NCBI GenBank assembly: GCA_947569705.1
Contig: CANOSP010000001.1
Location: forward strand, 186,001 to 250,000
Length of the DNA: 64,000 nt
Origin: an uncultured Erysipelotrichaceae bacterium
GTDB lineage: Bacteria > Bacillota_I > Bacilli_A > Erysipelotrichales > Erysipelotrichaceae
Direction: 5' to 3'
The position numbers and the translations under genes are program-made. The notes beneath the pieces were generated by a model. That model saw nothing but the letters and a program-made list of their open reading frames with translations. It had not been told where the DNA came from and did not search any database. Positions 1 through 64,000 of the stretch are shown here, piece after piece (position 1 is the first letter of the stretch; each line of letters begins with the position of its first letter).

Positions 1-329
1 AGCGCTTGTTAGAGCTGCGCAGTGATATTTTTAAAGCATTGGAAGAAGCCCGCAGTGAAAAGATTATCGGTAAATCACTTGAGGCTAAGGTTTCAATCAA
101 TGTATCTGAAGAAGATCGTGCGCTGATTGAGCGTATTTTCCCGAATCAGTTTGCACAATGGCTGATTGTGTCTGAGGTTTATTTCAGTGAAGCTTCTTTA
201 CAGGCATATGAACATTGTCAGGTAAAGGTAGAAGCATGCACGGGACAAACATGTCCGCGCTGCTGGAATATTACGCAAAGCACTGCCGCAGACGGCTTAT
301 GTGAGCGCTGTGCAAAGGTGTTGAAATAA
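1..329 (+). CDS. ileS: isoleucyl-tRNA synthetase, C-terminal end (partial)
   Basis: This is the 3' end of a gene that enters from the left edge, in frame with position 3, stopping with TAA at 327-329. About 109 residues are visible. The stretch around 'EKIIGKSLEAKV' followed by a C-terminal zinc-type motif (CPRC, about 15 residues, CERC) is the hallmark of the extreme C-terminus of bacterial isoleucyl-tRNA synthetase, which charges tRNA-Ile with isoleucine in the cytoplasm. The catalytic and editing domains lie outside the window. A TTG at position 6 could be mistaken for a start, but the reading frame is open upstream and the protein clearly continues there. Identification rests on the Zn motif and the conserved preceding helix. 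Confidence 0.9.
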   Translation, partial: RLLELRSDIFKALEEARSEKIIGKSLEAKVSINVSEEDRALIERIFPNQFAQWLIVSEVYFSEASLQAYEHCQVKVEACTGQTCPRCWNITQSTAADGLCERCAKVLK

Positions 330-350
330 TTTATCGGACAGGTGCGATTC

Positions 351-494
351 ATGGAATTGTATCTGTCTTTTTTTGTGCCCAAAGAAATGCCTGAAAGCTT
401 CGGCGATTCACTTAAGAGAGTTGCGGAATCACACACTTATCGTGTAAATGCTTACAAAAAGTGTGATAAAGTGAAAATAGTATTTGAGAAATGA
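351..494 (+). CDS. possible small protein of 47 residues between ileS and rny
   Basis: An ATG at 351 is preceded six bases earlier by AGGTG (340-344) and opens 47 codons ending in TGA at 492-494. The product begins MELYLSFFVPKEMPES and is slightly basic and rich in K and E at the end; no membrane segment or known motif is visible. The codon mix (GAA, AAA, TTT, GTG, GCG) resembles the neighbouring genes. It lies 21 bases after ileS, and its last codons overlap the -35 box of the rny promoter at 484. I do not recognise the family, so this is a candidate supported by a ribosome binding site and codon use only. Confidence 0.45.
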   Translation: MELYLSFFVPKEMPESFGDSLKRVAESHTYRVNAYKKCDKVKIVFEK

Positions 495-512
495 GGCAAA
501 ATTCTGTATAAT
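484..512 (+). promoter_or_regulatory. housekeeping promoter for rny
   Basis: TTGAGA (484-489), a 17-bp spacer and a perfect TATAAT (507-512) form a sigma-A-type promoter. Transcription would start near 519. The first transcribed bases (520-536) are a perfect dyad, GTGAGAAA-A-TTTCTCAC, so the mRNA would begin with a hairpin or the site could bind a protein. Confidence 0.75.
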
Positions 513-567
513 AATAGATGTGAGAAAATTTCTCACGGAATATGTAAGGACGAACGGAGGAAAAATC

Positions 568-2115
568 ATGGATATGATGAGCGTTGCGTCCGGGTTGGCA
601 GGTCTTGTTTTAGGAATCCTATTAATGATTGTGATTGCTAAAGCAGGTTTAAATAAAAATCAACAAAAGGCCGATTTATTGCTTAAGGAAGCAGCGTCCA
701 AAGCGGACACTGTGGTAAAGCAGGCGGTATTAGACGGTCGTACTCAAGCACATGATCTGAAAATTGCAGCGGAAAAGGAGATTAAAGAGCGCAAGGCAGA
801 GGTTACCGATATGGAAAACAAGCTGTTGCGTCGTGAAGATAATCTTAATTTTCGCGATGAAACTTTAACGAGTAAAGAAAAGCAATTAGATGTGAAAAGT
901 GCGCAATTAACTGAAAAAATGTCAAAACTGGACGAGAAAGAAAAAGAATTACAGGCTAAAATTGATGTACAGGTAGAGGAGTTGGAGCGTGTAGCTTCTT
1001 TATCCAGTGCCGAAGCCAAAGAGGAATTATTTGCGATTGTAGAAAAACGCATGGAAAATGAAACAATGGCTTATATCAAGGAAAAAGAAGATGAAGCCAG
1101 AGCGATTGCCGATGAAAAGGCACGCAATATCGTGGCGCTGTCTATTCAGCGCTTATCTCAGGATGAGGCGATCGAGCGTACCGTATCGGTAGTTGCACTG
1201 CCGAGTGAAGAAATGAAGGGTCGTATTATCGGTCGTGAAGGCCGTAATATTAAAGCGATTGAGCAGGCAACCGGTGTTGATTTAATCATTGATGATACAC
1301 CGGAAACAATTACGGTTTCCTGCTTTGATCCGATTCGCCGTGAAATCGCTCGCTTGGCGTTGGAACATTTGATTAAAGACGGACGCATTCAGCCGGGCCG
1401 TATCGAAGAGGTTGTCAATAAGATCAAAAAGGAAATGGATGCGAATATTGCCAAGGTCGGTGAGGAAACGGTATTTAAACTTGGTATCGGCAAGATCGAT
1501 CGTGAGATCGTGAAGCTGATCGGACGTTTGAAGTATCGTTATTCCTATGGTCAAAATGCGTTGCAGCATTCCATTGAGGTTGCGAATTTATGCGGATATA
1601 TGGCAGTGGAGTTGGGGTTAAATCAAAACCTTGCGAAGCGTGCCGGACTTTTGCATGATATTGGAAAAGCCTTGGATACCGAAGTAGAAGGAAGTCATAT
1701 TGAACTGGGTTATAAATTCTGTAAGAAACACGGTGAGCGTGAAGTTGTATTGAATGCAATTCAGTCACATCACGGCGAAGTTGAGGCTAAGTTCTTAATT
1801 TCCAACTTGGTGATTGCTGCCGATACTATATCGGCAGCACGTCCGGGAGCGCGTTATGAGTCTTTACAAAACTATATCAATCGTTTGGAAGAATTAGAGC
1901 GCATCACAAAGTCCTTTGACGGTGTTGAATCTTCTTATGCAATTCAAGCCGGCAGGGAAGTACGTGTCATGGCAGTGCCGGAAAAATTAGATGATATTGC
2001 CTGCCATAAGCTGGCACGTGATATCAAGGATAAGATTGAGGCAGAATTAACTTATCCGGGACAGATTAAGGTAACGGTCATTCGCGAAACACGTTCCTGT
2101 GAATTAGCGAAATAG
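568..2115 (+). CDS. rny: ribonuclease Y
   Basis: RNase Y is the membrane-anchored endoribonuclease that starts mRNA decay in Firmicutes. The 515-residue product has an N-terminal membrane helix (about residues 5-25), a long charged coiled coil (about 30-200), a KH RNA-binding domain with the GREGRN signature, and an HD domain with 'LLHDIGKA' supplying the metal-binding His-Asp pair. Length matches the family (about 520). I chose ATG 568 because GGAGG (556-560) sits seven bases upstream; the frame is open further upstream to 484, but that extension has no ribosome binding site and overlaps the promoter. ymdB starts two bases after the stop, so the two are co-transcribed, an arrangement also known in Bacillus. 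Confidence 0.96.
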   Translation: MDMMSVASGLAGLVLGILLMIVIAKAGLNKNQQKADLLLKEAASKADTVVKQAVLDGRTQAHDLKIAAEKEIKERKAEVTDMENKLLRREDNLNFRDETLTSKEKQLDVKSAQLTEKMSKLDEKEKELQAKIDVQVEELERVASLSSAEAKEELFAIVEKRMENETMAYIKEKEDEARAIADEKARNIVALSIQRLSQDEAIERTVSVVALPSEEMKGRIIGREGRNIKAIEQATGVDLIIDDTPETITVSCFDPIRREIARLALEHLIKDGRIQPGRIEEVVNKIKKEMDANIAKVGEETVFKLGIGKIDREIVKLIGRLKYRYSYGQNALQHSIEVANLCGYMAVELGLNQNLAKRAGLLHDIGKALDTEVEGSHIELGYKFCKKHGEREVVLNAIQSHHGEVEAKFLISNLVIAADTISAARPGARYESLQNYINRLEELERITKSFDGVESSYAIQAGREVRVMAVPEKLDDIACHKLARDIKDKIEAELTYPGQIKVTVIRETRSCELAK

Positions 2116-2117
2116 TT

Positions 2118-2891
2118 ATGAGAGTATTGTTTCTCGGAGATATTGTCGGTAAAAGCGGTCGCTTATGTATGAAAGAGCAGCTGCCGCAGCTGAAAGCACA
2201 ATATCATCCGGATTTAGTGATAGTGAACGGTGAAAATGCCGCTCACGGTAAAGGGATTACCAAAAAAATCTATCATGAGCTGTTAGGCTATGGTATTGAT
2301 GTGATTACGATGGGAAACCACACCTTCTCCAAAAGTGATATATATCAATTTATCAATGAGGCAGATCGTATGGTTCGCCCTGCCAATATGGAGCCGCTCG
2401 GCTACGGGCGCAGTACGCTGATTCTGCAGCTCAATTCCAAGCGCATTGCCGTAAGTAACCTGTGTGCCGAAATCTTTATGAACAATGTGACGGAAAGCCC
2501 GTTTGCTTGTATGGAGCGTATTTTAGCAGGCATTGATGTGGATTATCATTTTGTTGATCTGCACGGTGAGACAACAAGCGAGAAAATTGCCTTTACGTAT
2601 CAGTTTGCCGGCAGAGTACAAGCGATCGTCGGTACTCATACCCATGTACAAACAGCTGATGAGCGCATAATCAACGGCTGCGCGGCAATCAGTGATCTCG
2701 GGATGTGCGGTGCTTACCACAGTGTTTTGGGACGTGATACGCAAGAGGTATTGGAGCGCTTTGTCAATCAGGCAAAAACGCACTATAAAATCGCAGGAGG
2801 TCCTGCCGTTCTGTGCGGACTGCTCGTGGATTTTGATGATTCACGCAATCAAGCGATAAAAGCGGAGCGAATTCAAATTCGTCCGCTGTAA
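2118..2891 (+). CDS. ymdB: YmdB-family metallophosphoesterase
   Basis: This 257-residue protein matches the TIGR00282 metallophosphoesterase family. YmdB of Bacillus hydrolyses 2',3'-cyclic nucleotides and influences biofilm and motility decisions. The di-metal ligand motifs are visible: 'FLGDIVG' at the N-terminus, 'NGENAAHG' near residue 38, 'GNHTF' near 75 and 'GTHTHVQTADE' near 175. It begins two bases after the rny stop and is probably translated by coupling. The operon ends in the hairpin at 2901. Pairing with an RNase makes a link to handling of RNA breakdown products plausible, but that is inference. Confidence 0.92.
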   Translation: MRVLFLGDIVGKSGRLCMKEQLPQLKAQYHPDLVIVNGENAAHGKGITKKIYHELLGYGIDVITMGNHTFSKSDIYQFINEADRMVRPANMEPLGYGRSTLILQLNSKRIAVSNLCAEIFMNNVTESPFACMERILAGIDVDYHFVDLHGETTSEKIAFTYQFAGRVQAIVGTHTHVQTADERIINGCAAISDLGMCGAYHSVLGRDTQEVLERFVNQAKTHYKIAGGPAVLCGLLVDFDDSRNQAIKAERIQIRPL

Positions 2892-2900
2892 TATGTAATG

Positions 2901-2932
2901 AAAGCACCTAAATGAATGCGGTGCTTTTCTTT
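2901..2932 (+). terminator. rho-independent terminator after rny-ymdB
   Basis: AAAGCACC (2901-2908) pairs perfectly with GGTGCTTT (2920-2927), followed by a T-rich tail. Confidence 0.8.
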
Positions 2933-3007
2933 CAGGTGAGGTTGTTTTGCGAAAGGTTAAGTTTAAAAAATGATAAAAAATTCCAACCTTCACTAATCAA
3001 AAAATGC

Positions 3008-3036
3008 TTGCAAGCTTAGCTTAATATGTGTATAAT
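3008..3036 (+). promoter_or_regulatory. housekeeping promoter for the ferredoxin gene
   Basis: TTGCAA (3008-3013), 17-bp spacer, perfect TATAAT (3031-3036); AGGAGG follows at 3050-3055, before ATG 3064. Confidence 0.75.
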
Positions 3037-3063
3037 GTACATAGTTAAAAGGAGGAATAAAGA

Positions 3064-3237
3064 ATGCCAGTTAATGTAAATCAGGATACTTGCATCGGTT
3101 GCGGTGCATGTGTAGGTGTTTGCCCGGTTGGCGCATTATCCATGAACGATGACGGAAAATCTCAGTGCGATGAGGGTACTTGCATCGACTGCGGCTCTTG
3201 TTTATCCGCTTGTCCGGTAGACGCAATCAGCCAGTAA
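3064..3237 (+). CDS. 2[4Fe-4S] ferredoxin
   Basis: A 57-residue protein carries two clostridial-type cluster motifs: CIGCGACVGVCP in the first half and CIDCGSCLSACP in the second, each C-x2-C-x2-C-x3-CP. Such ferredoxins carry low-potential electrons in anaerobes, for example to pyruvate:ferredoxin oxidoreductase, hydrogenase or radical-SAM enzymes. ATG 3064 follows an AGGAGG with good spacing. The gene is monocistronic, with its own strong promoter and terminator, as expected for an abundant carrier. The neighbouring miaB product is an iron-sulfur enzyme, but no functional link is shown by the sequence. Confidence 0.95.
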   Translation: MPVNVNQDTCIGCGACVGVCPVGALSMNDDGKSQCDEGTCIDCGSCLSACPVDAISQ

Positions 3238-3261
3238 AACCAAGCATTGCTTGGTTTTTTT
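3237..3261 (+). terminator. terminator after the ferredoxin gene
   Basis: AAACCAAGC (3237-3245), loop ATT, GCTTGGTTT (3249-3257), then Ts. The arms pair perfectly. Confidence 0.85.
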
Positions 3262-3297
3262 CAAGATTTGGTATTCTTTTAGAATAAGGAGCTTATG

Positions 3298-4734
3298 ATG
3301 AAAAAACAACCCGGTTGGGCGCTTCCCGATTTAAAGGCAGCTCAAGTGCGCACAAAGCAGGAAGCAGCGATCCGACATGAATTATTCAGCGTGCCTGATT
3401 CCATACAGGGAATCGGTGTCAATAAACGCTATTTTTTAAGAACCTACGGCTGTCAGGCAAATGAGCGAGACGGTGAAACAATTGCCGGTATTATGGAAAC
3501 ACTCGGCTTCACTGCCACAGCTTTGGAAGAAAATGCCGATGTGATTATTTTGAATACATGTGCAATTCGTAAAAATGCCGAAGATAAAGTATTGGGCGAA
3601 TTAGGCGCATTAAAACGACTGTATAAAGAAAATCCCGATTTGGTGATCGGTCTTTGTGGCTGTATGGCACAGGAAGAAGAAATCGTACAGCTTTTATTAG
3701 CGAAATACCCGCAGGTTAAACTTATTTTCGGAACGCATAATATCCATCGCTTGCCGATGCTTCTGGCACAGGCAATGCAGAAGGAAAAAACAATTGAAGT
3801 ATTTTCGGCAGAAGGTGAAGTGATCGAAGATTTACCGGTGAAGCGCTTCGGCAAGCATAAGGCATGGGTCAATATCATGTACGGATGCGATAAATTCTGT
3901 ACATACTGCATTGTCCCTTATACAAGAGGAAAAGAGCGCTCTCGCGCAACCGAAGATATTTTGAAGGAAGTGCGTGAACTGGCAGAACAAGGCTATCAAG
4001 AGGTTACTTTATTGGGGCAGAATGTCAATTCCTACGGCAAGGATTTGGCACTGCAGGGCGGTTTCGCGACTTTACTCGCTGAGTGCGCAAAAATCGGTAT
4101 TCCGCGCATTCGCTTTATGACCTCGCATCCGTGGGATTTCAGTGATGAAATGATTGATGTGATTGCGCAATATGATAATATTATGCCGTTTATTCACTTA
4201 CCGGTACAATCCGGTGACAGCGCTGTTTTGAAGCTGATGGGCAGACGTTATACCATTGAGGAATATCGTGATTTATTTCATCGAATTAAGAATCGTGTGA
4301 AAAACTGTGCGTTTTCCACCGATATTATTGTCGGCTTTCCCAACGAGAGTGAGGAACAGTTTCAACATACATTGGATATTGTGAATGAGTGTCAGTTTGA
4401 CAATGCTTATACCTTTATCTATTCACCGCGAGAGGGAACACCGGCTGCGAAAATGACGGACAATATACCGCTTGAAGTGAAGCAGGAACGTCTGTATCGT
4501 TTAAATGAACTTGTAAATCACTATGCGAACTTAAATAATGCGGCGTATCAAGGAAAAATCGTTAAGGTACTGGTAGATGGTCCGAGTAAAAAGAATCCGC
4601 AGATCACCAGCGGTTATACAGAGACAAATAAGCTTGTGAACTTTGTGAGTAAAAATGCACAGTGCGGTGATATTGTCGAAGTGCGTATCACTGATGCGAA
4701 AACATGGTCATTAGACGGTGAACAGGTAGGATAA
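3298..4734 (+). CDS. miaB: tRNA-2-methylthio-N6-dimethylallyladenosine synthase
   Basis: MiaB adds the methylthio group to C2 of N6-isopentenyl-A37 in tRNAs reading UNN codons. The product (478 residues) has the N-terminal MTTase domain with three cluster cysteines ('YGCQANERD', 'LNTCAIRKNAEDKV', 'GLCGCMAQ'), a radical-SAM motif CDKFCTYC near residue 200, and a C-terminal TRAM-like domain ending near 'VEVRITDAKTWSLDG'. The RNAEDK signature separates MiaB from the MtaB paralogue at 60.4 kb. AAGGAG (3286-3291) favours ATG 3298; ATG 3295 is also in frame but sits only three bases after it. The roughly 50-residue N-terminal extension before the MTTase domain is common in Firmicutes MiaB. Confidence 0.95.
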   Translation: MKKQPGWALPDLKAAQVRTKQEAAIRHELFSVPDSIQGIGVNKRYFLRTYGCQANERDGETIAGIMETLGFTATALEENADVIILNTCAIRKNAEDKVLGELGALKRLYKENPDLVIGLCGCMAQEEEIVQLLLAKYPQVKLIFGTHNIHRLPMLLAQAMQKEKTIEVFSAEGEVIEDLPVKRFGKHKAWVNIMYGCDKFCTYCIVPYTRGKERSRATEDILKEVRELAEQGYQEVTLLGQNVNSYGKDLALQGGFATLLAECAKIGIPRIRFMTSHPWDFSDEMIDVIAQYDNIMPFIHLPVQSGDSAVLKLMGRRYTIEEYRDLFHRIKNRVKNCAFSTDIIVGFPNESEEQFQHTLDIVNECQFDNAYTFIYSPREGTPAAKMTDNIPLEVKQERLYRLNELVNHYANLNNAAYQGKIVKVLVDGPSKKNPQITSGYTETNKLVNFVSKNAQCGDIVEVRITDAKTWSLDGEQVG

Positions 4735-4758
4735 AAAGTGAAGGTTTTCACTTTTTTT
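4735..4758 (+). terminator. terminator after miaB
   Basis: AAAGTGAA (4735-4742), loop GGTT, TTCACTTT (4747-4754) and a T run. Confidence 0.85.
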
Positions 4759-4790
4759 CTGTTTTTTTGAATGCCATTTTATGATAAAAG

Positions 4791-4799
4791 TGGTATAAT
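4791..4799 (+). promoter_or_regulatory. extended -10 promoter for the RNase J gene
   Basis: TGG followed by perfect TATAAT (4794-4799) gives an extended -10 element. No clear -35 box lies at the right spacing. Confidence 0.55.
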
Positions 4800-4882
4800 A
4801 CTTATTAGTATGGCAATTATGAACAAGCATTTATTTTATGGTACATCACATAATAAATAAAAATTGAAAGGATGGAAGTCTT

Positions 4883-6544
4883 ATGGATCAAGTACGCATA
4901 TTTGCGCTCGGAGGACTCGATGAAAACGGTAAAAACATGTATGTAGTCGAAGTCAATGAAGCGATTTTTGTGATTGAAGCAGGTTTGAAATTTCCCGATA
5001 CCGAACAATTAGGAGTGGAGTTTATCATTCCTGATTTCTCATATTTAATTGAAAACAAGGAACGCATCAAGGGAATCTTTATCACCCACGGTCATGATGA
5101 TGTCGTTGCGGCGTTGCCGTATTTGCTGAAACAGATCAAAGCACCTGTTTATACCGGAGCGCTGACCGCAAATATTATTCATGACATGTTGAAAAAGGAA
5201 AATGTGAAGGGGGTAAAAATCCATCGCATCAAGCGTTCCAGTGTGCAGCGAATCAGCGGTGTGAAGGTCAGAACTTTCCCGATGACACATGCATATCCCG
5301 ATAACTTCGGTGTTGCGATCATGAGTGATCAAGGAGCGATTGTCTATACCGGTGAATTTATCATTGATTATGATATGCTCTCAGAGCAGTATATTTGTGA
5401 TCTGAATGAATTAAGTGATATTGGAAAAAGCGGTGTATTATGCTTATTGAGTGAATCTCAGGGAGTAGAGCGTAGCGGTCATACGGCGCCGAATCATCGC
5501 ATTACCAATTTGATTGAGCCGATCTTTGAGAAAAATCACGGACGTATTTTGATTTCCGTGTATCGTCAAAGCTTATATCGAGTGATTGAAATCATTGAAA
5601 TCTGTAAGCGAATGAATAAACCGATCTATTTTCATGACAAGGAACTGCGTCAGCTGTTAAAGCAGCTGGAGGATATTAAGTATTATCAGGTTCCGCGCGA
5701 ATTGGAAGTAAAGGAATGGAACTTCAGCGATGGGGTGGAAGATGTAGTAATCGTCATCAGCGGATCAGGTAAAAATCTGTTCCGTACGATGAATAATATT
5801 GCGAATCATGAGGATTCTCGCGTATCATTTCGACCGAGTGATACGATTATTATGGCGTCTCCCGTTGTCAGCGGTACCGAAATGGAAGCAACCGACATGG
5901 AAAATGACATTTATAAGGAAGGCGGACATATTTTCTCGCTCAGCTCTAAGACGGTATTATCCATGCATCCCAGCAGTGAGGATTTAAAGATGATGCTGTA
6001 TCTGTTCAAGCCGAAGTATTATATTCCCGTCAAAGGAGAATATCGTCATTTGGTGATGAATGCGAATTTAGGCGTATCGATGGGATATTCACCGGATCGT
6101 ATTCTAATTTTGGATAACGGTCAGATTGCGGCATTTGAAAACGGTGTGTTAAAGAGTGCTTCTCAATATTTAGAACTGGAAGATACATTAATTGACGGTA
6201 AGGAAAATTGGGATGTGACCGGAGTCGTTTTAAAGGATCGTGAGACGCTTTCTACCGACGGAGTTATGATTGTCGGTGTCGGTGTTAATATGAAAACAAA
6301 AAAAGTGATTAACGGACCGGATGTACAAACGCGCGGGCTGATCTATTTAAAGGATGCGGATTATATTGTCAAAGAGGTTGCCGGTATGATGGAAGAGTGT
6401 ATCGCCACTGCCGTGAAAGAAAAGCGTTATGATAATTTAACGGTTCGCGGGGAAGCCAGAGATAAAATTACGAGGTATTTAATGAAGGAAACAGGCAAGC
6501 GCCCGATGGTGTTGCCGGTGATTATGGAAATTAATGTAGGATAG
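4883..6544 (+). CDS. rnj: RNase J family protein with degenerate metal site (J2-like)
   Basis: Ribonuclease J enzymes are beta-lactamase/beta-CASP exo- and endonucleases of Firmicutes RNA decay. This 553-residue protein has the full architecture: metallo-beta-lactamase fold, beta-CASP insert and C-terminal domain. The ligand set is damaged: H69-G-H71-D-D73 is intact but the next His is Val74, the TGDF aspartate is Glu158, and the His of PVHGEYR is Lys384; H136 and H362 remain. Loss of several ligands is typical of RNase J2-type subunits, which pair with an active J1. I infer a J2-like structural or regulatory partner with weak or no intrinsic activity; an active copy should lie elsewhere in the genome. 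ftsK begins 19 bases downstream, so the two are likely co-transcribed. Confidence 0.9.
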   Translation: MDQVRIFALGGLDENGKNMYVVEVNEAIFVIEAGLKFPDTEQLGVEFIIPDFSYLIENKERIKGIFITHGHDDVVAALPYLLKQIKAPVYTGALTANIIHDMLKKENVKGVKIHRIKRSSVQRISGVKVRTFPMTHAYPDNFGVAIMSDQGAIVYTGEFIIDYDMLSEQYICDLNELSDIGKSGVLCLLSESQGVERSGHTAPNHRITNLIEPIFEKNHGRILISVYRQSLYRVIEIIEICKRMNKPIYFHDKELRQLLKQLEDIKYYQVPRELEVKEWNFSDGVEDVVIVISGSGKNLFRTMNNIANHEDSRVSFRPSDTIIMASPVVSGTEMEATDMENDIYKEGGHIFSLSSKTVLSMHPSSEDLKMMLYLFKPKYYIPVKGEYRHLVMNANLGVSMGYSPDRILILDNGQIAAFENGVLKSASQYLELEDTLIDGKENWDVTGVVLKDRETLSTDGVMIVGVGVNMKTKKVINGPDVQTRGLIYLKDADYIVKEVAGMMEECIATAVKEKRYDNLTVRGEARDKITRYLMKETGKRPMVLPVIMEINVG

Positions 6545-6563
6545 AGATGATCGGAGGGATCTT

Positions 6564-8951
6564 ATGGCCAAGAACAAGACAAGAAAAAACAATAAGAAAA
6601 AACAAAAGGAAAATGAAATTCTGCTTTATGTTTATGCGTTGTTTATGATTACCTTGTCCTTGATCGGCGGTTTACAGATCGGTTTTGTCGGACAGCTGTT
6701 GACCGGATGTGTGAAATTTGTATTCGGTAATTTATACGGCATCGTCTACGGTGTAGTGATATTGTTTGCGATTTTGTTAATGCTGAAGCGATCTTTTCAG
6801 GAAATCCCGCTGAATTATACGGTCGGTGTCGGGGTATTATTTACGGCATGGCTGTTAGCGGCTTCGATTCCCGATGATCAAACGATGAAGGGTATGGCAG
6901 TGTTAAGTAATTTTGTTGGCAGTACGGCACAAATCTTCGCCGGTGAGTTAGCTGCCGGAGGCGGTTTGGTCGGTGCGATGCTGGTCAGTATTGCGTCATT
7001 TCTGTTTGATTATACGGGAACATGGATGATTATTGTCGCTTTATTAATTCTCGGTTTGATTCTGCTTGCGAGCGGGGCATTTATGGATTGGATGTCCGGT
7101 GCGAAAGAAAAGATCAAAGAGCCGTTAGAAAGCGTGAAATCACAGAATAAAGAACGCAGAACGCAGAAAAAGGCGGCTAAACAGGAAGCGCGTCAAAAAG
7201 CGAAAATGGCGAATATTCGCGCTGATGAGCCAATGGAAGATGAACAGGATCAAAGCATTCTGTCGCGCATGAGCTTAGAAGAACGCGTGAAAAAAGGACA
7301 GGTGTCTTTTTTGGAAGCCGATGAAGATCGGGAAGCTGATCCTGCACAGGACTTAGAAATATTAAATGATGATATAGATATGGAAGCAACAGCGATTTCA
7401 ACACCTGTTGTACAAAGTGAACCGGATGAAAATCAGCGAATTATTAATGAAACCATCGGTAAGCAGGATACGTTTGTATCGCAGTTTACCGAAGACTATT
7501 CCAATTATCGTTTACCGCACTTGAAGCTGTTAAAGGACAGCGGTAAAAAGGGAAAATCGATCAATAATATCAATGCGGCTAATGACAGCGGCAGACGCTT
7601 GATTGAGATCTTAGATCAATTCGGTGTAAAAGCGACTTTGGTGGCAACCCATATCGGTCCCGCCGTCACAAAGTTTGAAATCAAACCGGATTTAGGTGTG
7701 CGGGTCAATAAGATTTCCAATCTTCAATATGATATTAAAATGGCTTTGGCTGCGAAGGATATTCGTATTGAAGCACCGATACCGGGAAAATCGGCAGTCG
7801 GTATTGAAATTCCGAATGTTGAAAAAACAGCAGTATCGATGAAAGAACTGATGAAACAGATCCCGCCGCAATATGAGGATAAAAAACTGGCAGTTGCGTT
7901 GGGAAAGGATTTAATGGGAAACTGTATTTACGGCGAATTGAATAAAATGCCGCACTTATTAATTGCCGGAGCGACCGGCAGCGGTAAGTCTGTTTGTGTA
8001 AATACGATCATAACTTCTTTATTGATGCGCACCAAGCCGGATGAAGTAAAATTATTGCTTGTGGATCCGAAGAAAGTGGAATTCACTCCGTATCGAGCTA
8101 TTCCGCATTTATTGGGACCGGTTATTACCGATGGGGAAGAAGCCAATCGGGCATTAAAGGTAATTGTCAATATGATGGATAATCGATATGAATTATTCTC
8201 TATGGCAGGAGTAAGAAATATTGCCGGATACAACGGCTATATTGAAAACCATCCGGAAGAGGGACTGAAAAAGCTTCCTTGGATTGTAGTGATTATTGAT
8301 GAGTTGGCAGATTTAATGCTTGTGGCAGCGAAAGAGGTAGAGTCCAGTATTCAGCGTATCACGCAGCTGGCTCGTGCTGCCGGGATCCATTTGATTGTAG
8401 CGACACAGCGTCCGAGTGTTGATGTAATTACCGGTATTATTAAAGCAAATATTCCTTCACGTATCGCATTTGCGGTATCCTCTGCGGTTGATTCGCGAAC
8501 GATATTGGATCAAGTCGGCGCTGAAAAGCTGTTGGGTCTCGGCGATATGTTATACATACCGGTAGGTGAACAAGTAGCGACGCGTGTTCAAGGAGCTTTT
8601 GTTTCTGATGAAGAGGTAGCGGCAATTTGCGATTTTGTCAGCCGTCAGGCGAAGCCGAAGTATGAAGATGCTTTCCTGCGCTTGGAAGCGTTGGACGGCG
8701 GCATCGAAGCGACTTCGAGCGCTCCGGGCCATGATGATCCGCTCTATGAGGAAGTAAAGGATTTCGTGATTTCTACACGTAAGGCAAGTACTTCTTTGAT
8801 TCAGCGAAAATTCAGTATCGGATATGCTCGTGCGGCACGTTTGATTGATGTGTTGGAAGAAAGAGGCATCATCGGACCGGCTCGCGGCAGTAAGCCTCGT
8901 GAAGTATATGCGAAAAGCAGCGAGGACAGCGAATCTGATATGGAGATGTAA
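6564..8951 (+). CDS. ftsK: DNA translocase FtsK/SpoIIIE
   Basis: This 795-residue protein pumps DNA through the division or sporulation septum. It has a basic N-terminus, four to five membrane helices (about residues 20-170), a charged linker (about 175-310), an alpha/beta ATPase motor with Walker A GATGSGKS near residue 470, Walker B in 'VVIIDELADLM', and a C-terminal gamma winged helix that reads polar KOPS/SRS-type sites (ending 'RGIIGPARGSKPREVY'). GGAGG precedes ATG 6564. Sequence alone does not tell FtsK from SpoIIIE/SftA roles; the genome sporulates, so a SpoIIIE role is plausible. The two M16-type genes follow, as they do near spoIIIE in Bacillus. Confidence 0.95.
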   Translation: MAKNKTRKNNKKKQKENEILLYVYALFMITLSLIGGLQIGFVGQLLTGCVKFVFGNLYGIVYGVVILFAILLMLKRSFQEIPLNYTVGVGVLFTAWLLAASIPDDQTMKGMAVLSNFVGSTAQIFAGELAAGGGLVGAMLVSIASFLFDYTGTWMIIVALLILGLILLASGAFMDWMSGAKEKIKEPLESVKSQNKERRTQKKAAKQEARQKAKMANIRADEPMEDEQDQSILSRMSLEERVKKGQVSFLEADEDREADPAQDLEILNDDIDMEATAISTPVVQSEPDENQRIINETIGKQDTFVSQFTEDYSNYRLPHLKLLKDSGKKGKSINNINAANDSGRRLIEILDQFGVKATLVATHIGPAVTKFEIKPDLGVRVNKISNLQYDIKMALAAKDIRIEAPIPGKSAVGIEIPNVEKTAVSMKELMKQIPPQYEDKKLAVALGKDLMGNCIYGELNKMPHLLIAGATGSGKSVCVNTIITSLLMRTKPDEVKLLLVDPKKVEFTPYRAIPHLLGPVITDGEEANRALKVIVNMMDNRYELFSMAGVRNIAGYNGYIENHPEEGLKKLPWIVVIIDELADLMLVAAKEVESSIQRITQLARAAGIHLIVATQRPSVDVITGIIKANIPSRIAFAVSSAVDSRTILDQVGAEKLLGLGDMLYIPVGEQVATRVQGAFVSDEEVAAICDFVSRQAKPKYEDAFLRLEALDGGIEATSSAPGHDDPLYEEVKDFVISTRKASTSLIQRKFSIGYARAARLIDVLEERGIIGPARGSKPREVYAKSSEDSESDMEM

Positions 8952-8975
8952 AAAGGCACACAGTGTCTTTTTTTC
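8952..8975 (+). terminator. terminator after ftsK
   Basis: AAAGGCAC (8952-8959) pairs with GTGTCTTT (8963-8970) with one G-U pair, then a T run. Confidence 0.75.
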
Positions 8976-9110
8976 TATTTTGAAACCACAAGTTTTCACT
9001 TTTGTTGAGTTAATCGATAAAAAAACAGTGTTTTTACTGGTTTATTCTGTGGCTTTCGTATATAATAAAGGAGTTATTTCATACTAATTTAGGAAAGTAG
9101 GCGAAAAAAT

Positions 9111-10346
9111 ATGGAATTGTTTGACAATGTATCTTTACAGCTTGAAAAAAATGATAAGTTCAAAGATATTGGAATCAGTATTCGTTTTATGGCACCGGCA
9201 AGCAGTGAAACAGCTACGTTGCGCAGTTTACTCGCAATCATGATCTGTGATCGCTGTGAGAAATACCCGACTAAAAAGCAAATGAGTGATATTCAGGATT
9301 GCTTATACGGAACAGTGGTTAATGCACAGACCGTCGGATACGGACAGGCACAGGTTTTGGAAATACGGACAAAGGTAATTGATCCGCGTTTTGTAAAGGA
9401 ACAAAATCTATTACAGGATGTATTTGCATATTTGCAGGAGCTCTTATTTCACCCGTTATTAAATGAAGCAGCCTTTGATGAAGCTAAGGATATGCTGAAG
9501 TCTAAGCTGATGCGGCTTCGTGATGATTCTGCTCAATATGTAATTGCACAAGGTTTAAAAATAGCCGGTGAGGGAACTCCGTTGGCGATTTCTGCGCTCG
9601 GCGATTTATCGCAAATCGATAAAATCACATTAGAAGATGTAAAGGAAATGCATCAAAAGCTGTTAAATGAAGATAGAATTGATATAATTGTCTGCGGTCC
9701 GATTGATGAGAAACAGATTATTGAAATGATTCAGGCAAACCTTCCGTTTTCTGATCGAAGTATCGAGCTGAACACTCATTATGTATTACAAAGCAATAAA
9801 AACGGTGATTATCAAAAAGAGCTGCGTACCGTAAATCAAAGTAATATTTTTATGATGTGGCAGACAAATACAGGTGTCTGTGATCCCGATTATTATGCTT
9901 TGCGTGTAGCGAATGCCATGTTCGGTCAATATCCAACCTCATTGTTATTCCGTGAGGTAAGAGAAAAGCGAAGTCTGTGCTACAACATTTTGGCAAGTTT
10001 GATTACCTTTGACGGTGCTATGACAGTGATCACCGGCGTAGAGAATGAGCATATTGATCAGACAATCGATGTGATCCATGAACAATTTGAATGCATCGCT
10101 TCCGGTAATTTCAAAGATGATTTATTAGCTGTCAGTAAGACAATGATCATCAATTCCTTAAAAGCCAGCAAGGACTCCATGCCTTCTATTATTGCACAAT
10201 TATATCAAAATCAAGTATTAAAGCAGGAATTGAGCATTGATGAGCGTATTGCCCGCATTCAGGCAGTGGAGCGTGAGGATGTGGTACGCGTATTTAAAAA
10301 ATGTCGTCATTGTTTAAGCTTTGTCGTATGTCAGGAGGATCAATAA
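9111..10346 (+). CDS. ymfF: M16-type peptidase-like protein YmfF (inactive partner)
   Basis: This 411-residue protein has the insulinase/M16 fold ('SLLFREVREKRSLCYNI' is the C-terminal M16 signature) but no HxxEH zinc motif at the N-terminus, where 'SETATLRSLLAIMI' stands instead. It is therefore a non-catalytic partner. The gene directly downstream encodes the zinc-bearing copy. In Bacillus the equivalent pair ymfF-ymfH follows spoIIIE and is annotated as associated with 5-aminopentanol modification of elongation factor P; gene order here is the same. No signal peptide is visible, so a cytoplasmic location is expected. TATAAT at 9061-9066 may be its promoter. Confidence 0.85.
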   Translation: MELFDNVSLQLEKNDKFKDIGISIRFMAPASSETATLRSLLAIMICDRCEKYPTKKQMSDIQDCLYGTVVNAQTVGYGQAQVLEIRTKVIDPRFVKEQNLLQDVFAYLQELLFHPLLNEAAFDEAKDMLKSKLMRLRDDSAQYVIAQGLKIAGEGTPLAISALGDLSQIDKITLEDVKEMHQKLLNEDRIDIIVCGPIDEKQIIEMIQANLPFSDRSIELNTHYVLQSNKNGDYQKELRTVNQSNIFMMWQTNTGVCDPDYYALRVANAMFGQYPTSLLFREVREKRSLCYNILASLITFDGAMTVITGVENEHIDQTIDVIHEQFECIASGNFKDDLLAVSKTMIINSLKASKDSMPSIIAQLYQNQVLKQELSIDERIARIQAVEREDVVRVFKKCRHCLSFVVCQEDQ

Positions 10347-10347
10347 G

Positions 10348-11625
10348 ATGAAACATATCAAGAATGAACGCTATCACGAAACATATGATGAAGTAGTCTT
10401 GGATAACGGACTTCATGTTATTTTATGGCATAAGCCGAATTATGAAAAAAGTATGTTTATGATGATGACGCCGTTCGGCGCAATGGATCTTACTCAGATA
10501 CAGGGGAAGGATCAGCTTACACATCCAAGCGGCATTGCTCATTTTTTGGAACATAAGATGTTTGCGATGGATGGGGACGAAGATGTGATGGGGCTGTTTT
10601 CTAAGATGGGTGCTAATGTAAATGCATTTACCAGCTATCGTGAAACTGCTTATTTCGCAAGTACCTGTAATGATCCTAAGGAACCGTTGAAATTACTGTT
10701 GGATTTTGTACAGGAGCTGAATATCGATCAGGCTTCGGTAGAAAAGGAAAAAGGCATCATTTTATCTGAATTGCATATGTATAAGGAAATGAGTGATCAG
10801 CGACTGTTAATGGAAACTTATACTTCCTTGTTCCATAAGCATCCGATGCGCTTTGATATCGCCGGTGAGGATGAAGATATGTCAGCCACAACCGTGGAAC
10901 AGCTGTATCAATGCTATGAAATGAATTATCATCCGTCGAATATGATCCTGATTTGTATCAGCGGTCATGATTCTAAGGAGCTTTTGGAGTTGATCGAGGA
11001 AAATCAGAAACAAAAGCAATTTGCGCCGTGGATGCCGTGTGAGACAGTGAAGGAAACGGAGCCTGAGAGTGTTGTACGCAGTGATTTCAGCTTTACCATG
11101 GATGTGAGTGAGCCTAAGCTTTGTGTAGCGTATAAGTTAAAGGGAATTGAAGATTCCTATGAGCGATTAAAACAGGAGTGGACGATTCGCTTATTGCTGG
11201 ACGCAAACTTTTCCAGTCTGAATCCAAACTATCAATCATGGCTGGATCAAAAGATTATCAATGATTTCTGCGGCTATGATATTGAATTCGGTGAGGATTA
11301 CGGAATTCTGATGTTTTACAGTGAGACCTCTAAGCCTGATGAATTTATAGCACTTTGTGATCACTGCGTTGACGATATGAAGCAGGGCAAGATCAGCGAT
11401 GCGGTGCTGAATCAGTTGAAAAGACGTTATTATGCGCAGGGTGTTCGTTCCATGAATGACTTTTATGATATTGCGACCGGTTTCTGTCGCAGCTATTTCA
11501 TGGGAATCGATTATTTTAAAACTTTTGAGATCGTTGAAGAAATCGGCGAACAGGATATAACGGAAGCAGGTAAGCGATTGAATAAGGAGCATCGTGCGCT
11601 GATTCGTTTAATGCCCGAGGCATAA
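10348..11625 (+). CDS. ymfH: M16 zinc peptidase YmfH
   Basis: A 425-residue M16 metallopeptidase. The inverted zinc motif HFLEH ('IAHFLEHKMF', about residues 65-69) and the downstream ligand Glu in 'EKEKGIILSELHMY' are present, so it should be catalytic. It begins one base after the ymfF stop, with AGGAGG (10333-10338) nine bases before ATG 10348; the frame is open further upstream inside ymfF, but the ribosome binding site decides this start. It probably forms a heterodimer with YmfF, as M16B pairs do. Its physiological substrate is not evident. Confidence 0.87.
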   Translation: MKHIKNERYHETYDEVVLDNGLHVILWHKPNYEKSMFMMMTPFGAMDLTQIQGKDQLTHPSGIAHFLEHKMFAMDGDEDVMGLFSKMGANVNAFTSYRETAYFASTCNDPKEPLKLLLDFVQELNIDQASVEKEKGIILSELHMYKEMSDQRLLMETYTSLFHKHPMRFDIAGEDEDMSATTVEQLYQCYEMNYHPSNMILICISGHDSKELLELIEENQKQKQFAPWMPCETVKETEPESVVRSDFSFTMDVSEPKLCVAYKLKGIEDSYERLKQEWTIRLLLDANFSSLNPNYQSWLDQKIINDFCGYDIEFGEDYGILMFYSETSKPDEFIALCDHCVDDMKQGKISDAVLNQLKRRYYAQGVRSMNDFYDIATGFCRSYFMGIDYFKTFEIVEEIGEQDITEAGKRLNKEHRALIRLMPEA

Positions 11626-11659
11626 ATTTTCAATCAGTGTAAAGTTGTGATAAACAAAG

Positions 11660-11687
11660 AAAAAGTGTACATTGTACGCTTTTTTTG
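11660..11687 (+). terminator. terminator after ymfF-ymfH
   Basis: AAAAAGTGTAC (11660-11670), loop ATT, GTACGCTTTTT (11674-11684); one G-U pair, followed by Ts. Confidence 0.8.
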
Positions 11688-11722
11688 TACATAAAATGAT
11701 TGAATATGGCAAATAAGGCAGT

Positions 11723-11751
11723 TTGAGCAATCAAACAGAAATTACTATAAT
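11723..11751 (+). promoter_or_regulatory. housekeeping promoter for ssb
   Basis: TTGAGC (11723-11728), 17-bp spacer, TATAAT (11746-11751). The start point would be near 11758, at the first base of the dyad at 11757-11779. Confidence 0.75.
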
Positions 11752-11756
11752 ATGCC

Positions 11757-11779
11757 TGTACATCGAAGAATGATGTACA
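11757..11779 (+). promoter_or_regulatory. perfect dyad at the ssb transcription start
   Basis: TGTACATC (11757-11764) and GATGTACA (11772-11779) are perfect inverted repeats separated by GAAGAAT. The site could be a 5'-end mRNA hairpin or a protein operator. Confidence 0.6.
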
Positions 11780-11810
11780 CTTTGGCGAATTCGGAAAGGA
11801 GGAGGATGCA

Positions 11811-12125
11811 GTGATCAATAATGTGGTACTGACAGGACGCATCGCGGAGCTGCCGAAGCTTCGTGAAACTGCGACCGGTATTAAGTATGCGACAATTTTA
11901 CTGGATATTGTAAGACCGTTTAAAAACAGTAACGGTATTTATGACAGTGATAAAATTTCCGTTACTTTATGGAAAGGAATCGCAGAAACAGCCGGTGAGG
12001 TTTGTAAGGTCGGCGATATGCTCGGGGTCAAAGGTCGCATTCAGACATACAGCGTTGAGAAGGAAACACAGACCTACTATAACTATGAAGTAGTAGCGGA
12101 ACACGTTTCTTTTATGTCAGTATAA
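11811..12125 (+). CDS. ssb: short single-stranded DNA-binding protein
   Basis: This 104-residue OB-fold protein opens 'MINNVVLTGRIAELPKLRETATG' in the usual SSB way and has the 'ISVTLWKGIAE' strand and 'VGDMLGVKGRIQT' turn. It lacks the acidic glycine/proline-rich C-terminal tail that recruits partner proteins in full-length SSB (about 170 residues). It thus resembles the secondary, competence-type SsbB. GTG 11811 is the start: GGAGGAGG ends six bases upstream, and the nearby ATG at 11805 runs into a stop after two codons. The gene has its own strong promoter and is followed at once by the structured RNA region 12126-12356, with which it probably shares a transcript. Confidence 0.88.
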   Translation: MINNVVLTGRIAELPKLRETATGIKYATILLDIVRPFKNSNGIYDSDKISVTLWKGIAETAGEVCKVGDMLGVKGRIQTYSVEKETQTYYNYEVVAEHVSFMSV

Positions 12126-12356
12126 TTTATGCCCTTCGAGTGAAATCCTTTCTTCTTGCTCGTACATAGATTTTGTATTCATATTCTCTAACTCTCATAC
12201 TAATGAAGCCATATGCAGGGTTTGATCGAAGGGCATAAAGGACTTAAAAAAGCTAGAACTCTGCATATGGTGATATATAATCAGCCCAAATGCCGGTGAA
12301 ACGGCAAATCACAGGCGTTGTACAGCTTCCCTTTCTTGTACATCGTCTGTTTTTTT
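12126..12356 (+). ncRNA. structured RNA with predicted pseudoknot, 3' of ssb
   Basis: No gene lies in this 230-nt stretch. It has dense complementary pairing. Helix A is a perfect 14-bp stem (12126-12139 with 12226-12239). Helix B is a perfect 10-bp stem (12209-12218 with 12261-12270), extendable to 16 bp with G-U pairs. B starts inside A's loop and closes outside it, so the two interleave as an H-type pseudoknot. A hairpin TGCCG/CGGCA (12291-12306, loop GTGAAA) and an intrinsic terminator (12311-12356) follow on the same strand, which sets the orientation. It begins right after the ssb stop and may be a 3' UTR element or a processed small RNA. I do not recognise a known family; no tmRNA, 6S or RNase P consensus is visible. 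Confidence 0.7.
12311..12356 (+). terminator. terminator of the ssb / structured RNA transcript
   Basis: A 14-position stem pairs 12311-12324 with 12337-12350, with one T-T mismatch and one G-U pair, followed by seven Ts (12350-12356). Confidence 0.85.
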
Positions 12357-12390
12357 GTATGCTTGGATTTAACGGAAAGGGGATTTACAT

Positions 12391-12422
12391 AAAAAAACGA
12401 TATGATGTATATCTCATATCGT
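12391..12422 (-). terminator. terminator of rpsD
   Basis: ACGATATGA and TCATATCGT (12397-12405, 12414-12422) pair perfectly. The T run on the minus strand corresponds to the As at 12391-12397. Confidence 0.85.
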
Positions 12423-12431
12423 CTTTGTTCA

Positions 12432-13034
12432 TTAACGGTTGTAGAATTCTACTACCAGCAACTCATTTACTTCCGGATTTAATTCACTGCGTTCCGGTAA
12501 ACGTAAGTAAGTACCTTTTTTAGTGTCTTTGTTGAAATCAACAAATGCCGGTGTATTCAAGGAAGCTTCTAAGGATTCATTGATCACTTTTAAGTTTCTT
12601 GATTTTTCTTTGATTTCGATTGTGCTGCCAACTTTAACCTGCGCACTCGGAATATCACATTTTTTACCGTTTAATAAAATGTGACCGTGGTTTACCAACT
12701 GACGAGCTGCTCTTCTTGTCGGAGCGATTCCCATACGATAAACGATGTTATCCAATCTGCTTTCCAGCAGGCACAGGAAGTTATCGCCGGTTACACCTTT
12801 CATACGTGTTGCTTTTGTGAATGTGTTGTAGAACTGGCGCTCATTTACTCCGTACATAAAACGAATTTTCTGTTTTTCACGAAGCTGTAAGCCGTAGTTC
12901 GTCAGCTTTACACGTTTTGTCGGTCCGTGCTGTCCCGGTGCATACTGACGTCTTTGTAATTCTTTTCCGTTTTCCAAAATGGAGAATCCCAAACGACGAG
13001 ATACCTTCCAAGTTGGACCTGTAATTCTTGACAT
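12432..13034 (-). CDS. rpsD: 30S ribosomal protein S4
   Basis: S4 nucleates assembly of the 30S body by binding 16S rRNA. The 200-residue product has the bacterial S4 N-terminal domain ('[11 protein letters not shown]') and the S4 RNA-binding fold ('[20 protein letters not shown]'), and ends '[11 protein letters not shown]'. N-terminal zinc-binding cysteines are absent, so this is the zinc-free (C-minus) form. GGAGG lies seven bases before the ATG. The gene is monocistronic with a strong promoter, a leader of about 175 nt and its own terminator. S4 represses its own mRNA through the leader in Bacillus, which probably applies here. Confidence 0.97.
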
Positions 13035-13211
13035 GTTATGTCCTCCTTATTGTTTGTCGGTGATCAGACAACAACAGGGGTAAATCATCATCCGTTGTGT
13101 TAATACTCACGACACCTTCACTTTTCAGCTAAGTTACTCGATTGTCCCATACAATGTATGTTACTAACACGGTGATCCGCATGACTTTACCGGCCGCTAT
13201 CATTTTCACGC
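13035..13211 (-). promoter_or_regulatory. rpsD 5' leader, probable S4 autoregulatory element
   Basis: About 175 nt separate the predicted start point near 13211 from the rpsD ATG. On the minus strand the leader contains a CATAC-ATT-GTATG hairpin (near 13145-13157) and longer-range arms ending in a GTTGT/ACAAC pairing near the start codon. Autoregulation by S4 binding to a pseudoknotted leader is established for B. subtilis rpsD; that this leader does the same is inference from position and length. Confidence 0.6.
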
Positions 13212-13217
13212 CAGTAT

Positions 13218-13246
13218 ATATTATCAGAAGATGGGATGAAAGTCAA
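13218..13246 (-). promoter_or_regulatory. strong housekeeping promoter for rpsD
   Basis: On the minus strand, TTGACT (complement of 13241-13246), 17-bp spacer and TAATAT (complement of 13218-13223). Confidence 0.8.
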
Positions 13247-13348
13247 TAAATTCGCTGTATTTCATTGCGAAAGAACAAATTGGAATGATTTACATGTACG
13301 ATTCTTGTACAGAATATGAAATTTCTTAATGAATTAGTATATAAAATA

Positions 13349-13357
13349 TGATATAAT
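13349..13357 (+). promoter_or_regulatory. extended -10 promoter for ezrA
   Basis: TGA followed by TATAAT (13352-13357). No good -35 box; the extended -10 probably compensates. Between here and the rpsD promoter (13247-13348) I see only AT-rich DNA. Confidence 0.6.
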
Positions 13358-13407
13358 AACACATAGAAAAATGTGATTTACAGAGAAACTTTAAGCGAGG
13401 TACAAAT

Positions 13408-15162
13408 ATGGATGAATTCATTACAAATATAAAAAATATTGTTACTACGGAAGTATTGGTATATATCGCGATCGGTGTCGTTCTGTTAGTGATTCTTACG
13501 ATCGTAATGGTGATGCTTCGACAGAAAAAAGCCAAGAAGGAATTGGATGAATTGGAATTGAAATACAATGCCTTAAAGAGTATTCCGCTGGCTTTTAAAT
13601 TGAATAAAGCCGTTGCTTTATCACGAGTGAATCAGGAGATGGGACAGCGTGTTGAGGGCTGTAAAAACGATTTCGACATGGTGCAGGAAAAATTAAAGGA
13701 ATGCAGTGTCATGTTAGCGGAAATCGATGATCTTGTCTATGTTCGCAAAACCAAGACGGCAAACCGTAAAATGTCAACCTTGGTGAATTTACTGAATCAA
13801 TGTGAAGAAAATGCCGGCAGAGTGAATGAAACACTGGATGAGGTACTGGAAAAAGAAAACGAACAGCGCGAGCAGATTAATAAGCTGAAAGAAGAATTCC
13901 GTACCGTTAAGAAAAAGATAACCGATAATCGTACGGCTTTCCATCAAGCCAATGAACATCTGGAAATGGAAATCAATGCGATTGAAAAGATGTTCTCATT
14001 GTTTGAGGAATGGATGTTTGCCTCTGAATTTAATAAGGCAGCCGATCAACAAGAGGAAATCTTGGCGACCATTCATCGCTTAGAGGATTTGATGCAGGTT
14101 CTTCCGGCTTTATATGAACGTGCCAAAGGTGTATTACCGCGAGCGATCGATGAGGTCGGTTATAATTATGCACAATGTAAAAACAAAGGCGTATATTTAG
14201 AGCATTTAGAGATCAAAAAGAATTTGGAAATTATTTCCGATATGTTGAAAGAGGATCTCAATAAGCTGCGTAACGGTCAAGTGGAAAATGTCGAAGAAGA
14301 CTTGAATGAATGTGAAAAGCGTTTAAATCAGCTTCAAGAGCAGATCGACAAGGAAGAAAAAGCATTCGATGAAGTATCCGGAAATGTGGATATTCTCTTT
14401 GATAGTATTAAGAGTGTGAATCAGGATGTGGAAGCGATTGAGACTTTATACAATCGTGTTTATGAGCGCTTCGGCTTTGAGAACTGGACAGAGCGTTTAA
14501 AAGAAACTAATGAACGTTTAAGCGTTTTAAATGATATGAAGCGTAAATTGGAAAAAATCATTTTGGAGAAATCGGTTCCTTATACAACGGTTTTAATATC
14601 TTATAAGGAATTAGATCAAAGCAATACGATCTTTGTCGATGAAGTAGCGAAGATGAAGGTGAAATTGGAGACTGCATGTAGTGATGAAGAACGGGCAAAG
14701 AAACAGCTTGTGAAGCTGCAGCTGATTGTAAATGAAATTCATGTGAAAATGTCGAAGCATCGTTTACCGAGCGTATCGCAAAAATACAAGGATGATCTGC
14801 ATAAAGCTAAAAATATGATCAAGGATATTTCTTGTATTTTAAATAATACACCGTTAGATGTGAAGCGTTTAAACAGTGAACTGCGCAATGCGATTGATTA
14901 TATTTATACTTTATATAACAGCGTGAATAATTTGGTCGGTATGGCGATTATGGTGGAGAATACGATTGTATTCGGCAATCGTTATCGATCCAGCTATCCG
15001 GAAATTGATTCCGAATTGACCCGCTGTGAATTATGCTTCCGTAACGGACAATATACAAAGGCTTTGAAAATCGGTATTCAGGCGATTGAAAAAATGCATC
15101 CGGGAGCCTATGAGAATTTAATCAGTAAAAAAGATGCAGCAATGATGAATCAGGTGGCATAA
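13408..15162 (+). CDS. ezrA: septation ring formation regulator EzrA
   Basis: EzrA is a membrane-anchored, spectrin-like protein that keeps FtsZ rings to mid-cell and links them to cell-wall synthesis. The 584-residue product has one N-terminal membrane helix (about residues 14-38) followed by long coiled coils, and ends with the conserved block 'NRYRSSYPEIDSELTRCELCFRNGQY'. Length fits the family (about 560-575). The rpsD / ezrA / iscS / thiI neighbourhood is conserved in Bacillus. iscS follows two bases after the stop, so at least three genes form an operon from the 13.35-kb promoter. Confidence 0.95.
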   Translation: MDEFITNIKNIVTTEVLVYIAIGVVLLVILTIVMVMLRQKKAKKELDELELKYNALKSIPLAFKLNKAVALSRVNQEMGQRVEGCKNDFDMVQEKLKECSVMLAEIDDLVYVRKTKTANRKMSTLVNLLNQCEENAGRVNETLDEVLEKENEQREQINKLKEEFRTVKKKITDNRTAFHQANEHLEMEINAIEKMFSLFEEWMFASEFNKAADQQEEILATIHRLEDLMQVLPALYERAKGVLPRAIDEVGYNYAQCKNKGVYLEHLEIKKNLEIISDMLKEDLNKLRNGQVENVEEDLNECEKRLNQLQEQIDKEEKAFDEVSGNVDILFDSIKSVNQDVEAIETLYNRVYERFGFENWTERLKETNERLSVLNDMKRKLEKIILEKSVPYTTVLISYKELDQSNTIFVDEVAKMKVKLETACSDEERAKKQLVKLQLIVNEIHVKMSKHRLPSVSQKYKDDLHKAKNMIKDISCILNNTPLDVKRLNSELRNAIDYIYTLYNSVNNLVGMAIMVENTIVFGNRYRSSYPEIDSELTRCELCFRNGQYTKALKIGIQAIEKMHPGAYENLISKKDAAMMNQVA

Positions 15163-15164
15163 GC

Positions 15165-16295
15165 ATGATATATTTTGATTATGCTTCTACAACACCGTTG
15201 AATCAAGAGGTGCTTTCTACGTATACAAAGCTTTTGCAGCAAGTTTATGCGAATGCGGATTCGCTGCATGCGCCGGGACGGGAAGCGCAGCGATTAATGG
15301 AAAAAAGCCGTGCACAAATTGCACAGCTTTTGTCTGTTAAGGCAGATGAAATTTTGTTCACATCCTGTGCAAGTGAAGCAAACAGCACAGCGATCAAAGG
15401 TTTTGCGTTGGCTAATCGTCATCGCGGCAATCATATAATTACGACTTGCGTTGAGCATTCCAGTGTGCTAAAGGCGTTTGCGCAATTAGAGTCGGAATTC
15501 GGATTCAAGGTTGATTATTTGCCGGTGACAAAAAAAGGAATTGTGGATGAAGAACAGCTTCATCAGTTGTTGGATAAAGATACGATACTTGTTTCGCTTA
15601 TGTATGTGAACAATGAAACGGGAGCGATAAATCCGATAATTGAACTATGTGAATACATTCATCAAAATTCACGCGCAATGGTTCATGTAGACTGTGTACA
15701 GGCACTCGGCAAGCTGAGTATTCCTTTGTCATGTATTGATATGGCGACATTCAGCGCTCACAAAATCTACGGATTAAAAGGCAGTGCTTTTTTATACAAG
15801 CAGCGAAATATTAAGTTGTTGCCGCTGATCAACGGCGGGCAACAGGAACAGGGGATTAGAGGCGGAACCTCGAACGCTCCTGCCAATATCGTTTTGGCAA
15901 AGACCTTACGGCTCGCACTGGAGAAACAAGATGAGCATTATGCGTATGTTCGCTTACTGCGCGATGATTTATGCGCAAAGCTTCAAACGATGGAGAATGT
16001 GCAGATTCATTCCGATGAACTTTGTGTACCGCATATTGTGAATGCTTCCTTTTTAAATGTGGGAAGTGAGATAATGTTGAATGCATTGGACGAACGCGGC
16101 TTTTGCGTCTCGGCTCAAAGCACCTGTTCTTCTCGCAGTAAAGCGCATTCTTATGTTATTGCGGCAATGGGAATGGGGGAGCGTGCCGCTACTCATGCGA
16201 TACGAATTTCACTGTCGCATTTGACCACAGCGGATGAAGTGAATCAGCTGATTCAAGCATTAAAGGAGATTAATCATGATTATGGAACCAAATAA
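15165..16295 (+). CDS. iscS: cysteine desulfurase (ThiI-dedicated IscS/NifS type)
   Basis: A PLP enzyme of 376 residues that takes sulfur from cysteine and passes it on as a persulfide. The PLP lysine is in 'FSAHKIYG' (near residue 199) and the catalytic cysteine in 'QSTCSSRSK' (near 320), within a loop of the group I type. 'MIYFDYASTTP' is the standard N-terminus. It overlaps thiI by 20 bases, which strongly implies that it supplies sulfur for 4-thiouridine synthesis, like NifZ in Bacillus, rather than being the main iron-sulfur cluster desulfurase. Start ATG 15165 follows ezrA by two bases. Confidence 0.92.
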   Translation: MIYFDYASTTPLNQEVLSTYTKLLQQVYANADSLHAPGREAQRLMEKSRAQIAQLLSVKADEILFTSCASEANSTAIKGFALANRHRGNHIITTCVEHSSVLKAFAQLESEFGFKVDYLPVTKKGIVDEEQLHQLLDKDTILVSLMYVNNETGAINPIIELCEYIHQNSRAMVHVDCVQALGKLSIPLSCIDMATFSAHKIYGLKGSAFLYKQRNIKLLPLINGGQQEQGIRGGTSNAPANIVLAKTLRLALEKQDEHYAYVRLLRDDLCAKLQTMENVQIHSDELCVPHIVNASFLNVGSEIMLNALDERGFCVSAQSTCSSRSKAHSYVIAAMGMGERAATHAIRISLSHLTTADEVNQLIQALKEINHDYGTK

Positions 16296-17493
16296 AACGA
16301 TTGTATACGACCATATACTGGTACGCTACGGAGAGCTGTCTACCAAAGGCAAAAACAAAAAGGATTTTATTAAGCGATTATTAACCAATGTGAAAAATGC
16401 TCTGCGTGATTTTGAAAAGCTGAGCTATGAGCGAACTCATGATCGCTTGTATATTTTACTGAACGGAGAGGATGCACAGGCGGTCGCAGAGATTCTCAAA
16501 CACGTTTTCGGAATCAGTTCCTTTTCCTTTGCAATTCGTATTCCATCCGATATTACAGCGATGATCGAAACCGGCTTACAGGTGGCGAAAAACGTAGCGG
16601 GAACTACGTTTAAAATTGAAACAAGACGCAGCGATAAGCGGTTTGCGATGATCTCTGATGAAGTGAATCGTGCGGTTGCGAGTGAGATTTTAAGAAATAC
16701 GGAATGGAAGGTCAATGTAAAACAGCCTGATCTGCGCATTCAGATTGAAATACATGAACAATTTACTTATGTAATGACAGGAAGAATGCAGGGAGCCGGC
16801 GGTTATCCGGTCGGTGTCGGAGGAAAAGCGGTTGTTATGCTTAGCGGCGGTATCGATTCTCCGGTAGCGGCTTATTTGACCATGAAGCGCGGTGTTGCGC
16901 TGGAATGTATCCATTACGCTTCACCGCCTTATACATCGGCACGAGCGCAGGAAAAGGTCATTGAACTGGCACGGCTGGTTTCGCGTTATCAAGGGCATTT
17001 GCGTGTGCATATCGTTCCCTTTACCGAGCTGCAGCTGGCAATTTATCAAAACTGTGATGAATCCTATGCAATTACGATCATGCGCAGAATGATGTATCGT
17101 ATCGCTGAGCGCATTGCCAATCAATGTCATGCATTGGCGATTGTAAACGGAGAAAGCATCGGTCAGGTAGCTTCACAAACTTTGGAAAGTATGGGCGTTA
17201 TCAATGAAGTAACGAAAATGCCGGTAGTTCGTCCGGTTGCGACCATGGATAAAATTGAAATTATCAATTTAGCGCGTAAAATCAACACTTATGAGACAAG
17301 TATCTTACCGTTTGAGGATTGTTGCACCATCTTTACTCCGAAAAATCCGGTGACTAAGCCGATGCTCGCAAAAGCGCAGAAAATGGAATCTCGTTTTGAT
17401 TTCAGTGATTTATTAGATCAGTGTGTAGAAAATGTCACGATCTTAGATGTCTATCCGAAGAGCGAAGATCAAGCGGATGAGGATCTGTTTTAA
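16276..17493 (+). CDS. thiI: tRNA 4-thiouridine synthase ThiI
   Basis: ThiI adenylates U8 of tRNA and inserts sulfur to form 4-thiouridine, a near-UV sensor. The 405-residue protein has an NFLD/THUMP RNA-binding region (about 1-165) and a PP-loop ATPase with 'VVMLSGGIDSPVA' near residue 189. It lacks the C-terminal rhodanese domain of the E. coli enzyme, as is usual in Firmicutes, so sulfur must come directly from the overlapping desulfurase. AGGAG (16264-16268) seven bases before ATG 16276 sets the start inside the end of iscS. Confidence 0.95.
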   Translation: MIMEPNKTIVYDHILVRYGELSTKGKNKKDFIKRLLTNVKNALRDFEKLSYERTHDRLYILLNGEDAQAVAEILKHVFGISSFSFAIRIPSDITAMIETGLQVAKNVAGTTFKIETRRSDKRFAMISDEVNRAVASEILRNTEWKVNVKQPDLRIQIEIHEQFTYVMTGRMQGAGGYPVGVGGKAVVMLSGGIDSPVAAYLTMKRGVALECIHYASPPYTSARAQEKVIELARLVSRYQGHLRVHIVPFTELQLAIYQNCDESYAITIMRRMMYRIAERIANQCHALAIVNGESIGQVASQTLESMGVINEVTKMPVVRPVATMDKIEIINLARKINTYETSILPFEDCCTIFTPKNPVTKPMLAKAQKMESRFDFSDLLDQCVENVTILDVYPKSEDQADEDLF

Positions 17494-17525
17494 ATTTAAT
17501 TATAATAAAAATGAATGTTATCAAG

Positions 17526-17562
17526 AAAACGACGTATGATGTAAAGATACGCTGTTTTTTTT
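17526..17562 (+). terminator. terminator after ezrA-iscS-thiI
   Basis: AAAACGACGTAT (17526-17537) pairs with ATACGCTGTTTT (from 17547) with one mismatch and one G-U pair, then Ts. Confidence 0.7.
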
Positions 17563-17583
17563 GATTACAATTAAAATAATGAA

Positions 17584-17612
17584 TTGCGCTTTCTTCATAT
17601 TTATGATACGAT
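17584..17612 (+). promoter_or_regulatory. promoter for the M23 hydrolase gene
   Basis: TTGCGC (17584-17589), 17-bp spacer, TACGAT (17607-17612). Confidence 0.5.
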
Positions 17613-17636
17613 GTTAAGGTATAAGAAGGTGTCTGA

Positions 17637-19166
17637 ATGAAGAAATCATGGATGATATTGCTTACAATCATTTGTTGCGTCGCGACAATGCCGTTATTTC
17701 CGATTTATGCGAATGAATATGAAGGATCGGAAGATGAATGGCTGAAAAAATGCAGTACGGCACAGGATAGTGAAGAAGCCGCAAATGATTGCAAAAAATT
17801 TAAAGAACACTATAATCAAAAAACCAATAATCTGAATGATCAGATTGCCGATATGAAAAAGACAAGCGAGCAGCTGGAATCGGATCTTTCCAATATCAGT
17901 GAATTAATTGATCAGCTTGATGAACAAATCAAAGACTTGAATACGCAATTAGAAGCAGCGGAACAAAGCATCAGCACGATGCGTGCTTCCATGATTCAGC
18001 TTGACAGTAAAATGGCAGAGAAGCAGGAAGAAATCGCTATGCTTGATCAACAGATCAAAAAGCGAATGGAATCCGAACAAGTGAATATCGGGACAAACCG
18101 TTATATTGATATGTTAATGGGAGCGACCGATTTAATGGATATTGTTCAGTTGATTGAAGGAATTAAACTGATTACGGAAAACGATCAGGTACAAATGGAT
18201 GAGGCTGCTCAGGTGCGGGCGGAATATCAGCTTCAAAAAGAAGAGCAGCAGCGGCTCAGTGATGATATGAAAGAACAGGTGAAAGCCAACGAAGCACTGA
18301 AACAGGCGGCAGAAGTCGGGAAAAAGGAACAAAGCAAGCTTTATCAATCTTTTTATGCCAAGGAACAGGAAGTAAAAAGAGAAATGGAGAATGCACAGGC
18401 AAGTGCTTCGGATATGCAAGGCGCATTAGCTTCTATTAATACCAATGTAAGAGATGATATTTTCCAAAAGCCGAGCAAGCCGTCCGGTGATGAAAATAAA
18501 CCGAATAATAAACCGGAAAACAAACCGAGTGATCAACCGAATGATGATCAGGATGAACAGCCTGATGAAACACCCGATGATACCGAAGAAACACCTGATG
18601 AAACACCGAGCGGTAATACTTCTTTTATAAAACCGATTTCCTATCCGCTCTATGCCGGAACATGGTATTATCCGAGTGATCCGTGGGATACGCGTTTATA
18701 TGAGCATATCGGCGCTGATTATTCAGGACCGATCGGTGCGCCGATTGTAGCGCCTGCACGCTCCATTGTTTTATATGCGAATGATCCTTATGCGAGCGAT
18801 CAATACGGACCGAGCTTAGGCTGGCCGCGCGGCGGTGCCAATACGATTGAACTGTTGACACAGGTGAACGGTACAACGTATGCAATTTCATTTTTTCATC
18901 TTGCGAAGGGAATACCGGTATCACCCGGCGATATAGTGGAACAGGGGCAAACGATTGCTTATTCCGGTGCCAGCGGTAATGTGACCGGACCGCATCTTCA
19001 TATTGAGCTTGTAAACCTCGGTTCTATGAGCATTACTGAAGCACAGTCGCGATTTGCACAAAACGCTGATTTCGGATGGGGAAGCGGATGGACAATCGCA
19101 TCGGCTTGTTCCAATCGCGGATATACACCTTGTCGTGAGCGACCGGAAGAATTTTTTGGTTATTGA
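17637..19166 (+). CDS. secreted coiled-coil murein hydrolase, M23 family
   Basis: This 509-residue protein has a signal peptide (about 1-25, ending PIYANE), a long coiled coil (about 50-255), an acidic Pro/Asp/Glu/Lys-rich linker (about 275-325) and a C-terminal M23 lysostaphin-like domain. The zinc ligands are visible: 'EHIGADYSG' near residue 357 and 'GPHLHIE' near 452. The layout matches EnvC/PcsB/CwlO-type hydrolases or activators that cut cross-links during growth or division, often under FtsEX control. The intact H...D and HxH motifs suggest real endopeptidase activity. The domain carries an insert ('NDPYASDQYGPSLGWPRGG') longer than in minimal M23 folds. It is monocistronic between two terminators. 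Confidence 0.88.
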   Translation: MKKSWMILLTIICCVATMPLFPIYANEYEGSEDEWLKKCSTAQDSEEAANDCKKFKEHYNQKTNNLNDQIADMKKTSEQLESDLSNISELIDQLDEQIKDLNTQLEAAEQSISTMRASMIQLDSKMAEKQEEIAMLDQQIKKRMESEQVNIGTNRYIDMLMGATDLMDIVQLIEGIKLITENDQVQMDEAAQVRAEYQLQKEEQQRLSDDMKEQVKANEALKQAAEVGKKEQSKLYQSFYAKEQEVKREMENAQASASDMQGALASINTNVRDDIFQKPSKPSGDENKPNNKPENKPSDQPNDDQDEQPDETPDDTEETPDETPSGNTSFIKPISYPLYAGTWYYPSDPWDTRLYEHIGADYSGPIGAPIVAPARSIVLYANDPYASDQYGPSLGWPRGGANTIELLTQVNGTTYAISFFHLAKGIPVSPGDIVEQGQTIAYSGASGNVTGPHLHIELVNLGSMSITEAQSRFAQNADFGWGSGWTIASACSNRGYTPCRERPEEFFGY

Positions 19167-19180
19167 TGAATAAAGTACAA

Positions 19181-19204
19181 AAAAAACTCATTTTGAGTTT
19201 TTTT
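19181..19204. terminator. bidirectional terminator between convergent genes
   Basis: AAAAACTCA (19182-19190), loop TTT, TGAGTTTTT (19194-19202). A and T runs on both sides let it work for both strands. Confidence 0.85.
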
Positions 19205-19211
19205 AGTTTGC

Positions 19212-21569
19212 TTATTTTTCTGTCGCATTGGTAATGCGATTTTTAATCTTTTCAAGTCGCTGTAAACGGAAAAACACCAAATTGATTACAATCGGTATAA
19301 TGAATACACCTGCCATCGTACATGCAAAAGAGAATAGATCAAGATGAACGATCATAAATAAATCCGGTAAAAATACAATCGCTAAAATGAATAAAAGAGT
19401 CATCATCAGAAAGACAATACGGCGCTGTTTGGTAAACGGCATGGAAATACGCTGTAATACGGTCAATGAACAGGCTGCGGTTAAAATCACACACATTGTT
19501 GTTCTGACTTCATCACCGTAATGAAAAACGGTGGTAAATAATGAAACCAACAATGTTGCACATACAACCATAATCGCACCGGGTGCCGCCTGTGAAAGCA
19601 CATTGAGGACGAAATTGCCTTTGATGCGATTATGATTTGGCTCCAGTGCCAAAAATAAAGAGGGAATACCGACGGTCAATGAGGAAATCAAGGTCAGTTG
19701 AATCGGTACGAACGGATAGCGGCTGTTTAAAAACAAGGTGAGAATTGCGAGAATCAGTGAAAAGATTGTTTTTACTAAAAACAAGGATGCGGCACGTTGA
19801 ATATTGTTAATGACTCGTCTTCCTTCATTTACAATTAACGGCATATGCTTAAAATTATTATCCAACAGTACAAGGTTCGCAATATTTTTAGCTGCCTCAC
19901 TACCTTGTGCAACTGCGATTGAGCAGTCGGCTTCCTTTAATGCCATAACATCATTCACGCCATCTCCGATCATGGCGGTTGTATGCTTTTCATCTTTTAG
20001 CGCTTGAATGATCAATTTTTTCTGATTCGGCGTTACACGTCCGAATACGCTGCAGCGCTTAACGGCTTCCGGGATCTCTTCATCTTTTAATGTTGAGGCA
20101 TCAATATATGCATGTGCATTATTTAAGCCTGCCTTACGGGCGATTTCATGAACAGTTACCGGATTATCACCGCTGATGATTTTAATATCTACACCTTGTG
20201 ATGCAAAATAGGCAAGTGTTTTAGGCGCTTCCTCACGAATCGGATCACTTAACAACAATAATCCGATCACATGATTGTTTTCCGGCAACTTTCCGTCAAT
20301 AATCATCGCATCGTTTTCGGCAATCGTAATGACCCGATAGCCTTCTTTGGCATAGCGTTCAATCTGGGCTTCGATCATCTCATCTTTTTTTACCTTTAAA
20401 TATTCATAAGCACCCATGCTGTAGGTATGTGAAAACATGGAAACAGCACTGTATTTTCGCTCACTGGAAAAGGGGATAGTGAGCGCATTGTCTGCTTGTT
20501 TACATTCTTCAAGATAACTGCGTATTGCTTGTGCCGTCGAATTATCGTCCGTAAGAGTTCCCATCATATAGCTTAAAAGCTCCTTACAGCTTGTATTTGT
20601 ATAATCGATAATACTTTCTACCTGCATACTGCCTTTGGTAATTGTTCCGGTCTTGTCTAAACAAAGTGTATCGACTCGTGCCAAGGTCTCAATGCAGTAC
20701 AATTCCTGCACTAAGGTATGATGCTTTGCCAAATTAATCGATCCTACAGCCAATGCCACACTGGTAAGCAGCACAAGTCCTTCCGGAATCATTCCGATAA
20801 GTGCCGATACGGTAGGGACAACCGATTCCGCAAATGAATAGTCCAACAAATAATATTGCTTTAAAAACAAGAGAATTCCGATCGGAATAATGGCAATACC
20901 GATATATTTGATAATAAAATTCAGTGAATCACGCAGTTCACTTTTATGCTTTTTCAGCACCTTTGCTTCCTTCATAATTCTTGAGGCATAATTCTCACCT
21001 CCGACATGTTCCACCTGTGCATAAGCACTGCCTGACAAAATATAGCTGCCGGAATAGATGAAATCGCCTTGCTTTTTTACAATAACATCGGATTCACCGT
21101 TCACATTACTTTCATTCAATTCCAGTCTGCCTTCCTTGATGATTGCGTCGCTGCATATTTGCGCACCGCTTTTTAATACCATAATATCATCTAAGACAAG
21201 CTCTTCCATATGTATTTCGCACAATCCTCCCGAGCGCATGACGGAAATTTTAGATTCATTGATTAAGGAAAGCTTATCCAGCACTCGCTTAGAGCGAATT
21301 TCTTGAAAAATACCGATGGCAAGATTGCTTACTGCGACGCCGAGGAACATCAAATTGCGATAGGATCCGACATAGATAATGAGTCCGGCCAAGATCGCAT
21401 TGATCAGGTTAAACAGTGTACAAATATTATCTCTGAATATTTCCTGATATGATTTTGTGATACGCTTTACTTGTTCATTATGTAGCTGTTCACTCATTCG
21501 CTGTGCTACTTGTTGTTCATCTAAGCCGTAATGTATTTCAGGATTATATCGTTTTATTTCTTTACTCAT
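19212..21569 (-). CDS. P-type cation-transporting ATPase, CtpE-like
   Basis: A 785-residue P-type ATPase with phosphorylation motif DKTGT near residue 305, hinge GDGVNDVMALK, and about ten membrane helices. The M4 motif 'IPEGLVLL' and the short length resemble CtpE of mycobacteria, which takes part in calcium uptake, more than SERCA-type pumps (about 900 residues). No N-terminal metal-binding domain is present. The actuator loop reads NGES rather than the usual TGES; the glutamate needed for dephosphorylation is kept. Calcium as substrate is inference. It is transcribed alone from an extended -10 promoter near 21607. Confidence 0.85.
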   Translation of the reverse strand: MSKEIKRYNPEIHYGLDEQQVAQRMSEQLHNEQVKRITKSYQEIFRDNICTLFNLINAILAGLIIYVGSYRNLMFLGVAVSNLAIGIFQEIRSKRVLDKLSLINESKISVMRSGGLCEIHMEELVLDDIMVLKSGAQICSDAIIKEGRLELNESNVNGESDVIVKKQGDFIYSGSYILSGSAYAQVEHVGGENYASRIMKEAKVLKKHKSELRDSLNFIIKYIGIAIIPIGILLFLKQYYLLDYSFAESVVPTVSALIGMIPEGLVLLTSVALAVGSINLAKHHTLVQELYCIETLARVDTLCLDKTGTITKGSMQVESIIDYTNTSCKELLSYMMGTLTDDNSTAQAIRSYLEECKQADNALTIPFSSERKYSAVSMFSHTYSMGAYEYLKVKKDEMIEAQIERYAKEGYRVITIAENDAMIIDGKLPENNHVIGLLLLSDPIREEAPKTLAYFASQGVDIKIISGDNPVTVHEIARKAGLNNAHAYIDASTLKDEEIPEAVKRCSVFGRVTPNQKKLIIQALKDEKHTTAMIGDGVNDVMALKEADCSIAVAQGSEAAKNIANLVLLDNNFKHMPLIVNEGRRVINNIQRAASLFLVKTIFSLILAILTLFLNSRYPFVPIQLTLISSLTVGIPSLFLALEPNHNRIKGNFVLNVLSQAAPGAIMVVCATLLVSLFTTVFHYGDEVRTTMCVILTAACSLTVLQRISMPFTKQRRIVFLMMTLLFILAIVFLPDLFMIVHLDLFSFACTMAGVFIIPIVINLVFFRLQRLEKIKNRITNATEK

Positions 21570-21606
21570 CCCATCACTTCCGTTTTCTATGATTCGTAAC
21601 AGTTAT

Positions 21607-21615
21607 ATTATAACA
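21607..21615 (-). promoter_or_regulatory. extended -10 promoter for the P-type ATPase gene
   Basis: On the minus strand TGT immediately precedes TATAAT (complement of 21607-21612). The -35 region (GTTAAG) is weak. Confidence 0.5.
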
Positions 21616-21737
21616 AGAAATCAATGATTCTTAACTAACATTTTAGTAATTTTATTAAAAAAATTGAGTTCTATTCAAGTAAATGCAGATATTGCCGAAA
21701 ACTGCCGATACGTATACTTTATAAAGCTTAAGCAGAA

Positions 21738-21769
21738 ATAAAAAAAGAAGCTTTCAAAATTCAGCTTCT
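21738..21769 (-). terminator. terminator of plsY
   Basis: AGAAGCT (21746-21752) and AGCTTCT (21763-21769) pair. The minus strand continues into a T run. Confidence 0.8.
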
Positions 21770-21791
21770 CTCAATGATGAACGATTGGTAA

Positions 21792-22403
21792 TTACATCCA
21801 TGTGATCTTACTTTCTTCATGATTTTTAATCTTTATAATATTGGCACGATGACGATAGATCACTAATACGGTAAGCAGCCAGCTTGCGGCTGTGATAATG
21901 AGTTCATCCTGCATACAGGTGATGTAAATACTGGATACAAGCGCCATTCCCATACTGGCAAGCGATACCATTTTAAACAGGTACAGCAGTAAAAAGAAGG
22001 CAATCAGCGGTACGATGATAAACCAAACGCTGTGAAATGTGAAAATCGCTGTCGATAAGAGAAAGCCGACTAAGGTAGCCGCAGCTTTACCGCCTTTAAA
22101 GTGCGCAAAGATCGGATAACAGTGGCCGAAGGCAGCCGCAACACCTGCCCAAATACTCATTTCCTGATTGTCAAAGCCGACCGAAACGATCGCAACCGCC
22201 AAAATCACTTTCACAATATCTAAGAGAATTGTCGCAATGCCGGCTTTTTTTCCTAATACACGTCCGGCGTTGGTTCCGCCTAAATTGCCGGAGCCAAACT
22301 CTCTGACATCGGTGTGATAAAACAATTTACCGATTACAAGGGCAAAGGGAATAGATCCCAACAAGTAACCGATTCCTATATATAACACGATCATCCAATC
22401 CAT
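21792..22403 (-). CDS. plsY: glycerol-3-phosphate acyltransferase PlsY
   Basis: PlsY is an integral membrane acyltransferase that transfers acyl from acyl-phosphate to glycerol-3-phosphate, the first step of phospholipid synthesis. The 203-residue product has about five membrane helices and the PlsY motifs 'YLLGSIPFALVIGK', 'GSGNLGGTNAGRVLG' and 'GHCYPIFAHFKGGKAAATLVG'. The ATG at 22403 follows AGAGGTG by six bases; a GTG nine bases upstream is in frame but lies inside that ribosome binding site. The divergent arrangement with parE-parC is conserved in Bacillus and relatives. Confidence 0.95.
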   Translation of the reverse strand: MDWMIVLYIGIGYLLGSIPFALVIGKLFYHTDVREFGSGNLGGTNAGRVLGKKAGIATILLDIVKVILAVAIVSVGFDNQEMSIWAGVAAAFGHCYPIFAHFKGGKAAATLVGFLLSTAIFTFHSVWFIIVPLIAFFLLLYLFKMVSLASMGMALVSSIYITCMQDELIITAASWLLTVLVIYRHRANIIKIKNHEESKITWM

Positions 22404-22484
22404 ATTTTTCACCTCTGTGCTTTATTTTATCATGCTTTTTCAATGAATAAAAGGCAAAATACGATTTTTATATGAAAAGGGTTC

Positions 22485-22513
22485 TTGCGAAAAGCGTAGA
22501 AATTTGGTAATAT
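22485..22513 (+). promoter_or_regulatory. promoter for parE-parC
   Basis: TTGCGA (22485-22490), 17-bp spacer, TAATAT (22508-22513) with an extended TGG. Close after the predicted start lies a hairpin (22524-22545) followed by five Ts (22544-22548). Confidence 0.7.
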
Positions 22514-22573
22514 AACATAGGTTAAGTGGTGCGATAAGCCCACTTTTTACATGATATATAGGAAGGTGAAGCT

Positions 22574-24502
22574 ATGAGCGCAAAATCATATGATGCCGAG
22601 AGCATTCAAATACTGGATGGCTTAGATGCGGTAAGAAAGCGCCCCGGTATGTATATAGGCTCTACCGATGCAAGAGGGCTGCATCATCTTGTATGGGAAA
22701 TTGTAGATAATTCCATTGATGAGGCTTTAAACGGCTATGGTGATACGATTAAGATAACGATAGAAAAGGACGGCTCTATGTCGATCGAAGATGAGGGACG
22801 CGGTATGCCGGTGGATAAGCATGCGAGCGGAGTATCGACCTTAGAGGTTATTTTTACGGTACTTCATGCCGGCGGTAAATTCTCATCAGAGGGCGGATAT
22901 AAAACCTCAGGCGGTCTGCACGGTGTCGGTGCCAGTGTTGTGAATGCCTTATCTCGCTGGGTTGAGGTTACGGTATGCCGCAACGGCAAGATGTATCAAA
23001 TGCGTTTTGAGGACGGCGGTCGTAAAATCGGCAAGCTGAAGGAGATCGGCAAATCGAATAAAACTGGCAGTAAGGTTCATTTTATGCCGGATGAACGCAT
23101 TTTTACAACGACGAAATTCTCTTTTTCGCAGATTGCTCAGCGAGCGCAGGAAGAAGCCTTTTTAATGAAAGGTCTGCGCATGGTTGTCAAAGATCTGCGC
23201 AAGGATCATGAGCGTGAGGAAACGTATTATTATGAAAACGGCTTAGAGGCATTTATCACATATCTTCATGAGGATAAACAAGTGTTTCACAAACCGGTTT
23301 CGTTCAGCGGTGAAGTCAACGGCATCAAGATTGACTGTGCATTTCAGTATACCGATGAATATCAGGAGAATATGTTTTCCTTTGTCAATATGGTACGAAC
23401 GAAAGACGGCGGTACACATGAAACCGGATGCCGCAGTGCCTTTACTAAAATATTTAATGAATATGCACGCAAAAATAATCTGTTAAAGGAAAAGGATAAA
23501 AACTTTGAAGGCAGCGATATTCGTGAAGGCTTAACGGTGATTTTATCGTTGGGCATTCCCGAAGATCTCTTACAGTTTGAAGGGCAGACAAAAGGGAAGC
23601 TGGGAACTACGGAAGCCAAAGCAGCGGTTGATGCGCTCGTATGTGAAAAGCTGAGCTATTTCTTAGAGGAAAACAAGGAGCTTTCAACTACTCTGATTAA
23701 AAAGATGGCACGTGCTTCACAGGCTCGTGAGGCTGCCCGTAAGGCGCGTGATGATGCTCGTAAGGGTAAAAATAAAGGTAAGAGTGAAAAGATCTTATCC
23801 GGAAAATTAGCTTCGGCACAGTCTAAAGATGCGCGTAAAAAGGAATTATACTTAGTCGAGGGTGATTCTGCGGGCGGCAGTGCCAAGCAGGGACGTGATT
23901 CCAAGTATCAGGCGATCTTGCCGCTTCGCGGTAAAGTATTGAATACGGAACGCGCTTCTGTTGCCAGCATTGAAAAAAACGAAGAATTAAATACAATCAT
24001 TCATGCATTAGGTGCAGGTGTCGGACCGAACTTTCATGCCGAGGATGCGAACTATCACAAAGTGATCATCATGACCGATGCCGATACGGACGGTGCGCAT
24101 ATTCAAACATTGCTTTTGACATTCTTTTATCGCTATATGCGCGAATTGATTGAACAGGGGATGGTCTATATCGCATTGCCGCCGCTGTATAAGCTGCAAA
24201 AAGGCAAGGAAATTCAATATGCTTGGAATGATGAAGAATTGGAACAGTATCGTAAAACATTCCCGAAGGGCTACACCTTGCAGCGTTATAAGGGTCTCGG
24301 TGAAATGAACGCCGATCAGCTGTGGGATACGACGATGTGTCCGGAAACACGCACCTTAATCCAAGTGACAATCGAGGATGCGGTTGTGGCGGAAAAGCGC
24401 GTGTCTGTGTTAATGGGTGATAAGGCTGAACTTCGACGCGACTGGATCGAGGAAAACGTTTCCTTTACATTAGAAGAAGATTATCAAACGGAGGTAAAAT
24501 AA
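22574..24502 (+). CDS. parE: DNA topoisomerase IV subunit B
   Basis: ParE is the ATPase subunit of topoisomerase IV, which unlinks replicated chromosomes. The 642-residue product has the GHKL ATPase fold ('EIVDNSIDEALNGYGD', 'GGLHGVGASVVNAL'), the transducer domain, and a Toprim domain with 'EGDSAGGSAKQGRD' near residue 428 and 'IIMTDADTDGAHI'. It is placed as ParE rather than GyrB by the directly overlapping parC and the plsY neighbourhood. GGAAGGTGA precedes ATG 22574. Its stop overlaps the parC start by one base. Confidence 0.94.
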   Translation: MSAKSYDAESIQILDGLDAVRKRPGMYIGSTDARGLHHLVWEIVDNSIDEALNGYGDTIKITIEKDGSMSIEDEGRGMPVDKHASGVSTLEVIFTVLHAGGKFSSEGGYKTSGGLHGVGASVVNALSRWVEVTVCRNGKMYQMRFEDGGRKIGKLKEIGKSNKTGSKVHFMPDERIFTTTKFSFSQIAQRAQEEAFLMKGLRMVVKDLRKDHEREETYYYENGLEAFITYLHEDKQVFHKPVSFSGEVNGIKIDCAFQYTDEYQENMFSFVNMVRTKDGGTHETGCRSAFTKIFNEYARKNNLLKEKDKNFEGSDIREGLTVILSLGIPEDLLQFEGQTKGKLGTTEAKAAVDALVCEKLSYFLEENKELSTTLIKKMARASQAREAARKARDDARKGKNKGKSEKILSGKLASAQSKDARKKELYLVEGDSAGGSAKQGRDSKYQAILPLRGKVLNTERASVASIEKNEELNTIIHALGAGVGPNFHAEDANYHKVIIMTDADTDGAHIQTLLLTFFYRYMRELIEQGMVYIALPPLYKLQKGKEIQYAWNDEELEQYRKTFPKGYTLQRYKGLGEMNADQLWDTTMCPETRTLIQVTIEDAVVAEKRVSVLMGDKAELRRDWIEENVSFTLEEDYQTEVK

Positions 24503-26988
24503 TGAAAAATGTTGAAACCAATATCCAACATAAGCAGATTATTGAAACTCCGTTGGAAGAAATCATGGGGGATCGCTTCGGTTCCTATTCTAAATATATT
24601 ATTCAAGATCGTGCGCTGCCCGATGCACGTGACGGTTTGAAACCGGTACAGCGACGTATCCTGTATGCGATGTATACAGACGGTAATCGTTATGACAAGG
24701 GATATCGCAAATCGGCAAAAACGGTCGGTTTGGTAATCGGTAACTATCATCCGCACGGAGATACTTCTGTGTATGATGCGATGGTACGTATGTCGCAGGA
24801 TTGGAAGATTCGCAGCCCGCAGATCGATATGCAGGGAAACAACGGTTCGATCGATGATGACCCCGCCGCTGCGATGCGTTATACCGAGGCACGATTATCA
24901 AAAATCGCTGAATATCTGTTAATGGATATTGATAAGGATACGGTCTCATGGAGCTTGAACTTTGATGATACCGACTATGAACCGACGGTATTGCCCGCTC
25001 GCTATCCGAATTTATTAGTAAACGGGATTACCGGAATCGCAGCTGGTTATGCGACCAATATTCCGCCGCATAATTTGGGTGAAGTCATTGATGCGGTGAT
25101 CTATCGAATTCAATTTCCTGATTCTACGGTTGAAGAGTTGATGGAATATGTACAGGGACCGGATTTTCCTACCGGCGGTATCGTTCAAGGCAAACAGGGA
25201 ATTATTGATGCCTTCACTACCGGCCGCGGTAAAATTATGGTTCGCTCTAAAACAGAGATTGTTCAGGCAAAAACATGCCAACAGATCATCATTACCGAAA
25301 TCCCATATGAAGTAATTAAAAGCAATATGGTGAAGAAAATCGATGATGTACGCTTAAATAAGAAAATTGACGGCATTATGGATGTTCGTGATGAATCTGA
25401 CCGCAATGGTTTACGGGTCGTGGTCGATATTAAAAAAGATGCCGATGCGAAGCTGATTTTGAATTATCTGTTTAAAAATACCGATTTACAGGTTTCTTAT
25501 AACTACAATGTAATTGCGATTGTGAATAAGCGCCCGATGCAGATGGGATTGGCACAAATGCTCGATGCTTTCATTGCCCATCGCGAAGAAGTTGTCGTGC
25601 GCCGCTGTCAATTTGATTTAAAGAAGAAACAACAGCGCTGCCATATTTTAGACGGCTTAATTCAAGCTATTTCGGTTTTGGATGAAGTTATTGCGCTCAT
25701 TCGCAGTTCCAAAGACAAGGCTGATTCCAAAAATCGTTTGATCGAGCGCTTTTCATTCAGTGAAGCACAGTCAGAAGCGATTGTGACGATGCGCTTATAT
25801 CGCTTATCAAATACCGATGTCACCTTATTAAAAGAGGAACATGATACATTGGAGCGTGAAATTGCGGAGCTTCAGGAAATCTTGGCAAATGAAAAGCTGT
25901 TAAAGCGATTAATAATTAAAGAATGTAAAGAAGTTAAAAAGGAATTTCCGACCCAGCGTTTAACAAAGATTGAAGCGGAAATTGAAGAAATCGTAATTGA
26001 TAAGGTTTCGATGATTGCCAGCGAGCAGGTGATGTTTACTTTATCAAAAGACGGTTATGCGAAACGAGTTTCGCTTCGTTCCTATAATGCCGCAAATGAT
26101 GCATCGACAGGGATTAAGGAAGGCGATCGTTTGATCGGATGCACTGAAGTAAATACCTTGGATCATATTTTGTTTTTTACAAGCAGAGGAACTTACGGCT
26201 ATTTGAATGTTTATGAAGCTGAGGAAGCGAAATGGAAAGATATAGGATCTCATATTAATAATGCGATCAAAATCAGCGGTGAGGAAAAAATTACTGATGC
26301 ATTTGTGCTGAAACATTTTCAAACATATGCCTATATTGTGACCGTTACTAAAAACGGTATGATCAAGAAAACGGCGATTTCGGAATATGAGGTATCGCGA
26401 AATAATAAAACGATGGCAAATATGAAACTGACGGATAATGATGAAGCGATTGCATCAATGCTGGCATATGAAGGCGATGAAGTGCTGTTGTGCAGCAAAA
26501 ACGGCTATATGAGCCGCTATCCGATTTCATTAATTCCGGCAACGGCTCCGAAATCTAAGGGTGTAAAGGCAATGAATCTCGTCGAGGATCAAGTGTGCAG
26601 TGCATGTATTTATCACAATGATACAGCACAGCTGCTTGTAATCAGTGATACGGGAGCCATGAAGCGCTTAAAGATGAGCGATATTGACTTAACGGGAAGA
26701 CCGGTGAAGGGAAATATGATCTGTAAAAAGGTAAAATCAAAACCTTATCAGATCGCAGTAATCAAACTGTTTGATATTCAACAGGAATTCAGTGTGAAAG
26801 CACAGGAAAACTATCCACTCAATATGAAGGACATCTCGTTAATGAGCAGAGAAGCGACGTTCTCACAGCCGCTCGGCACGCTTCAGGATTTCTATATTGA
26901 ACAAGGCATTCAAACGATTGAACAGATTGAGATTCCCGCACAGACGGAAAAAACCGTCGGCTTTGAGGAAATGAATTTAGAACTTTAA
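24502..26988 (+). CDS. parC: DNA topoisomerase IV subunit A
   Basis: ParC cuts and rejoins DNA in topoisomerase IV. The 828-residue protein has a winged-helix breakage domain with the active-site tyrosine Y127 ('AAAMRYTEARLS'), a long coiled coil, and a C-terminal beta-pinwheel. The quinolone-resistance region reads 'HPHGDTSVYDAM': the residue usually serine (Ser79 in Streptococcus ParC) is Thr88, while Asp92 is kept. ATG 24502 overlaps the parE stop (TAATG), and GAGG lies just upstream. A terminator follows at 26990. Confidence 0.94.
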   Translation: MKNVETNIQHKQIIETPLEEIMGDRFGSYSKYIIQDRALPDARDGLKPVQRRILYAMYTDGNRYDKGYRKSAKTVGLVIGNYHPHGDTSVYDAMVRMSQDWKIRSPQIDMQGNNGSIDDDPAAAMRYTEARLSKIAEYLLMDIDKDTVSWSLNFDDTDYEPTVLPARYPNLLVNGITGIAAGYATNIPPHNLGEVIDAVIYRIQFPDSTVEELMEYVQGPDFPTGGIVQGKQGIIDAFTTGRGKIMVRSKTEIVQAKTCQQIIITEIPYEVIKSNMVKKIDDVRLNKKIDGIMDVRDESDRNGLRVVVDIKKDADAKLILNYLFKNTDLQVSYNYNVIAIVNKRPMQMGLAQMLDAFIAHREEVVVRRCQFDLKKKQQRCHILDGLIQAISVLDEVIALIRSSKDKADSKNRLIERFSFSEAQSEAIVTMRLYRLSNTDVTLLKEEHDTLEREIAELQEILANEKLLKRLIIKECKEVKKEFPTQRLTKIEAEIEEIVIDKVSMIASEQVMFTLSKDGYAKRVSLRSYNAANDASTGIKEGDRLIGCTEVNTLDHILFFTSRGTYGYLNVYEAEEAKWKDIGSHINNAIKISGEEKITDAFVLKHFQTYAYIVTVTKNGMIKKTAISEYEVSRNNKTMANMKLTDNDEAIASMLAYEGDEVLLCSKNGYMSRYPISLIPATAPKSKGVKAMNLVEDQVCSACIYHNDTAQLLVISDTGAMKRLKMSDIDLTGRPVKGNMICKKVKSKPYQIAVIKLFDIQQEFSVKAQENYPLNMKDISLMSREATFSQPLGTLQDFYIEQGIQTIEQIEIPAQTEKTVGFEEMNLEL

Positions 26989-26989
26989 T

Positions 26990-27017
26990 AAAGCAGCACA
27001 AATGTGTTGCTTTTTTC
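26990..27017 (+). terminator. terminator after parE-parC
   Basis: AAGCAGCACA pairs with TGTGTTGCTT across a short loop (one G-U pair), followed by six Ts. Confidence 0.8.
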
Positions 27018-27082
27018 TGTATATAAGCAATGAACACATTTATTATTCGCAATCAATGCTTTTTTTGTAAATACGGATATGA

Positions 27083-27111
27083 TTGACTTCAAAAAGCGTT
27101 ACCGATATAAT
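27083..27111 (+). promoter_or_regulatory. consensus promoter for the MacB-like ABC transporter
   Basis: TTGACT (27083-27088), 17-bp spacer, TATAAT (27106-27111): one of the best promoters in the window. A leader of about 90 nt precedes the gene. Confidence 0.8.
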
Positions 27112-27208
27112 ATGAATATTAAAAAGATGCTTTTGAAGAAAGTGATGATATATACAAGCTTATTAATAAGATAGATTTGTGTGATAAAAGGGAAGCAGGG
27201 AACAGAAA

Positions 27209-27907
27209 ATGAAAATACAAGCCGTAAATATACACAAGGCGTATGGCAGCCGACATAAAACAGAGGTATTGAAAGATGTTTCACTAACAATTTCGAAAGG
27301 GTCATATACCGTAATTCTCGGTGCATCAGGCTCGGGAAAATCAACCTTATTGAATGTGCTTTTCGGATTAGAGCGATGTGACAGCGGTTCGGTGCTGTAT
27401 GATTCCACTGATATTACAAAGATGAATGACAGTGCTTTAACTGCATTTCGCAAGGAACATATCGGCTTTATTTTTCAACAATATTATTTGTTAGAGAATA
27501 TGAACGTGGAAAAAAATGTGCGAATGGGTGCCGACCTTGTACAAAACAAGCAGTATCATGAAATTATTGAAGCAGTCGGTTTAAAGGATAAGTTAAAACA
27601 ATATCCGAGTGAATTGTCCGGCGGGGAACAGCAGCAGGTCAGTATTGCCCGTGCTTTAGCCAAAAATCCGCATGTGCTTTTCTTAGATGAGCCGACAGGT
27701 GCTTTAGATGAGCAGTGCGGAAGACAGATTCTTGATCTTGATTATATTATGCGTCTTCATCAAGAGCGTCATTTTACGATTCTGATGGTTACGCATAATC
27801 AAAATATCGCTGAAACAGCGGATACCGTCATCAGAATGAACAGCGGCAGAATCACGGAAATGATTGAGAACGCACATCCTAAGAGTGCCTATGAAATCGG
27901 GTGGTAA
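27209..27907 (+). CDS. ABC transporter ATP-binding protein (MacB/LolD type)
   Basis: A 232-residue ATPase of the MacB/LolD/FtsE class with Walker A GASGSGKST (near residue 38), signature 'LSGGEQQQVSIARAL', Walker B 'VLFLDEPTGALD' and the H-loop 'VTHN'. Such ATPases drive FtsX-fold permeases in export of peptides, lipoproteins or antibiotics, or in sensing antimicrobial peptides. The permease gene follows at once (ATG 27909, two bases on). No two-component genes adjoin this pair. Substrate unknown. Confidence 0.9.
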   Translation: MKIQAVNIHKAYGSRHKTEVLKDVSLTISKGSYTVILGASGSGKSTLLNVLFGLERCDSGSVLYDSTDITKMNDSALTAFRKEHIGFIFQQYYLLENMNVEKNVRMGADLVQNKQYHEIIEAVGLKDKLKQYPSELSGGEQQQVSIARALAKNPHVLFLDEPTGALDEQCGRQILDLDYIMRLHQERHFTILMVTHNQNIAETADTVIRMNSGRITEMIENAHPKSAYEIGW

Positions 27908-27908
27908 T

Positions 27909-28976
27909 ATGATGATTGCCCTTAAGGATATGAAAAAGCTTACGACTGTTTCCGTGATTGCTTGTTGTGCCGTATTTGTCTGTTCGCTGTTTATGAATTA
28001 TCAATGGGATCTTGCATCAGTCGAGGATCAGATCGTAAATGAAGCCGGCAGAATGATGTTTGAGGCGCAAATCGCTTCCGGCAAGGTCACAATCGGAGTG
28101 ACCGGCGGATGCTTAGTGATTACTTCATTGATTATGTTGGTATTTTATATCAAGAGCTATATTGATACGCATGGCAAAGAACTGGGGATTTTAAAAGCGC
28201 TTGGTTATCGCAATATTCAAATTGCCAAACATTTTTGGATTTTTGCTTGCAGTGTATGTGCAGGCTGCGGATTGGGTTATGCGGCTGCTTATTTTTATAT
28301 GCCGACATTTTATGAAATCCAAAATGTCGAGCAGCTGTTGCCGAAGCTGTCTGTGAATTTTTATCCGCTGTCAGCGCTTTATCTGATTTTGGTGCCGACA
28401 TTGTTATTTGCACTGATTGCAATTGCTTATGCAACTTTGAAATTAAAGCATCCGGTTCTTGATTTGTTGAAGAATCGCAGAACCGGCAAGTCTTATCGAA
28501 GTCGCAAGGAAAACAGCGCTTGTTCCTTTTTACATGATTTAAGAAAAAGTACGTTAAGAACGAAAAAAACACTTGTGTTCTTTGTCGCCTTTTCCGCTTT
28601 TTGTTTTGCGTCCATGGTTCAAATGTCAATTTCGATGATGGATTTGGCAAGTGAGGAAATGGGTATGATGATTTTAAATATCGGACTGATCTTGGCTTTT
28701 GTGACGCTTTTGTTGTCACTTTCCACGGTTGTAAAAGGAAATATGAAAACTATAGCGATGATGCGCTCATTCGGCTATTCCGATGCTTCCTGTACCAAGG
28801 CGATTTTAGGCGGCTATCGAATATTTACGATCATCGGTTTTGCGATAGGAACACTGTATCAATATGCATTGTTAAAATTTATGGTCAGTGTCGTATTTGC
28901 GAATATGGAAAATATCCCATTCTTTTGTTCTGCCAGTGTTTTTTATCACAACGATCACTTTTATCGCTGCTTATGA
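27909..28976 (+). CDS. FtsX-fold ABC permease, C-terminus frameshifted
   Basis: The 355-residue product has a 4+4 FtsX/MacB membrane layout: a helix near residue 12, then 'GKELGILKALGYRNIQIAKH' after the second helix, and a repeat of this coupling motif ('MKTIAMMRSFGYSDASCTKA') in the second half. The last helix is missing. At a six-T run (28939-28944) the frame leaves the coding path and stops at 28974-28976. The alternative frame continues with a hydrophobic stretch 'ITTITFIAAYEFMIAYYAA' and a basic tail to TAA at 29041-29043. Removing one T would restore a 377-residue protein. This is a sequencing error, a real mutation, or a slippage site. GGGTGG lies just before ATG 27909. Confidence 0.8.
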   Translation: MMIALKDMKKLTTVSVIACCAVFVCSLFMNYQWDLASVEDQIVNEAGRMMFEAQIASGKVTIGVTGGCLVITSLIMLVFYIKSYIDTHGKELGILKALGYRNIQIAKHFWIFACSVCAGCGLGYAAAYFYMPTFYEIQNVEQLLPKLSVNFYPLSALYLILVPTLLFALIAIAYATLKLKHPVLDLLKNRRTGKSYRSRKENSACSFLHDLRKSTLRTKKTLVFFVAFSAFCFASMVQMSISMMDLASEEMGMMILNIGLILAFVTLLLSLSTVVKGNMKTIAMMRSFGYSDASCTKAILGGYRIFTIIGFAIGTLYQYALLKFMVSVVFANMENIPFFCSASVFYHNDHFYRCL

Positions 28977-29116
28977 GTTCATGATTGCTTATTATGCGGC
29001 ACAGATTAAAAAACAGACGCTGAAAAGCATCATGTCTGAATAAACATAAAGATGAGGAAATTTTAAGTATACAATCATATAAATGGGAAATACATAAAAT
29101 CAATAGGAGTAAGCAA

Positions 29117-30901
29117 ATGAACAAACAACATCAGATTGAGGAAGAAATCAAACGATATGAGACTGAATGCAAGCCGTTAATAACAATCTCGCATTTTTAC
29201 TCATGGCTGCGGGTTTGCTGCGTGGTTGCTGCTCTTGTGCTTGCAATCTATGCGGATCAAAGTAAGCGTTCCTTTGCGTTTGGATTGGCTGCTTTATTTT
29301 TAGTGCTTTTTTCATTCTTGGTCATCAAGCATAATGATATAAAAAAACAGCTACGTCAGGCAGAAGCAAAAATCATTGTAAAAAAGCGGTTGTTAAGTCG
29401 TTTCAGCGATCAGTGGCATACCGAAGTGAAGTCACTGCACTGTCCGGAAGATGACTGTGTTGCCTATGACTTGGATTTGCTCGGTGCAGATTCCTTATAT
29501 GCGTATATCAGCTTTTGTGCTACACCGTTTGGAAAAGCACGATTGATGTCATTGATTAAGGGCGAAACTGCCGATCGTAAAAGCATTCTTCGCCGACAAG
29601 ATGCGATACGGGAATTGCTGCAACATGAAGATCTGCTTTTGGCATATGAAAGCGGCAGTGTCTTGTTTGAACAAGATGCCCGTCATATCAAAACGCAGGA
29701 TCTTGAAGCATTGATTGCTTACAGTGAAAAACAAAACAACTTGTTTCCGAAATGGTTTGTATACTTTTCCATGCTTTGTGCATTGCTTTGTGTATCGTCA
29801 TTGATTTTGGCATTCTGCGGATTGATTCCTTATGGCTATGGTGCGGTTTTATTGTTAGTTAATCTGATCATTAGTATTATCATCAACGGAAGCAGTCACA
29901 ATGAGCTTTCTTTATCTAAGGATACGGCACGAATGCTGAAAGATTATGATTTCTTATTTCAATGTGTCAGTGATGTACAGCTGGAAAGTCCGTTATTATG
30001 TGAGCTGCAAAAGACCATGCAGGACGCAAAACAGTCGATGAAGCGATTTAATCAAATCTTAGATATTATTTTATTGCGAAACAATGTGATTTCTTATTTT
30101 ATTCTATCGGCATTATTACAGTTTGATGTCATCTGTGTGCGCCTGTTAGAAAAGTGGCGCTCTGCCTATGGAGTTGCGATGCGCTCATGGCTGGAGGCGG
30201 CAGGCGACTTGGAAGCGCTGGTGTCTTTGAGTGTGATTGCTCAAGTGAAACAGGCTTGGTGTTTTCCGGAAATCATTGACAGTGAGGAACCGCTTTATGA
30301 AATCAAGGAAGGCTACCATCCGTTAATCGCACAACAAAAGGCAGTTGCCAACTCCATTGATTTAAAAAGCGGCAGTGTGATTATTACCGGATCTAATATG
30401 AGCGGGAAAACAACATTTCTGCGTACTTTGGGAATTGCCGCAATGATGGCAAAAGCCGGTGCGCCTGTCTGTGCGAAACAAATGCGCTTTACACCGATGC
30501 GTGTCTTTACCTCAATGCGCGTAAAGGATGATGTGAAAAGCGGTATCTCTACATTTTATGCAGAGCTTCTCAGAATCAGGCAAATGATGGAAGCTGCGAA
30601 AACCAAAGAATTGATGATTGTACTGATTGATGAAATATTTAAGGGAACAAACAGCGCCGATCGTCTGTTATGCGCTGAAACTGCCATTGCCAAGCTGCAT
30701 TTACCGCATGTGATCACCTTAGTTTCTACGCATGATTTTGAACTATGTGATCTTCAAAACGATCCGATGATCCAAGCGATGAATTATCATTTCAGTGAAT
30801 ATTATCAAAATGATGAAATCCACTTTGATTATTTATTGAGAGAAGGGCGCTGTACCTCTACCAACGCAAAGGAATTGATGCGATTGGCAGGAATCGTTTA
30901 A
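29117..30901 (+). CDS. membrane-anchored MutS-like ATPase
   Basis: The C-terminal third of this 594-residue protein is a MutS-type ABC ATPase: Walker A 'ITGSNMSGKTTFLRTLG' near residue 426, Walker B 'IVLIDEIFKGTNSADR' and 'VSTHDFEL'. A MutS lever/core-like region precedes it. The mismatch-recognition domain I (FxE motif) is absent, and there are two hydrophobic hairpins (about residues 25-75 and 210-255), so the protein should sit in the membrane. This matches a poorly studied MutS-related family annotated in Firmicutes. The role is unknown; classical mismatch repair is unlikely. AGGAG (29105-29109) sets ATG 29117. A terminator follows, so it is separate from spoVA. Confidence 0.8.
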   Translation: MNKQHQIEEEIKRYETECKPLITISHFYSWLRVCCVVAALVLAIYADQSKRSFAFGLAALFLVLFSFLVIKHNDIKKQLRQAEAKIIVKKRLLSRFSDQWHTEVKSLHCPEDDCVAYDLDLLGADSLYAYISFCATPFGKARLMSLIKGETADRKSILRRQDAIRELLQHEDLLLAYESGSVLFEQDARHIKTQDLEALIAYSEKQNNLFPKWFVYFSMLCALLCVSSLILAFCGLIPYGYGAVLLLVNLIISIIINGSSHNELSLSKDTARMLKDYDFLFQCVSDVQLESPLLCELQKTMQDAKQSMKRFNQILDIILLRNNVISYFILSALLQFDVICVRLLEKWRSAYGVAMRSWLEAAGDLEALVSLSVIAQVKQAWCFPEIIDSEEPLYEIKEGYHPLIAQQKAVANSIDLKSGSVIITGSNMSGKTTFLRTLGIAAMMAKAGAPVCAKQMRFTPMRVFTSMRVKDDVKSGISTFYAELLRIRQMMEAAKTKELMIVLIDEIFKGTNSADRLLCAETAIAKLHLPHVITLVSTHDFELCDLQNDPMIQAMNYHFSEYYQNDEIHFDYLLREGRCTSTNAKELMRLAGIV

Positions 30902-30924
30902 AGCTAAATAACATTTTAAATAGT

Positions 30925-30953
30925 ATGTCGGTGTAGGAACATCGGCATTTTTT
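30925..30953 (+). terminator. terminator after the MutS-like gene
   Basis: ATGTCGGTGT (30925-30934) pairs with ACATCGGCAT (30939-30948) with two G-U pairs, followed by Ts. Confidence 0.75.
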
Positions 30954-31030
30954 ATATCGTTTCAGTTTATTGTTTATATAATTCATAAGTGCTTATCATC
31001 ACTATCCTTGTTTTAAATTGCTTTTTCATA

Positions 31031-31060
31031 TACATAGATCAAAAAGGAGTGTCCATACTA
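31031..31060 (+). promoter_or_regulatory. forespore-type (sigma G/F) promoter for spoVA
   Basis: TACATA (31031-31036), 17-bp spacer and CATACTA (31054-31060). CATACTA matches the sigma-F/G -10 consensus and ACATA is close to the -35 GHATR. The predicted start at about 31067 abuts the ribosome binding site at 31068, giving a very short leader. Confidence 0.6.
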
Positions 31061-31083
31061 GTGAATATGAGGAGGTTACCCTT

Positions 31084-31524
31084 ATGGATCAAAAGCGTTT
31101 ACAAGACACTGCGAAAGCGCATGTGCCAAAAACACATAAAGGGAAGAATGCATTGATTGCTTTTATCAGCGGCGGTGTGATCGGAGCGATCGGACAGGGA
31201 TTATGTTACGTGTATATGCAAAGCTTTGATATTGATCAAAAAACGGCATTGCCTATGGTCATAGTGACAATTATTCTGATTACTGCTGTCACAACCGGCT
31301 TTGGTATCTATGATAAAGCGGCGCAGTATTGCGGTGCCGGATTGTTTATTCCGATTTCCGGTTTTGCGAATTCATTGACATCAGCCGCAATGGAAGGAAA
31401 AAGCGAGGGTCCCATTTACGGCATCGGTTCTAATATGTTTAAGCTTGCCGGCAGTGTATTGACCTACGGTATCGCTTCGGCATTCTTTTTCGGTGCGCTG
31501 CGCTATTTGTTATTTGGAGGTTAG
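31084..31524 (+). CDS. spoVAC: stage V sporulation protein AC
   Basis: SpoVAC is a membrane protein of the channel that moves calcium-dipicolinate across the spore inner membrane during sporulation and germination. The 146-residue product has about four helices and the conserved segments 'GGVIGAIGQGL' and 'GLFIPISGFANSLTSAAMEGKSEGPIYGIGSNMF'-type text (here at residues 82-115). I chose ATG 31084 because GAGGAGG (31068-31074) lies nine bases upstream; the longer open frame starts before the promoter. First gene of the spoVAC-D-E-F operon. Confidence 0.93.
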   Translation: MDQKRLQDTAKAHVPKTHKGKNALIAFISGGVIGAIGQGLCYVYMQSFDIDQKTALPMVIVTIILITAVTTGFGIYDKAAQYCGAGLFIPISGFANSLTSAAMEGKSEGPIYGIGSNMFKLAGSVLTYGIASAFFFGALRYLLFGG

Positions 31525-31527
31525 CTT

Positions 31528-32526
31528 ATGACGACAATTCAATTTCATCAAGTCTATGTTGCTTCGCGAAGTGCTGTTGCGGGAGCTTTGGAAGCACAGG
31601 GACCGCTGCGGAAATATTTTGATAAGACTTATGAGGATAATTACTGTAATGAAAAAAGCTTTGAAAAGGCAGAGCGTGCAATGGTATATGATGCCTGTGA
31701 TATTGCTTTGCGCAAAGCAAACCAAAAGCCTTCGGATCTGGATATTATTTTCGGCGGCGATTTGATCAATCAATTAACCTCATCACATTACTTTGCTCGT
31801 GATACCAATGTGCCGTTTATCGGGATGTATGCGGCATGTGCAACAAGCTCTTTGATTATCGGTCAGGCAGCGATGTGGATCGAACAAGGATATGCCAAAC
31901 AAGCACTTGCCTTTACGAGTTCTCATGTCGCAACGGCAGAGCGGCAATTTCGCTATCCGAATGAATACGGCGTACAGAAAAAAGCGACAACGACATCAAC
32001 AGTCACCGGTGCCGGCGCTGTCCTTTTAAGCAGTAAGCCTTCACTTATTAAAGTCAGTGCCTTTACCCCCGGTAAAATTTGTGACTGGAATTACAGTGAT
32101 GCGAATGATATGGGTGTGGCAATGGCTCCGGCAGCCTATGATACATTAAATCGTCATTTTCAAAATACCAATACTGACTTCACCGATTATGATTTAATTG
32201 CGACCGGTGATCTTTCACAGCTTGGTTTTTCTTTCCTGATGGACTTGCTTTATCAAGATGAGCATCCGGTAGAGCATCGACTTCATGACTGCGGTTTGAT
32301 GATTTATGATACCGGCAAGCAGGATGTATTTTGCGGCGGCAGCGGCTGTGCCTGCAGTATGTGTGTTTCTATGGCGAAGCTGTTGCAGGAGCTGGAGCGG
32401 GGGACATATCAGCGAGTTATGGTAATTGCGACAGGCGCTTTATTATCCCCGGTTGCCATTCAGCAAAAAGAAAGTATCCCTTGTATTGCCCATGCGATCG
32501 TCTATGAAAGGAGTGAGGGGAAATGA
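31528..32526 (+). CDS. spoVAD: stage V sporulation protein AD
   Basis: SpoVAD has a thiolase-like fold and binds dipicolinic acid. The 332-residue product shows the family blocks '[19 protein letters not shown]', '[12 protein letters not shown]' and '[18 protein letters not shown]', and ends in the thiolase-type '[20 protein letters not shown]'. It starts three bases after spoVAC, with GGAGG overlapping the end of that gene. Peripheral location on the spore inner membrane is expected from the family. Confidence 0.95.
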
Positions 32527-32876
32527 TGATGGTATTTAACGCCTTTCTTGTCTGCGGCACCATTTGTTTAGCCGGTCAGCTGCTTTATGATTATACAAAG
32601 CTGACTCCCGGTCACATCACTTCAATTTTTGTGGTTTTCGGTGCGGCATTAGATACATTTTCCCTGTATGATCGCCTGATTGAATTTGCGGGTGCAGGAG
32701 CCAGCTTACCGATTACAAGCTTCGGTCATTCATTGATTCACGGAGCTTTAACAGCGGCTCAAGAACAGGGAGTGATGGGAATACTGCTGGGAATGTTTGA
32801 TTTGACGGCGGCAGGCATTACCGCGGCAATTTTATTTGCTTTTTTAGCTGCCGTGATCTTTAAACCCCGCACATGA
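32523..32876 (+). CDS. spoVAE: stage V sporulation protein AE (SpoVAEb type)
   Basis: A 117-residue membrane protein of the SpoVAC/SpoVAEb family with '[19 protein letters not shown]', '[21 protein letters not shown]' and a hydrophobic C-terminal helix. It forms the dipicolinate channel with SpoVAC and SpoVAD. The first of three consecutive ATG codons (32523) overlaps the spoVAD stop; AGGAG about ten bases upstream does not distinguish them well. It overlaps spoVAF by four bases, so translation is coupled through the operon. Confidence 0.92.
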
Positions 32877-34246
32877 AAGCATTGTCTTTACAAGACCGCC
32901 TGTCAAGCTTAAAAAGCGCCGTCAGTGATTCATTTGATGTCGTTTATCGAAATGTAGAGATCAATCATCATCGCTGTGTGATTGTCTTTTTATCCTCATT
33001 AAGTGACAGTCAGCTGATCGCAGATATTGTTGAAAGTATTGTCATCACGGTAAAAAGTGAGGTTGCCTTAACCTTTTATCCCGGCAGTGTAGAAGCCAAA
33101 ACGAATCAGCATCAGGCGATTACCGCATTGTTATCGGGGCAATGTCTTGTGCTGGTAGAGGGGATCGATGCATATTTTTGTGTAGAGACCCGCAGTTATC
33201 CTTCGCGCTCCACCGCTGAGCCGAGTGTTGAAAAAAGCATCCGCGGCTCTCATGACGGATTTGTGGAAAATATCATTTTAAATGTCGGTTTAATCCGCCG
33301 CAGAATCCGTGATCCGCGGCTTCGCATCATTATCAATAAAGAGGGTGTCAAGACCCGAACCGACATTGCTTATGTCTATATAGAACATTTGGTTGATCCT
33401 GATATTTTAGCGGATTTTGAGCATCGCTTGAAAACATTAGATGAAACAGAAATATTGTCGGAACGCAATTTGAGTGAACAGCTTTACGGCAAAACATGGA
33501 ATCCATATCCGCATGTACGCTACAGTGAACGTCCCGATATATGTGCAATTCATCTTTTACAAGGCTATTTAATCGTATTAGTTGATAATTCACCTTGTGC
33601 GCTTATTATTCCTACGACCTTTTTTGAACAGACAAAACAGATTGAGGAATATACACAGACAACGCTGATTGCGACCTTTACCCGTATCATCCGTTTAGTC
33701 GGAATCTTGTTTTCCATCTATTTATTGCCGCTGTGGATCACGGTGATCATTGATAAGAATCCGACCATGTTAAACTTTCCGTTGGAGGATCAAGTTAAGG
33801 TACTGGAATTCGGTTTTCAAGTGATCTTTGCGGATATTGTCGTGGAATGGATTCGTCAAAGCTTAATTCATACTCCGACGATATTGTCCGGCATTATGAG
33901 TTTTATCGTCATCTTTGTATTAGGGGATACGGCAGTTAATTTCGGTGTTTATACCAATGAGATTTTATTGATGATCGCCTTGTGCAATATCGGTAATTTT
34001 CTTACCCCTAATTATGAATTATCACTTGCCAATAAAGCATTTCGTATTTTGATCGGTTTAATGGCGCTGTTTTTCGGACAGGCAGGCTTTTGTATCGGTG
34101 TATTATTTCATGTGATCGTACTGCTTTCGACGAAATCGATTAAATTCCCGTATCTTTATCCGTTGATCCCGTTTTCTTATCGAGAGTGCAAAAAGATTTT
34201 ATTCGGAGCGCCGATTCGTTTAAAAAAAGATGATCGAAACTACTAG
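32873..34246 (+). CDS. spoVAF: SpoVAF / GerA-family spore protein
   Basis: This 457-residue protein belongs to the GerA/SpoVAF family. It has a large soluble N-terminal half (with '[21 protein letters not shown]' around residue 103, typical of GerAA) and a C-terminal half with about five helices including '[18 protein letters not shown]'. GerA-type subunits make the germinant receptors; SpoVAF is the paralogue in the spoVA operon, thought to amplify germination signals. Its position as last gene, overlapping spoVAE, supports SpoVAF. A SpoVAEa gene, which lies beside it in Bacillus, is missing. The operon ends at the 34250 terminator. Confidence 0.92.
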
Positions 34247-34249
34247 ATG

Positions 34250-34276
34250 ACAGATTCTTTCGGAATCTGTTTTTTT
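34250..34276 (+). terminator. terminator after the spoVA operon
   Basis: ACAGATTC (34250-34257), short loop, GAATCTGT (34263-34270), then Ts. Confidence 0.85.
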
Positions 34277-34342
34277 ATGTAAAATGACAATGGATATGAA
34301 AGAATCGTTAAAGACATGCGGCAGCGAAACCGGCAGAAAAGA

Positions 34343-34371
34343 TTGCGCAGTGTGTCGATATTTGATATAAT
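34343..34371 (+). promoter_or_regulatory. promoter for scpA-scpB
   Basis: TTGCGC (34343-34348), 17-bp spacer, TATAAT (34366-34371) with an extended TGA. Confidence 0.75.
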
Positions 34372-34398
34372 AGCACAAGCAGGCAATGAGGTGAAACT

Positions 34399-35136
34399 AT
34401 GGCATTTGAAATCACGATTGATCAGTTTGAAGGTCCGTTAGACTTAATGTTGCATCTGATTAAAGAAAATAAATTAGATCTTTTTGATTTGAATATGGAT
34501 ACACTGACCGATCAGTATTTGGCATATCTGAATACGATGGAAGCCATGCATTTAGAGGTTGCCAGTGAATATTTAGCTGAGCTTGCCGGTTTGATTGAAT
34601 ATAAGAGTAAGAAATTACTGCCGCGTGAAAAGGTAGTGATTGAAGAAGAATATGAAGAAGATCAGCGTGATAAGCTGGTGAAGCGATTATTGGAATATCA
34701 GCGCTTTAAAGAGGTATCATCGCTGTTTCAACAACAGTATGAAGAACGACAAAAGCTGATGAGTAAGCCGATGAGTACAGAAAGCAGTCAATGGATGAAT
34801 GTGAAAATCGAGGAAGATTTCAAAGGAAATCCATATGATCTTGTTAAGGCGATGCATAAGGTACTGCGCAGACTTGTATTGGCACAGCCGTATGAAACTA
34901 AGGTTACGGTAAAGGAAATGAGTGTTGATGAGCGTAAAGCACAGATTGTGAAGCGTCTGCAGAACTGGACGGGCAAGATGGATTTTCGAACACTTTGCAG
35001 CGACTGTACGGATTTACATATGGTGATCGTTTCTTTTTTGGCAATTCTTGATATGATTCGCTTTAAGATGATCACATATCTGATTGATGAAGAAGAGATG
35101 ATTTGGATCGTTAAAGGAGAGGTGGCATATGCCTGA
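34399..35136 (+). CDS. scpA: segregation and condensation protein A
   Basis: ScpA is the kleisin that bridges SMC heads in the bacterial condensin. The 245-residue product opens 'FEITIDQFEGPLDLMLHLIKENKLDLFDLNM', the standard N-terminal helical domain (residues 3-33, shown shortened to its start FEITIDQF), and ends in a winged helix. Length matches the family. It overlaps scpB by eight bases and shares its promoter. Confidence 0.95.
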   Translation: MAFEITIDQFEGPLDLMLHLIKENKLDLFDLNMDTLTDQYLAYLNTMEAMHLEVASEYLAELAGLIEYKSKKLLPREKVVIEEEYEEDQRDKLVKRLLEYQRFKEVSSLFQQQYEERQKLMSKPMSTESSQWMNVKIEEDFKGNPYDLVKAMHKVLRRLVLAQPYETKVTVKEMSVDERKAQIVKRLQNWTGKMDFRTLCSDCTDLHMVIVSFLAILDMIRFKMITYLIDEEEMIWIVKGEVAYA

Positions 35137-35686
35137 AGAAATCAAAGCGACGTTAGAGGGACTGTTGTTTTTAGTCGGAGATGAAGGCTTAAGCAGTACA
35201 CAGTTGGCAGAGGTTTTAGAATACAGTGTGGAAGAAATTGAAACATGGCTTGATGAATTGATGAAGGAATATATCGAAACAGATACAAGAGGAATCGAAA
35301 TTGTACATTTCGGCGGTTTATATAAATTTGTTTCAAAAGAAAAGGTACATGTCTATGCGGAAAAATTGTTCGCTTCCGTGAAAATGGCTACTTTATCACA
35401 GGCTGCTTTAGAAACCTTAGCCATTATTGCATATAAACAGCCGATTACGCGAAATGAGATTGAAGAAATTCGCGGTGTCGGTTGCGATATGATGGTGCGT
35501 AAGCTGTTGGCGCGCAATCTTATCAAGGAATGCGGTCGCAGTGATGCGGCAGGACGACCGTTTTTATATGAGGTAACACCTGAATTTATGGATTCGTTTC
35601 AGTTGGAAAGCTTGAAGGAGCTGCCGGAGCTGCCGGAAACAAACAATACGTTAGATACGGATCTGTTTCAGGAAGATGAATCATAA
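35129..35686 (+). CDS. scpB: segregation and condensation protein B
   Basis: ScpB dimers bind ScpA and modulate the SMC complex. The 185-residue protein has two winged-helix domains, with the signature 'ALETLAIIAYKQPITRNEIE' and 'RGVGCDMMVRKLLARNLI', and an acidic C-terminal tail. GGAGAGG sits before ATG 35129 inside the end of scpA. A terminator follows at 35696. Confidence 0.95.
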   Translation: MPEEIKATLEGLLFLVGDEGLSSTQLAEVLEYSVEEIETWLDELMKEYIETDTRGIEIVHFGGLYKFVSKEKVHVYAEKLFASVKMATLSQAALETLAIIAYKQPITRNEIEEIRGVGCDMMVRKLLARNLIKECGRSDAAGRPFLYEVTPEFMDSFQLESLKELPELPETNNTLDTDLFQEDES

Positions 35687-35695
35687 GGAATTAAG

Positions 35696-35725
35696 AGATT
35701 GGCTGTGGCTGATCTTTTTGTTTTT
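35696..35725 (+). terminator. terminator after scpA-scpB
   Basis: AGATTGGC (35696-35703), loop TGTG, GCTGATCT (35708-35715) with two G-U pairs, followed by Ts. Confidence 0.75.
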
Positions 35726-35766
35726 ATGAAAATCAGTAAATGTAAGCAATATCTTTGTCAAAAAGC

Positions 35767-35797
35767 TTGACTTAGAGTATACTCAAAGTGTTAGAAT
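35767..35797 (+). promoter_or_regulatory. MerR-type promoter and operator for the DUF3737-malY operon
   Basis: TTGACT (35767-35772) and TAGAAT (35792-35797) are separated by 19 bp, the long spacer typical of MerR-activated promoters. Between them lies a 7-4-7 dyad, CTTAGAG-TATA-CTCAAAG (35771-35788). The same arrangement occurs at 45543-45573 in front of an AdhR-like merR gene. A second perfect dyad, ATGAATC-A-GATTCAT, lies at 35796-35810. Confidence 0.8.
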
Positions 35798-35837
35798 GAA
35801 TCAGATTCATGATGAAAATAATTGAGGAGGAATTGAT

Positions 35838-36698
35838 TTGATAGAGGCACTTCAACAAAGCTATCAAGGAGAGCGCTCATTGTTTCAGGCGCAGGATATG
35901 CGGCTTGCTTATTGTCGTTTTCATAACGGTGAGTCACCGTTAAAGGAAAGTTGTAATATCCACTTAACCAACTGCTTATTTCAATGGAAGTATCCGTTGT
36001 GGTACAGCAAAGATATTCATATGAAACATTGCACGTTATTTGAAGAAGCACGCTCCGGTATTTGGTATACAAAGAATATTACGATCAAGCATTCAACGAT
36101 ACAGGCACCTAAGACCTTTCGCCGCAGTGAAGCGATTACGTTAAAACACTGTGAGCTGCTTCATGCGCAGGAAACATTTTGGAACTGCAAAGGCATCACA
36201 TTAAAACACGTTGCGGCAAACGGTGATTATTTTGCGATGAATGCACAGGATATAGTCGCTGAGGATTTTACGTTAAACGGCAATTATGCATTTGACGGCG
36301 CACGCAATATCACGATTAAAAATGCGCGACTCTTATCAAAGGATGCCTTTTGGAATTGTGAAAATGTAACCGTAATTGATTCAGAAATCTATGGTGAATA
36401 TTTAGGTTGGAACAGTAAGCATATCACATTTGAAAACTGTACGATTCAAAGTTTACAGGGAATGTGCTACATGGATCATGTCACATTGATCAACTGCCGT
36501 TTGATCGATACGACTTTAGCGTTTGAATATTCCGATTTAAATGCGCAGATAGAGGGAACAATCGACAGTGTGAAAAATCCCATAAAGGGAAATATTCAAG
36601 CGCATGAAATCAAGGAGCTGATATTAGATGATCAGCGGCTTGACTTTGAACAAGTTCATATATTAACGGAGGAACAGTATGATAAAGCAACAGTTTGA
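35838..36698 (+). CDS. DUF3737 family right-handed beta-helix protein
   Basis: This 286-residue protein consists of repeating 'NITIKH.', 'GITLKHV', 'NVTVIDSEI' strands, characteristic of DUF3737 and predicting a pectate-lyase-like right-handed beta-helix. No signal peptide is visible, so it is probably cytoplasmic. The biochemical role is unknown. The start is TTG 35838: GAGGAGG (35824-35830) lies seven bases upstream, and no in-frame ATG is near. It overlaps malY by 20 bases. The MerR-type promoter indicates an inducible stress-type gene. Confidence 0.85.
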   Translation: MIEALQQSYQGERSLFQAQDMRLAYCRFHNGESPLKESCNIHLTNCLFQWKYPLWYSKDIHMKHCTLFEEARSGIWYTKNITIKHSTIQAPKTFRRSEAITLKHCELLHAQETFWNCKGITLKHVAANGDYFAMNAQDIVAEDFTLNGNYAFDGARNITIKNARLLSKDAFWNCENVTVIDSEIYGEYLGWNSKHITFENCTIQSLQGMCYMDHVTLINCRLIDTTLAFEYSDLNAQIEGTIDSVKNPIKGNIQAHEIKELILDDQRLDFEQVHILTEEQYDKATV

Positions 36699-37851
36699 TC
36701 AAGTAACGGATCGTAAGGGGAGCGGCTCTATGAAATGGAGCGTTGAACAAAATGAATTGCCGATGTGGGTCGCCGATATGGATTTCCGCTGTTGTGATGC
36801 GATTGTCGATGCATTGCGCAAACGTGTGGAACATGGTATTTTCGGTTATAGTGATATGGATGAGGAATGGGAAGCGAGCATTTGTGATTGGTGGCAAAAA
36901 CGCCATCACTGGACGCTGAAAAAGGAATGGCTGTTATTCTGTAACGGTGTTATTCCGATTATATCCAGTGCAATTCGCAGACTGACTTCATGCGGTGATC
37001 GCATTGTCACAATGACGCCGGTGTATCATATCTTTTTTCATTCGATTGAACATAACGGACGTTTTGTTTGCGAAAATGAACTGATTTATCGTAATCATCA
37101 ATATGAAATCGATTTTGAACACTTAGAAAAGCAGCTGAGTGATCCGCGCACAACGATGCTGATTCTATGTAATCCGCATAATCCGCTCGGCAAAATTTGG
37201 CAAAAAGAAGAGCTGATTAAAATCGGTTCGCTTTGTGCGAAGCATCATGTGACGGTGATTACCGATGAAATTCATTGTGATTTGGTAGATCCAAAGTATG
37301 AATATGTACCGTTTGCGAGTGCCTCTGAACTGAATGCGGACATCAGTATCACCTGTGTAGCACCGACCAAAACCTTTAATATTGCCGGTATTCATACTGC
37401 GGCAGCGATTGTGCCAAATGAATCACTGCGCTGTCAAATGCGTCATGCGCTAAATGATGATGAGGTGGCAGAACCAAACGTATTTGCTTTGCCGGCAGCG
37501 ATTGCGGCATTTCGCGAAGGGGAGCCATGGTTAGAAGCACTGAGAGAATATATTGCGGAAAATAAGCAGCTTGTCGCTGAAGCGCTTCAAGACGAGACAG
37601 ATATTCATGTCATTGAACAACAGGCGACTTATTTGATGTGGATTGATTGTTCCAAGCTTTGTACAGACAGTGAGCAGCTTTGTGATTTTCTGCGTCGTCA
37701 AACCGGTTTGATGCTTTCATCAGGTACGCAATTTCGCGGCAACGGTCATTTGTTTCTCAGAATGAATGTCGCATGTCCCAAAAGCATTCTGATGGATGGA
37801 ATTGAACGATTGAAGCAAGGGATTCATGCTTATCGAGAACAGCTAAAATAA
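36679..37851 (+). CDS. MalY/PatB family PLP aminotransferase (C-S lyase)
   Basis: A 390-residue fold-type I PLP enzyme. It starts with the MalY/PatB-typical 'SMKWSVEQNELPMWVADMDF', has 'CNPHNPLGKIW' and 'ITDEIHCDLV', and the PLP lysine in 'APTKTFNIAGIH'. Family members are cystathionine beta-lyases that release homocysteine or thiols, pyruvate and ammonia; some act as regulators. GGAGGAACAGT precedes ATG 36679 inside the DUF3737 gene. Shared control with an AdhR-like regulator would fit a role in thiol supply during aldehyde or electrophile stress, which is inference. Confidence 0.88.
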   Translation: MIKQQFDQVTDRKGSGSMKWSVEQNELPMWVADMDFRCCDAIVDALRKRVEHGIFGYSDMDEEWEASICDWWQKRHHWTLKKEWLLFCNGVIPIISSAIRRLTSCGDRIVTMTPVYHIFFHSIEHNGRFVCENELIYRNHQYEIDFEHLEKQLSDPRTTMLILCNPHNPLGKIWQKEELIKIGSLCAKHHVTVITDEIHCDLVDPKYEYVPFASASELNADISITCVAPTKTFNIAGIHTAAAIVPNESLRCQMRHALNDDEVAEPNVFALPAAIAAFREGEPWLEALREYIAENKQLVAEALQDETDIHVIEQQATYLMWIDCSKLCTDSEQLCDFLRRQTGLMLSSGTQFRGNGHLFLRMNVACPKSILMDGIERLKQGIHAYREQLK

Positions 37852-37878
37852 AAATGACTGAAATTCAGCCATTTTTTT
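37850..37878. terminator. bidirectional terminator between malY and the minus-strand MATE gene
   Basis: AAAAATGACTGAA pairs with TTCAGCCATTTTT with one mismatched or G-U position. A and T runs flank both sides. Confidence 0.8.
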
Positions 37879-39247
37879 ATGCATTCATCAGCTTGCCGTA
37901 TCCTTTGCGTCTGATCCATAAATAACAAATACAGTGAATCGAAGCTGTCAACAGCCATGAGATCGGATAGGAAATATACAGCGCAAATGTCGTATGATAC
38001 ATTTGGAAAACCGTAAAAATCCAAAGAATGCGAAACAGGCACGCACCGCTTAAGGAGACAAGCATCGGGGTAATCGAATAGCCGAGTCCGCGAAGGCTGC
38101 CGACAAACACGTCCATAACTCCGCACAAGAGATACATCGTACTGATAATACCTAATCTGACTAATCCGTATTGAATGACTTCTTCACTTGTCGTATAGAG
38201 TGATAACAGCGGATGTCCCAGCAAATAAGTTCCGACACCGAGGACTAAGCCGATAATTGATACAATGAACAGACATTGATAGAGAATTTTATCGATGCGC
38301 TCTTTTTTCTTCGCTCCGACATTTTGCGAGGTGAAGCTTAAGGCGGTTTGATAAATTGCATTCATTGCCGTATAAACAAAGCCTTCTAAATTTCCGGCGG
38401 CGGTATTACCTGCCATTACAACCGATCCGAATGAATTAATCGAGGATTGAATCAATACATTGGAAATGGAAAAAATCGTACCTTGTAAACCGGCAGGAAG
38501 ACCGATTTTGAGCATTAACAGCAGCTTATCTTTATGAATGCGCAGCTTTTTAAAATCAAGCTGTAAAGAGCCTTCGCTTTGATGCAGACTTAACAGGATA
38601 AATACTGCTGAGATCGTTTCCGATAAAATCGTAGCGAGAGCAACACCGGCGACACCCATATCAAAGACAATTACTAAAATCAAGTTAAAGATGACATTGA
38701 CAATTCCGGAAATGATTAAAAAATACAGCGGTCTTTTCGTGTCACCGATAGAGCGAAGTATCGCTGCGCCGAAGTTGTAGATCATTAATGCGGGCATACC
38801 GACAAAATAGATCTGCATATATAATACAGAAAGATCGATTACATTATCGGGAGTACCCATCATTTCCAACAACGGTCTTGCGGCAAATAATCCGATAAAG
38901 ATCATCAGGATTCCCGAAATCATCGCCGTTGCCATGGCGGTATGTACACTCTTTTCAATATTATCATGATCCTGTGCACCGTAGTAGCGTCCGACCAGTA
39001 CGTTCGCACCGACCGATACACCGATAAACAGATTGATTAACAAGTTGATTAATGAGCTGGTGGAGCCGACTGCCGCAAGGGAATGCTCACCGCTGAAGCG
39101 TCCGACTACAACAATATCAGCCGCATTGAACAATAGCTGTAATACCCCTGACAGCACCAGCGGTATCGCAAACAGTATGATTTTATTAAACAGCGGTCCT
39201 TCACACATATTAATTTCATAGGAGCGTTTTAATGATCTTGTTTTCAT
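37877..39247 (-). CDS. MATE family efflux transporter
   Basis: A 456-residue protein with twelve predicted membrane helices and the MATE signature pattern ('FAIPLVLSGVLQLLFNAADIVVVGR' begins near residue 26; second half repeats with 'IGLPAGLQGTIFSISNVLI'). MATE pumps export organic cations and drugs using sodium or proton gradients. Start ATG (complement of 39245-39247) is preceded by AAGGGA. It diverges from a second MATE gene at 39503; the two are only distantly alike, so they are not a recent duplication. Substrate unknown. Confidence 0.9.
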   Translation of the reverse strand: MKTRSLKRSYEINMCEGPLFNKIILFAIPLVLSGVLQLLFNAADIVVVGRFSGEHSLAAVGSTSSLINLLINLFIGVSVGANVLVGRYYGAQDHDNIEKSVHTAMATAMISGILMIFIGLFAARPLLEMMGTPDNVIDLSVLYMQIYFVGMPALMIYNFGAAILRSIGDTKRPLYFLIISGIVNVIFNLILVIVFDMGVAGVALATILSETISAVFILLSLHQSEGSLQLDFKKLRIHKDKLLLMLKIGLPAGLQGTIFSISNVLIQSSINSFGSVVMAGNTAAGNLEGFVYTAMNAIYQTALSFTSQNVGAKKKERIDKILYQCLFIVSIIGLVLGVGTYLLGHPLLSLYTTSEEVIQYGLVRLGIISTMYLLCGVMDVFVGSLRGLGYSITPMLVSLSGACLFRILWIFTVFQMYHTTFALYISYPISWLLTASIHCICYLWIRRKGYGKLMNA

Positions 39248-39274
39248 AGGATCAGTCCCTTCACAATGTATTTT

Positions 39275-39303
39275 ATTATAGGCATTTCAGCTTCATTTTT
39301 CAA
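39275..39303 (-). promoter_or_regulatory. promoter for the minus-strand MATE gene
   Basis: On the minus strand TTGAAA (complement of 39298-39303), 17-bp spacer, TATAAT (complement of 39275-39280). Confidence 0.75.
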
Positions 39304-39455
39304 GCTTTTTTATGAATGCTTATAAAATGATTATTGTTTATTATCATTTATGCTTACTGAAATCATCTTTCATGAGCATTTTCAATATCTGATCGATTCA
39401 TATAGCATCAAATGACAGCTTCAAAAAAAGATGTAAATACAGATGACACCCACTC

Positions 39456-39484
39456 TTTACTTTTTTGTTATTTCGGCGTACAAT
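39456..39484 (+). promoter_or_regulatory. promoter for the plus-strand MATE gene
   Basis: TTTACT (39456-39461), 17-bp spacer, TACAAT (39479-39484). The rest of the 255-bp gap between the two MATE genes is AT-rich with nothing else I recognise. Confidence 0.6.
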
Positions 39485-39502
39485 TTTACAACGAGGTGAA
39501 CT

Positions 39503-40885
39503 ATGAGAAAAGGATTAAATTTATTGGAAGGGGCAATATTGCCGGCATTGAGTGCTTTGGCATTGCCGATTATGGCAACAAGTCTGATTCAAATGGCATA
39601 TAATTTAACCGATATGATATGGATCGGCAGAATCGGCAGCGGTGCGGTTGCGTCAGTCGGGGCGGCCGGTATGTTTATGTGGCTTTCCAACGGCTTAGCG
39701 ACATTAGCGAAGATGGGCGGGCAGATTAAGGTAGCGCAGGCACTGGGAGCCGGAAAAGAAGCTGATGCTCGTGCTTATGCCAATTCATCATTTCAATTAG
39801 CGATTATTTTTGCGATCGCTTTCGGACTTGCATCAATATTGTTCGGAAAGGCAATGATTGCGTTTTTTCAGTTGAATACGGCAGCTGTCGTTCATGATGC
39901 ACAGGCGTATTTGTTTATTACCGGCGGTCTTGTGCTGTTTTCTTTTATGAATCAGATCTATACCGGAACATTGACGGCAATGGGCAACAGTAAAATTTCA
40001 TTTATTGTGACAACAATCGGTCTCATCTTGAATATCGGCTTGGATCCGCTGTTGATTTTCGGCTTTATGGGTTTTCCTGCTTTGGGCGTTACCGGTGCGG
40101 CACTGGCGACTGTAATTGCACAGGCGATCGTAACGCTGTTGTTTTATCTGGCAGTCCATAAGGACAGTGTCATTTTTCAACATCTGCATTTTTTCCGTAT
40201 GCCTTCTAAGGTACATACAAAAGAAATTTTTAAGATTGGCTTGCCCTCAGCTGTACAAAGTATGATTTTTTCTTCCATTTCCATGGTTATTGCACGATTG
40301 ATTGCCGGATGGGGTGACGGTGCCGTGGCTGTTCAAAAGGTCGGCAGTCAAATTGAATCGATCTCATGGATGACATCGGAAGGGTATGCGGCAGCCTTAA
40401 ACAGCTTTACGGCGCAAAATTTCGGCGCACTTAACGCAGAACGAATCAAAAAAGGGTATCGTATCTCAATGATTTTAATGTTGGCATGGGGATTGTTTTG
40501 CAGTATGTTATTAATTCTCGCACCGGAACTGATTTTCCGTATTTTCATTCAAGAAGATGAAATCTTGCCGTTCGGTATTGATTATCTGCGCATTCTCGGG
40601 GTATCTCAGCTGTTTATGTGCATTGAAATCACTACGGAAGGGGCATTCTGCGGATTAGGCAAAACGCTGCCGCCGAGCATTGTTTCCATCACACTGACTG
40701 CAGCACGTATTCCGATGGCAATTCTGTTAAGCACTTATCTGGGCTTAAACGGTATCTGGTGGTCTATTACGATCAGTTCCATATGCAAGGGCATTGTCTT
40801 ATGTTCATGGTTCTTACTTTATCAGCGCAAAACACTGCAGCCGCTGTCGCAACAGAGTTCTTTAAATCCTGTCGTATCTGATTAA
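39503..40885 (+). CDS. MATE family efflux transporter
   Basis: A 460-residue MATE transporter with twelve helices in two halves ('PIMATSLIQMAYNLTDMIWIG' and 'IGLPSAVQSMIFSSISMVIAR' mark the equivalent first helices). GAGGTGA precedes ATG 39503. It is divergent from, and only moderately similar to, the MATE gene on the other strand. No regulator lies next to it. No clear terminator follows before the lipoprotein gene at 41012. Confidence 0.9.
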   Translation: MRKGLNLLEGAILPALSALALPIMATSLIQMAYNLTDMIWIGRIGSGAVASVGAAGMFMWLSNGLATLAKMGGQIKVAQALGAGKEADARAYANSSFQLAIIFAIAFGLASILFGKAMIAFFQLNTAAVVHDAQAYLFITGGLVLFSFMNQIYTGTLTAMGNSKISFIVTTIGLILNIGLDPLLIFGFMGFPALGVTGAALATVIAQAIVTLLFYLAVHKDSVIFQHLHFFRMPSKVHTKEIFKIGLPSAVQSMIFSSISMVIARLIAGWGDGAVAVQKVGSQIESISWMTSEGYAAALNSFTAQNFGALNAERIKKGYRISMILMLAWGLFCSMLLILAPELIFRIFIQEDEILPFGIDYLRILGVSQLFMCIEITTEGAFCGLGKTLPPSIVSITLTAARIPMAILLSTYLGLNGIWWSITISSICKGIVLCSWFLLYQRKTLQPLSQQSSLNPVVSD

Positions 40886-41011
40886 ATGCTCTCTTGCTTT
40901 TTATCGAAGTCTTGCATATGTACTCGAAGACTTTTATTTAAACAGTGCGTTTTATTGTATATATCATTCTTTCTTGTGCATACTACGAGTAGATACAAAG
41001 GAGGAATATGA

Positions 41012-41638
41012 ATGAACGTATGGAAAAAAGCTGCATCGCTTGCCTTTGTCTTCATGCTGCTGCTTGTCAGCGGCTGCGGCAATGATAACAAAAATGACGG
41101 CAGCACGAACAACAGCGCCAATGCGACCGATACGAAACCACCGCAAAATAATGTGAGTGATAATGCCAGTGAAACGATGAATCGAATGGTTACTTATTTT
41201 AAGGATAAGGGCATGGAACTTACCGATTTAAAGGACATTGATCAAATGGACTTTGCGGCTCATGAAGGAAAGAGCTTCACTTATCAGGGCAGTCCGATGT
41301 ATTTATATCGTTTAAAGTCCAATGATGACAGTATGAAGGCACTGCTTGAATCCGCTAAGAATACCGGTAATGTGAAAGTCAATATTGACGGTAAGCAACA
41401 AAATTATAAAGCATCGGTCAACGGTGATTATTTGCTTGTTTATGAAAACGGCGATACGATTCAGGATTTTATCAAAACTTTCGGATCTTATTCCGTAAAT
41501 ACACCGGCTGCCCCCAATACTGAGGGAGTAACCGCTCCGGGTACTGATCATCCGGGTGTACAGGATGAAGGAAAATCGACTAATCCAAGCGGCGATGAAT
41601 CAAATCAAAACGGTGTCATTACCGAAACAGAAGACTAG
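41012..41638 (+). CDS. putative lipoprotein of unknown function
   Basis: The 208-residue product has a lipoprotein signal peptide with lipobox 'LLVSGC' (Cys near residue 22), an Asn/Asp-rich spacer, a small folded domain (about 55-165) and a low-complexity Pro/Gly/Ser/Asp tail. I do not recognise the family. The middle domain ('AAHEGKSFTYQGSPMYLYRL', 'VKVNIDGKQQNYKASVNG') looks like an extracellular beta-rich fold. GGAGG seven bases before ATG 41012 decides the start; an ATG four bases earlier is out of frame. Followed by a terminator. Confidence 0.75.
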   Translation: MNVWKKAASLAFVFMLLLVSGCGNDNKNDGSTNNSANATDTKPPQNNVSDNASETMNRMVTYFKDKGMELTDLKDIDQMDFAAHEGKSFTYQGSPMYLYRLKSNDDSMKALLESAKNTGNVKVNIDGKQQNYKASVNGDYLLVYENGDTIQDFIKTFGSYSVNTPAAPNTEGVTAPGTDHPGVQDEGKSTNPSGDESNQNGVITETED

Positions 41639-41671
41639 AACAGCATTTGCATCAGCACTTGCTGTTTTTTT
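41639..41671 (+). terminator. terminator after the lipoprotein gene
   Basis: AACAGCA (41639-41645) pairs with TGCTGTT (41660-41666), followed by Ts. Confidence 0.75.
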
Positions 41672-41743
41672 ATGACTTATATTATTGTTACATAAATAAT
41701 GTTATAATATATGATATTGTATAGACAACGAAAGGAAAGGTAT

Positions 41744-41767
41744 ATGATTCTTATATATCGTGGTTGA
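41744..41767 (+). other. seven-codon minicistron before the ankyrin-like gene
   Basis: ATG 41744 follows AAAGGAAAGG and reads seven codons (MILIYRG) to TGA 41765-41767. The next gene's ATG is at 41773, five bases on, in another frame and without its own ribosome binding site. This suggests translational coupling or a start-region frameshift. Confidence 0.4.
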
Positions 41768-41772
41768 TCTAT

Positions 41773-42162
41773 ATGACATTCAAATTTTTAAAGCATAATC
41801 TGGAAACAGAAGGAAAGTTGGCAAAGCTGCTGTTAAATGCAGTATGGGATGAAAATGTGCAAAAGGCACGCAAGATGATTCGGCGCGGTGCCGATCCGAA
41901 TTGGATTTATAACGGATATCCGCTGTTGATTCATGCGGTATTTACCCGCAATGAGGAAATGGTGATGATGTTAATTGAGGAAGGAGCCGTTCAAGTACAG
42001 GAAGCACTCGGTTTTGCGTTGGATCGCGGTATCGGGGAAATGGTATTTCCTTTGGCTTTTTTGGGAATTGTACCGAAACCGGCGGAATCAAAGGATCATT
42101 TCGGTCCTTATCCTTCACGCTTTGCCCCGCTTGATATGAATTATCCGATTTTGCTTGGTTAA
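41773..42162 (+). CDS. small ankyrin-repeat-like protein
   Basis: This product (about 129 residues) contains ankyrin-like helices: 'LLNAVWDENVQKARKMIRRGADPNWIYNGYP' (residues 20-50, cited by its start LLNAVWDENV) and 'LIHAVFTRNEEMVMMLIEEGA'. The C-terminal part, ending 'RFAPLDMNYPILLG', is not typical. A role in protein interaction is likely, but no partner is evident. The start is uncertain: ATG 41773 has no ribosome binding site of its own, and a TTG nine bases earlier is also in frame. Translation probably depends on the minicistron at 41744. A regulator gene follows 15 bases later. Confidence 0.65.
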   Translation: MTFKFLKHNLETEGKLAKLLLNAVWDENVQKARKMIRRGADPNWIYNGYPLLIHAVFTRNEEMVMMLIEEGAVQVQEALGFALDRGIGEMVFPLAFLGIVPKPAESKDHFGPYPSRFAPLDMNYPILLG

Positions 42163-42177
42163 ACAAGGAGGAATTTT

Positions 42178-43122
42178 ATGAATCGCAGTGCAATGTGCAT
42201 TCGGATGCTGCAAATGCTGAAAAGCAGAGGAATGATGACAAAAGAAGAACTCGCTTTAGAACTGCATACTAATTTACGCAATATCTCTGAATATCGCAAG
42301 GAGTTGGAAAGTGCCGGCTATCGCATTTTATGGACGACGGGGAAATACGGCGGCTACTTACTTCAGGACAGTGTATTACTGCCGCCGTTAGGCTTAAGTG
42401 AAGCGGAGAAAGCAAGTCTTCGAGAGCTTCAGACCTACCTGCATTCTCATCGCGATTTTGTCGGCACGCAATCCGTAAACGGCGTGATTGATCGCATGTT
42501 ATCGAATACACGATTAAATAATGAACCGCTCGGCTTATATATTGAGCAGGAACAAGGCTTATTATCGGATCAGCTTCATCAGTATATCGATACGATTAAG
42601 CATGCGATTAAAAACTGTATTTGCGTAGAATTAAAGTATCGCTCAATTCGTGATAAAAAAGTGAAGACTTTTATCATTCATCCGTATGAATTGATACATT
42701 ATAAGGGTGCTTATTATTGTATTGCGTATTCCATCAAGGCAAAAGACTATCGCACTTATAAATTCAGTGAAGAACGAATGAAGCACTGTGCCTTGAAGGA
42801 AAATCATTTCAATCGTGATCGTGATTTTGAATTGAGTGATCATGTCGGAACTGTCGGATTAATCAAACAGGAGATGATTCAGGTAACATTTCTTGCTTAT
42901 GAGGAAGCGGCAATTTATATGGCAGAGCGGCATATCGGTTTAAACCCCGAATTTACTTGGGAGAATGCCGAAACGCTTCGCTATACAACAATCTTTGAAG
43001 GTAAAAAGGAAGCAATATCCTTCTTATTGTCACTCGGTGCCAAAACCAAGCTGATAGCTCCGAACAGTTTAAAAGAAGAGGTAAAGGAAGAGATTCAAAA
43101 GATGTGTAAAAATTATGTTTAA
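42178..43122 (+). CDS. HTH / WYL-domain transcriptional regulator
   Basis: A 314-residue YafY-type regulator: an N-terminal winged helix-turn-helix (about 1-65, 'KEELALELHTNLRNISEYRKEL'), a linker, a WYL domain (about 140-215, with 'HPYELIHYKGAYYCIAYS'), and a C-terminal WCX extension. WYL domains bind nucleic acid or small ligands and often control stress, defence or DNA-damage genes. AAGGAGG precedes ATG 42178. Its targets are not evident; no defence system is adjacent, although a DUF2779 nuclease-like gene lies 0.9 kb downstream. Confidence 0.87.
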   Translation: MNRSAMCIRMLQMLKSRGMMTKEELALELHTNLRNISEYRKELESAGYRILWTTGKYGGYLLQDSVLLPPLGLSEAEKASLRELQTYLHSHRDFVGTQSVNGVIDRMLSNTRLNNEPLGLYIEQEQGLLSDQLHQYIDTIKHAIKNCICVELKYRSIRDKKVKTFIIHPYELIHYKGAYYCIAYSIKAKDYRTYKFSEERMKHCALKENHFNRDRDFELSDHVGTVGLIKQEMIQVTFLAYEEAAIYMAERHIGLNPEFTWENAETLRYTTIFEGKKEAISFLLSLGAKTKLIAPNSLKEEVKEEIQKMCKNYV

Positions 43123-43186
43123 TCGCTTGTACGGTACAATGAAAAGCGTTAAAATAAAGGTAGAAATAAGGAAGGGAGTGGCTGAG

Positions 43187-43822
43187 ATGAAAAGAATCTT
43201 TCTGTTAGTCATTGTATCTCTGTGCTTGTATGCCTGTATGAACCAAAGTGATCCGATAACCAAACCGGCTTCCTCAATGATTCAAGAGGATATCAGCTTT
43301 CATTCAATGGTTAGTGAAGCTGCCGATGATGAAGGCTGTGAATACGCTCAAAAACAAAAGGAATTGCTTGCGTATATCAGACAACATAATGATCATCAGA
43401 TCGTCAAACTGAGTGACACCATGAGTGATGAAGAACTGATTCAAGCTTTGGAACAACTGTCTTATCATAAGGTTATTCTGCCTGTATATTCTAAGAATAA
43501 AAAACATGAGGTGGGAATTAAGGTGTATTATGCAAAAGCAGCGAACTCTCAAACTGTACAACAAATCATGTACGTTTCTTTGGATTCCGTTCTTAATAAG
43601 CCAAAGAAGCAGTTTCAGGGAGAAGTTTTTATCCATTTAGAAGCTTGCGATCGGATTCATTATATTGTGAACGGTACGTTTTATGTAAGCGGTGAAGCAA
43701 CGGTAAACCAACTGCTTGATACCAATAACTGTGATTCGCTTTCTGCGATTTATGAACTAAGCAATCCCTATCATTTCTATGATTCGATCTACGCAGACGG
43801 AAATATTCAGTTAGAACAATAA
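43187..43822 (+). CDS. putative lipoprotein of unknown function
   Basis: A 211-residue secreted protein with a short signal peptide and lipobox 'CLYAC' (Cys near residue 16). The mature part is mixed alpha/beta with 'IRQHNDHQIVKLSDTMSDEE'. No family is recognised. The frame is open upstream to 43115, but GGGAG (43174-43178) eight bases before ATG 43187 and the proper lipoprotein signal from there decide the start. A terminator follows. Confidence 0.7.
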   Translation: MKRIFLLVIVSLCLYACMNQSDPITKPASSMIQEDISFHSMVSEAADDEGCEYAQKQKELLAYIRQHNDHQIVKLSDTMSDEELIQALEQLSYHKVILPVYSKNKKHEVGIKVYYAKAANSQTVQQIMYVSLDSVLNKPKKQFQGEVFIHLEACDRIHYIVNGTFYVSGEATVNQLLDTNNCDSLSAIYELSNPYHFYDSIYADGNIQLEQ

Positions 43823-43833
43823 TTAATAATGGA

Positions 43834-43861
43834 AGATGGGTACTGTACCTGTCTTTTTTTT
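43834..43861 (+). terminator. terminator after the second lipoprotein gene
   Basis: AGATGGG pairs with CCTGTCT (G-U pairs included) around TACTGTA, followed by eight Ts. The next 130 bases to the promoter at 43992 are AT-rich with no feature seen. Confidence 0.7.
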
Positions 43862-43991
43862 CGGATCTGTATTAAAGATAATTTTAAATCAGTTATTATT
43901 TATTATCAGTAATAAGAATGTATTCAATAAGTTCTGTTTTTATCTAAAAACAAATTTTAGAGCAGTTATGATATAAAAAAAAATCCGCTTA

Positions 43992-44000
43992 TGATATAAT
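43992..44000 (+). promoter_or_regulatory. extended -10 promoter for the DUF2779 gene
   Basis: TGA plus TATAAT (43995-44000) with no clear -35. A near copy of the sequence TTATGATATAA sits 24 bp upstream. Confidence 0.5.
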
Positions 44001-44021
44001 TTACATATAAAGGAGTAGTCT

Positions 44022-45524
44022 ATGCACCTAACTGATATAAAAAACTATGAACGATGTAAGCGAATGCTATGGCTGAATCATTATGAACCTAAAAATTCTT
44101 TTCCCTTAGTATATTATAATGAATCTTTAATCACCTTGGTCAAGGAATATTTTCATTTAACAACATATTTTGAAGGAAAACCGGGAGATGAAAGTGATCA
44201 AGCACTTAAAGCGATGCAAGAATATGATACATTAATCAATGCTCGTTTTGTTTATAATGACTTAAGAGTTCATTTGCCGTTGATGATGAAGGAAGAAAAC
44301 GGCTGGAGTGTATATTTCACTTATGCGTCCTGTTATCCAAGAGAAAGTCAGGCAGGAAAGCTGGCAGATAAATTGGCAGTTGTGAAAGCATGCGGTGTAT
44401 CAATCAGCGATGTGAAAATCATTCACTTAAATCCTGATTATATTCGTAAGGATGAATTGGATGTACAGGCGTTATTAATCATCACTCCGTATTTATATAA
44501 TAAGCGTAATAACGGTTTTCATACAGTGACAGAGTTGATGGAGCGACATCAGCGAAATGTATTTGAAGCGATACCTGAGATTAATAGGATTCTTAATGAG
44601 AACTGTCCGAAAGCGAAATTATCGCAAAACTGCACGAAAAGCTTTAAATGTCCGTATTACGCAGAATGCTTTGCGGATTTAGATTATGATACCTCAGTAT
44701 TGTATTTGATGCAGAGCGCACAAAAATACACTCTTTATGATCAGGGAAAGCTGGATATTAAATATGTGAAACCTGAGCATTTAGAGGGAACACGGATGCA
44801 GTATGCACAAATGATGGCATATCGCAACAATGGATTCTATATGGATCATTTCGCATTAAAAAACTGGGTAAATGAAAATATTACATATCCGCTATCTTAT
44901 TTGGATTTTGAATGGGAAACCTTTGTATATCCGCCGTATTCCGGTATGAAGCCGTATGATGTATTGGTGTTTCAATATTCCCTGCATGTGGAAGAAACAG
45001 CGAATGCAAAGCTTTCTCATGAACAGTTTATCGGTGACAAAGATTGCCGCATTGCCTTTATCGAACATTTATTGGCACATATTCCGAACAGCGGTACGAT
45101 CCTTGTTTATAATATGGAAGGGGCGGAGAAATTACGTTTAAAGCAGCTGAGTGAACAATTCCCGCAATATGCAGAGGCTTTAAATGCCTTATGTGAGCGC
45201 ATGGTAGATCTCTCATTGCCGTTTGAAGCGGGATGTATTTATGACATTAGAATGCATGGCTATCATTCCTTGAAAAAGCTGGTTGAAGTATTTCACGACT
45301 TTGATTATCACACATTGGCAATTTCTCAGGGTCTGCAGGCGGCTGAAAGCTGGCGATTGTTACAGGAAGAAACGGCAGATAAGGAAACGATTCGCAAGCA
45401 GCTGTTTGAATACTGCAGTATGGATACGTATTCCGAGTATTTGATTTTTCATAAAATGATTGAATTTATCGAACAGAAACAAGTACCACAACAGTTGAAA
45501 GAAAAAATCACAATAAATATATAA
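44022..45524 (+). CDS. DUF2779 protein: Cas4-like nuclease region plus RNase H-like exonuclease region
   Basis: The 500-residue product matches DUF2779. The N-terminal half begins 'LTDIKNYERCKRMLWL', a start typical of PD-(D/E)XK/Cas4-like nucleases, and carries a cysteine group around residues 200-215 (C-x6-C-x5-C, then more) that could hold an iron-sulfur cluster. The C-terminal half begins 'YLDFEWETF' (acidic residues near 294) and has 'YCSMDTYSEY' near the end, consistent with a DnaQ/RNase H-like DEDD exonuclease. Function is unknown; a nucleic-acid processing role is likely. It is not near CRISPR. AGGAG precedes ATG 44022. Confidence 0.8.
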   Translation: MHLTDIKNYERCKRMLWLNHYEPKNSFPLVYYNESLITLVKEYFHLTTYFEGKPGDESDQALKAMQEYDTLINARFVYNDLRVHLPLMMKEENGWSVYFTYASCYPRESQAGKLADKLAVVKACGVSISDVKIIHLNPDYIRKDELDVQALLIITPYLYNKRNNGFHTVTELMERHQRNVFEAIPEINRILNENCPKAKLSQNCTKSFKCPYYAECFADLDYDTSVLYLMQSAQKYTLYDQGKLDIKYVKPEHLEGTRMQYAQMMAYRNNGFYMDHFALKNWVNENITYPLSYLDFEWETFVYPPYSGMKPYDVLVFQYSLHVEETANAKLSHEQFIGDKDCRIAFIEHLLAHIPNSGTILVYNMEGAEKLRLKQLSEQFPQYAEALNALCERMVDLSLPFEAGCIYDIRMHGYHSLKKLVEVFHDFDYHTLAISQGLQAAESWRLLQEETADKETIRKQLFEYCSMDTYSEYLIFHKMIEFIEQKQVPQQLKEKITINI

Positions 45525-45542
45525 AAGGAAGAAAAGGGAAGC

Positions 45543-45573
45543 TTGACTTAGAGTTCACTTTAAGTGATATACT
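45543..45573 (+). promoter_or_regulatory. MerR-type autoregulated promoter and operator
   Basis: TTGACT (45543-45548), 19-bp spacer, TATACT (45568-45573). The spacer holds the 7-4-7 dyad CTTAGAG-TTCA-CTTTAAG (45547-45564). The left half and spacing are identical to the DUF3737 promoter at 35767. The known AdhR operator has the form CTTAAAG-N4-CTTTAAG. Confidence 0.85.
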
Positions 45574-45596
45574 GTAGCGAAAGAAGGAGAGTTATT

Positions 45597-45992
45597 ATGC
45601 GAATAAATGAGGTAAGTAAAGAGTTTGGTTTGAGTCAGGATACCCTTCGTTATTATGAGCGAATCGGTCTGATTCCGCCGGTTCCGCGCAATTCGAGCGG
45701 CATTCGTGATTATGATGAAGCATCGTTAAAATGGATCGAATTTATCAAATGTATGCGCAGCGCCGGTTTACCGATTGATAAGCTGATCGTATATGTTGAT
45801 TTATACCAGCAGGGAACAAAAACAGCAGCGGCACGCAAGCAATTATTAATTGAGGAACGCGATCGCTTAGTTGAGCGCATTACAGAACTGGAAAGCACAC
45901 TGGCACGATTAAACGGCAAGATCAAGCGATATGAAAACGGTGAATTTCATTCCAAGATTCCGGTCATTGATTGTGATCAGACAGGAGTATGA
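45597..45992 (+). CDS. AdhR-like MerR-family regulator
   Basis: A 131-residue MerR regulator: winged HTH (about 1-70, 'QDTLRYYERIGLIPPVPR'), dimerisation helix and short tail. It has the lone cysteine Cys52 in 'FIKCMRSAG', the position of the redox-active cysteine of B. subtilis AdhR, which senses aldehydes and other carbonyl electrophiles. Metal-binding cysteines are absent. The start ATG 45597 follows AAGGAGAG; the longer frame upstream would overlap its own promoter. The gene lies behind the 19-bp-spacer promoter and is likely autoregulated. The same operator at 35.77 kb indicates it also controls the DUF3737-malY operon. Confidence 0.88.
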   Translation: MRINEVSKEFGLSQDTLRYYERIGLIPPVPRNSSGIRDYDEASLKWIEFIKCMRSAGLPIDKLIVYVDLYQQGTKTAAARKQLLIEERDRLVERITELESTLARLNGKIKRYENGEFHSKIPVIDCDQTGV

Positions 45993-45993
45993 T

Positions 45994-46548
45994 ATGAAAA
46001 CAAAAAAATTGACTTTTGCGTCCTTATGTCTGTCAATAGCGGTACTGTTGCCGCAGTTGTTTCATTTACTGGGGATGCAGCAAGCGGGACAGGTGTTTCT
46101 GCCGATGCATATTCCGGTATTATTGGGCGGTTTATTATTAGGGTGGCAATACGGTGCTTTAGTGGGTGTTACGTCACCGTTCATCAGCTGCTTGCTTACG
46201 GGAATGCCGAGCAGTGAACGAGTGCTTTTCATGATGGCAGAACTAAGTGCTTATGGTTTGGTCAGCGGATTCATCTATCATCGCTTTCAAAAACATACAT
46301 TAATCCATGCATATATTGCATTAATCTTCGCGATGACGGCAGGTCGTCTCTTGTACGGTATTTCGTTAATGACTGCGGCACGCTTGTTTGATATGCCGAT
46401 CAGCGCCTTAACGCTTGTTGGTACAGCGATCATTACCGGCATTCCGGGCATTTTGACACAGCTGATGTTTTTGCCGGCACTTGTACGAGTAATTGAGAAG
46501 GGGGGAATGATGCGTGATGCTTTCGCAGTTGAAAGTCATTCAGAATAA
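45994..46548 (+). CDS. ECF transporter S component (substrate unknown)
   Basis: A 184-residue membrane protein with about six helices and the S-component signature 'MHIPVLLGGLLLGWQYGALVG' with 'LLTGMP'. S components bind a vitamin or trace metabolite and dock on a shared energising module (EcfA/A'/T), which must be encoded elsewhere. ATG 45994 follows AGGAG by six bases and is one base after the merR stop. The substrate cannot be read from sequence. It overlaps the DUF1893 gene, a pairing I have seen in annotations of clostridial genomes. Confidence 0.8.
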   Translation: MKTKKLTFASLCLSIAVLLPQLFHLLGMQQAGQVFLPMHIPVLLGGLLLGWQYGALVGVTSPFISCLLTGMPSSERVLFMMAELSAYGLVSGFIYHRFQKHTLIHAYIALIFAMTAGRLLYGISLMTAARLFDMPISALTLVGTAIITGIPGILTQLMFLPALVRVIEKGGMMRDAFAVESHSE

Positions 46549-46957
46549 TGCCGGATACACACTGTGCGCACAAAAAGCACAGCGGCTGTTTGTATCTCAT
46601 GAGCGCGGAATCGCTCCGATTATGAGACAGCTTGCGAGGGATCCGCTCTATTTTCAAGACTGCGTGATTATCGATCGAGTGATCGGTAAGGCAGCGGCGA
46701 TGCTGTACCATCGCTCACAGGCTGCTTATATTCATGCATGTTTGATGAGTGAAGGGGCGGAAGCGTATCTGCGGTGCCATCATATTGCCTTTTCCTATGA
46801 TGAGTTATGTCCGTATATCATCAATCGAACTCATGACGGTATGTGTCCGATGGAAGCGTGTGTGCAGGAAACAGAGGATGCGGAAGCAGCATATCATGCA
46901 TTAAAGAAAAAGCTTGCTTCATTGCAATCACAGATTAATCAAAGTGAAAGGATGTGA
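46514..46957 (+). CDS. DUF1893 domain protein
   Basis: A 147-residue protein with the DUF1893 pattern: 'RGIAPIMRQL', 'DCVIIDRVIGKAAAML' and, in its C-terminal part, 'CPMEACVQETEDAEAAYHAL'. The fold resembles cytidine-deaminase-like proteins, but no catalytic role is established. GTG 46514 (or ATG 46517) follows a G-rich ribosome binding site inside the ECF gene, so translation is coupled. Membership in the AdhR-like operon is the only functional clue. Confidence 0.8.
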   Translation: MMLSQLKVIQNNAGYTLCAQKAQRLFVSHERGIAPIMRQLARDPLYFQDCVIIDRVIGKAAAMLYHRSQAAYIHACLMSEGAEAYLRCHHIAFSYDELCPYIINRTHDGMCPMEACVQETEDAEAAYHALKKKLASLQSQINQSERM

Positions 46958-46961
46958 ACAA

Positions 46962-47192
46962 ATGAAAAAACTTACCGGTTTCACCGATATTTTATTGACA
47001 ATCATTGTATTTGTGACGATATTTCGCAGTTATTTTTGGTTAAGCGATCTGCTTTTCTATCAACATCGATTTTTGAATCTTTCTTTTCTGAACGATGATC
47101 AATTGGGTTTTGTAATTCTGTTGATATATATCGCCATTGTATTTCCCTGTACATTGTTGTTAATTAAATGGCTGTTGAATCGATTGAAATAA
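46962..47192 (+). CDS. small two-helix membrane protein
   Basis: A 76-residue protein with two hydrophobic segments (about residues 6-30 and 48-70) and no recognised motif. ATG 46962 follows AAAGG by ten bases and lies four bases after the DUF1893 stop. Being last in the merR-ECF-DUF1893 operon suggests a membrane accessory role. The 77-codon length and lack of homology that I can recall limit confidence. Confidence 0.65.
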   Translation: MKKLTGFTDILLTIIVFVTIFRSYFWLSDLLFYQHRFLNLSFLNDDQLGFVILLIYIAIVFPCTLLLIKWLLNRLK

Positions 47193-47210
47193 TTAAACAG
47201 TCTTTGATAA

Positions 47211-47239
47211 AATCTTCACTGTTACGGTGAAGTTTTTTA
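47211..47239 (+). terminator. terminator after the merR-ECF operon
   Basis: CTTCAC (47214-47219), 7-base loop, GTGAAG (47227-47232), followed by six Ts. Confidence 0.8.
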
Positions 47240-47303
47240 TTTTTATAGGACTTTGATTGTACAAGCCAAGAAACTTCGGCATACGATAGGTTGAGGTGAT
47301 TAA

Positions 47304-48329
47304 ATGGCAAAGCCAATTATAGATGTCAGTGAGCATAACGGTGCGATCAACTGGGAAACGGTCAAAACACAGGTTGACGGTGCGATTATTCGCTGCGGTT
47401 ACGGCGGTAATATTGTATCACAGGATGATAAACAATACCTACGTAATGTACGGGAATGTACAAGATTAGGCATTCCGTTCGGTGTTTATTTATTTTCCTA
47501 TGCACGAAGTGCTGCAGAAGCCAAGAATGAGGCTGAGCATGTACTGCGTTTAGTAAAAGGTTGGAATTTATCACTTCCGATCTATTATGATTTAGAATAC
47601 AGCAGCTACGTCGGAGATATGCCGGCATCCTTGTATTCACAGATTGCGACCGCATTCTGCGAGCGCATCGAAGCGGTCGGCGGGTATGTCGGAATCTATG
47701 CGAATTTAGATTATTGGAACAACAAGCTGATGAATGTCAATGCCTACTCAAGATGGCTTGCGCAATGGGGAGCTGCGCCGACATTCGATAAAAAGTTTAT
47801 GTTATGGCAATATACAAGTGACGGAAAGATCAACGGAAGCAGCGCAAGAACCGATCTTAATCGTTATTACGGCAACTTTTTAACGATGGCAGGGAAACAA
47901 AATCATTTCGGCGGTACAACTCCCGATCCAAAGCCGGAACCGCCGGAATTAAAGCACAAAGTCGGTGAGGAAGTGCGTTTCAGAGCATTGTATCGCTCAT
48001 CGGATTCAATCGTACCGATCACTGATATTGCGGTTCATAAAGGCACCATCACTAAGATCATAGCGAAGGCACGCAATCCGTACTTGATCAATAACGGAAC
48101 CGGATGGGTCAATGATGCGGTCATTATCACTGATCAACCAACGACACTTAAGGTTTATGATCTTGTAAGGGTTAAGCCGAATGCGAAAGATTATGATGGG
48201 AATTCTTTGGCACCGTTCGTTTATCAAACCGTTTATGAGGTAATGGAAATTACCGGTGATCGTGTTGTGATCGGCAAAGACAATCAGGTGACAGCTGCTG
48301 TTGCCGCAAACAATTTAATCAAGGTGTAA
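47304..48329 (+). CDS. GH25 lysozyme, phage-endolysin type
   Basis: The N-terminal 200 residues are a GH25 muramidase: 'PIIDVSEHNGAINW' (Asp7), 'IYYDLEYS' (Asp96, Glu98) and 'LWQYTSDG'. A short Pro-rich linker ('PDPKPEPPE') leads to two SH3-like wall-binding regions of about 55 residues each, the first with 'TITKIIAKARNPYLINNGTGW'. There is no signal peptide. This build is typical of clostridial phage endolysins released by a holin, yet no phage genes adjoin. It may be a domesticated endolysin, for example for mother-cell lysis. GAGGTGA precedes ATG 47304. Confidence 0.88.
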   Translation: MAKPIIDVSEHNGAINWETVKTQVDGAIIRCGYGGNIVSQDDKQYLRNVRECTRLGIPFGVYLFSYARSAAEAKNEAEHVLRLVKGWNLSLPIYYDLEYSSYVGDMPASLYSQIATAFCERIEAVGGYVGIYANLDYWNNKLMNVNAYSRWLAQWGAAPTFDKKFMLWQYTSDGKINGSSARTDLNRYYGNFLTMAGKQNHFGGTTPDPKPEPPELKHKVGEEVRFRALYRSSDSIVPITDIAVHKGTITKIIAKARNPYLINNGTGWVNDAVIITDQPTTLKVYDLVRVKPNAKDYDGNSLAPFVYQTVYEVMEITGDRVVIGKDNQVTAAVAANNLIKV

Positions 48330-48330
48330 A

Positions 48331-48354
48331 AGCATCGCTTCGGCGATGTTTTTT
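48331..48354 (+). terminator. terminator after the GH25 gene, UUCG tetraloop
   Basis: CATCGC, loop TTCG, GCGATG (48333-48348), followed by six Ts. The UUCG loop makes it very stable. Confidence 0.85.
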
Positions 48355-48485
48355 ATCAAGCTGATAAACAGATGATTCATTGTGATATTTTCATAAACAG
48401 AATCAGCCGATCATAAATAATCCTCAAAGGAATGACAAAAAGCAGTGCTGACACTCATATACTGAACTGAAATGAGGGATTTTTT

Positions 48486-49472
48486 ATGCGTAAACTGTTA
48501 ATCTGCGGTATTTTGTTTATGACCTGTATATGTAATGTACACGCGCAAAGCTATTGCGTGATGAACGGAAATGACGGCAGTGTAGTAGAATCCGAACAAA
48601 TGCACAAAACCCAAAGTGTAGCGAGTATTTCAAAAATAATGACAGCGATCGTGGCGATTGAGGAAGGAAAGCTTGATGATTACTGGCAGGTCAGCGAAGC
48701 AATTCGTCAGGTCAACGGCTCCAGTATTTACTTAAAGGTCGGTGATGAGGTCACACTGCGTGATCTGTTATATGGCTTGATGTTACGAAGCGGGAATGAT
48801 GCGGCGGTGGAAATTGCCGAACATGTCGGCGGCAGTATGGATCAATTCGTGGTCAAGATGAATGAAAAGGCAAAAGCCATCGGTATGAATGATACGGTAT
48901 TTCATAATCCCAGCGGCTTAGATGAAACCGACGGCGGTAATATTTCAAGCGCCTATGATATGGCACTGTTAATGCGTTATGCAATGCAAAATAATACATT
49001 TAAAGAAATTGCCGGAAGCAAATACTATGATTTTAAGGGAAATCGCTGGATGAATAAAAATAAGCTGTTGTTTACCTTTGACAATGCCACTGCCGGAAAA
49101 ACCGGGTATACGAAAAAAGCCGGCAGAACACTTGTATCCTGTGCTTCGGAAAATGATGTAGAATCAATCGTGGTTACGCTTGATATGGGCGGTGATTTTG
49201 CCTTTCATCAAACCAAACATGAACAACAACTGAATGATTATGAGGCTTATCCAATCATTAAGGCAGGTACGTATCAACTGAATCAATATGAATTTGAAAT
49301 TGATAAAACGATTTTTATTCCGATAAAAAAAGCTGAGGAATTGGAATTGACCGTAACGAGCCGCATTGAGAATCATCTTTTAAAGATCACGGTAAAAAAA
49401 GCGGATATGATTCTTGAATACGAATATACCGGTAAAAAGATCAATAAGCAAAAGGGTGGGTGGTTCTCATGA
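48486..49472 (+). CDS. D-alanyl-D-alanine carboxypeptidase (sporulation type)
   Basis: A 328-residue penicillin-binding protein of the S11 family with signal peptide (about 1-20), active site 'ASISKIM' (Ser near 48), SGN near 102 and KTG near 205, followed by a C-terminal beta domain. No C-terminal amphipathic anchor is visible. The operon order dac-spmA-spmB then rluB matches Bacillus dacB-spmA-spmB, so it probably trims spore-cortex peptidoglycan in the mother cell. CATATACT at 48456-48463 resembles a sigma-E -10, but the -35 is poor. GAGGG precedes ATG 48486. Confidence 0.9.
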   Translation: MRKLLICGILFMTCICNVHAQSYCVMNGNDGSVVESEQMHKTQSVASISKIMTAIVAIEEGKLDDYWQVSEAIRQVNGSSIYLKVGDEVTLRDLLYGLMLRSGNDAAVEIAEHVGGSMDQFVVKMNEKAKAIGMNDTVFHNPSGLDETDGGNISSAYDMALLMRYAMQNNTFKEIAGSKYYDFKGNRWMNKNKLLFTFDNATAGKTGYTKKAGRTLVSCASENDVESIVVTLDMGGDFAFHQTKHEQQLNDYEAYPIIKAGTYQLNQYEFEIDKTIFIPIKKAEELELTVTSRIENHLLKITVKKADMILEYEYTGKKINKQKGGWFS

Positions 49473-50041
49473 ATATACTATGGCTGATCATGATTTGTGC
49501 CTCGCTGATTTTTGCGTTTGTCAGCGGACGAGTCGATGTCATTAATCAAGTATGCTTAAATATCGGCAAAGATACGTTTGACTTTGTCTTGCCGTTAGTA
49601 TGTACGGTATGTTTCTGGAACGGCGTGCTGTATGTCGCAAGAGAAGCGGGAATGATTGCGGCATTGGAAAAGGTATTCCATCCGTTTTTGAAATGGCTGC
49701 TTCCCGATCTTAAGGAAGATGAGGAAACACTCGGCTATGTCGCTACCAATATTACCGTAAATATGTTTGGTTTAGGCTCTGCCGCTACACCGGTCGGCTT
49801 AAAAGCGATGGAAGGAATGCAGCGCCATAATCCCAAAAAGGATACGGCATCGCGCTCGATGGTGACTTTTCTTGTATTAAACACTGCCGGAGTTACCTTA
49901 TTACCTACTACACTGATTGCGCTGCGCAGTGAGTTTCATTCATTACAAGTCACCGATTTTATGCCGTGGGCAGTGCTTTGTACGATGTTTGCGTCACTTG
50001 TCGGAATTGCTGTAGATCGGTGGTGGAATCATCGTGATTGA
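49469..50041 (+). CDS. spmA: spore maturation protein A
   Basis: SpmA is a nucleoside-recognition (Gate) domain membrane protein needed for full spore core dehydration. The 190-residue protein has about five helices and the Gate-type motif 'VNMFGLGSAATPVGLKAMEGM'. ATG 49469 overlaps the dac stop (ATGA); GGGTGG lies upstream. A GTG nine bases earlier is in frame but sits within the ribosome binding site. It overlaps spmB by eight bases. Confidence 0.92.
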   Translation: MNILWLIMICASLIFAFVSGRVDVINQVCLNIGKDTFDFVLPLVCTVCFWNGVLYVAREAGMIAALEKVFHPFLKWLLPDLKEDEETLGYVATNITVNMFGLGSAATPVGLKAMEGMQRHNPKKDTASRSMVTFLVLNTAGVTLLPTTLIALRSEFHSLQVTDFMPWAVLCTMFASLVGIAVDRWWNHRD

Positions 50042-50546
50042 CAGTACGTTGATTTTGCCGGCGCTCGTTCTACTGATTTTTATTATCGCACTTTGTAAGC
50101 GAGTTCCGGCGTACAGTGTATTTTTAACCGGTGTCAAGGACGGTATGGGCTTATTTTTAGATATATATCCGGCGCTGTTAGCGATGATGTGTGCAATATC
50201 GCTGCTGAGAGAAAGCGGCTTAATGGATATTATCTCCGGTTTATTTCAATACATCAGCACCGCTATACCTTCACAAATATGGCCGATGGTACTGTTTCGT
50301 CCGATCTCAGGAAGTGCCTCACTGGCGGTATTGATTGATATTTTCAAAACCTGCGGTGTCGATTCCTTGGCAGGTATGATGGCAAGTATTATTCAGGGCA
50401 GCACCGATACGACGGTGTATGTCATCACGCTGTATTTTTCCAGTGTCGGAATTAAAAAAATCGGCAATTCACTTTCTATCGGTCTGATTGCCGATATTGC
50501 GGGAATCGGTATGGCCATCTTTTTAACCTTGTTGATATTTGCATAA
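50034..50546 (+). CDS. spmB: spore maturation protein B
   Basis: SpmB is the partner of SpmA, with the same Gate fold. The 170-residue product has about five helices and the motif 'FRPISGSASLAVLIDIF'. The start is GTG 50034 inside the end of spmA, with GGTGG upstream. No clear terminator follows; rluB has its own promoter. Confidence 0.92.
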   Translation: MIDSTLILPALVLLIFIIALCKRVPAYSVFLTGVKDGMGLFLDIYPALLAMMCAISLLRESGLMDIISGLFQYISTAIPSQIWPMVLFRPISGSASLAVLIDIFKTCGVDSLAGMMASIIQGSTDTTVYVITLYFSSVGIKKIGNSLSIGLIADIAGIGMAIFLTLLIFA

Positions 50547-50612
50547 CAGACCTGATTTTCTTTATTTTCCTTAACAAAGCTTTCTCATCAAGATATTTTA
50601 TAAAAGATTTCT

Positions 50613-50641
50613 TTTACTTTTCGCTATATATTGTGTAAAAT
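50613..50641 (+). promoter_or_regulatory. promoter for rluB
   Basis: TTTACT (50613-50618), 17-bp spacer, TAAAAT (50636-50641). Confidence 0.6.
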
Positions 50642-50673
50642 ATAGAAAGCAAATAAAGCGAGGAAGTGAAGCT

Positions 50674-51420
50674 ATGGAGCGTTTACAAAAGGTAATAGCA
50701 CAGGCAGGTGTTGCGTCACGCCGCAAGGCAGAGGTTTTGATCAGCGAAGGCAAGGTCACGGTCAACGGTGTGATTGTCACCGAGCTTGGTACGAAAGTAA
50801 AAAGAGGCGATCAAATCAGCGTCGAGGGAAAAGCGATCGTTCGTGAAAATAAGGTGTATTTTATTATGAACAAGCCGAAAAAATGCGTTTGTACCAACGG
50901 AGAAAACGAGGATCGGCTTCGTGCGATTGATTTAATAGCCTGTGAAGAACGTATTTTTACGGTCGGAAGACTTGATTATGATACAAGCGGAGTATTGTTG
51001 TTGACAAATGACGGTGAGTTTGCGAATTTAGTAACACATCCTCGTCATCATATCCCTAAAATCTATAATTTAACGATCAACGGTGTATTAAGCAGTGAGG
51101 ATATTCGTAAAATAAAAAGCGGTATTGTGCTTGACGACGGCATGAAAACATTACCGGCAAAAATCAAGCATATCACCTATGAAAAGGAAAAGCGGCAGAC
51201 GACCTTTGATCTGACGATTGTGGAAGGGCGCAATCGTCAGGTAAAGCGTATGATGGAAGCACTCGGCTATCAAGTGCGCAGACTGCATCGCAAGCAGTTA
51301 GCTTTTTTAAGCGTATCAGATCTAAGTCAAGGCGATTACCGGATTTTAAAGCCGTTTGAAATCAAAAAGCTAAAGGCACTTGCATTAGAGGGTACCTACG
51401 AACATTTAATCGTTGAATAG
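50674..51420 (+). CDS. rluB: 23S rRNA pseudouridine synthase RluB
   Basis: A 248-residue RsuA/RluB-type enzyme that makes pseudouridine in 23S rRNA (position 2605 in E. coli numbering). It has an N-terminal S4 RNA-binding domain ('ERLQKVIAQAGVASRRKAEV') and the catalytic aspartate in 'VGRLDYDTSGVLLLTNDG' near residue 103. The position downstream of spmB is conserved in Firmicutes. GAGGAAGTGA precedes ATG 50674. Confidence 0.93.
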   Translation: MERLQKVIAQAGVASRRKAEVLISEGKVTVNGVIVTELGTKVKRGDQISVEGKAIVRENKVYFIMNKPKKCVCTNGENEDRLRAIDLIACEERIFTVGRLDYDTSGVLLLTNDGEFANLVTHPRHHIPKIYNLTINGVLSSEDIRKIKSGIVLDDGMKTLPAKIKHITYEKEKRQTTFDLTIVEGRNRQVKRMMEALGYQVRRLHRKQLAFLSVSDLSQGDYRILKPFEIKKLKALALEGTYEHLIVE

Positions 51421-51439
51421 GAAAAAATTAGATTATGAT

Positions 51440-51485
51440 ACAAGACTGATTTTATCAAACAAAGATAAATCGGTCTTGTTTTTAT
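51440..51485 (+). terminator. terminator after rluB
   Basis: A long stem pairs 51440-51456 with 51464-51479 (ACAAGAC...GTCTTGT at the base), with slight imperfections, followed by Ts. Confidence 0.8.
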
Positions 51486-51602
51486 TTATCGATAAGAAAA
51501 ATATTCTTTCAGTAAAAATGAATTATTCATATTCTTGGTTATGATACATTTTCGATACAACACCTTGTTAAAATACATGTAAATAAACAAGGAGGAATAC
51601 AG

Positions 51603-52928
51603 ATGAATAAAAAAACATGGATGATCGGAAGTACAATTTTAGGTATTATCACAACGCTGTCAATTTTCATTGTTGTGCTTCAACATATGGAACAAGCGAG
51701 TCATAATACCGATACAAAGACTGATATTGCGGCGAAAAACGATGCGGTAATGAAACTGATTGAAAATGAGTATGTACAAACGTATGAAAACGGCTATTAC
51801 ATGATCAAAGACCATGAACATATTATGTATTTTGATTATGCGACACAAAAGGAAGTTTACCTGTGCAACAAGCCGAACTGTAAGCATGAGGATGAATCCT
51901 GCGGCGCTTATTTGAAGATCGGGGAAGTAAATGAAATTTTTTATTACGATCAACATTTATACTTAGTCAATGCACAGGAAGCGGGCAATGTGGTACATAT
52001 GAATTTTGACGGCACAACAAGTGAGACATCGGAAAATGGAAATCCCTCGACCGTTTATCGCATGGATTTAGACGGAACCAATCGAAAAAAGCTGTTTACG
52101 GTTCCGAGCGGTACCCAGATTACGATGCCGTATGTGATAAAAGGAAATCAAATGTTTGCGTTTTTAGAATATTATGAGCATACCCAAGATAAGCCCAATT
52201 CCGCTGTTACGAAAACAACAAGCCGTAAATTAATTGCGATAAATCTTGATAACGGCAGCTATGAGGAAATCGCTGATGCGATGAATGATTCCTTTATCGG
52301 TATTTATGATAATAAAATCATTCTTCAGGAAATCATCTACGCACAAGATCCGGATTTGTTTGACGAAGATATTTCCGGATATATTGATAATATGTATCGT
52401 TCCGATATTCAAATAAAGCTGTTAGATATTGAATCTAAAAAAAGTGAAACGCTGTTTACCGAAAGCTTTAAAGATGCGGAACAAATAAAAGTGGGGGAGA
52501 GTGGCATCTATATGCTCGGACAGCACAGTAAAACTCTGAAATATTATGATATGAATAAACGACAAAAAAGTGATTTTATACAGCTTTCGCAAACTGATAT
52601 GACATTAGCACCGATTATCGATAACAAGCTGTTGGTCTATCACTATACAGATGAAGATGCACGTGTTGATCACGCTGAAATCATTGATTTAAAAGCAAAG
52701 GCAATGAGTGATTTTCAACTGAAGGATACCAACGATTATCTTGTCAAAATATTAGCAGCCAATGATAAATACTACTTTGTGCAAACGGGTTATACACTGG
52801 GTGAGGAATATACGACATGGGCAGGTACCACTCAACAGGATATTGTCTCTACCGATTACGGCTTAATTTTAAAAGAGGATTATTGGCATTCAAAAGCGAA
52901 TTATTTAAAGATGCAAAATGCAAAGTAG
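51603..52928 (+). CDS. membrane-anchored sensor-like protein with Cys/His cluster
   Basis: A 441-residue protein with an N-terminal membrane helix (about 7-27) and a large extracytoplasmic part made of repeated beta segments ('YRMDLDGTNRKKLFT', 'IAINLDNGSYEEI'), suggesting a beta-propeller like DUF5050 or PD40 proteins. Near residue 84 it has the motif C-x4-C-x-H-x4-C ('CNKPNCKHEDESC'), possibly a metal site, seen in similar anchored proteins of gut Firmicutes. First gene of a six-gene cluster with an ABC transporter and two-component system; it may sense or bind the exported or resisted molecule. Function is inference. AAGGAGG precedes ATG 51603. Confidence 0.7.
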   Translation: MNKKTWMIGSTILGIITTLSIFIVVLQHMEQASHNTDTKTDIAAKNDAVMKLIENEYVQTYENGYYMIKDHEHIMYFDYATQKEVYLCNKPNCKHEDESCGAYLKIGEVNEIFYYDQHLYLVNAQEAGNVVHMNFDGTTSETSENGNPSTVYRMDLDGTNRKKLFTVPSGTQITMPYVIKGNQMFAFLEYYEHTQDKPNSAVTKTTSRKLIAINLDNGSYEEIADAMNDSFIGIYDNKIILQEIIYAQDPDLFDEDISGYIDNMYRSDIQIKLLDIESKKSETLFTESFKDAEQIKVGESGIYMLGQHSKTLKYYDMNKRQKSDFIQLSQTDMTLAPIIDNKLLVYHYTDEDARVDHAEIIDLKAKAMSDFQLKDTNDYLVKILAANDKYYFVQTGYTLGEEYTTWAGTTQQDIVSTDYGLILKEDYWHSKANYLKMQNAK

Positions 52929-52936
52929 GTGATGTT

Positions 52937-53662
52937 ATGTTGGAAATTAAAAATATATCGAAAAGCTATGGCAAGAAACAGGTGTTAAAGGACATCAGCT
53001 TCACTTGTGAAAAGGGGATCTATGCACTGTTAGGACCCAACGGTGCCGGAAAATCAACCTTAATGAATTTAATTACGACCAATTTAAAAGCAGATACCGG
53101 AATGATTTTATGGAACAATCAGAATATATATGAAAACAGCAGTGCTTATCGTAATATTCTTGCCTATATGCCGCAGCAACAGGGGTTGTATCACGGTTTT
53201 AGCGGCAGAATGTTTCTCAGCTATATAGCAGCTTTAAAAAATATCGACAGGCAAAGAGCAGCGGAAATGATTGAAGCATCTATTAAAGCAGTCAATTTAG
53301 GGGATGATATTCATCGTAAGATTCATACTTATTCCGGCGGTATGAAACAAAGACTGTTGATAGCGAGTGCGATCATCGGTGAGCCGAAGCTGATGATCTT
53401 TGATGAACCGACGGCAGGACTTGATCCGAAAGAGCGCATTCGGGTAAAAAAGCTGCTTCAACAATTGGCGAAAGATCGCATTATACTGATAGCGACGCAT
53501 ATCGTGCCTGATGTTGAAAATATTTCCGAGTCGATCTTAGTATTGAAGGACGGCAGTTTGCTTCCGCAACAGACGGCAGAACAGCTGCTTGCACACTATG
53601 CACCGGGCGGAACTTTAGAGGATGCCTGTATGCATATCTTTTCCGACGGTGAGGAATTATGA
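52937..53662 (+). CDS. ABC-2 type transporter ATP-binding protein
   Basis: A 241-residue ATPase with Walker A 'GPNGAGKSTLM', the signature 'YSGGMKQRLLIASAI', Walker B 'LMIFDEPTAGLDPKERI' and the H-loop 'IATHIV'. It resembles drug or bacteriocin-resistance type ABC-2 ATPases (BcrA/CcmA class). AGGTGATG precedes ATG 52937; the frame is open upstream into the previous gene, but the family N-terminus 'MLEIKNISKSYG' fits this start. It overlaps the permease gene by four bases. Confidence 0.92.
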   Translation: MLEIKNISKSYGKKQVLKDISFTCEKGIYALLGPNGAGKSTLMNLITTNLKADTGMILWNNQNIYENSSAYRNILAYMPQQQGLYHGFSGRMFLSYIAALKNIDRQRAAEMIEASIKAVNLGDDIHRKIHTYSGGMKQRLLIASAIIGEPKLMIFDEPTAGLDPKERIRVKKLLQQLAKDRIILIATHIVPDVENISESILVLKDGSLLPQQTAEQLLAHYAPGGTLEDACMHIFSDGEEL

Positions 53663-56019
53663 AATTGCTTAATTTTGAGCTGCACAAGCTTTTTAGCCAT
53701 CGACTGTTTGTGATCTTGTTTGCGGCTGCCGCCTTATTAAACTTCACGTTTTTAAATTATCAAAGTTATTTACGAAAGGAAGCGCAGTTAAGTGATGAAG
53801 GTTATCGACTGCTTCAACAAGAACTGATTGATAAAACGCATGAGGAAAAGGGAAAGCTGATTCATGATGCCTATGAAAGAATCTATGCGATACAGCTCAT
53901 TTATCATGTTCAAACAAATCTGAGCAGTGAAAATGAAGGTATGCGTACCTACGGTAAAACATTGCGTGAACAGAACAAAGACCTGTACAATCGATATTAT
54001 GAGGAAGCGATGTCACAGCCTGTATTTCCTTACACCGGTGATTTTGAACACGAATATGCCTTATTGGAACAAGTGAAAAATGATTATGAGAAAATCGATC
54101 AATATCAAAAAGCGATTCAGGATATTTTATCAGAGGGTGAGGATTTACAGGGAATATCGATTTTCAATAAAAAAAACAGCGTATCGAGTCAAAGTATTAC
54201 GGCTATTCAACGTGCGTATCAATCTATGTTAGATACTGTAACAGACTTTCAGATCGATCAAGGCGTGAAAGCATTGACAAGCGTATCCATCACTGATTTT
54301 CTTGCTTTTTTATTGATTTTGGTTGCGGCAACTTCAGTGATTTATGAGGAAAAGGAAAAACAGCTGTTGATGTTAATCAAAAGTACGGTAAACGGACAAA
54401 TTACTACTGTCGCTTCCAAGCTTGCGGCTTTAGCGATTACAGCCTTTTTGATCGAAATGTTGCTTTACGGCATGAATTTCATTTATTACGGTTCTGTAAT
54501 CGGTTACGGAAATCTTTCTGCTTCGCTTCAAAGTCTGCCGCTGCTTATGTTATCTACACTGAAGCTGAATGTCGGTACTTATCTGTTACTGTTTTTGCTT
54601 ACCAAACTATTCATGTTATGGATGCTTGCCGTTGCGATCTTTTATGCGGCGATACACTTCTCAAGCATTATGGAGTGCATGCTTGTAACAGCGATATTGT
54701 TTATTATCAGTTTGTTTATGAGCCGTATGATTGCTTATGATTCCATGATCGGAATATTAAAAAGTTTTAATTTTATCGCATTATTTGATACGAATGCGAT
54801 GTACAGCACCTATTCTCAGCTGCGATTTTTCAATATCATGCTTGATAAGCATATCATATTGCCGCTGCTTCAGTTGCTTTGGATCTTTGTATTTGGTTTC
54901 TTATCCGTATTTCGTTATTTAAACGGCATGCAGACCGCAAAGAAAGAAAATCGTATACTTGTAAGACTTAATAGCTATCAGCCTCCGATTAAAATTCATC
55001 GCTTATTCAGCTTTGAATTATATAAAGTATTGATTACCAATAAAGCCTTGCTTGCGATGATAGCTTTTGCGTTATTTACCGTATATCATTTTCAGCAGCA
55101 ATCTACGCATCTGTCATTTCAGGAAAATTATTACAAGGAATATATGGAAGCTTTGAGCGGTCCGCTGACAAAGGAAAAGGAACAACTGATTCAATCAATT
55201 CAAAAGGAATATGAAGAAGCTGAGGAAGGCTTGCTTCAGATAGATGCACTCGTACAGGCAAACAAGCTGACCAATACACAAGCAAACATCGCCAAAAGAC
55301 CGTATGAAGATACTTTAGCCTCCAAAGCACAGTTTGCCCGCATTGAAGCGAAGTATGAATATGTGAAAGCCCATGAATATGCCGAGTTTGTTTATGACAG
55401 CGGTTATCACAAACTGCTTTATGTTCAATCGGGAATGAATGAAAATGAACTGTTATTGTTGGTGATAACGATGATTGTGATACTGCCGGTCTTTATCAAT
55501 GAATACAAGAGCGGTTTTATCCTGCTTCTGCATTCTACGCTTAAGGGACGAAAAACGATCATTCATCATAAAATCATGGCTTCATTTCTTGTCTGTTCCG
55601 TGCTGTATGCGATCAATCTGACTGCACAGCTGGCACAGATAGGACGCATGTACGGCTTTTTAAATCCGGGTGCGTCTGTCACAAGTATTGAATATTTGGA
55701 AGCCTTGCCGCATCAAATATCCATCGCTGCCTATATAATCGGCTTTTGTTTCATCAAATACTTATCCTATTTGTTTACGGTACTGTTGCTTGTGTGGATC
55801 GCACAGAGAATTAAGCAGATGAGCGCAGCCTTTATCATCTCCCTGATCGTATGTATCTTACCGTATTTATTAACGATTTACGAAATCAAGCTGAATGCAC
55901 TGTTTCCGTTATTCAATCTGTCATCGGCGCTGCATCACGGATCGGCTGTTATCACAATCGCTGTCATAGTATTTTTAAGCTTTTTCTTGTATAATAATTT
56001 ATTAAGAGAACGGAAGTGA
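53659..56019 (+). CDS. double-length ABC-2 type permease
   Basis: A 786-residue membrane protein with about twelve helices in two halves. Each half starts alike: 'LNFELHKLFSHRLFVILF' at residue 4 and 'FSFELYKVLITNKALLAM' near 452, each followed by a large extracytoplasmic loop and five more helices. It thus looks like two ABC-2 permeases fused head to tail, able to form a full transporter with two copies of the ATPase. Start ATG 53659 overlaps the ATPase stop. Substrate unknown; the cluster with a two-component system suggests cell-envelope stress or peptide export. Confidence 0.85.
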   Translation: MKLLNFELHKLFSHRLFVILFAAAALLNFTFLNYQSYLRKEAQLSDEGYRLLQQELIDKTHEEKGKLIHDAYERIYAIQLIYHVQTNLSSENEGMRTYGKTLREQNKDLYNRYYEEAMSQPVFPYTGDFEHEYALLEQVKNDYEKIDQYQKAIQDILSEGEDLQGISIFNKKNSVSSQSITAIQRAYQSMLDTVTDFQIDQGVKALTSVSITDFLAFLLILVAATSVIYEEKEKQLLMLIKSTVNGQITTVASKLAALAITAFLIEMLLYGMNFIYYGSVIGYGNLSASLQSLPLLMLSTLKLNVGTYLLLFLLTKLFMLWMLAVAIFYAAIHFSSIMECMLVTAILFIISLFMSRMIAYDSMIGILKSFNFIALFDTNAMYSTYSQLRFFNIMLDKHIILPLLQLLWIFVFGFLSVFRYLNGMQTAKKENRILVRLNSYQPPIKIHRLFSFELYKVLITNKALLAMIAFALFTVYHFQQQSTHLSFQENYYKEYMEALSGPLTKEKEQLIQSIQKEYEEAEEGLLQIDALVQANKLTNTQANIAKRPYEDTLASKAQFARIEAKYEYVKAHEYAEFVYDSGYHKLLYVQSGMNENELLLLVITMIVILPVFINEYKSGFILLLHSTLKGRKTIIHHKIMASFLVCSVLYAINLTAQLAQIGRMYGFLNPGASVTSIEYLEALPHQISIAAYIIGFCFIKYLSYLFTVLLLVWIAQRIKQMSAAFIISLIVCILPYLLTIYEIKLNALFPLFNLSSALHHGSAVITIAVIVFLSFFLYNNLLRERK

Positions 56020-56023
56020 GCGA

Positions 56024-56665
56024 ATGAGCAAAATATTGATCGTAGAGGATGAACAGCCGATTGTGGATTTAATCATCATGTGCTTAAAGGCAAACGGCTA
56101 TGATACAGATTATGCGCTTGACGGGGAAGCCGGGGCAGATTTGATCTGTGAGCGAGACTATGATTTACTGTTGTTGGATATCATGTTACCGAAGCTGGAC
56201 GGCTATGAATTGCTTGCTTATGCACGTCGTGAAAATATTCCTGTCATCTTTTTAACCGCAAAAGGAGAACTGCAAGATCGTGTGAAGGGCTTGAATATGG
56301 GAGCCGATGACTATATCGTGAAGCCGTTTGAACCGGAAGAGCTGCTTGCCCGCATTCACTGTGTGCTGCGCAGATACAAAAGTGTCATTCGTCTGCCCGA
56401 TATAAAAATCGATACACGACAAAGAAGTGTCACATTACATGATCAGCCGGTTCATTTGACCTTAAAAGAATATGAGCTGTTGCTTTATTTGGCGGAAAAC
56501 GGCGGCACTGCATTATCACGAGGACAAATACTGGCAAATGTATGGGAAAGTGATGATGAGGATACAAGAACGGTCGATCTGCATATTCAAAGACTGCGCA
56601 AAAAGCTGAACTTGGAAAAGACGATTCAGACATTGCCTAAAATCGGCTATCGCTTTGAGGTGTAA
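56024..56665 (+). CDS. OmpR-family response regulator
   Basis: A 213-residue regulator with a receiver domain (acid pocket 'EDE' at 8-10, phosphoacceptor Asp52 in 'LLLDIMLPKLDGY', Lys in 'DDYIVKPFEPEEL') and a C-terminal winged helix ('DTRTVDLHIQRLRKKL'). It starts four bases after the permease stop, and the kinase gene follows one base after its stop. It most likely activates this cluster, as in BceRS-type loci, though its binding site was not identified. Confidence 0.92.
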   Translation: MSKILIVEDEQPIVDLIIMCLKANGYDTDYALDGEAGADLICERDYDLLLLDIMLPKLDGYELLAYARRENIPVIFLTAKGELQDRVKGLNMGADDYIVKPFEPEELLARIHCVLRRYKSVIRLPDIKIDTRQRSVTLHDQPVHLTLKEYELLLYLAENGGTALSRGQILANVWESDDEDTRTVDLHIQRLRKKLNLEKTIQTLPKIGYRFEV

Positions 56666-56666
56666 G

Positions 56667-58043
56667 ATGAAATTCGCATTTAAAATTGTCAGCGGTACAA
56701 TGATGATCATTCTTGTGATGTTTTCCTTATCCGGTATTCTTTTGATTCATAATCATTTTCAACATGCCTTTGAGCTGCAAATGAAAACCAATACGGCAGA
56801 ATTTGATTTGGAAAAATACAGTATTGAAACAATGATTACGGAACTCAGTGCCGATTCAACGATAGATCAAGAACGCTTAAAGGATCAGCTGTATACACTC
56901 AGTGCTTATATGGGGAATTCACGAAAGCTGTATGTCGCTGTAAATGAACAGCTTGTTTGGGGCAATCTTCCGTTTGCGATTGATTCAAAGACAATACAAA
57001 ACGGAGATATGATCACTTATGAAAATATGCACTATGTCTTGCTTTGTTCAAGGGTGAAAATGAATCAGGAGACAATCACAGTAATCGGTGCTTATGATAT
57101 TTCGACACTCTATGAGGTAAGAAATCAAAATCTTACTTACTTTTATTTTATTGAAATACTGTTATTATTCATATGTGCGGGATTAATCAGCGTATTAGCG
57201 CACTTTTTAACAAAGCCGATTCAAAGCTTAAATGAAGCGACTAAAGCTGTCGCCGGCGGTGATTTAGACACGGTGATCCCGATCACTTCTCATGATGAGG
57301 TGGGAGAGCTTGCCGCTTCCTTTGTCGTAATGATCGAGGCGATCAAAAAAAGACAACAGGAGCTGGAACAGGCGTTAAAGCAGCGAGAGGATTTTATCGC
57401 CAATTTCACGCATGAATTGAAAACACCGATGACGTCAATCATCGGTTATACCAAGATTTTACGACAGGCAAAATATTCGACGGAAGACAAAGAAAAGGCA
57501 TTAAATTATATATACAGCGAAACAAAACGATTAGAATTATTATCGCATCGGCTGTTAGAGTTGATGGAGCTTTCCGCAAACCGGATTGAATTACAAAAAA
57601 TCGATGCGTATGAATTGCTTCAAGCGGTGCTGCAGCTTGCCGAGGAGCGTTTGATGATCGAGGTACACGGTACGATCGAACATGCATATGTTTTAGGCGA
57701 GCGTGAGTTGTTAATATCATGTATCATGAATCTGTTGGAAAACGCCAAAAAAGCGAGTGATAACGAAATTAATATCAGCCTCAGCGGTAAGAAAACGGCT
57801 GACGGCTATCTGATCACCGTCAGTGATCACGGCATCGGAATGGCACAAAGCGAATTGGCACGAATCGATGAAAGCTTTTATACGGTCGATAAAGCACGCA
57901 GTAAAAAAAGCGGCGGCTATGGTCTTGGTTTATCACTTTGTACGCGTATTTTAAAGCTGCATCACAGTGAACTGCATATAGAAAGTGAAGTCGGAAAGGG
58001 AACCGATGCAAGCTTTCTGTTGGAGATTGTATATGAAGCGTAA
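56667..58043 (+). CDS. sensor histidine kinase
   Basis: A 458-residue kinase with two helices (about 7-30 and 155-178) flanking an extracytoplasmic sensor of about 125 residues, a HAMP domain ('LTKPIQSLNEATKAVAGGD'), the H-box 'NFTHELKTPMTSIIGY' (His near 249) and a HATPase region ('LLENAKKAS', 'DHGIGM', 'GGYGLGLSLC'). GAGGTG shortly before ATG 56667 decides the start; the frame is open slightly upstream from a TTG. It overlaps the next gene by 11 bases. Confidence 0.92.
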   Translation: MKFAFKIVSGTMMIILVMFSLSGILLIHNHFQHAFELQMKTNTAEFDLEKYSIETMITELSADSTIDQERLKDQLYTLSAYMGNSRKLYVAVNEQLVWGNLPFAIDSKTIQNGDMITYENMHYVLLCSRVKMNQETITVIGAYDISTLYEVRNQNLTYFYFIEILLLFICAGLISVLAHFLTKPIQSLNEATKAVAGGDLDTVIPITSHDEVGELAASFVVMIEAIKKRQQELEQALKQREDFIANFTHELKTPMTSIIGYTKILRQAKYSTEDKEKALNYIYSETKRLELLSHRLLELMELSANRIELQKIDAYELLQAVLQLAEERLMIEVHGTIEHAYVLGERELLISCIMNLLENAKKASDNEINISLSGKKTADGYLITVSDHGIGMAQSELARIDESFYTVDKARSKKSGGYGLGLSLCTRILKLHHSELHIESEVGKGTDASFLLEIVYEA

Positions 58044-58719
58044 CATAATTTTAATCGGCATTTTCATCACCATAATCTCACTTGTTCTGCCGGCAGGGAT
58101 TCTGTATCTTTTAGAGGATATGAATACCGATGCACTTCATGATACACTCGCTGCTATATTAGATGATAAAAAAAGCAGCTCCAATCATCAATTTATCGAT
58201 TCTGTTTATGCCAAATACAGTGATCAAAACTATCAGATTGATACTTCAGACAGTCGAGAGCCTGCCGTTTTGTATTATCAAATCGATAATCAAACAATTT
58301 CCAATCAAACCTTGATGAAGCTGCAAGAGTTAAAGGAAATCGGATTAATCAAAGCTTCTTTATTCACTTTTTTACAAGACAATCGGGAGATGATTACCAG
58401 AACCAAGAAATTTCACGGTGAACAAATGAGCTATATAAGAAACAGCATTTATTTGCCGAACGATCAATTTGAAACAGCATTTTTGTCCTATGAGATCGAA
58501 CATGCGAGCGGAAAAGTGATCAGCTTAAAGCTGCCGAAGCAGTATATTGTGATCAATCAAACGGTATTAAGGGATTATATTGCTTATCTTGACTTAGCCG
58601 AATATGATTGGGAATATCATGAAAGCTATTTGTTATCTAAGCAATTACGCGCCGAACTTAAAGTCGAGACAATTCAGGATATTGCGGTAATTTCCTTGAT
58701 TCCGCATCCGTTCGAGTAA
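58033..58719 (+). CDS. kinase-associated membrane-anchored protein, unknown
   Basis: A 228-residue protein with an N-terminal signal-anchor (about 5-26) and a mixed extracytoplasmic domain. No family recognised. ATG 58033 lies inside the kinase gene with GGAG about eight bases upstream; the frame is open before it without a ribosome binding site. Overlap with the kinase gene suggests an accessory that modulates signal detection. It ends the six-gene cluster; a strong terminator follows. Confidence 0.7.
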   Translation: MKRNIILIGIFITIISLVLPAGILYLLEDMNTDALHDTLAAILDDKKSSSNHQFIDSVYAKYSDQNYQIDTSDSREPAVLYYQIDNQTISNQTLMKLQELKEIGLIKASLFTFLQDNREMITRTKKFHGEQMSYIRNSIYLPNDQFETAFLSYEIEHASGKVISLKLPKQYIVINQTVLRDYIAYLDLAEYDWEYHESYLLSKQLRAELKVETIQDIAVISLIPHPFE

Positions 58720-58720
58720 G

Positions 58721-58765
58721 AAAAAAGGAAGATGTACAATGATCTTTTGCACATTTTCCTTTTCT
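58721..58765 (+). terminator. terminator after the ABC / two-component cluster
   Basis: AAAAGGAAGATGT pairs with ACATTTTCCTTTT across an imperfect stem, then a T-rich tail. Confidence 0.8.
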
Positions 58766-58803
58766 TTATGTGAAAAATAAGGTAAAATAGTTAAGGTGAT
58801 ACA

Positions 58804-59574
58804 ATGCAGCAGTATTTTATACAGGGAATCATTGATCAAAAACAGCCGGTGATGTTGGATGAAGAACAGCTTCATCATATGTTACGGGTATTGAAAATGA
58901 AGCCGCACGATCAGATATGCTTGGTTGATGAGGCAGAAAATGTCTGGTTGGCTGAATTGATGAATGATGAAAAGTGGTATGCTTCAATTATCGAACAAAT
59001 GCCGAGTGTCAACAGTGCGATTTCCATTCACTTAGCGCCTGCCTTGATCAAAGGTGAGCGTTGGGACTATTTGTTACAGAAATGCAGCGAATTGGGTGTG
59101 AATGAAATATCCGGCTTTTTGGCAAACCGCTGTGTTGTTAAATGGAAGCAAGCGGAAAAGGAAAAGAAGCTGAAGCGCTGGAATAAGATTACACAGGAAG
59201 CATGCGAGCAATGCCGCCGCAGTGATTTGGTTCATGTGCATGAGCCGATGACACTGAAGCAGCTGTGTGAGGCAGAAGCCGATTTAAAGTTGGTCGCTTA
59301 TGAGCGCTCAGACAGTGAAAGTGAGCATATTTTATCACTGCTTTATGAGCATCCTCATATCAAAAGTGTGTTGGCGGTAATCGGACCCGAAGGCGGCTTT
59401 GAGCCATGGGAAGCCGCTCAACTGATGCAGGCAGGCTTTCATTGCGTATCACTGGGAAAACGCATTTTAAGGGCAGAAACAGCGGCAATATCGATTGTCA
59501 ATGTATTGTCGATGTATTATGAATATGAAATAAGGGGCGTTACAAATGAAAAATATCGAGGCAATCCTCAATAA
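58804..59574 (+). CDS. rsmE: 16S rRNA m3U1498 methyltransferase
   Basis: RsmE methylates N3 of U1498 in 16S rRNA. The 256-residue protein has the N-terminal PUA-like domain ('LDEEQLHHMLRVLKMKPHDQ') and the SPOUT knot with 'VIGPEGGFEPWEAAQ' and 'SLGKRILRAETAAI'. AAGGTGAT precedes ATG 58804. The C-terminus extends slightly past the usual end and overlaps the next gene by 29 bases. Confidence 0.94.
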   Translation: MQQYFIQGIIDQKQPVMLDEEQLHHMLRVLKMKPHDQICLVDEAENVWLAELMNDEKWYASIIEQMPSVNSAISIHLAPALIKGERWDYLLQKCSELGVNEISGFLANRCVVKWKQAEKEKKLKRWNKITQEACEQCRRSDLVHVHEPMTLKQLCEAEADLKLVAYERSDSESEHILSLLYEHPHIKSVLAVIGPEGGFEPWEAAQLMQAGFHCVSLGKRILRAETAAISIVNVLSMYYEYEIRGVTNEKYRGNPQ

Positions 59575-60322
59575 AAAATATCATAAAAAAATTGAAAAGC
59601 TGAGTATTTATCGTGATAAGCTGAAGCAGATGCAGATTACCTTTAAGGAATACGGAATCGCCTGCGTCGTAAAGGATGAATGGTCCTTTTATCAATTAGA
59701 AACGATCTACGAGGGCATTTTGAATAAAAAAGCCTTTGAGGATACTTATTTGACAACCTATGTCGATATGCACGACTTTTGGGCCGATTTAGATTATCAG
59801 GAGCGCAAACATCAAATGAATGTCGATATCGATCAAATGCGCAAGGAATTAAAGTCGTTTCCGTATGCAGGTGAGGATATGTATATTCCGATGTTTGATG
59901 TAAGAATGAATCGCCTGTATACCAAGGAAATCGTCTTATTGGAGCTGAAACAGTATAAGCGCTTTATCAACAGCTTTCAGGATGTGATTATTGAAAATGC
60001 ATACGGTGTTTTACCGTATATGTACAATTTCAGCAGCTGCTTATATATCTGCGGTGATGATCATTATTTTGCATTATATAATCCCGATGTGAATCGCTTG
60101 TATTTTATTGAAAATTTTCATTGTACACACACCTTGAATTTTGATTCGATGCGCAGTGCCAAATCAAGCTTTGAAGAAATGAAAAAGATTGCCGAGCTGT
60201 TTATGAAAAATGAAGAAGCTGATTGTACAAAGGCAATTATTGAAAGTGAATTAGTTGTCGATTCAATGAAAAAGAAATTAGAAAAGCATTTAAAGAAAAT
60301 CACTAAAAAGACAGAAGCATAA
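59546..60322 (+). CDS. hypothetical protein overlapping rsmE
   Basis: A 258-residue protein, rich in K, E and Y, with no signal peptide or membrane helix and a strongly charged, probably helical C-terminus ('KKKLEKHLKKITKKTEA'). The centre has aromatic segments such as 'YMYNFSSCLYICGDDHYFALY'. I do not recognise the family. Its start lies 29 bases inside rsmE with AGGGGCG upstream, implying coupled translation, so a ribosome or RNA link is conceivable but unproven. A GC-rich terminator follows. Confidence 0.7.
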   Translation: MKNIEAILNKKYHKKIEKLSIYRDKLKQMQITFKEYGIACVVKDEWSFYQLETIYEGILNKKAFEDTYLTTYVDMHDFWADLDYQERKHQMNVDIDQMRKELKSFPYAGEDMYIPMFDVRMNRLYTKEIVLLELKQYKRFINSFQDVIIENAYGVLPYMYNFSSCLYICGDDHYFALYNPDVNRLYFIENFHCTHTLNFDSMRSAKSSFEEMKKIAELFMKNEEADCTKAIIESELVVDSMKKKLEKHLKKITKKTEA

Positions 60323-60365
60323 CCGCAGATGTTCCGTACAGAACGGGAACCGCGGTTATTTTTCG
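60320..60365 (+). terminator. terminator after rsmE and the unknown gene
   Basis: AACCGC (60321-60326) pairs with GCGGTT (60352-60357) around an inner hairpin (GTTCCGT...AACGG), followed by Ts. Confidence 0.8.
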
Positions 60366-60394
60366 TTTACCTCTACTTCTATTTGTTGTATAAT
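60366..60394 (+). promoter_or_regulatory. promoter for mtaB-murE
   Basis: TTTACC (60366-60371), 17-bp spacer, perfect TATAAT (60389-60394). Confidence 0.65.
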
Positions 60395-60414
60395 AAAAGC
60401 TAAGGAGTGAAACA

Positions 60415-61719
60415 ATGACAACATTTGCGATATCCACATTAGGATGCAAAGTCAATACGTATGAATCACAGGGCTATGCTCAAGGACTGCGTGATTACGG
60501 CTTTACAGAAGTATCCTTTAAAGAAACTGCAGATATCTATATTATAAATACATGTGCGGTAACCAATACCGCCGCAGCGAAATCACGGCAAAAAATTCAT
60601 CAGGCACAAAAGCAAAATGCAAAGGCGATGATTGCGGTGGTAGGCTGTTATGCACAAAGCGATTTTGAAAAGCTGAAAGAAGATCCTGCGATTCATTTAT
60701 TGATCGGAAGCGATCAAAAAGAGCTGTTGCCGAAGCTGATACAATCGGCATGGGAAAATTCACAGCGCTATCACTGTGTGCATGATATGCGTATAATGAG
60801 TGCGTTTGAAGCAATTCCGGTACGCAGCTTTGTACATCAAACAAGGGCGTATTTAAAGATACAGGACGGATGCAACCAGTTTTGTTCGTATTGTATTATC
60901 CCGTATACGCGCGGCAGTGAACGCTCATTGTCACCCGATCAAGTGATTGCACAGGCAAAGGCTTTGGTCGCAAACGGTCATTTGGAAATTGTATTAACCG
61001 GAATTCATACAGGCAGATACGGGCGTGAATATCACGTTTCGTTAAGCAGTTTGTTAGAGCGCTTATGTAAGGAAGTTGCGGGATTGCAGCGAATTCGCAT
61101 TTCTTCAATTGAAATGAATGAAATTAATGATGAACTGATTGCGTTGATGAAGCGAGAGCCTAAAATTGCAAGACATCTGCATATCCCGATTCAAAGTGCC
61201 GATAATGAGATATTGAAACTGATGAATCGTCCCTACAATGCGGAACAGTTTGCGCAGCGGATGAATGAGATACGCGCACAGCTGCCCGATATCAGCATCT
61301 CTACCGATGTAATCACAGGTTTTCCCGCAGAAAGCGATGTGCATTTTGAATCCGGATATCAGTGCTTAAATGAACTCGCATTCAGCTTCCTGCATGTTTT
61401 TCCGTTTTCCAAGCGTGACGGAACCAAGGCAGCGTTGATGAAGGGACAGTTGAACAATCAAGTAAAAAAACAGCGCAGTGCACGTTTAAACCAATTAAGT
61501 GAAGCGCTGTATCAAACATATCAGCGACGTTTTATAAACCACAGCGTTGCGGTACTTTGGGAAGAGGTTAAGGGGGATTTGATGTTTGGTCATACAAGTG
61601 AATATCTCGGTGTTTATGCACCGTATGAAGCAGCGAGCCTGCATAAATTAGAAACACGCCGCATTATCGCTTATGAAAATGATAAGCTGGTATGCGAAGC
61701 ACAGGAGGTAAACGGATGA
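60415..61719 (+). CDS. mtaB: tRNA t6A37 methylthiotransferase MtaB
   Basis: MtaB converts t6A37 to ms2t6A in tRNAs reading ANN codons. The 434-residue protein has the MTTase domain ('STLGCKVNTYESQG', 'INTCAVTNTAAAKSRQ', 'VVGCYAQ'), a radical-SAM motif CNQFCSYC near residue 154, and a C-terminal TRAM domain. 'TNTAAAKSRQ' sets it apart from MiaB. AAGGAG precedes ATG 60415. The stop overlaps the murE start. Confidence 0.94.
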   Translation: MTTFAISTLGCKVNTYESQGYAQGLRDYGFTEVSFKETADIYIINTCAVTNTAAAKSRQKIHQAQKQNAKAMIAVVGCYAQSDFEKLKEDPAIHLLIGSDQKELLPKLIQSAWENSQRYHCVHDMRIMSAFEAIPVRSFVHQTRAYLKIQDGCNQFCSYCIIPYTRGSERSLSPDQVIAQAKALVANGHLEIVLTGIHTGRYGREYHVSLSSLLERLCKEVAGLQRIRISSIEMNEINDELIALMKREPKIARHLHIPIQSADNEILKLMNRPYNAEQFAQRMNEIRAQLPDISISTDVITGFPAESDVHFESGYQCLNELAFSFLHVFPFSKRDGTKAALMKGQLNNQVKKQRSARLNQLSEALYQTYQRRFINHSVAVLWEEVKGDLMFGHTSEYLGVYAPYEAASLHKLETRRIIAYENDKLVCEAQEVNG

Positions 61720-63179
61720 AGCTGTCGGAAATGTTTGAACACGCTCCCGCATTGGAAATCACCGGGATTGCCAGCGATTCTCGTTCGGTAAAACCCGGAG
61801 ATATGTATTTTTGTATTGAGGGAATGGAAAATGACGGACATCATTACATTGATCAGGCGATTGAAAACGGTGCGGTAAGTATTGTGCATCGTAAGGATTT
61901 ATCGAGCATGAGTGACGGCATTGCTTATATCAAGGTGAATGATGTAAATGCGACTTTGAATATTATCGCATCTAAATTTTACGGTTATCCGAGTAAGCAG
62001 ATGAAAATTTTCGGCATAACGGGAACCAACGGTAAGTCATCGATAGCCAGTATTATTGCGGATGCATATTCTCATTTCGCTCCGTGCGGCTATATCGGTA
62101 CGATCGCGGTACGCTATGGTGAAGTGAAAAAGCTCCCTTCTTTAACTACCCCTGATCCCATATCGATTCACAGCACGATGAAAGATATGGTAGATGCCGG
62201 TATGAAGGCGTGTGCTTTAGAAGTATCTTCTCACGGATTAGAGCTGGGCAGGGTGCAGAGCGTTGATTTTGATGTGGCGATATTCACTAATTTAACCTAT
62301 GATCATTTGGATTTCCATGGCACAATCGATCATTATTTCGCAGCGAAACAAAAGCTGTTTCAGCAGCTGAAAGAAAGCGGCATTGCCATCTTAAATATCG
62401 ATGATCCGTATTATCAACAATTAAGAGACGTCACTAAGGCAAAAATCGTTACGTACGGAATCGGAGAAGCAGCAGATTATCGCGGTGATGATATTCATAT
62501 CGGGATGAACGGTTCTTCCTTTACGCTGTATCATCATGATGAGGTGTATCGTGTCGAAACGAATTTGGTTGCTTTATATAATATTTATAATCTGCTTGCG
62601 GCGATTGCCGGCATGTGTGAAAGCGGAATACCGTTGACAGAGCTGTTGCCGTTGATCACGCGTTTACAACAGATTGAGGGAAGAATGGAGCGCATTGATG
62701 AAGGTCAGCCGTTTACGGTAATCGTTGATTTCGCACATACGCCCGACGGTCTGACGAAAGTTTTTGAATATGCAAAAACGATAACGGAACCCGGTCATAA
62801 TATTATCGCGGTATTCGGTTCTGCAGGAAAGCGAGATACCAAAAAGCGCAAGGTGTTCGGTGAAATTGCCGACCGTTATTGTGATTTGATTATCTTGACC
62901 GAAGATGATCCGCGAAATGAAGATGCCCGTAACATTGCCAATGAAATTAAAAGCGGCATTCAGGATACTAAGAATATTTATATTGAAAATCGCTATGATG
63001 CGATTCGCCAAGCCGTTGAAACTGCCAATGTCAAAGATACCGTATTGATCCTCGGTAAAGGCGACGAATTATTTATGTATCGAGAGGACGGCAGAGAGGA
63101 TTGGCTCGGCGATCATAATGCTGCAAGACACTGTATTCGCAAATATTACCTGGGGATTGAAGAGGAAAATACCAAGTAA
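61716..63179 (+). CDS. murE: UDP-MurNAc-tripeptide synthetase
   Basis: MurE adds the third residue, meso-diaminopimelate or L-lysine, to UDP-MurNAc-L-Ala-D-Glu. The 487-residue enzyme has the ATP loop 'GITGTNGKSSIA', the carbamylated-lysine region and the C-terminal ligase domain. The specificity loop reads DDPR (residues 397-400). DAP enzymes usually have DNPR and lysine enzymes DNPA or DDPA, so the Arg argues for DAP, but the Asn is lost. ATG 61716 overlaps the mtaB stop (ATGA) and follows AGGAGG by seven bases. Confidence 0.93.
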   Translation: MKLSEMFEHAPALEITGIASDSRSVKPGDMYFCIEGMENDGHHYIDQAIENGAVSIVHRKDLSSMSDGIAYIKVNDVNATLNIIASKFYGYPSKQMKIFGITGTNGKSSIASIIADAYSHFAPCGYIGTIAVRYGEVKKLPSLTTPDPISIHSTMKDMVDAGMKACALEVSSHGLELGRVQSVDFDVAIFTNLTYDHLDFHGTIDHYFAAKQKLFQQLKESGIAILNIDDPYYQQLRDVTKAKIVTYGIGEAADYRGDDIHIGMNGSSFTLYHHDEVYRVETNLVALYNIYNLLAAIAGMCESGIPLTELLPLITRLQQIEGRMERIDEGQPFTVIVDFAHTPDGLTKVFEYAKTITEPGHNIIAVFGSAGKRDTKKRKVFGEIADRYCDLIILTEDDPRNEDARNIANEIKSGIQDTKNIYIENRYDAIRQAVETANVKDTVLILGKGDELFMYREDGREDWLGDHNAARHCIRKYYLGIEEENTK

Positions 63180-63246
63180 AAAGTGTCGAATTGTGCGTTT
63201 TCACTTTAAAAAAGGCAAATTTTACATAAAACATGATCGTTAGTTG

Positions 63247-63275
63247 TTGCAATTTCAGGTTGTTTTATATATAAT
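63247..63275 (+). promoter_or_regulatory. strong promoter for rpsU
   Basis: TTGCAA (63247-63252), 17-bp spacer, TATAAT (63270-63275). Confidence 0.75.
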
Positions 63276-63307
63276 TATAGTGCAATCTTCAGAAGGGAGG
63301 TTAAGTA

Positions 63308-63487
63308 ATGCCGAAAGTAGTTTTAAAAGAGAACGAAGTTCTTGATGATGCACTGAGAAGATTCAAACGTCAGGTATCACGAAACGGAACCCTTGCTGAA
63401 GCTCGCAAAAGAGAGTTTTATGTAAAACCGGGCGTACGCCGTAAACTGAAATCGGAAGCTGCCCGTAAAGCTCGTCGTGGCAAATAA
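63308..63487 (+). CDS. rpsU: 30S ribosomal protein S21
   Basis: S21 sits near the 16S anti-Shine-Dalgarno region and helps initiation. The 59-residue basic protein reads [18 protein letters not shown]..., with '[19 protein letters not shown]' and a poly-basic C-terminus, full length for the family. GGGAGG precedes ATG 63308. It has its own promoter and terminator. The following yqfC-yqfD order is the usual Firmicutes neighbourhood of rpsU. Confidence 0.97.
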
Positions 63488-63489
63488 CA

Positions 63490-63513
63490 GAAACCGAGAA
63501 ATCGGTTTTTTTC
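63490..63513 (+). terminator. terminator after rpsU
   Basis: AACCGA, GAAA tetraloop, TCGGTT (63492-63507), followed by Ts. Confidence 0.85.
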
Positions 63514-63539
63514 TTTTTCTGTTCCCGTATTGTCGCAAG

Positions 63540-63568
63540 GTATACTTTAAGCAAAGCAAGCGTATGAT
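63540..63568 (+). promoter_or_regulatory. possible sigma-E promoter for yqfC-yqfD
   Basis: GTATACT (63540-63546), 14-bp spacer, CGTATGAT (63561-63568). The spacer is right for sigma-E; the boxes match only partly. Mother-cell sigma-E control of yqfD is known in Bacillus. Confidence 0.35.
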
Positions 63569-63587
63569 GGGATAGAGGTGATTCAGA

Positions 63588-63788
63588 GTGCTTACCATGA
63601 ATAAAAATCAACTGATGATTGAACAATATGAAGAACTGCTTAAGGCTTCCCCCCAAGATGTCCGCCTTCGCTTAAAGGATATGCATCTCACAATCACCGG
63701 TAAGGATTTAAAGGTACGTGCACTTACACGTGATGAAATTCTGATTGAAGGTATTATGGAAGGATTTACTTTTCATTATGAAGCGTGA
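63588..63788 (+). CDS. yqfC: YqfC/YabP family sporulation protein
   Basis: A 66-residue protein of the YabP/YqfC family: 'DVRLRLKDMHLTITGKDLKV' and 'TRDEILIEGIMEGFTFHYE' match its C-terminal beta-rich core. The family is about 90 residues, so this copy is short at the N-terminus. The GTG start 63588 follows GAGGTG (63575-63580) by seven bases; ATG 63597 is less well placed. It overlaps the yqfD start. YqfC belongs to mother-cell functions in sporulation; its mechanism is unknown. Confidence 0.8.
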   Translation: MLTMNKNQLMIEQYEELLKASPQDVRLRLKDMHLTITGKDLKVRALTRDEILIEGIMEGFTFHYEA

Positions 63789-64000
63789 GCGAATGATCTT
63801 AGGTATGGACAAATGGGAAACAGCACTTGATGTGGCGCGTTTGTATCGCTTGGTGAAAAAGCACAACTGGAGCATTTATGAATTGCAGATGAGTAAACAA
63901 GGCATCACCTTTTATGCGCCGGTTTATGAACGAAAGGAAATTGAACGAGTCATTGAACATGCACATGTGGTCACAACGACCGGAATGGTTGGCTTTTTAT
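63778..64000 (+). CDS. yqfD: sporulation protein YqfD, N-terminal part (partial)
   Basis: The frame is open from ATG 63778 to the right edge (74 codons). It encodes a charged N-terminal domain ('ARLYRLVKKHNWSIYELQMS', 'YAPVYERKEIERVIEHA') like that of YqfD, followed by 'TTGMVGFL', probably the approach to its membrane segment. A second in-frame ATG at 63793 is possible; neither has a strong ribosome binding site. YqfD is a sigma-E membrane protein needed for efficient sporulation in Bacillus. Identification depends mainly on the rpsU-yqfC context. Confidence 0.7.
   Translation, partial: MKRERMILGMDKWETALDVARLYRLVKKHNWSIYELQMSKQGITFYAPVYERKEIERVIEHAHVVTTTGMVGFL

Follow-up and report, generated by a model that had tools for sequence, protein, structure and literature searches.

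An RNase J2 orthologue of an Erysipelotrichaceae bacterium with a degenerate second metal site

Organization of the rnjB locus

We analyzed a stretch of 64,000 nucleotides from an uncultured Erysipelotrichaceae bacterium (assembly GCA_947569705.1, contig CANOSP010000001.1, positions 186,001 to 250,000), hereafter referred to as the window. The genes for RNase Y, a YmdB-like phosphodiesterase, MiaB, RNase J2 and an FtsK-type protein lie in a row (484-8951) and form a compact RNA-decay neighbourhood, which comprises the following features:

484-2115, plus strand: RNase Y, upstream neighbour
2118-2891, plus strand: YmdB-like phosphodiesterase, upstream neighbour
3295-4734, plus strand: MiaB, upstream neighbour
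4733-4756: weak GTGAA/TTCAC hairpin with a T-run just past miaB, found by eye and absent from the terminator scan
4771..4799, plus strand: candidate rnjB promoter ATGCCA-17-TATAAT with TG before the -10 element, from a promoter scan in which promoter-like matches were no more common than in shuffles
4883..6544, plus strand: rnjB, RNase J2 orthologue of 553 amino acids with an ATG start and the domain order metallo-beta-lactamase, beta-CASP, RMMBL and RNase J C-terminal
6564..8951, plus strand: ftsK/spoIIIE-type gene, 19 nt past the rnjB stop codon with a GGAGG site in between

The YmdB-like and MiaB proteins were named from their sequences. Of the Erysipelotrichales J2 loci whose downstream sequence spans 1200 nt or more, all 66 have an ftsK-type gene 3' of the J2 gene; among the remaining J2 loci, this applies to 11 of 22. 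The upstream order recurs as well, with miaB 5' of the J2 gene in 44/48 relatives and RNase Y at most 4 kb upstream in 23/30. Among the matches listed from the open-licence literature, we found no paper on point that links rnjB with ftsK/spoIIIE. An rnjB–spoIIIE neighbourhood is presumably also present in B. subtilis.

Family assignment and the intact RNase J1 of the same genome

The description of the window protein as an RNase J paralogue in the initial annotation was borne out by profile searches. The protein reached 428 bits against TIGR00649 (RNase J family; cut-off 400) and exceeded the gathering scores of the expected Pfam domains PF00753/PF12706, PF22505, PF07521, and PF17770, with the beta-CASP domain PF22505 matched at 44 bits vs. 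177 bits in the RNase J1 of the same genome. Its score of 446 against NF047419 (RNase J1) stays below the cut-off of 820, so that it is not an RNase J1 by profile. Furthermore, it lacks the residues of a canonical two-metal RNase J1, i.e., the complete HxHxDH motif, the Asp of TGDF, and the motif C His, which are replaced by V74, E158, and K384. The top PDB sequence match was S. epidermidis RNase J2 (6k6w; E-value 4e-112), followed by B. subtilis J1. Among named organisms, 'Bacterium c-19' (99%), Longicatena, and Amedibacillus were closest, which identifies the host as an Erysipelotrichaceae bacterium.

The assembly (98.47% complete) holds two RNase J genes, namely the window gene and a copy at positions 5063-6694 of contig C20 (584 bits), along with one further weak RNase J match of 50 residues. 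The search for a second rnj gene with an intact site, which had been suggested as a check, thus yielded the C20 copy: it carries HGHEDH, TGDF, HTTGH, and PIHGEYK, has no altered catalytic residue, and scores 844 bits against the RNase J1 profile NF047419, above the cut-off of 820. Both proteins are homologous over their full length with the same domain order and share 27% identity. Co-occurrence with an intact J1 in one genome, a hallmark of RNase J2, was therefore found here. The C20 copy is adjoined by a gene which we take, from its sequence, to be peptide deformylase-like (def). Judging by the gene order that we assume for B. subtilis, the gene for RNA polymerase epsilon would be expected between def and J1; none was seen in the 255-nt gap between the two genes.

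An order-wide search gave an RNase J match in 146 of 148 genomes and at least two matches in 143 of 148. A loss of RNase J in the two genomes without a match (G041 and G060, both of the same family) was considered and rejected, as RNase Y was also blank there and the entries are apparently unreadable. Likewise, we do not interpret TAA/TAG codons in the J2 rows of relatives as internal stops; these rows mostly end at query positions 551-553 rather than 550, which fits a normal terminal stop.

Active-site residues

Residues were mapped by aligning the window protein with the intact RNase J1 of its own genome. J1 residues H95, H97, D99, H100, H164, D186, H391, and H413 correspond to H69, H71, D73, V74, H136, E158, H362, and K384 in the window protein. 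The codons of interest are located as follows:

5087..5104, plus strand: motif I, codons 69-74, HGHDDV for HxHxDH; His79 of B. subtilis J1 is replaced by Val74 (alignment)
5288..5290, plus strand: His136, first-metal ligand, retained (alignment; 59/69 Erysipelotrichales J2)
5354..5356, plus strand: Glu158 for the bridging Asp of TGDF, giving TGEF, cf. Glu166 of S. epidermidis J2 (alignment; PMC7864078)
5954..5968, plus strand: motif B, codons 358-362; first His replaced by Val358, second His retained as His362 (alignment)
6032..6034, plus strand: Lys384 for the motif C His, giving PVKGEYR (alignment)

Every residue assignment of the initial annotation holds in this alignment, which applies to the retained H69, H71, D73, H136, and H362 as well as to Val74, Glu158, and Lys384 at the metal-ligand positions H100, D186, and H413 of J1. 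In addition to the three altered ligands, further changes had been overlooked earlier: the first His of motif B, which belongs to the 5'-phosphate pocket (H387 in the own J1), is V358, the Asp of SDST is E191, and two beta-CASP segments are altered (CTGSQGEP to ISGSGKNL and GRSME to HDKEL).

In RNase J1, one metal is coordinated by H74, H76, H142, and D164 and the other by D78, H79, D164, and H390, as given in PMC7864078. The altered positions of the window protein belong to the second metal site, whereas H69 and H71 are first-metal ligands and D73 is the proposed general base. The latter role has been proposed for D88 of S. coelicolor in PMC4652760, and we took D88 as the equivalent of D73. 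While the first set of ligands is complete with Glu in place of Asp, only D73 and Glu158 are retained from the second. This distinguishes the window protein from RNase J1 (the C20 copy and B. subtilis 3zq4) with its two complete metal sites. Second-metal ligands are not conserved in the window protein, which agrees with the RNase J2 features described in PMC7864078 and PMC5383250, the latter having already noted this loss in J2s. The window protein is an ordinary RNase J2 with half of the metal-binding catalytic site gone.

Several missing catalytic residues could in principle point to a decaying pseudogene or an assembly error. Chance or sequencing error was dismissed because the same residues recur across 69 Erysipelotrichales sequences from many assemblies, and the reading frame is full-length. 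Moreover, dN/dS values were 0.015, 0.023, 0.024, and 0.055 in four of seven pairs (7 of 77 loci used; dS was saturated in the other three pairs). The gene is under strong purifying selection, which refutes decay; we therefore consider this explanation extremely improbable.

Phylogeny and conservation of the catalytic positions

A FastTree phylogeny was calculated from 143 sequences, i.e., 138 loci, two queries, and three PDB chains. The 138 loci were selected from 186 homologous ORFs by manually removing duplicates from the own genome along with loci that were short or only partial (L001, L002, L004, L074, L093, L104, L126, and L133), and furthermore ORFs shorter than 480 aa, all but four members of the near-alike lineage L105-L131, and identical sequences. 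Homologues were drawn from the same class, and the phylum-wide search stayed within it, so that the tree is without Bacillales J2. The window protein fell into a J2 clade of 108 sequences together with 6k6w (support 0.991), the sole characterized J2 in the tree, and the C20 copy fell into the J1 group, in which 33/33 sequences are intact at all eight catalytic positions.

Within the Erysipelotrichales J2, of which many are close relatives so that the counts do not represent independent events, H69, H71, D73, and H362 are invariant (69/69) and belong to the 40 fully invariant positions of 553. Val74 is present in 62/69 sequences and is never His; Glu158 and Lys384 occur in 65/69 and 62/69, respectively. 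H136 is kept in 59/69 and replaced by Gln in 9/69. In the J2 clade as a whole, 1/108 sequences still has the motif C His, and 17/108 have the final His of motif I. Motif C carries Lys or Arg in 83 of the 91 J2s without the motif I His and in none of the 17 that keep it, which mostly have Ile. Fitch parsimony places one gain of Lys on a 91-tip branch, and because of this single gain the association rests on few events. Coupling of the motif I and motif C losses is suggestive, but we did not accept it since it is confounded by phylogeny.

Some genomes of family f12 (G166 and G192) contain a third RNase J (L161 and L163). It has a full set of catalytic residues and branches off below the J2 clade, immediately outside it (support 0.999). 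It may represent a transferred clostridial-type copy; as the tree is without clostridial RNase J, we did not accept it as an ancestral active J2. In the reduced genomes G204 and G202, we observed J2-like copies that lack nearly all metal ligands (L164 and L170; KKNSADELKHE and NSNNADDI), showing what appear, from their sequences, to be further stages of decay.

Structure model and comparison with characterized proteins

An AlphaFold2 model of the window protein was built from 27 sequences, using an alignment of 26 of 77 loci (pLDDT 86, pTM 0.75). Its best fold match was 6k6w (Z 50, 1.9 Å over 436 residues, ~33% identity over the fold alignment), followed by an integrative RNJ2–RNJ1 model and B. 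subtilis J1. As sequence, tree, and fold agree, we assign the window gene as rnjB, the RNase J2 orthologue of this Erysipelotrichaceae species.

Like the window protein, 6k6w has lost the last His of motif I and the motif C His and carries the Glu of TGEF. However, it has HGHEHA with His at the motif I Asp, Ala for Val74, and Gln for Lys384, and it retains both His residues of motif B, with QGEP and GRS largely retained. PMC7864078 lists His80, Ala81, Glu166, and Gln392 at the equivalent positions of S. epidermidis J2, with one Mn bound, and proposes a single-metal mechanism.

The fold-match list also included chains of CPSF73 and INTS11. Their inactive beta-CASP partners are CPSF100 and INTS9, respectively. 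The theme of pairing an active with a degenerate beta-CASP protein is alike, but these eukaryotic proteins are distant and serve as an analogy only.

Proposed function of the window protein

By analogy with other J2 proteins, the window protein probably serves J1 as a partner subunit in a heteromer and would itself be weakly active or inactive. Following the J2 literature, J1 would contribute the bulk, if not all, of the 5' exonuclease activity of this complex, and J2 would stabilize or tune it. The S. aureus genetics described below, with a J1 active site that is required and a J2 active site that is dispensable, also speaks for such a role. The cluster of His69, His71, His136, and Glu158 would hold one metal ion at best, so that its own activity should be weak, with Asp73 as a possible general base and Lys384 probably occupying the place of the second metal ion. 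For most J2 proteins, published reports describe low activity and binding to J1. For E. faecalis J2, whose ligand numbering H69/H71/D73 is that of the window protein, the reports give a KD of 74 nM for J1 and a weak exonuclease activity.

Several points stand against this partner role. According to the same reports, the H69A and H71A variants of E. faecalis J2 abolish the weak activity and do not restore pilus production, for which activity is described as necessary; in vivo, pilus control thus needs both residues. PMC6759994 describes S. mutans J2 as potently active. J2 proteins are therefore not necessarily silent scaffolds. Furthermore, invariance of H69, H71, D73, and H362 (69/69) is at least equally compatible with retained chemistry, and J1 is located on a separate contig, so that no co-operon backs the pairing.

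These observations lend themselves to a reading in which the window protein is a slow single-metal nuclease that acts independently of J1 on a small transcript set of its own, with the metal on H69, H71, H136, and E158 and water activated by D73. The strict conservation of H69, H71, D73, and H362, the mechanism proposed for S. epidermidis J2, and the loss of both weak activity and pilus rescue in the E. faecalis H69A and H71A variants all favour it. On the other hand, H136 is Gln in 9/69 sequences, RNA loading should be poor given that motif B lacks its first His and the beta-CASP domain its QGEP and GRSME segments, and the active site of J2 is dispensable in S. aureus, where the J1 active-site mutant resembles the J1 deletion and the J2 active-site mutant resembles the wild type, as reported in PMC3937233. 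We regard an independent nuclease as rather unlikely.

The S. aureus genetics would also suit a catalytically dead scaffold, i.e., a pseudo-nuclease whose conserved residues are needed just for folding or the passage of RNA, as would the loss of the second-metal ligands and the beta-CASP RNA-pocket motifs and the PF22505 score of 44 bits vs. 177 bits in the own J1. Strict invariance of H69, H71, D73, and H362, at four of only 40 such positions in 553, would be unexpected without a bound metal, and we give this explanation somewhat less than an even chance. The partner role alongside J1 is the reading we prefer. The initial annotation had proposed loss or change of nuclease activity as for J2-type subunits: the J2 type agrees with sequence, tree, and fold, but "lost" appears too strong, and "changed or weak" is better supported because H69, H71, D73, and H362 are invariant in 69/69 sequences.

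We also considered that in the Erysipelotrichales J2s and related J2 lineages the lysine permanently replaces the second metal, its charged side chain filling the metal-2 pocket and thereby fixing a one-metal (or RNA-guiding) module of the J1–J2 complex. This is favoured because Lys or Arg occurs in 83/91 sequences where the motif I His is lost vs. 0/17 where it is kept. As there are few independent origins, and exceptions with Met, Ser, Glu, His, or Gln (6k6w), we put it forward tentatively and hold it to be improbable. Among the matches listed from the open-licence literature, nothing relevant to such a replacement was found beyond the S. epidermidis paper, and no paper on RNase J2 in Erysipelotrich* was found in that literature.

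Significance

RNase J2 is a well-known subunit, and the degeneration of its second metal site has been described before. What appears modestly new is that, in J2s of the Erysipelotrichales, the lysine in the second-metal site is almost fixed and the RNA pocket has decayed, with a loss of this pocket beyond that of S. epidermidis J2. The analysis tells the two RNase J genes of this Erysipelotrichaceae genome apart, with J1 as the likely enzyme and the window gene as J2. Published results on the importance of J2 activity disagree between S. aureus, E. faecalis, and S. mutans, and the natural motif C variants (Lys, Ile, and Gln) could be used to probe whether this activity matters.

Follow-up and report, generated by a model that had tools for sequence, protein, structure and literature searches.

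A predicted, genus-restricted pseudoknot in the 3' UTR of ssb in Erysipelotrichaceae: a candidate 3'-UTR-derived small RNA

The ssb locus and the architecture of the element

The window, a stretch of 64,000 nucleotides from an uncultured Erysipelotrichaceae bacterium, carries on its + strand an ssb gene (11811-12125, stop TAA at 12123-12125) encoding a short SSB paralogue of 104 aa without the acidic C-terminal tail. NCBIfam single-stranded DNA-binding protein models match the product (PRK06752 with E=1e-19, below the curated cut-off), and two longer SSB frames are found elsewhere in the same genome. The next gene, rpsD (12432-13034), lies on the opposite strand and is convergent with ssb; at about 12383-12425 there is another hairpin, whose U-run is oriented as rpsD is. 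Because rpsD is convergent, the element described here is no riboswitch or leader for this gene. About 5 kb upstream of ssb, at 4883-6544, the window encodes an RNase J homologue (TIGR00649, 428 bits). The genome has two such homologues, the second on contig C20, and Hfq was not detected in it.

Upstream of ssb, the sequence TTGAGC-17-TATAAT (11723-11751, + strand) matches the promoter consensus at 10 of 12 positions, in a scan where chance yields about as many matches as are found. A TTTG...ATAAT sequence stands at the same position at four related loci of the genus (L002 to L005), and a weaker version in L007. We infer that this promoter serves ssb and the RNA too. Near the ssb stop, neither the scan nor the relatives revealed a consensus or conserved promoter; a TATAAT at 12121-12126, overlapping the stop, is not conserved in relatives. 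Where the ssb mRNA is expected to begin (11757-11779), an 8-bp hairpin TGTACATC/GATGTACA is present in the window and L002, and is weaker or absent in L003-L005.

The structured 3' UTR measures 231 nt, from the ssb stop to the terminator end at 12356, all on the + strand. Its first helix, P1, consists of 14 perfect pairs between TTTATGCCCTTCGA (12126-12139), which begins at the base right after the ssb stop, and TCGAAGGGCATAAA (12226-12239). The second, PK, joins 12209-12222, inside the P1 loop, to 12257-12270, outside P1. An earlier note, made by reading the letters alone, had described P1 at this size and a PK of 10 bp (12209-12218/12261-12270). Both are exact, and PK extends to 14 pairs including one G-U, leaving P1 untouched, or to 16 bp if a further G-U is allowed. 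As proposed in that note, P1 and PK interleave and would thus form an H-type pseudoknot of about 28 bp altogether, whose helices have nearly equal energies (P1 -21.5, PK -20.7 kcal/mol).

The three loops differ strongly in size. Loop 1 (L1, 12140-12208) is 69 nt long, 67-87 nt across the window and relatives, and appears mostly unpaired from folding it alone and from the alignments: by itself it folds with -3.3 kcal/mol in the window, 0.0 in L003/L004 and -10.3 in L005. It contains a pyrimidine-rich segment at 12146-12156, TCCTTTCTTCT, with TCCTNTCTTC proposed as the exposed seed, and a conserved AACTCTC at 12190-12196. Loop 2 (12223-12225) has 3 nt, and none in L005; being so short (0-3 nt), it lets the P1 and PK helices stack end to end. 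Loop 3 (12240-12256), which must cross P1, is A-rich and has 17 nt (16-18 nt in relatives). An L1/L3 pairing and a GAGT/ACTC helix within L1, both judged by eye, were inconsistent across relatives and were dropped.

Downstream of the pseudoknot stand, on the same strand, the further hairpin and the terminator that the earlier note had placed there. The hairpin, TGCCG/CGGCA (12291-12306), is replaced in L005 by a longer one of other sequence. It is followed by AATCACAGG (12307-12315), invariant in all relatives, of which AATC is unpaired and the remainder enters the stem of the intrinsic terminator (12311-12356; stem 12311-12350, U-run 12350-12356). The terminator loop, 12326-12335, is again pyrimidine-rich (CTTCCCTTTC).

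Pairing of this extent was held in the earlier note to be very improbable by chance, and the controls agree. None of 300 dinucleotide shuffles gave perfect helices of 14+10 or 10+10 bp that interleave, and nowhere else in the 64-kb window do two perfect helices of 10 bp or more interleave (span up to 200). Four PK positions show G-U pairs, which would turn into A-C in the complementary strand. As the terminator's U-run is likewise a + strand feature, the RNA is assigned to this strand.

Covariation and distribution in relatives

The gap between ssb and rpsD, to which the earlier note had pointed as the place to look in relatives, is readable in five genomes of the genus (G000, G002, G004, G005 and G006, corresponding to the window and L002-L005). 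The element is present in all five, once per genome and directly after ssb. The strain 'bacterium c-19' carries a version 92% identical. Two genomes were left out of this count, G001, which is 66% complete and in which the locus was not found, and G003, whose contig ends inside ssb (L073/L007), shortly ahead of where the RNA would start. The five copies represent only three sequence lineages, window/L002, L003/L004 and L005 (the G004 copy), the last being the most diverged, with an ssb 75% identical. The distance from the ssb stop to the start of P1 is 0 nt in the window and L002, 3 nt in L003/L004 and about 8 nt in L005.

In the alignment of the core (A5), loops 2 and 3 and the stretch after PK were shortened in the other sequences to keep the strands in register, and L005, on which the covariation mostly rests, was registered by hand. 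All 56 cells of PK (14 pairs in four distinct sequences) are paired and 9 of the 14 pairs are changed on both sides, a level of covariation reached by none of 500 shuffles. In L005, PK reads GCAAATGATCTTCG/CGAAGGTCATTTGC, with all 14 pairs intact and over half of them changed in letters, and sliding a PK strand by 1-3 columns lowers pairing to 21-48%. P1 retains 12 contiguous pairs in L003/L004 and 11 in L005, with two compensatory pairs in its core (C-G to U-A and A-U to G-C); two further P1 changes counted at its outer end, where mismatches intervene, are less certain. Since there are only three lineages, these counts measure consistency and not an independent event per cell. Compensatory changes, on which the earlier note had staked the structure, are thus found in both helices and favour it.

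Other parts of the element are maintained as well. The terminator is folded and kept in the window and L002-L005 while its stem sequence changes, and the pyrimidine-rich character of the L1 and terminator-loop segments is kept across the genus. Identity in the RNA exceeds that at four-fold sites of ssb in L004 (77% vs 56%) and L005 (47% vs 33%), and the two are about equal in the nearest relative L002 (88% vs 86%). On these patterns of sequence change, we consider it very probable that P1 and PK form a conserved H-type pseudoknot.

Outside the genus, the 27 ssb loci of other genera are followed by a plain terminator or by another gene, never by the element. The covariance models R1 and R2 returned no convincing further copy in 394 relatives (R1) or in 273 genomes of the family and 395 genomes of the class (both R2), in search sets that overlap and with stricter filters in the large searches, so that distant copies could be missed. 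The diverged G004 copy escaped R1 and is found by R2, which was built with it. The weak model matches that were read correspond to terminators, coding sequence or repeats. Among them, a sequence repeated at five places in G386 (L107, L110-L112) lies before a short repeated frame and gives weak matches (29 bits); it is no homologue and probably a mobile or repeat element. A pattern search of viral contigs did not find the element, and other genes come after an ssb carried by one such contig (L081, 62% identical). Plasmids and phages likewise gave no match. As far as searched, the element is restricted to the genus, a small set of gut bacteria.

Comparison with known RNA families and coding potential

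The earlier note could assign the sequence to no known family, and neither could we: no Rfam family is reached at the gathering threshold, and a permissive local cmscan gives only noise. The RNA is absent from Rfam 15 and previously uncatalogued; the main text of three comparative ncRNA surveys does not mention ssb. The suggestion of a raiA-type RNA, made in the same note, did not hold. The raiA model RF03072 had no match in 41 relatives, a result that is weak alone as the control genomes are silent too. With raiA RNA, the element shares a length of about 210 nt, a high degree of structure with pseudoknots and its presence in Firmicutes. However, the published raiA fold comprises eight helices with pseudoknots of 7 and 2 bp and is found in over 2500 species (PMC11751092), whereas the RNA described here is tied to ssb in one genus.

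Other identities were considered in turn. For 6S RNA (RF00013), the genome offers a single candidate, which lies on contig C6 and not at this locus; this sequence (L052, G000:C6:67629-67788), which scores 37 bits against an Rfam gathering score of 46.4, is probably a diverged 6S RNA. ARAGORN finds no tmRNA or tRNA in the window. HDV-like ribozymes adopt a nested double pseudoknot in which the 5' strands of P1 and P2 are adjacent and P3 is inserted between the P2 5' and P1 3' strands; here the 5' strands are 67-87 nt apart and loop 2, with 0-3 nt, leaves no room for P3. RNAs of type III toxin-antitoxin systems consist of pseudoknots repeated in tandem ahead of the toxin gene, whereas the present element is a single unit whose next gene is the convergent rpsD.

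The region was described in the earlier note as devoid of coding content, and this reading stands: codon 5 is a TGA in the window and L002, where indels also disrupt the reading frame. In L003/L004, a long open frame (about 4320-4560 of these loci) runs from an ATG in P1 toward the terminator; it is interrupted in the window and L002, and L005 has it in another frame.

Possible roles of the ssb 3' UTR

Our results point to a real, uncatalogued and genus-restricted RNA, the structured 3' UTR of ssb and a candidate 3'-UTR-derived small RNA, whose function we infer. In the explanation that we tentatively prefer, with a probability of roughly 0.45 as a whole, the ssb 3' UTR pseudoknot would give rise to an RNase J-resistant small RNA with pyrimidine-rich loops. 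One transcript would run from the ssb promoter near 11723-11751 to the terminator at 12356. Its ssb coding part would be cleaved or decay, and the 5'-to-3' exonuclease RNase J would stop at P1/PK. With its 3' end guarded by the terminator, the remaining piece of about 230 nt would persist as a stable 3'-UTR-derived small RNA. L1 and the terminator loop, through their exposed pyrimidine-rich segments, could then base-pair with target mRNAs at purine stretches that resemble Shine-Dalgarno sequences.

By its sequence, the element is a candidate type II 3'-UTR-derived sRNA, located within the 3' UTR and using the terminator of the mRNA. In bacteria with RNase J, protective 5' structures are expected in such RNAs, and stem-loops enclose the 5' ends of the described examples RsaC and s-SodF (PMC8406224). 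Like RsaC, from the mntABC 3' UTR of Staphylococcus aureus, and s-SodF of Streptomyces coelicolor, the ssb RNA would be an mRNA 3' end that ends at the mRNA's terminator and has its 5' border buried in structure, in an RNase J bacterium (PMC8406224). It differs from both in having an H-type pseudoknot of about 28 bp instead of a stem-loop; parent gene, sequence and lineage are unrelated, and its processing is putative. Arrest of RNase J is suggested by the two RNase J homologues, the lack of a detected Hfq and the published protective 5' structures (PMC8406224). We give about even odds to the accumulation of a stable processed RNA.

The last step is more doubtful. In staphylococci, binding of C-rich sRNA sequences to Shine-Dalgarno sequences is a known mode, and these C-rich segments resemble the pyrimidine-rich L1 and terminator-loop segments of the ssb RNA (PMC3961350). 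Yet L1 is predicted to pair with the other ribosome-binding sites of the window no better than shuffled L1 does, the best target among the window genes being matched by 5 of 60 shuffled versions. The start region of a spoVAE-like gene (32478-32537) is predicted to form with L1 a duplex of -30.4 kcal/mol, which as the best of 49 genes is not beyond chance. The idea of an open seed is also weakened because the pyrimidine-rich part of L1 can pair locally in L005. Target pairing through the pyrimidine-rich loops may occur, and we hold it to be rather unlikely.

The main rival is a purely cis role, in which the pseudoknot affects termination or ribosome release, or keeps the ssb mRNA from being degraded, without a distinct RNA being produced. 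The P1 start, 0-8 nt past the stop, falls inside the expected footprint of a ribosome at the stop codon. Termination and P1 formation would then be mutually exclusive: the ribosome would cover the P1 5' strand, and folding would report ssb translation. The constant linkage of the element to ssb fits such a role. On the other hand, protection alone needs no conserved unpaired AATC(ACAGG), AACTCTC or pyrimidine-rich terminator loop, and other genera of the family manage with a plain terminator or with nothing similar after ssb. A cis role without a separate RNA is thus a serious alternative that we find somewhat less probable still than target pairing.

The elaborate fold and the conserved unpaired bases could also denote a small RNP core, or the site where a protein binds, be it SSB, ribosomal protein S4, whose gene rpsD adjoins, or some other RNA-binding protein. 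For S4, binding to a pseudoknot has precedent. However, rpsD is on the opposite strand, so the RNA lies outside its leader, and searches with the models turned up no further copy in these genomes; we regard a protein-binding function as unlikely.

Repression of ssb by its own 3' UTR is improbable. The precedent is the long icaR 3' UTR of S. aureus, with a pyrimidine-rich motif complementary to the Shine-Dalgarno sequence (PMC3868564). The ssb RNA recalls both features: in the window, the ribosome-binding site of ssb contains GAAAGGA, the complement of TCCTTTC in L1. In contrast to icaR, such own-site pairing is unsupported for ssb, the duplex being matched by shuffled L1 in 124 of 200 cases in the window, 160 in L002, 147 in L004 and 198 in L005. 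To our knowledge, the icaR model includes no pseudoknot.

A diverged member of a known family (raiA, 6S, tmRNA or other) would agree with a length of about 210-230 nt plus a pseudoknot, as in raiA, but is very improbable given the Rfam result, the silence of RF03072, the 6S candidate elsewhere, the lack of tmRNA and the different raiA fold. Weakest of all, inverted repeats acting at the DNA level of the convergent ssb/rpsD junction, with no RNA role, hardly accommodate the tolerance of G-U at four PK positions, the + strand U-run and the other hairpin, whose U-run faces the rpsD direction.

Beyond the small RNA that we favour, the position of P1 brings to mind viral xrRNAs, which form a ring-like fold around the 5' end. 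In both cases a 5'-to-3' exonuclease would be halted by a pseudoknot that borders a 3' UTR fragment on its 5' side; the analogy is mechanistic, since xrRNAs are viral and ring-like, whereas here a plain H-type pseudoknot is predicted and resistance is drawn by analogy. A bacterial cellular exonuclease-resistant pseudoknot, acting as a mechanical RNase J stop right behind a stop codon and possibly gated by the ribosome, is a distant prospect, a little less probable than the protein-binding site. If true, the RNA would fold and be stabilised only while ssb is untranslated.

Two long interleaved helices backed by compensatory changes and absent from Rfam 15 are uncommon. With its position behind a stop codon, in an organism with RNase J and in which Hfq was undetected, the element would allow a clean test of the stabilisation of 3'-UTR RNAs. 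That it is confined to one genus points to a recent origin, and it may thereby show how 3' UTRs come to acquire structured RNAs.
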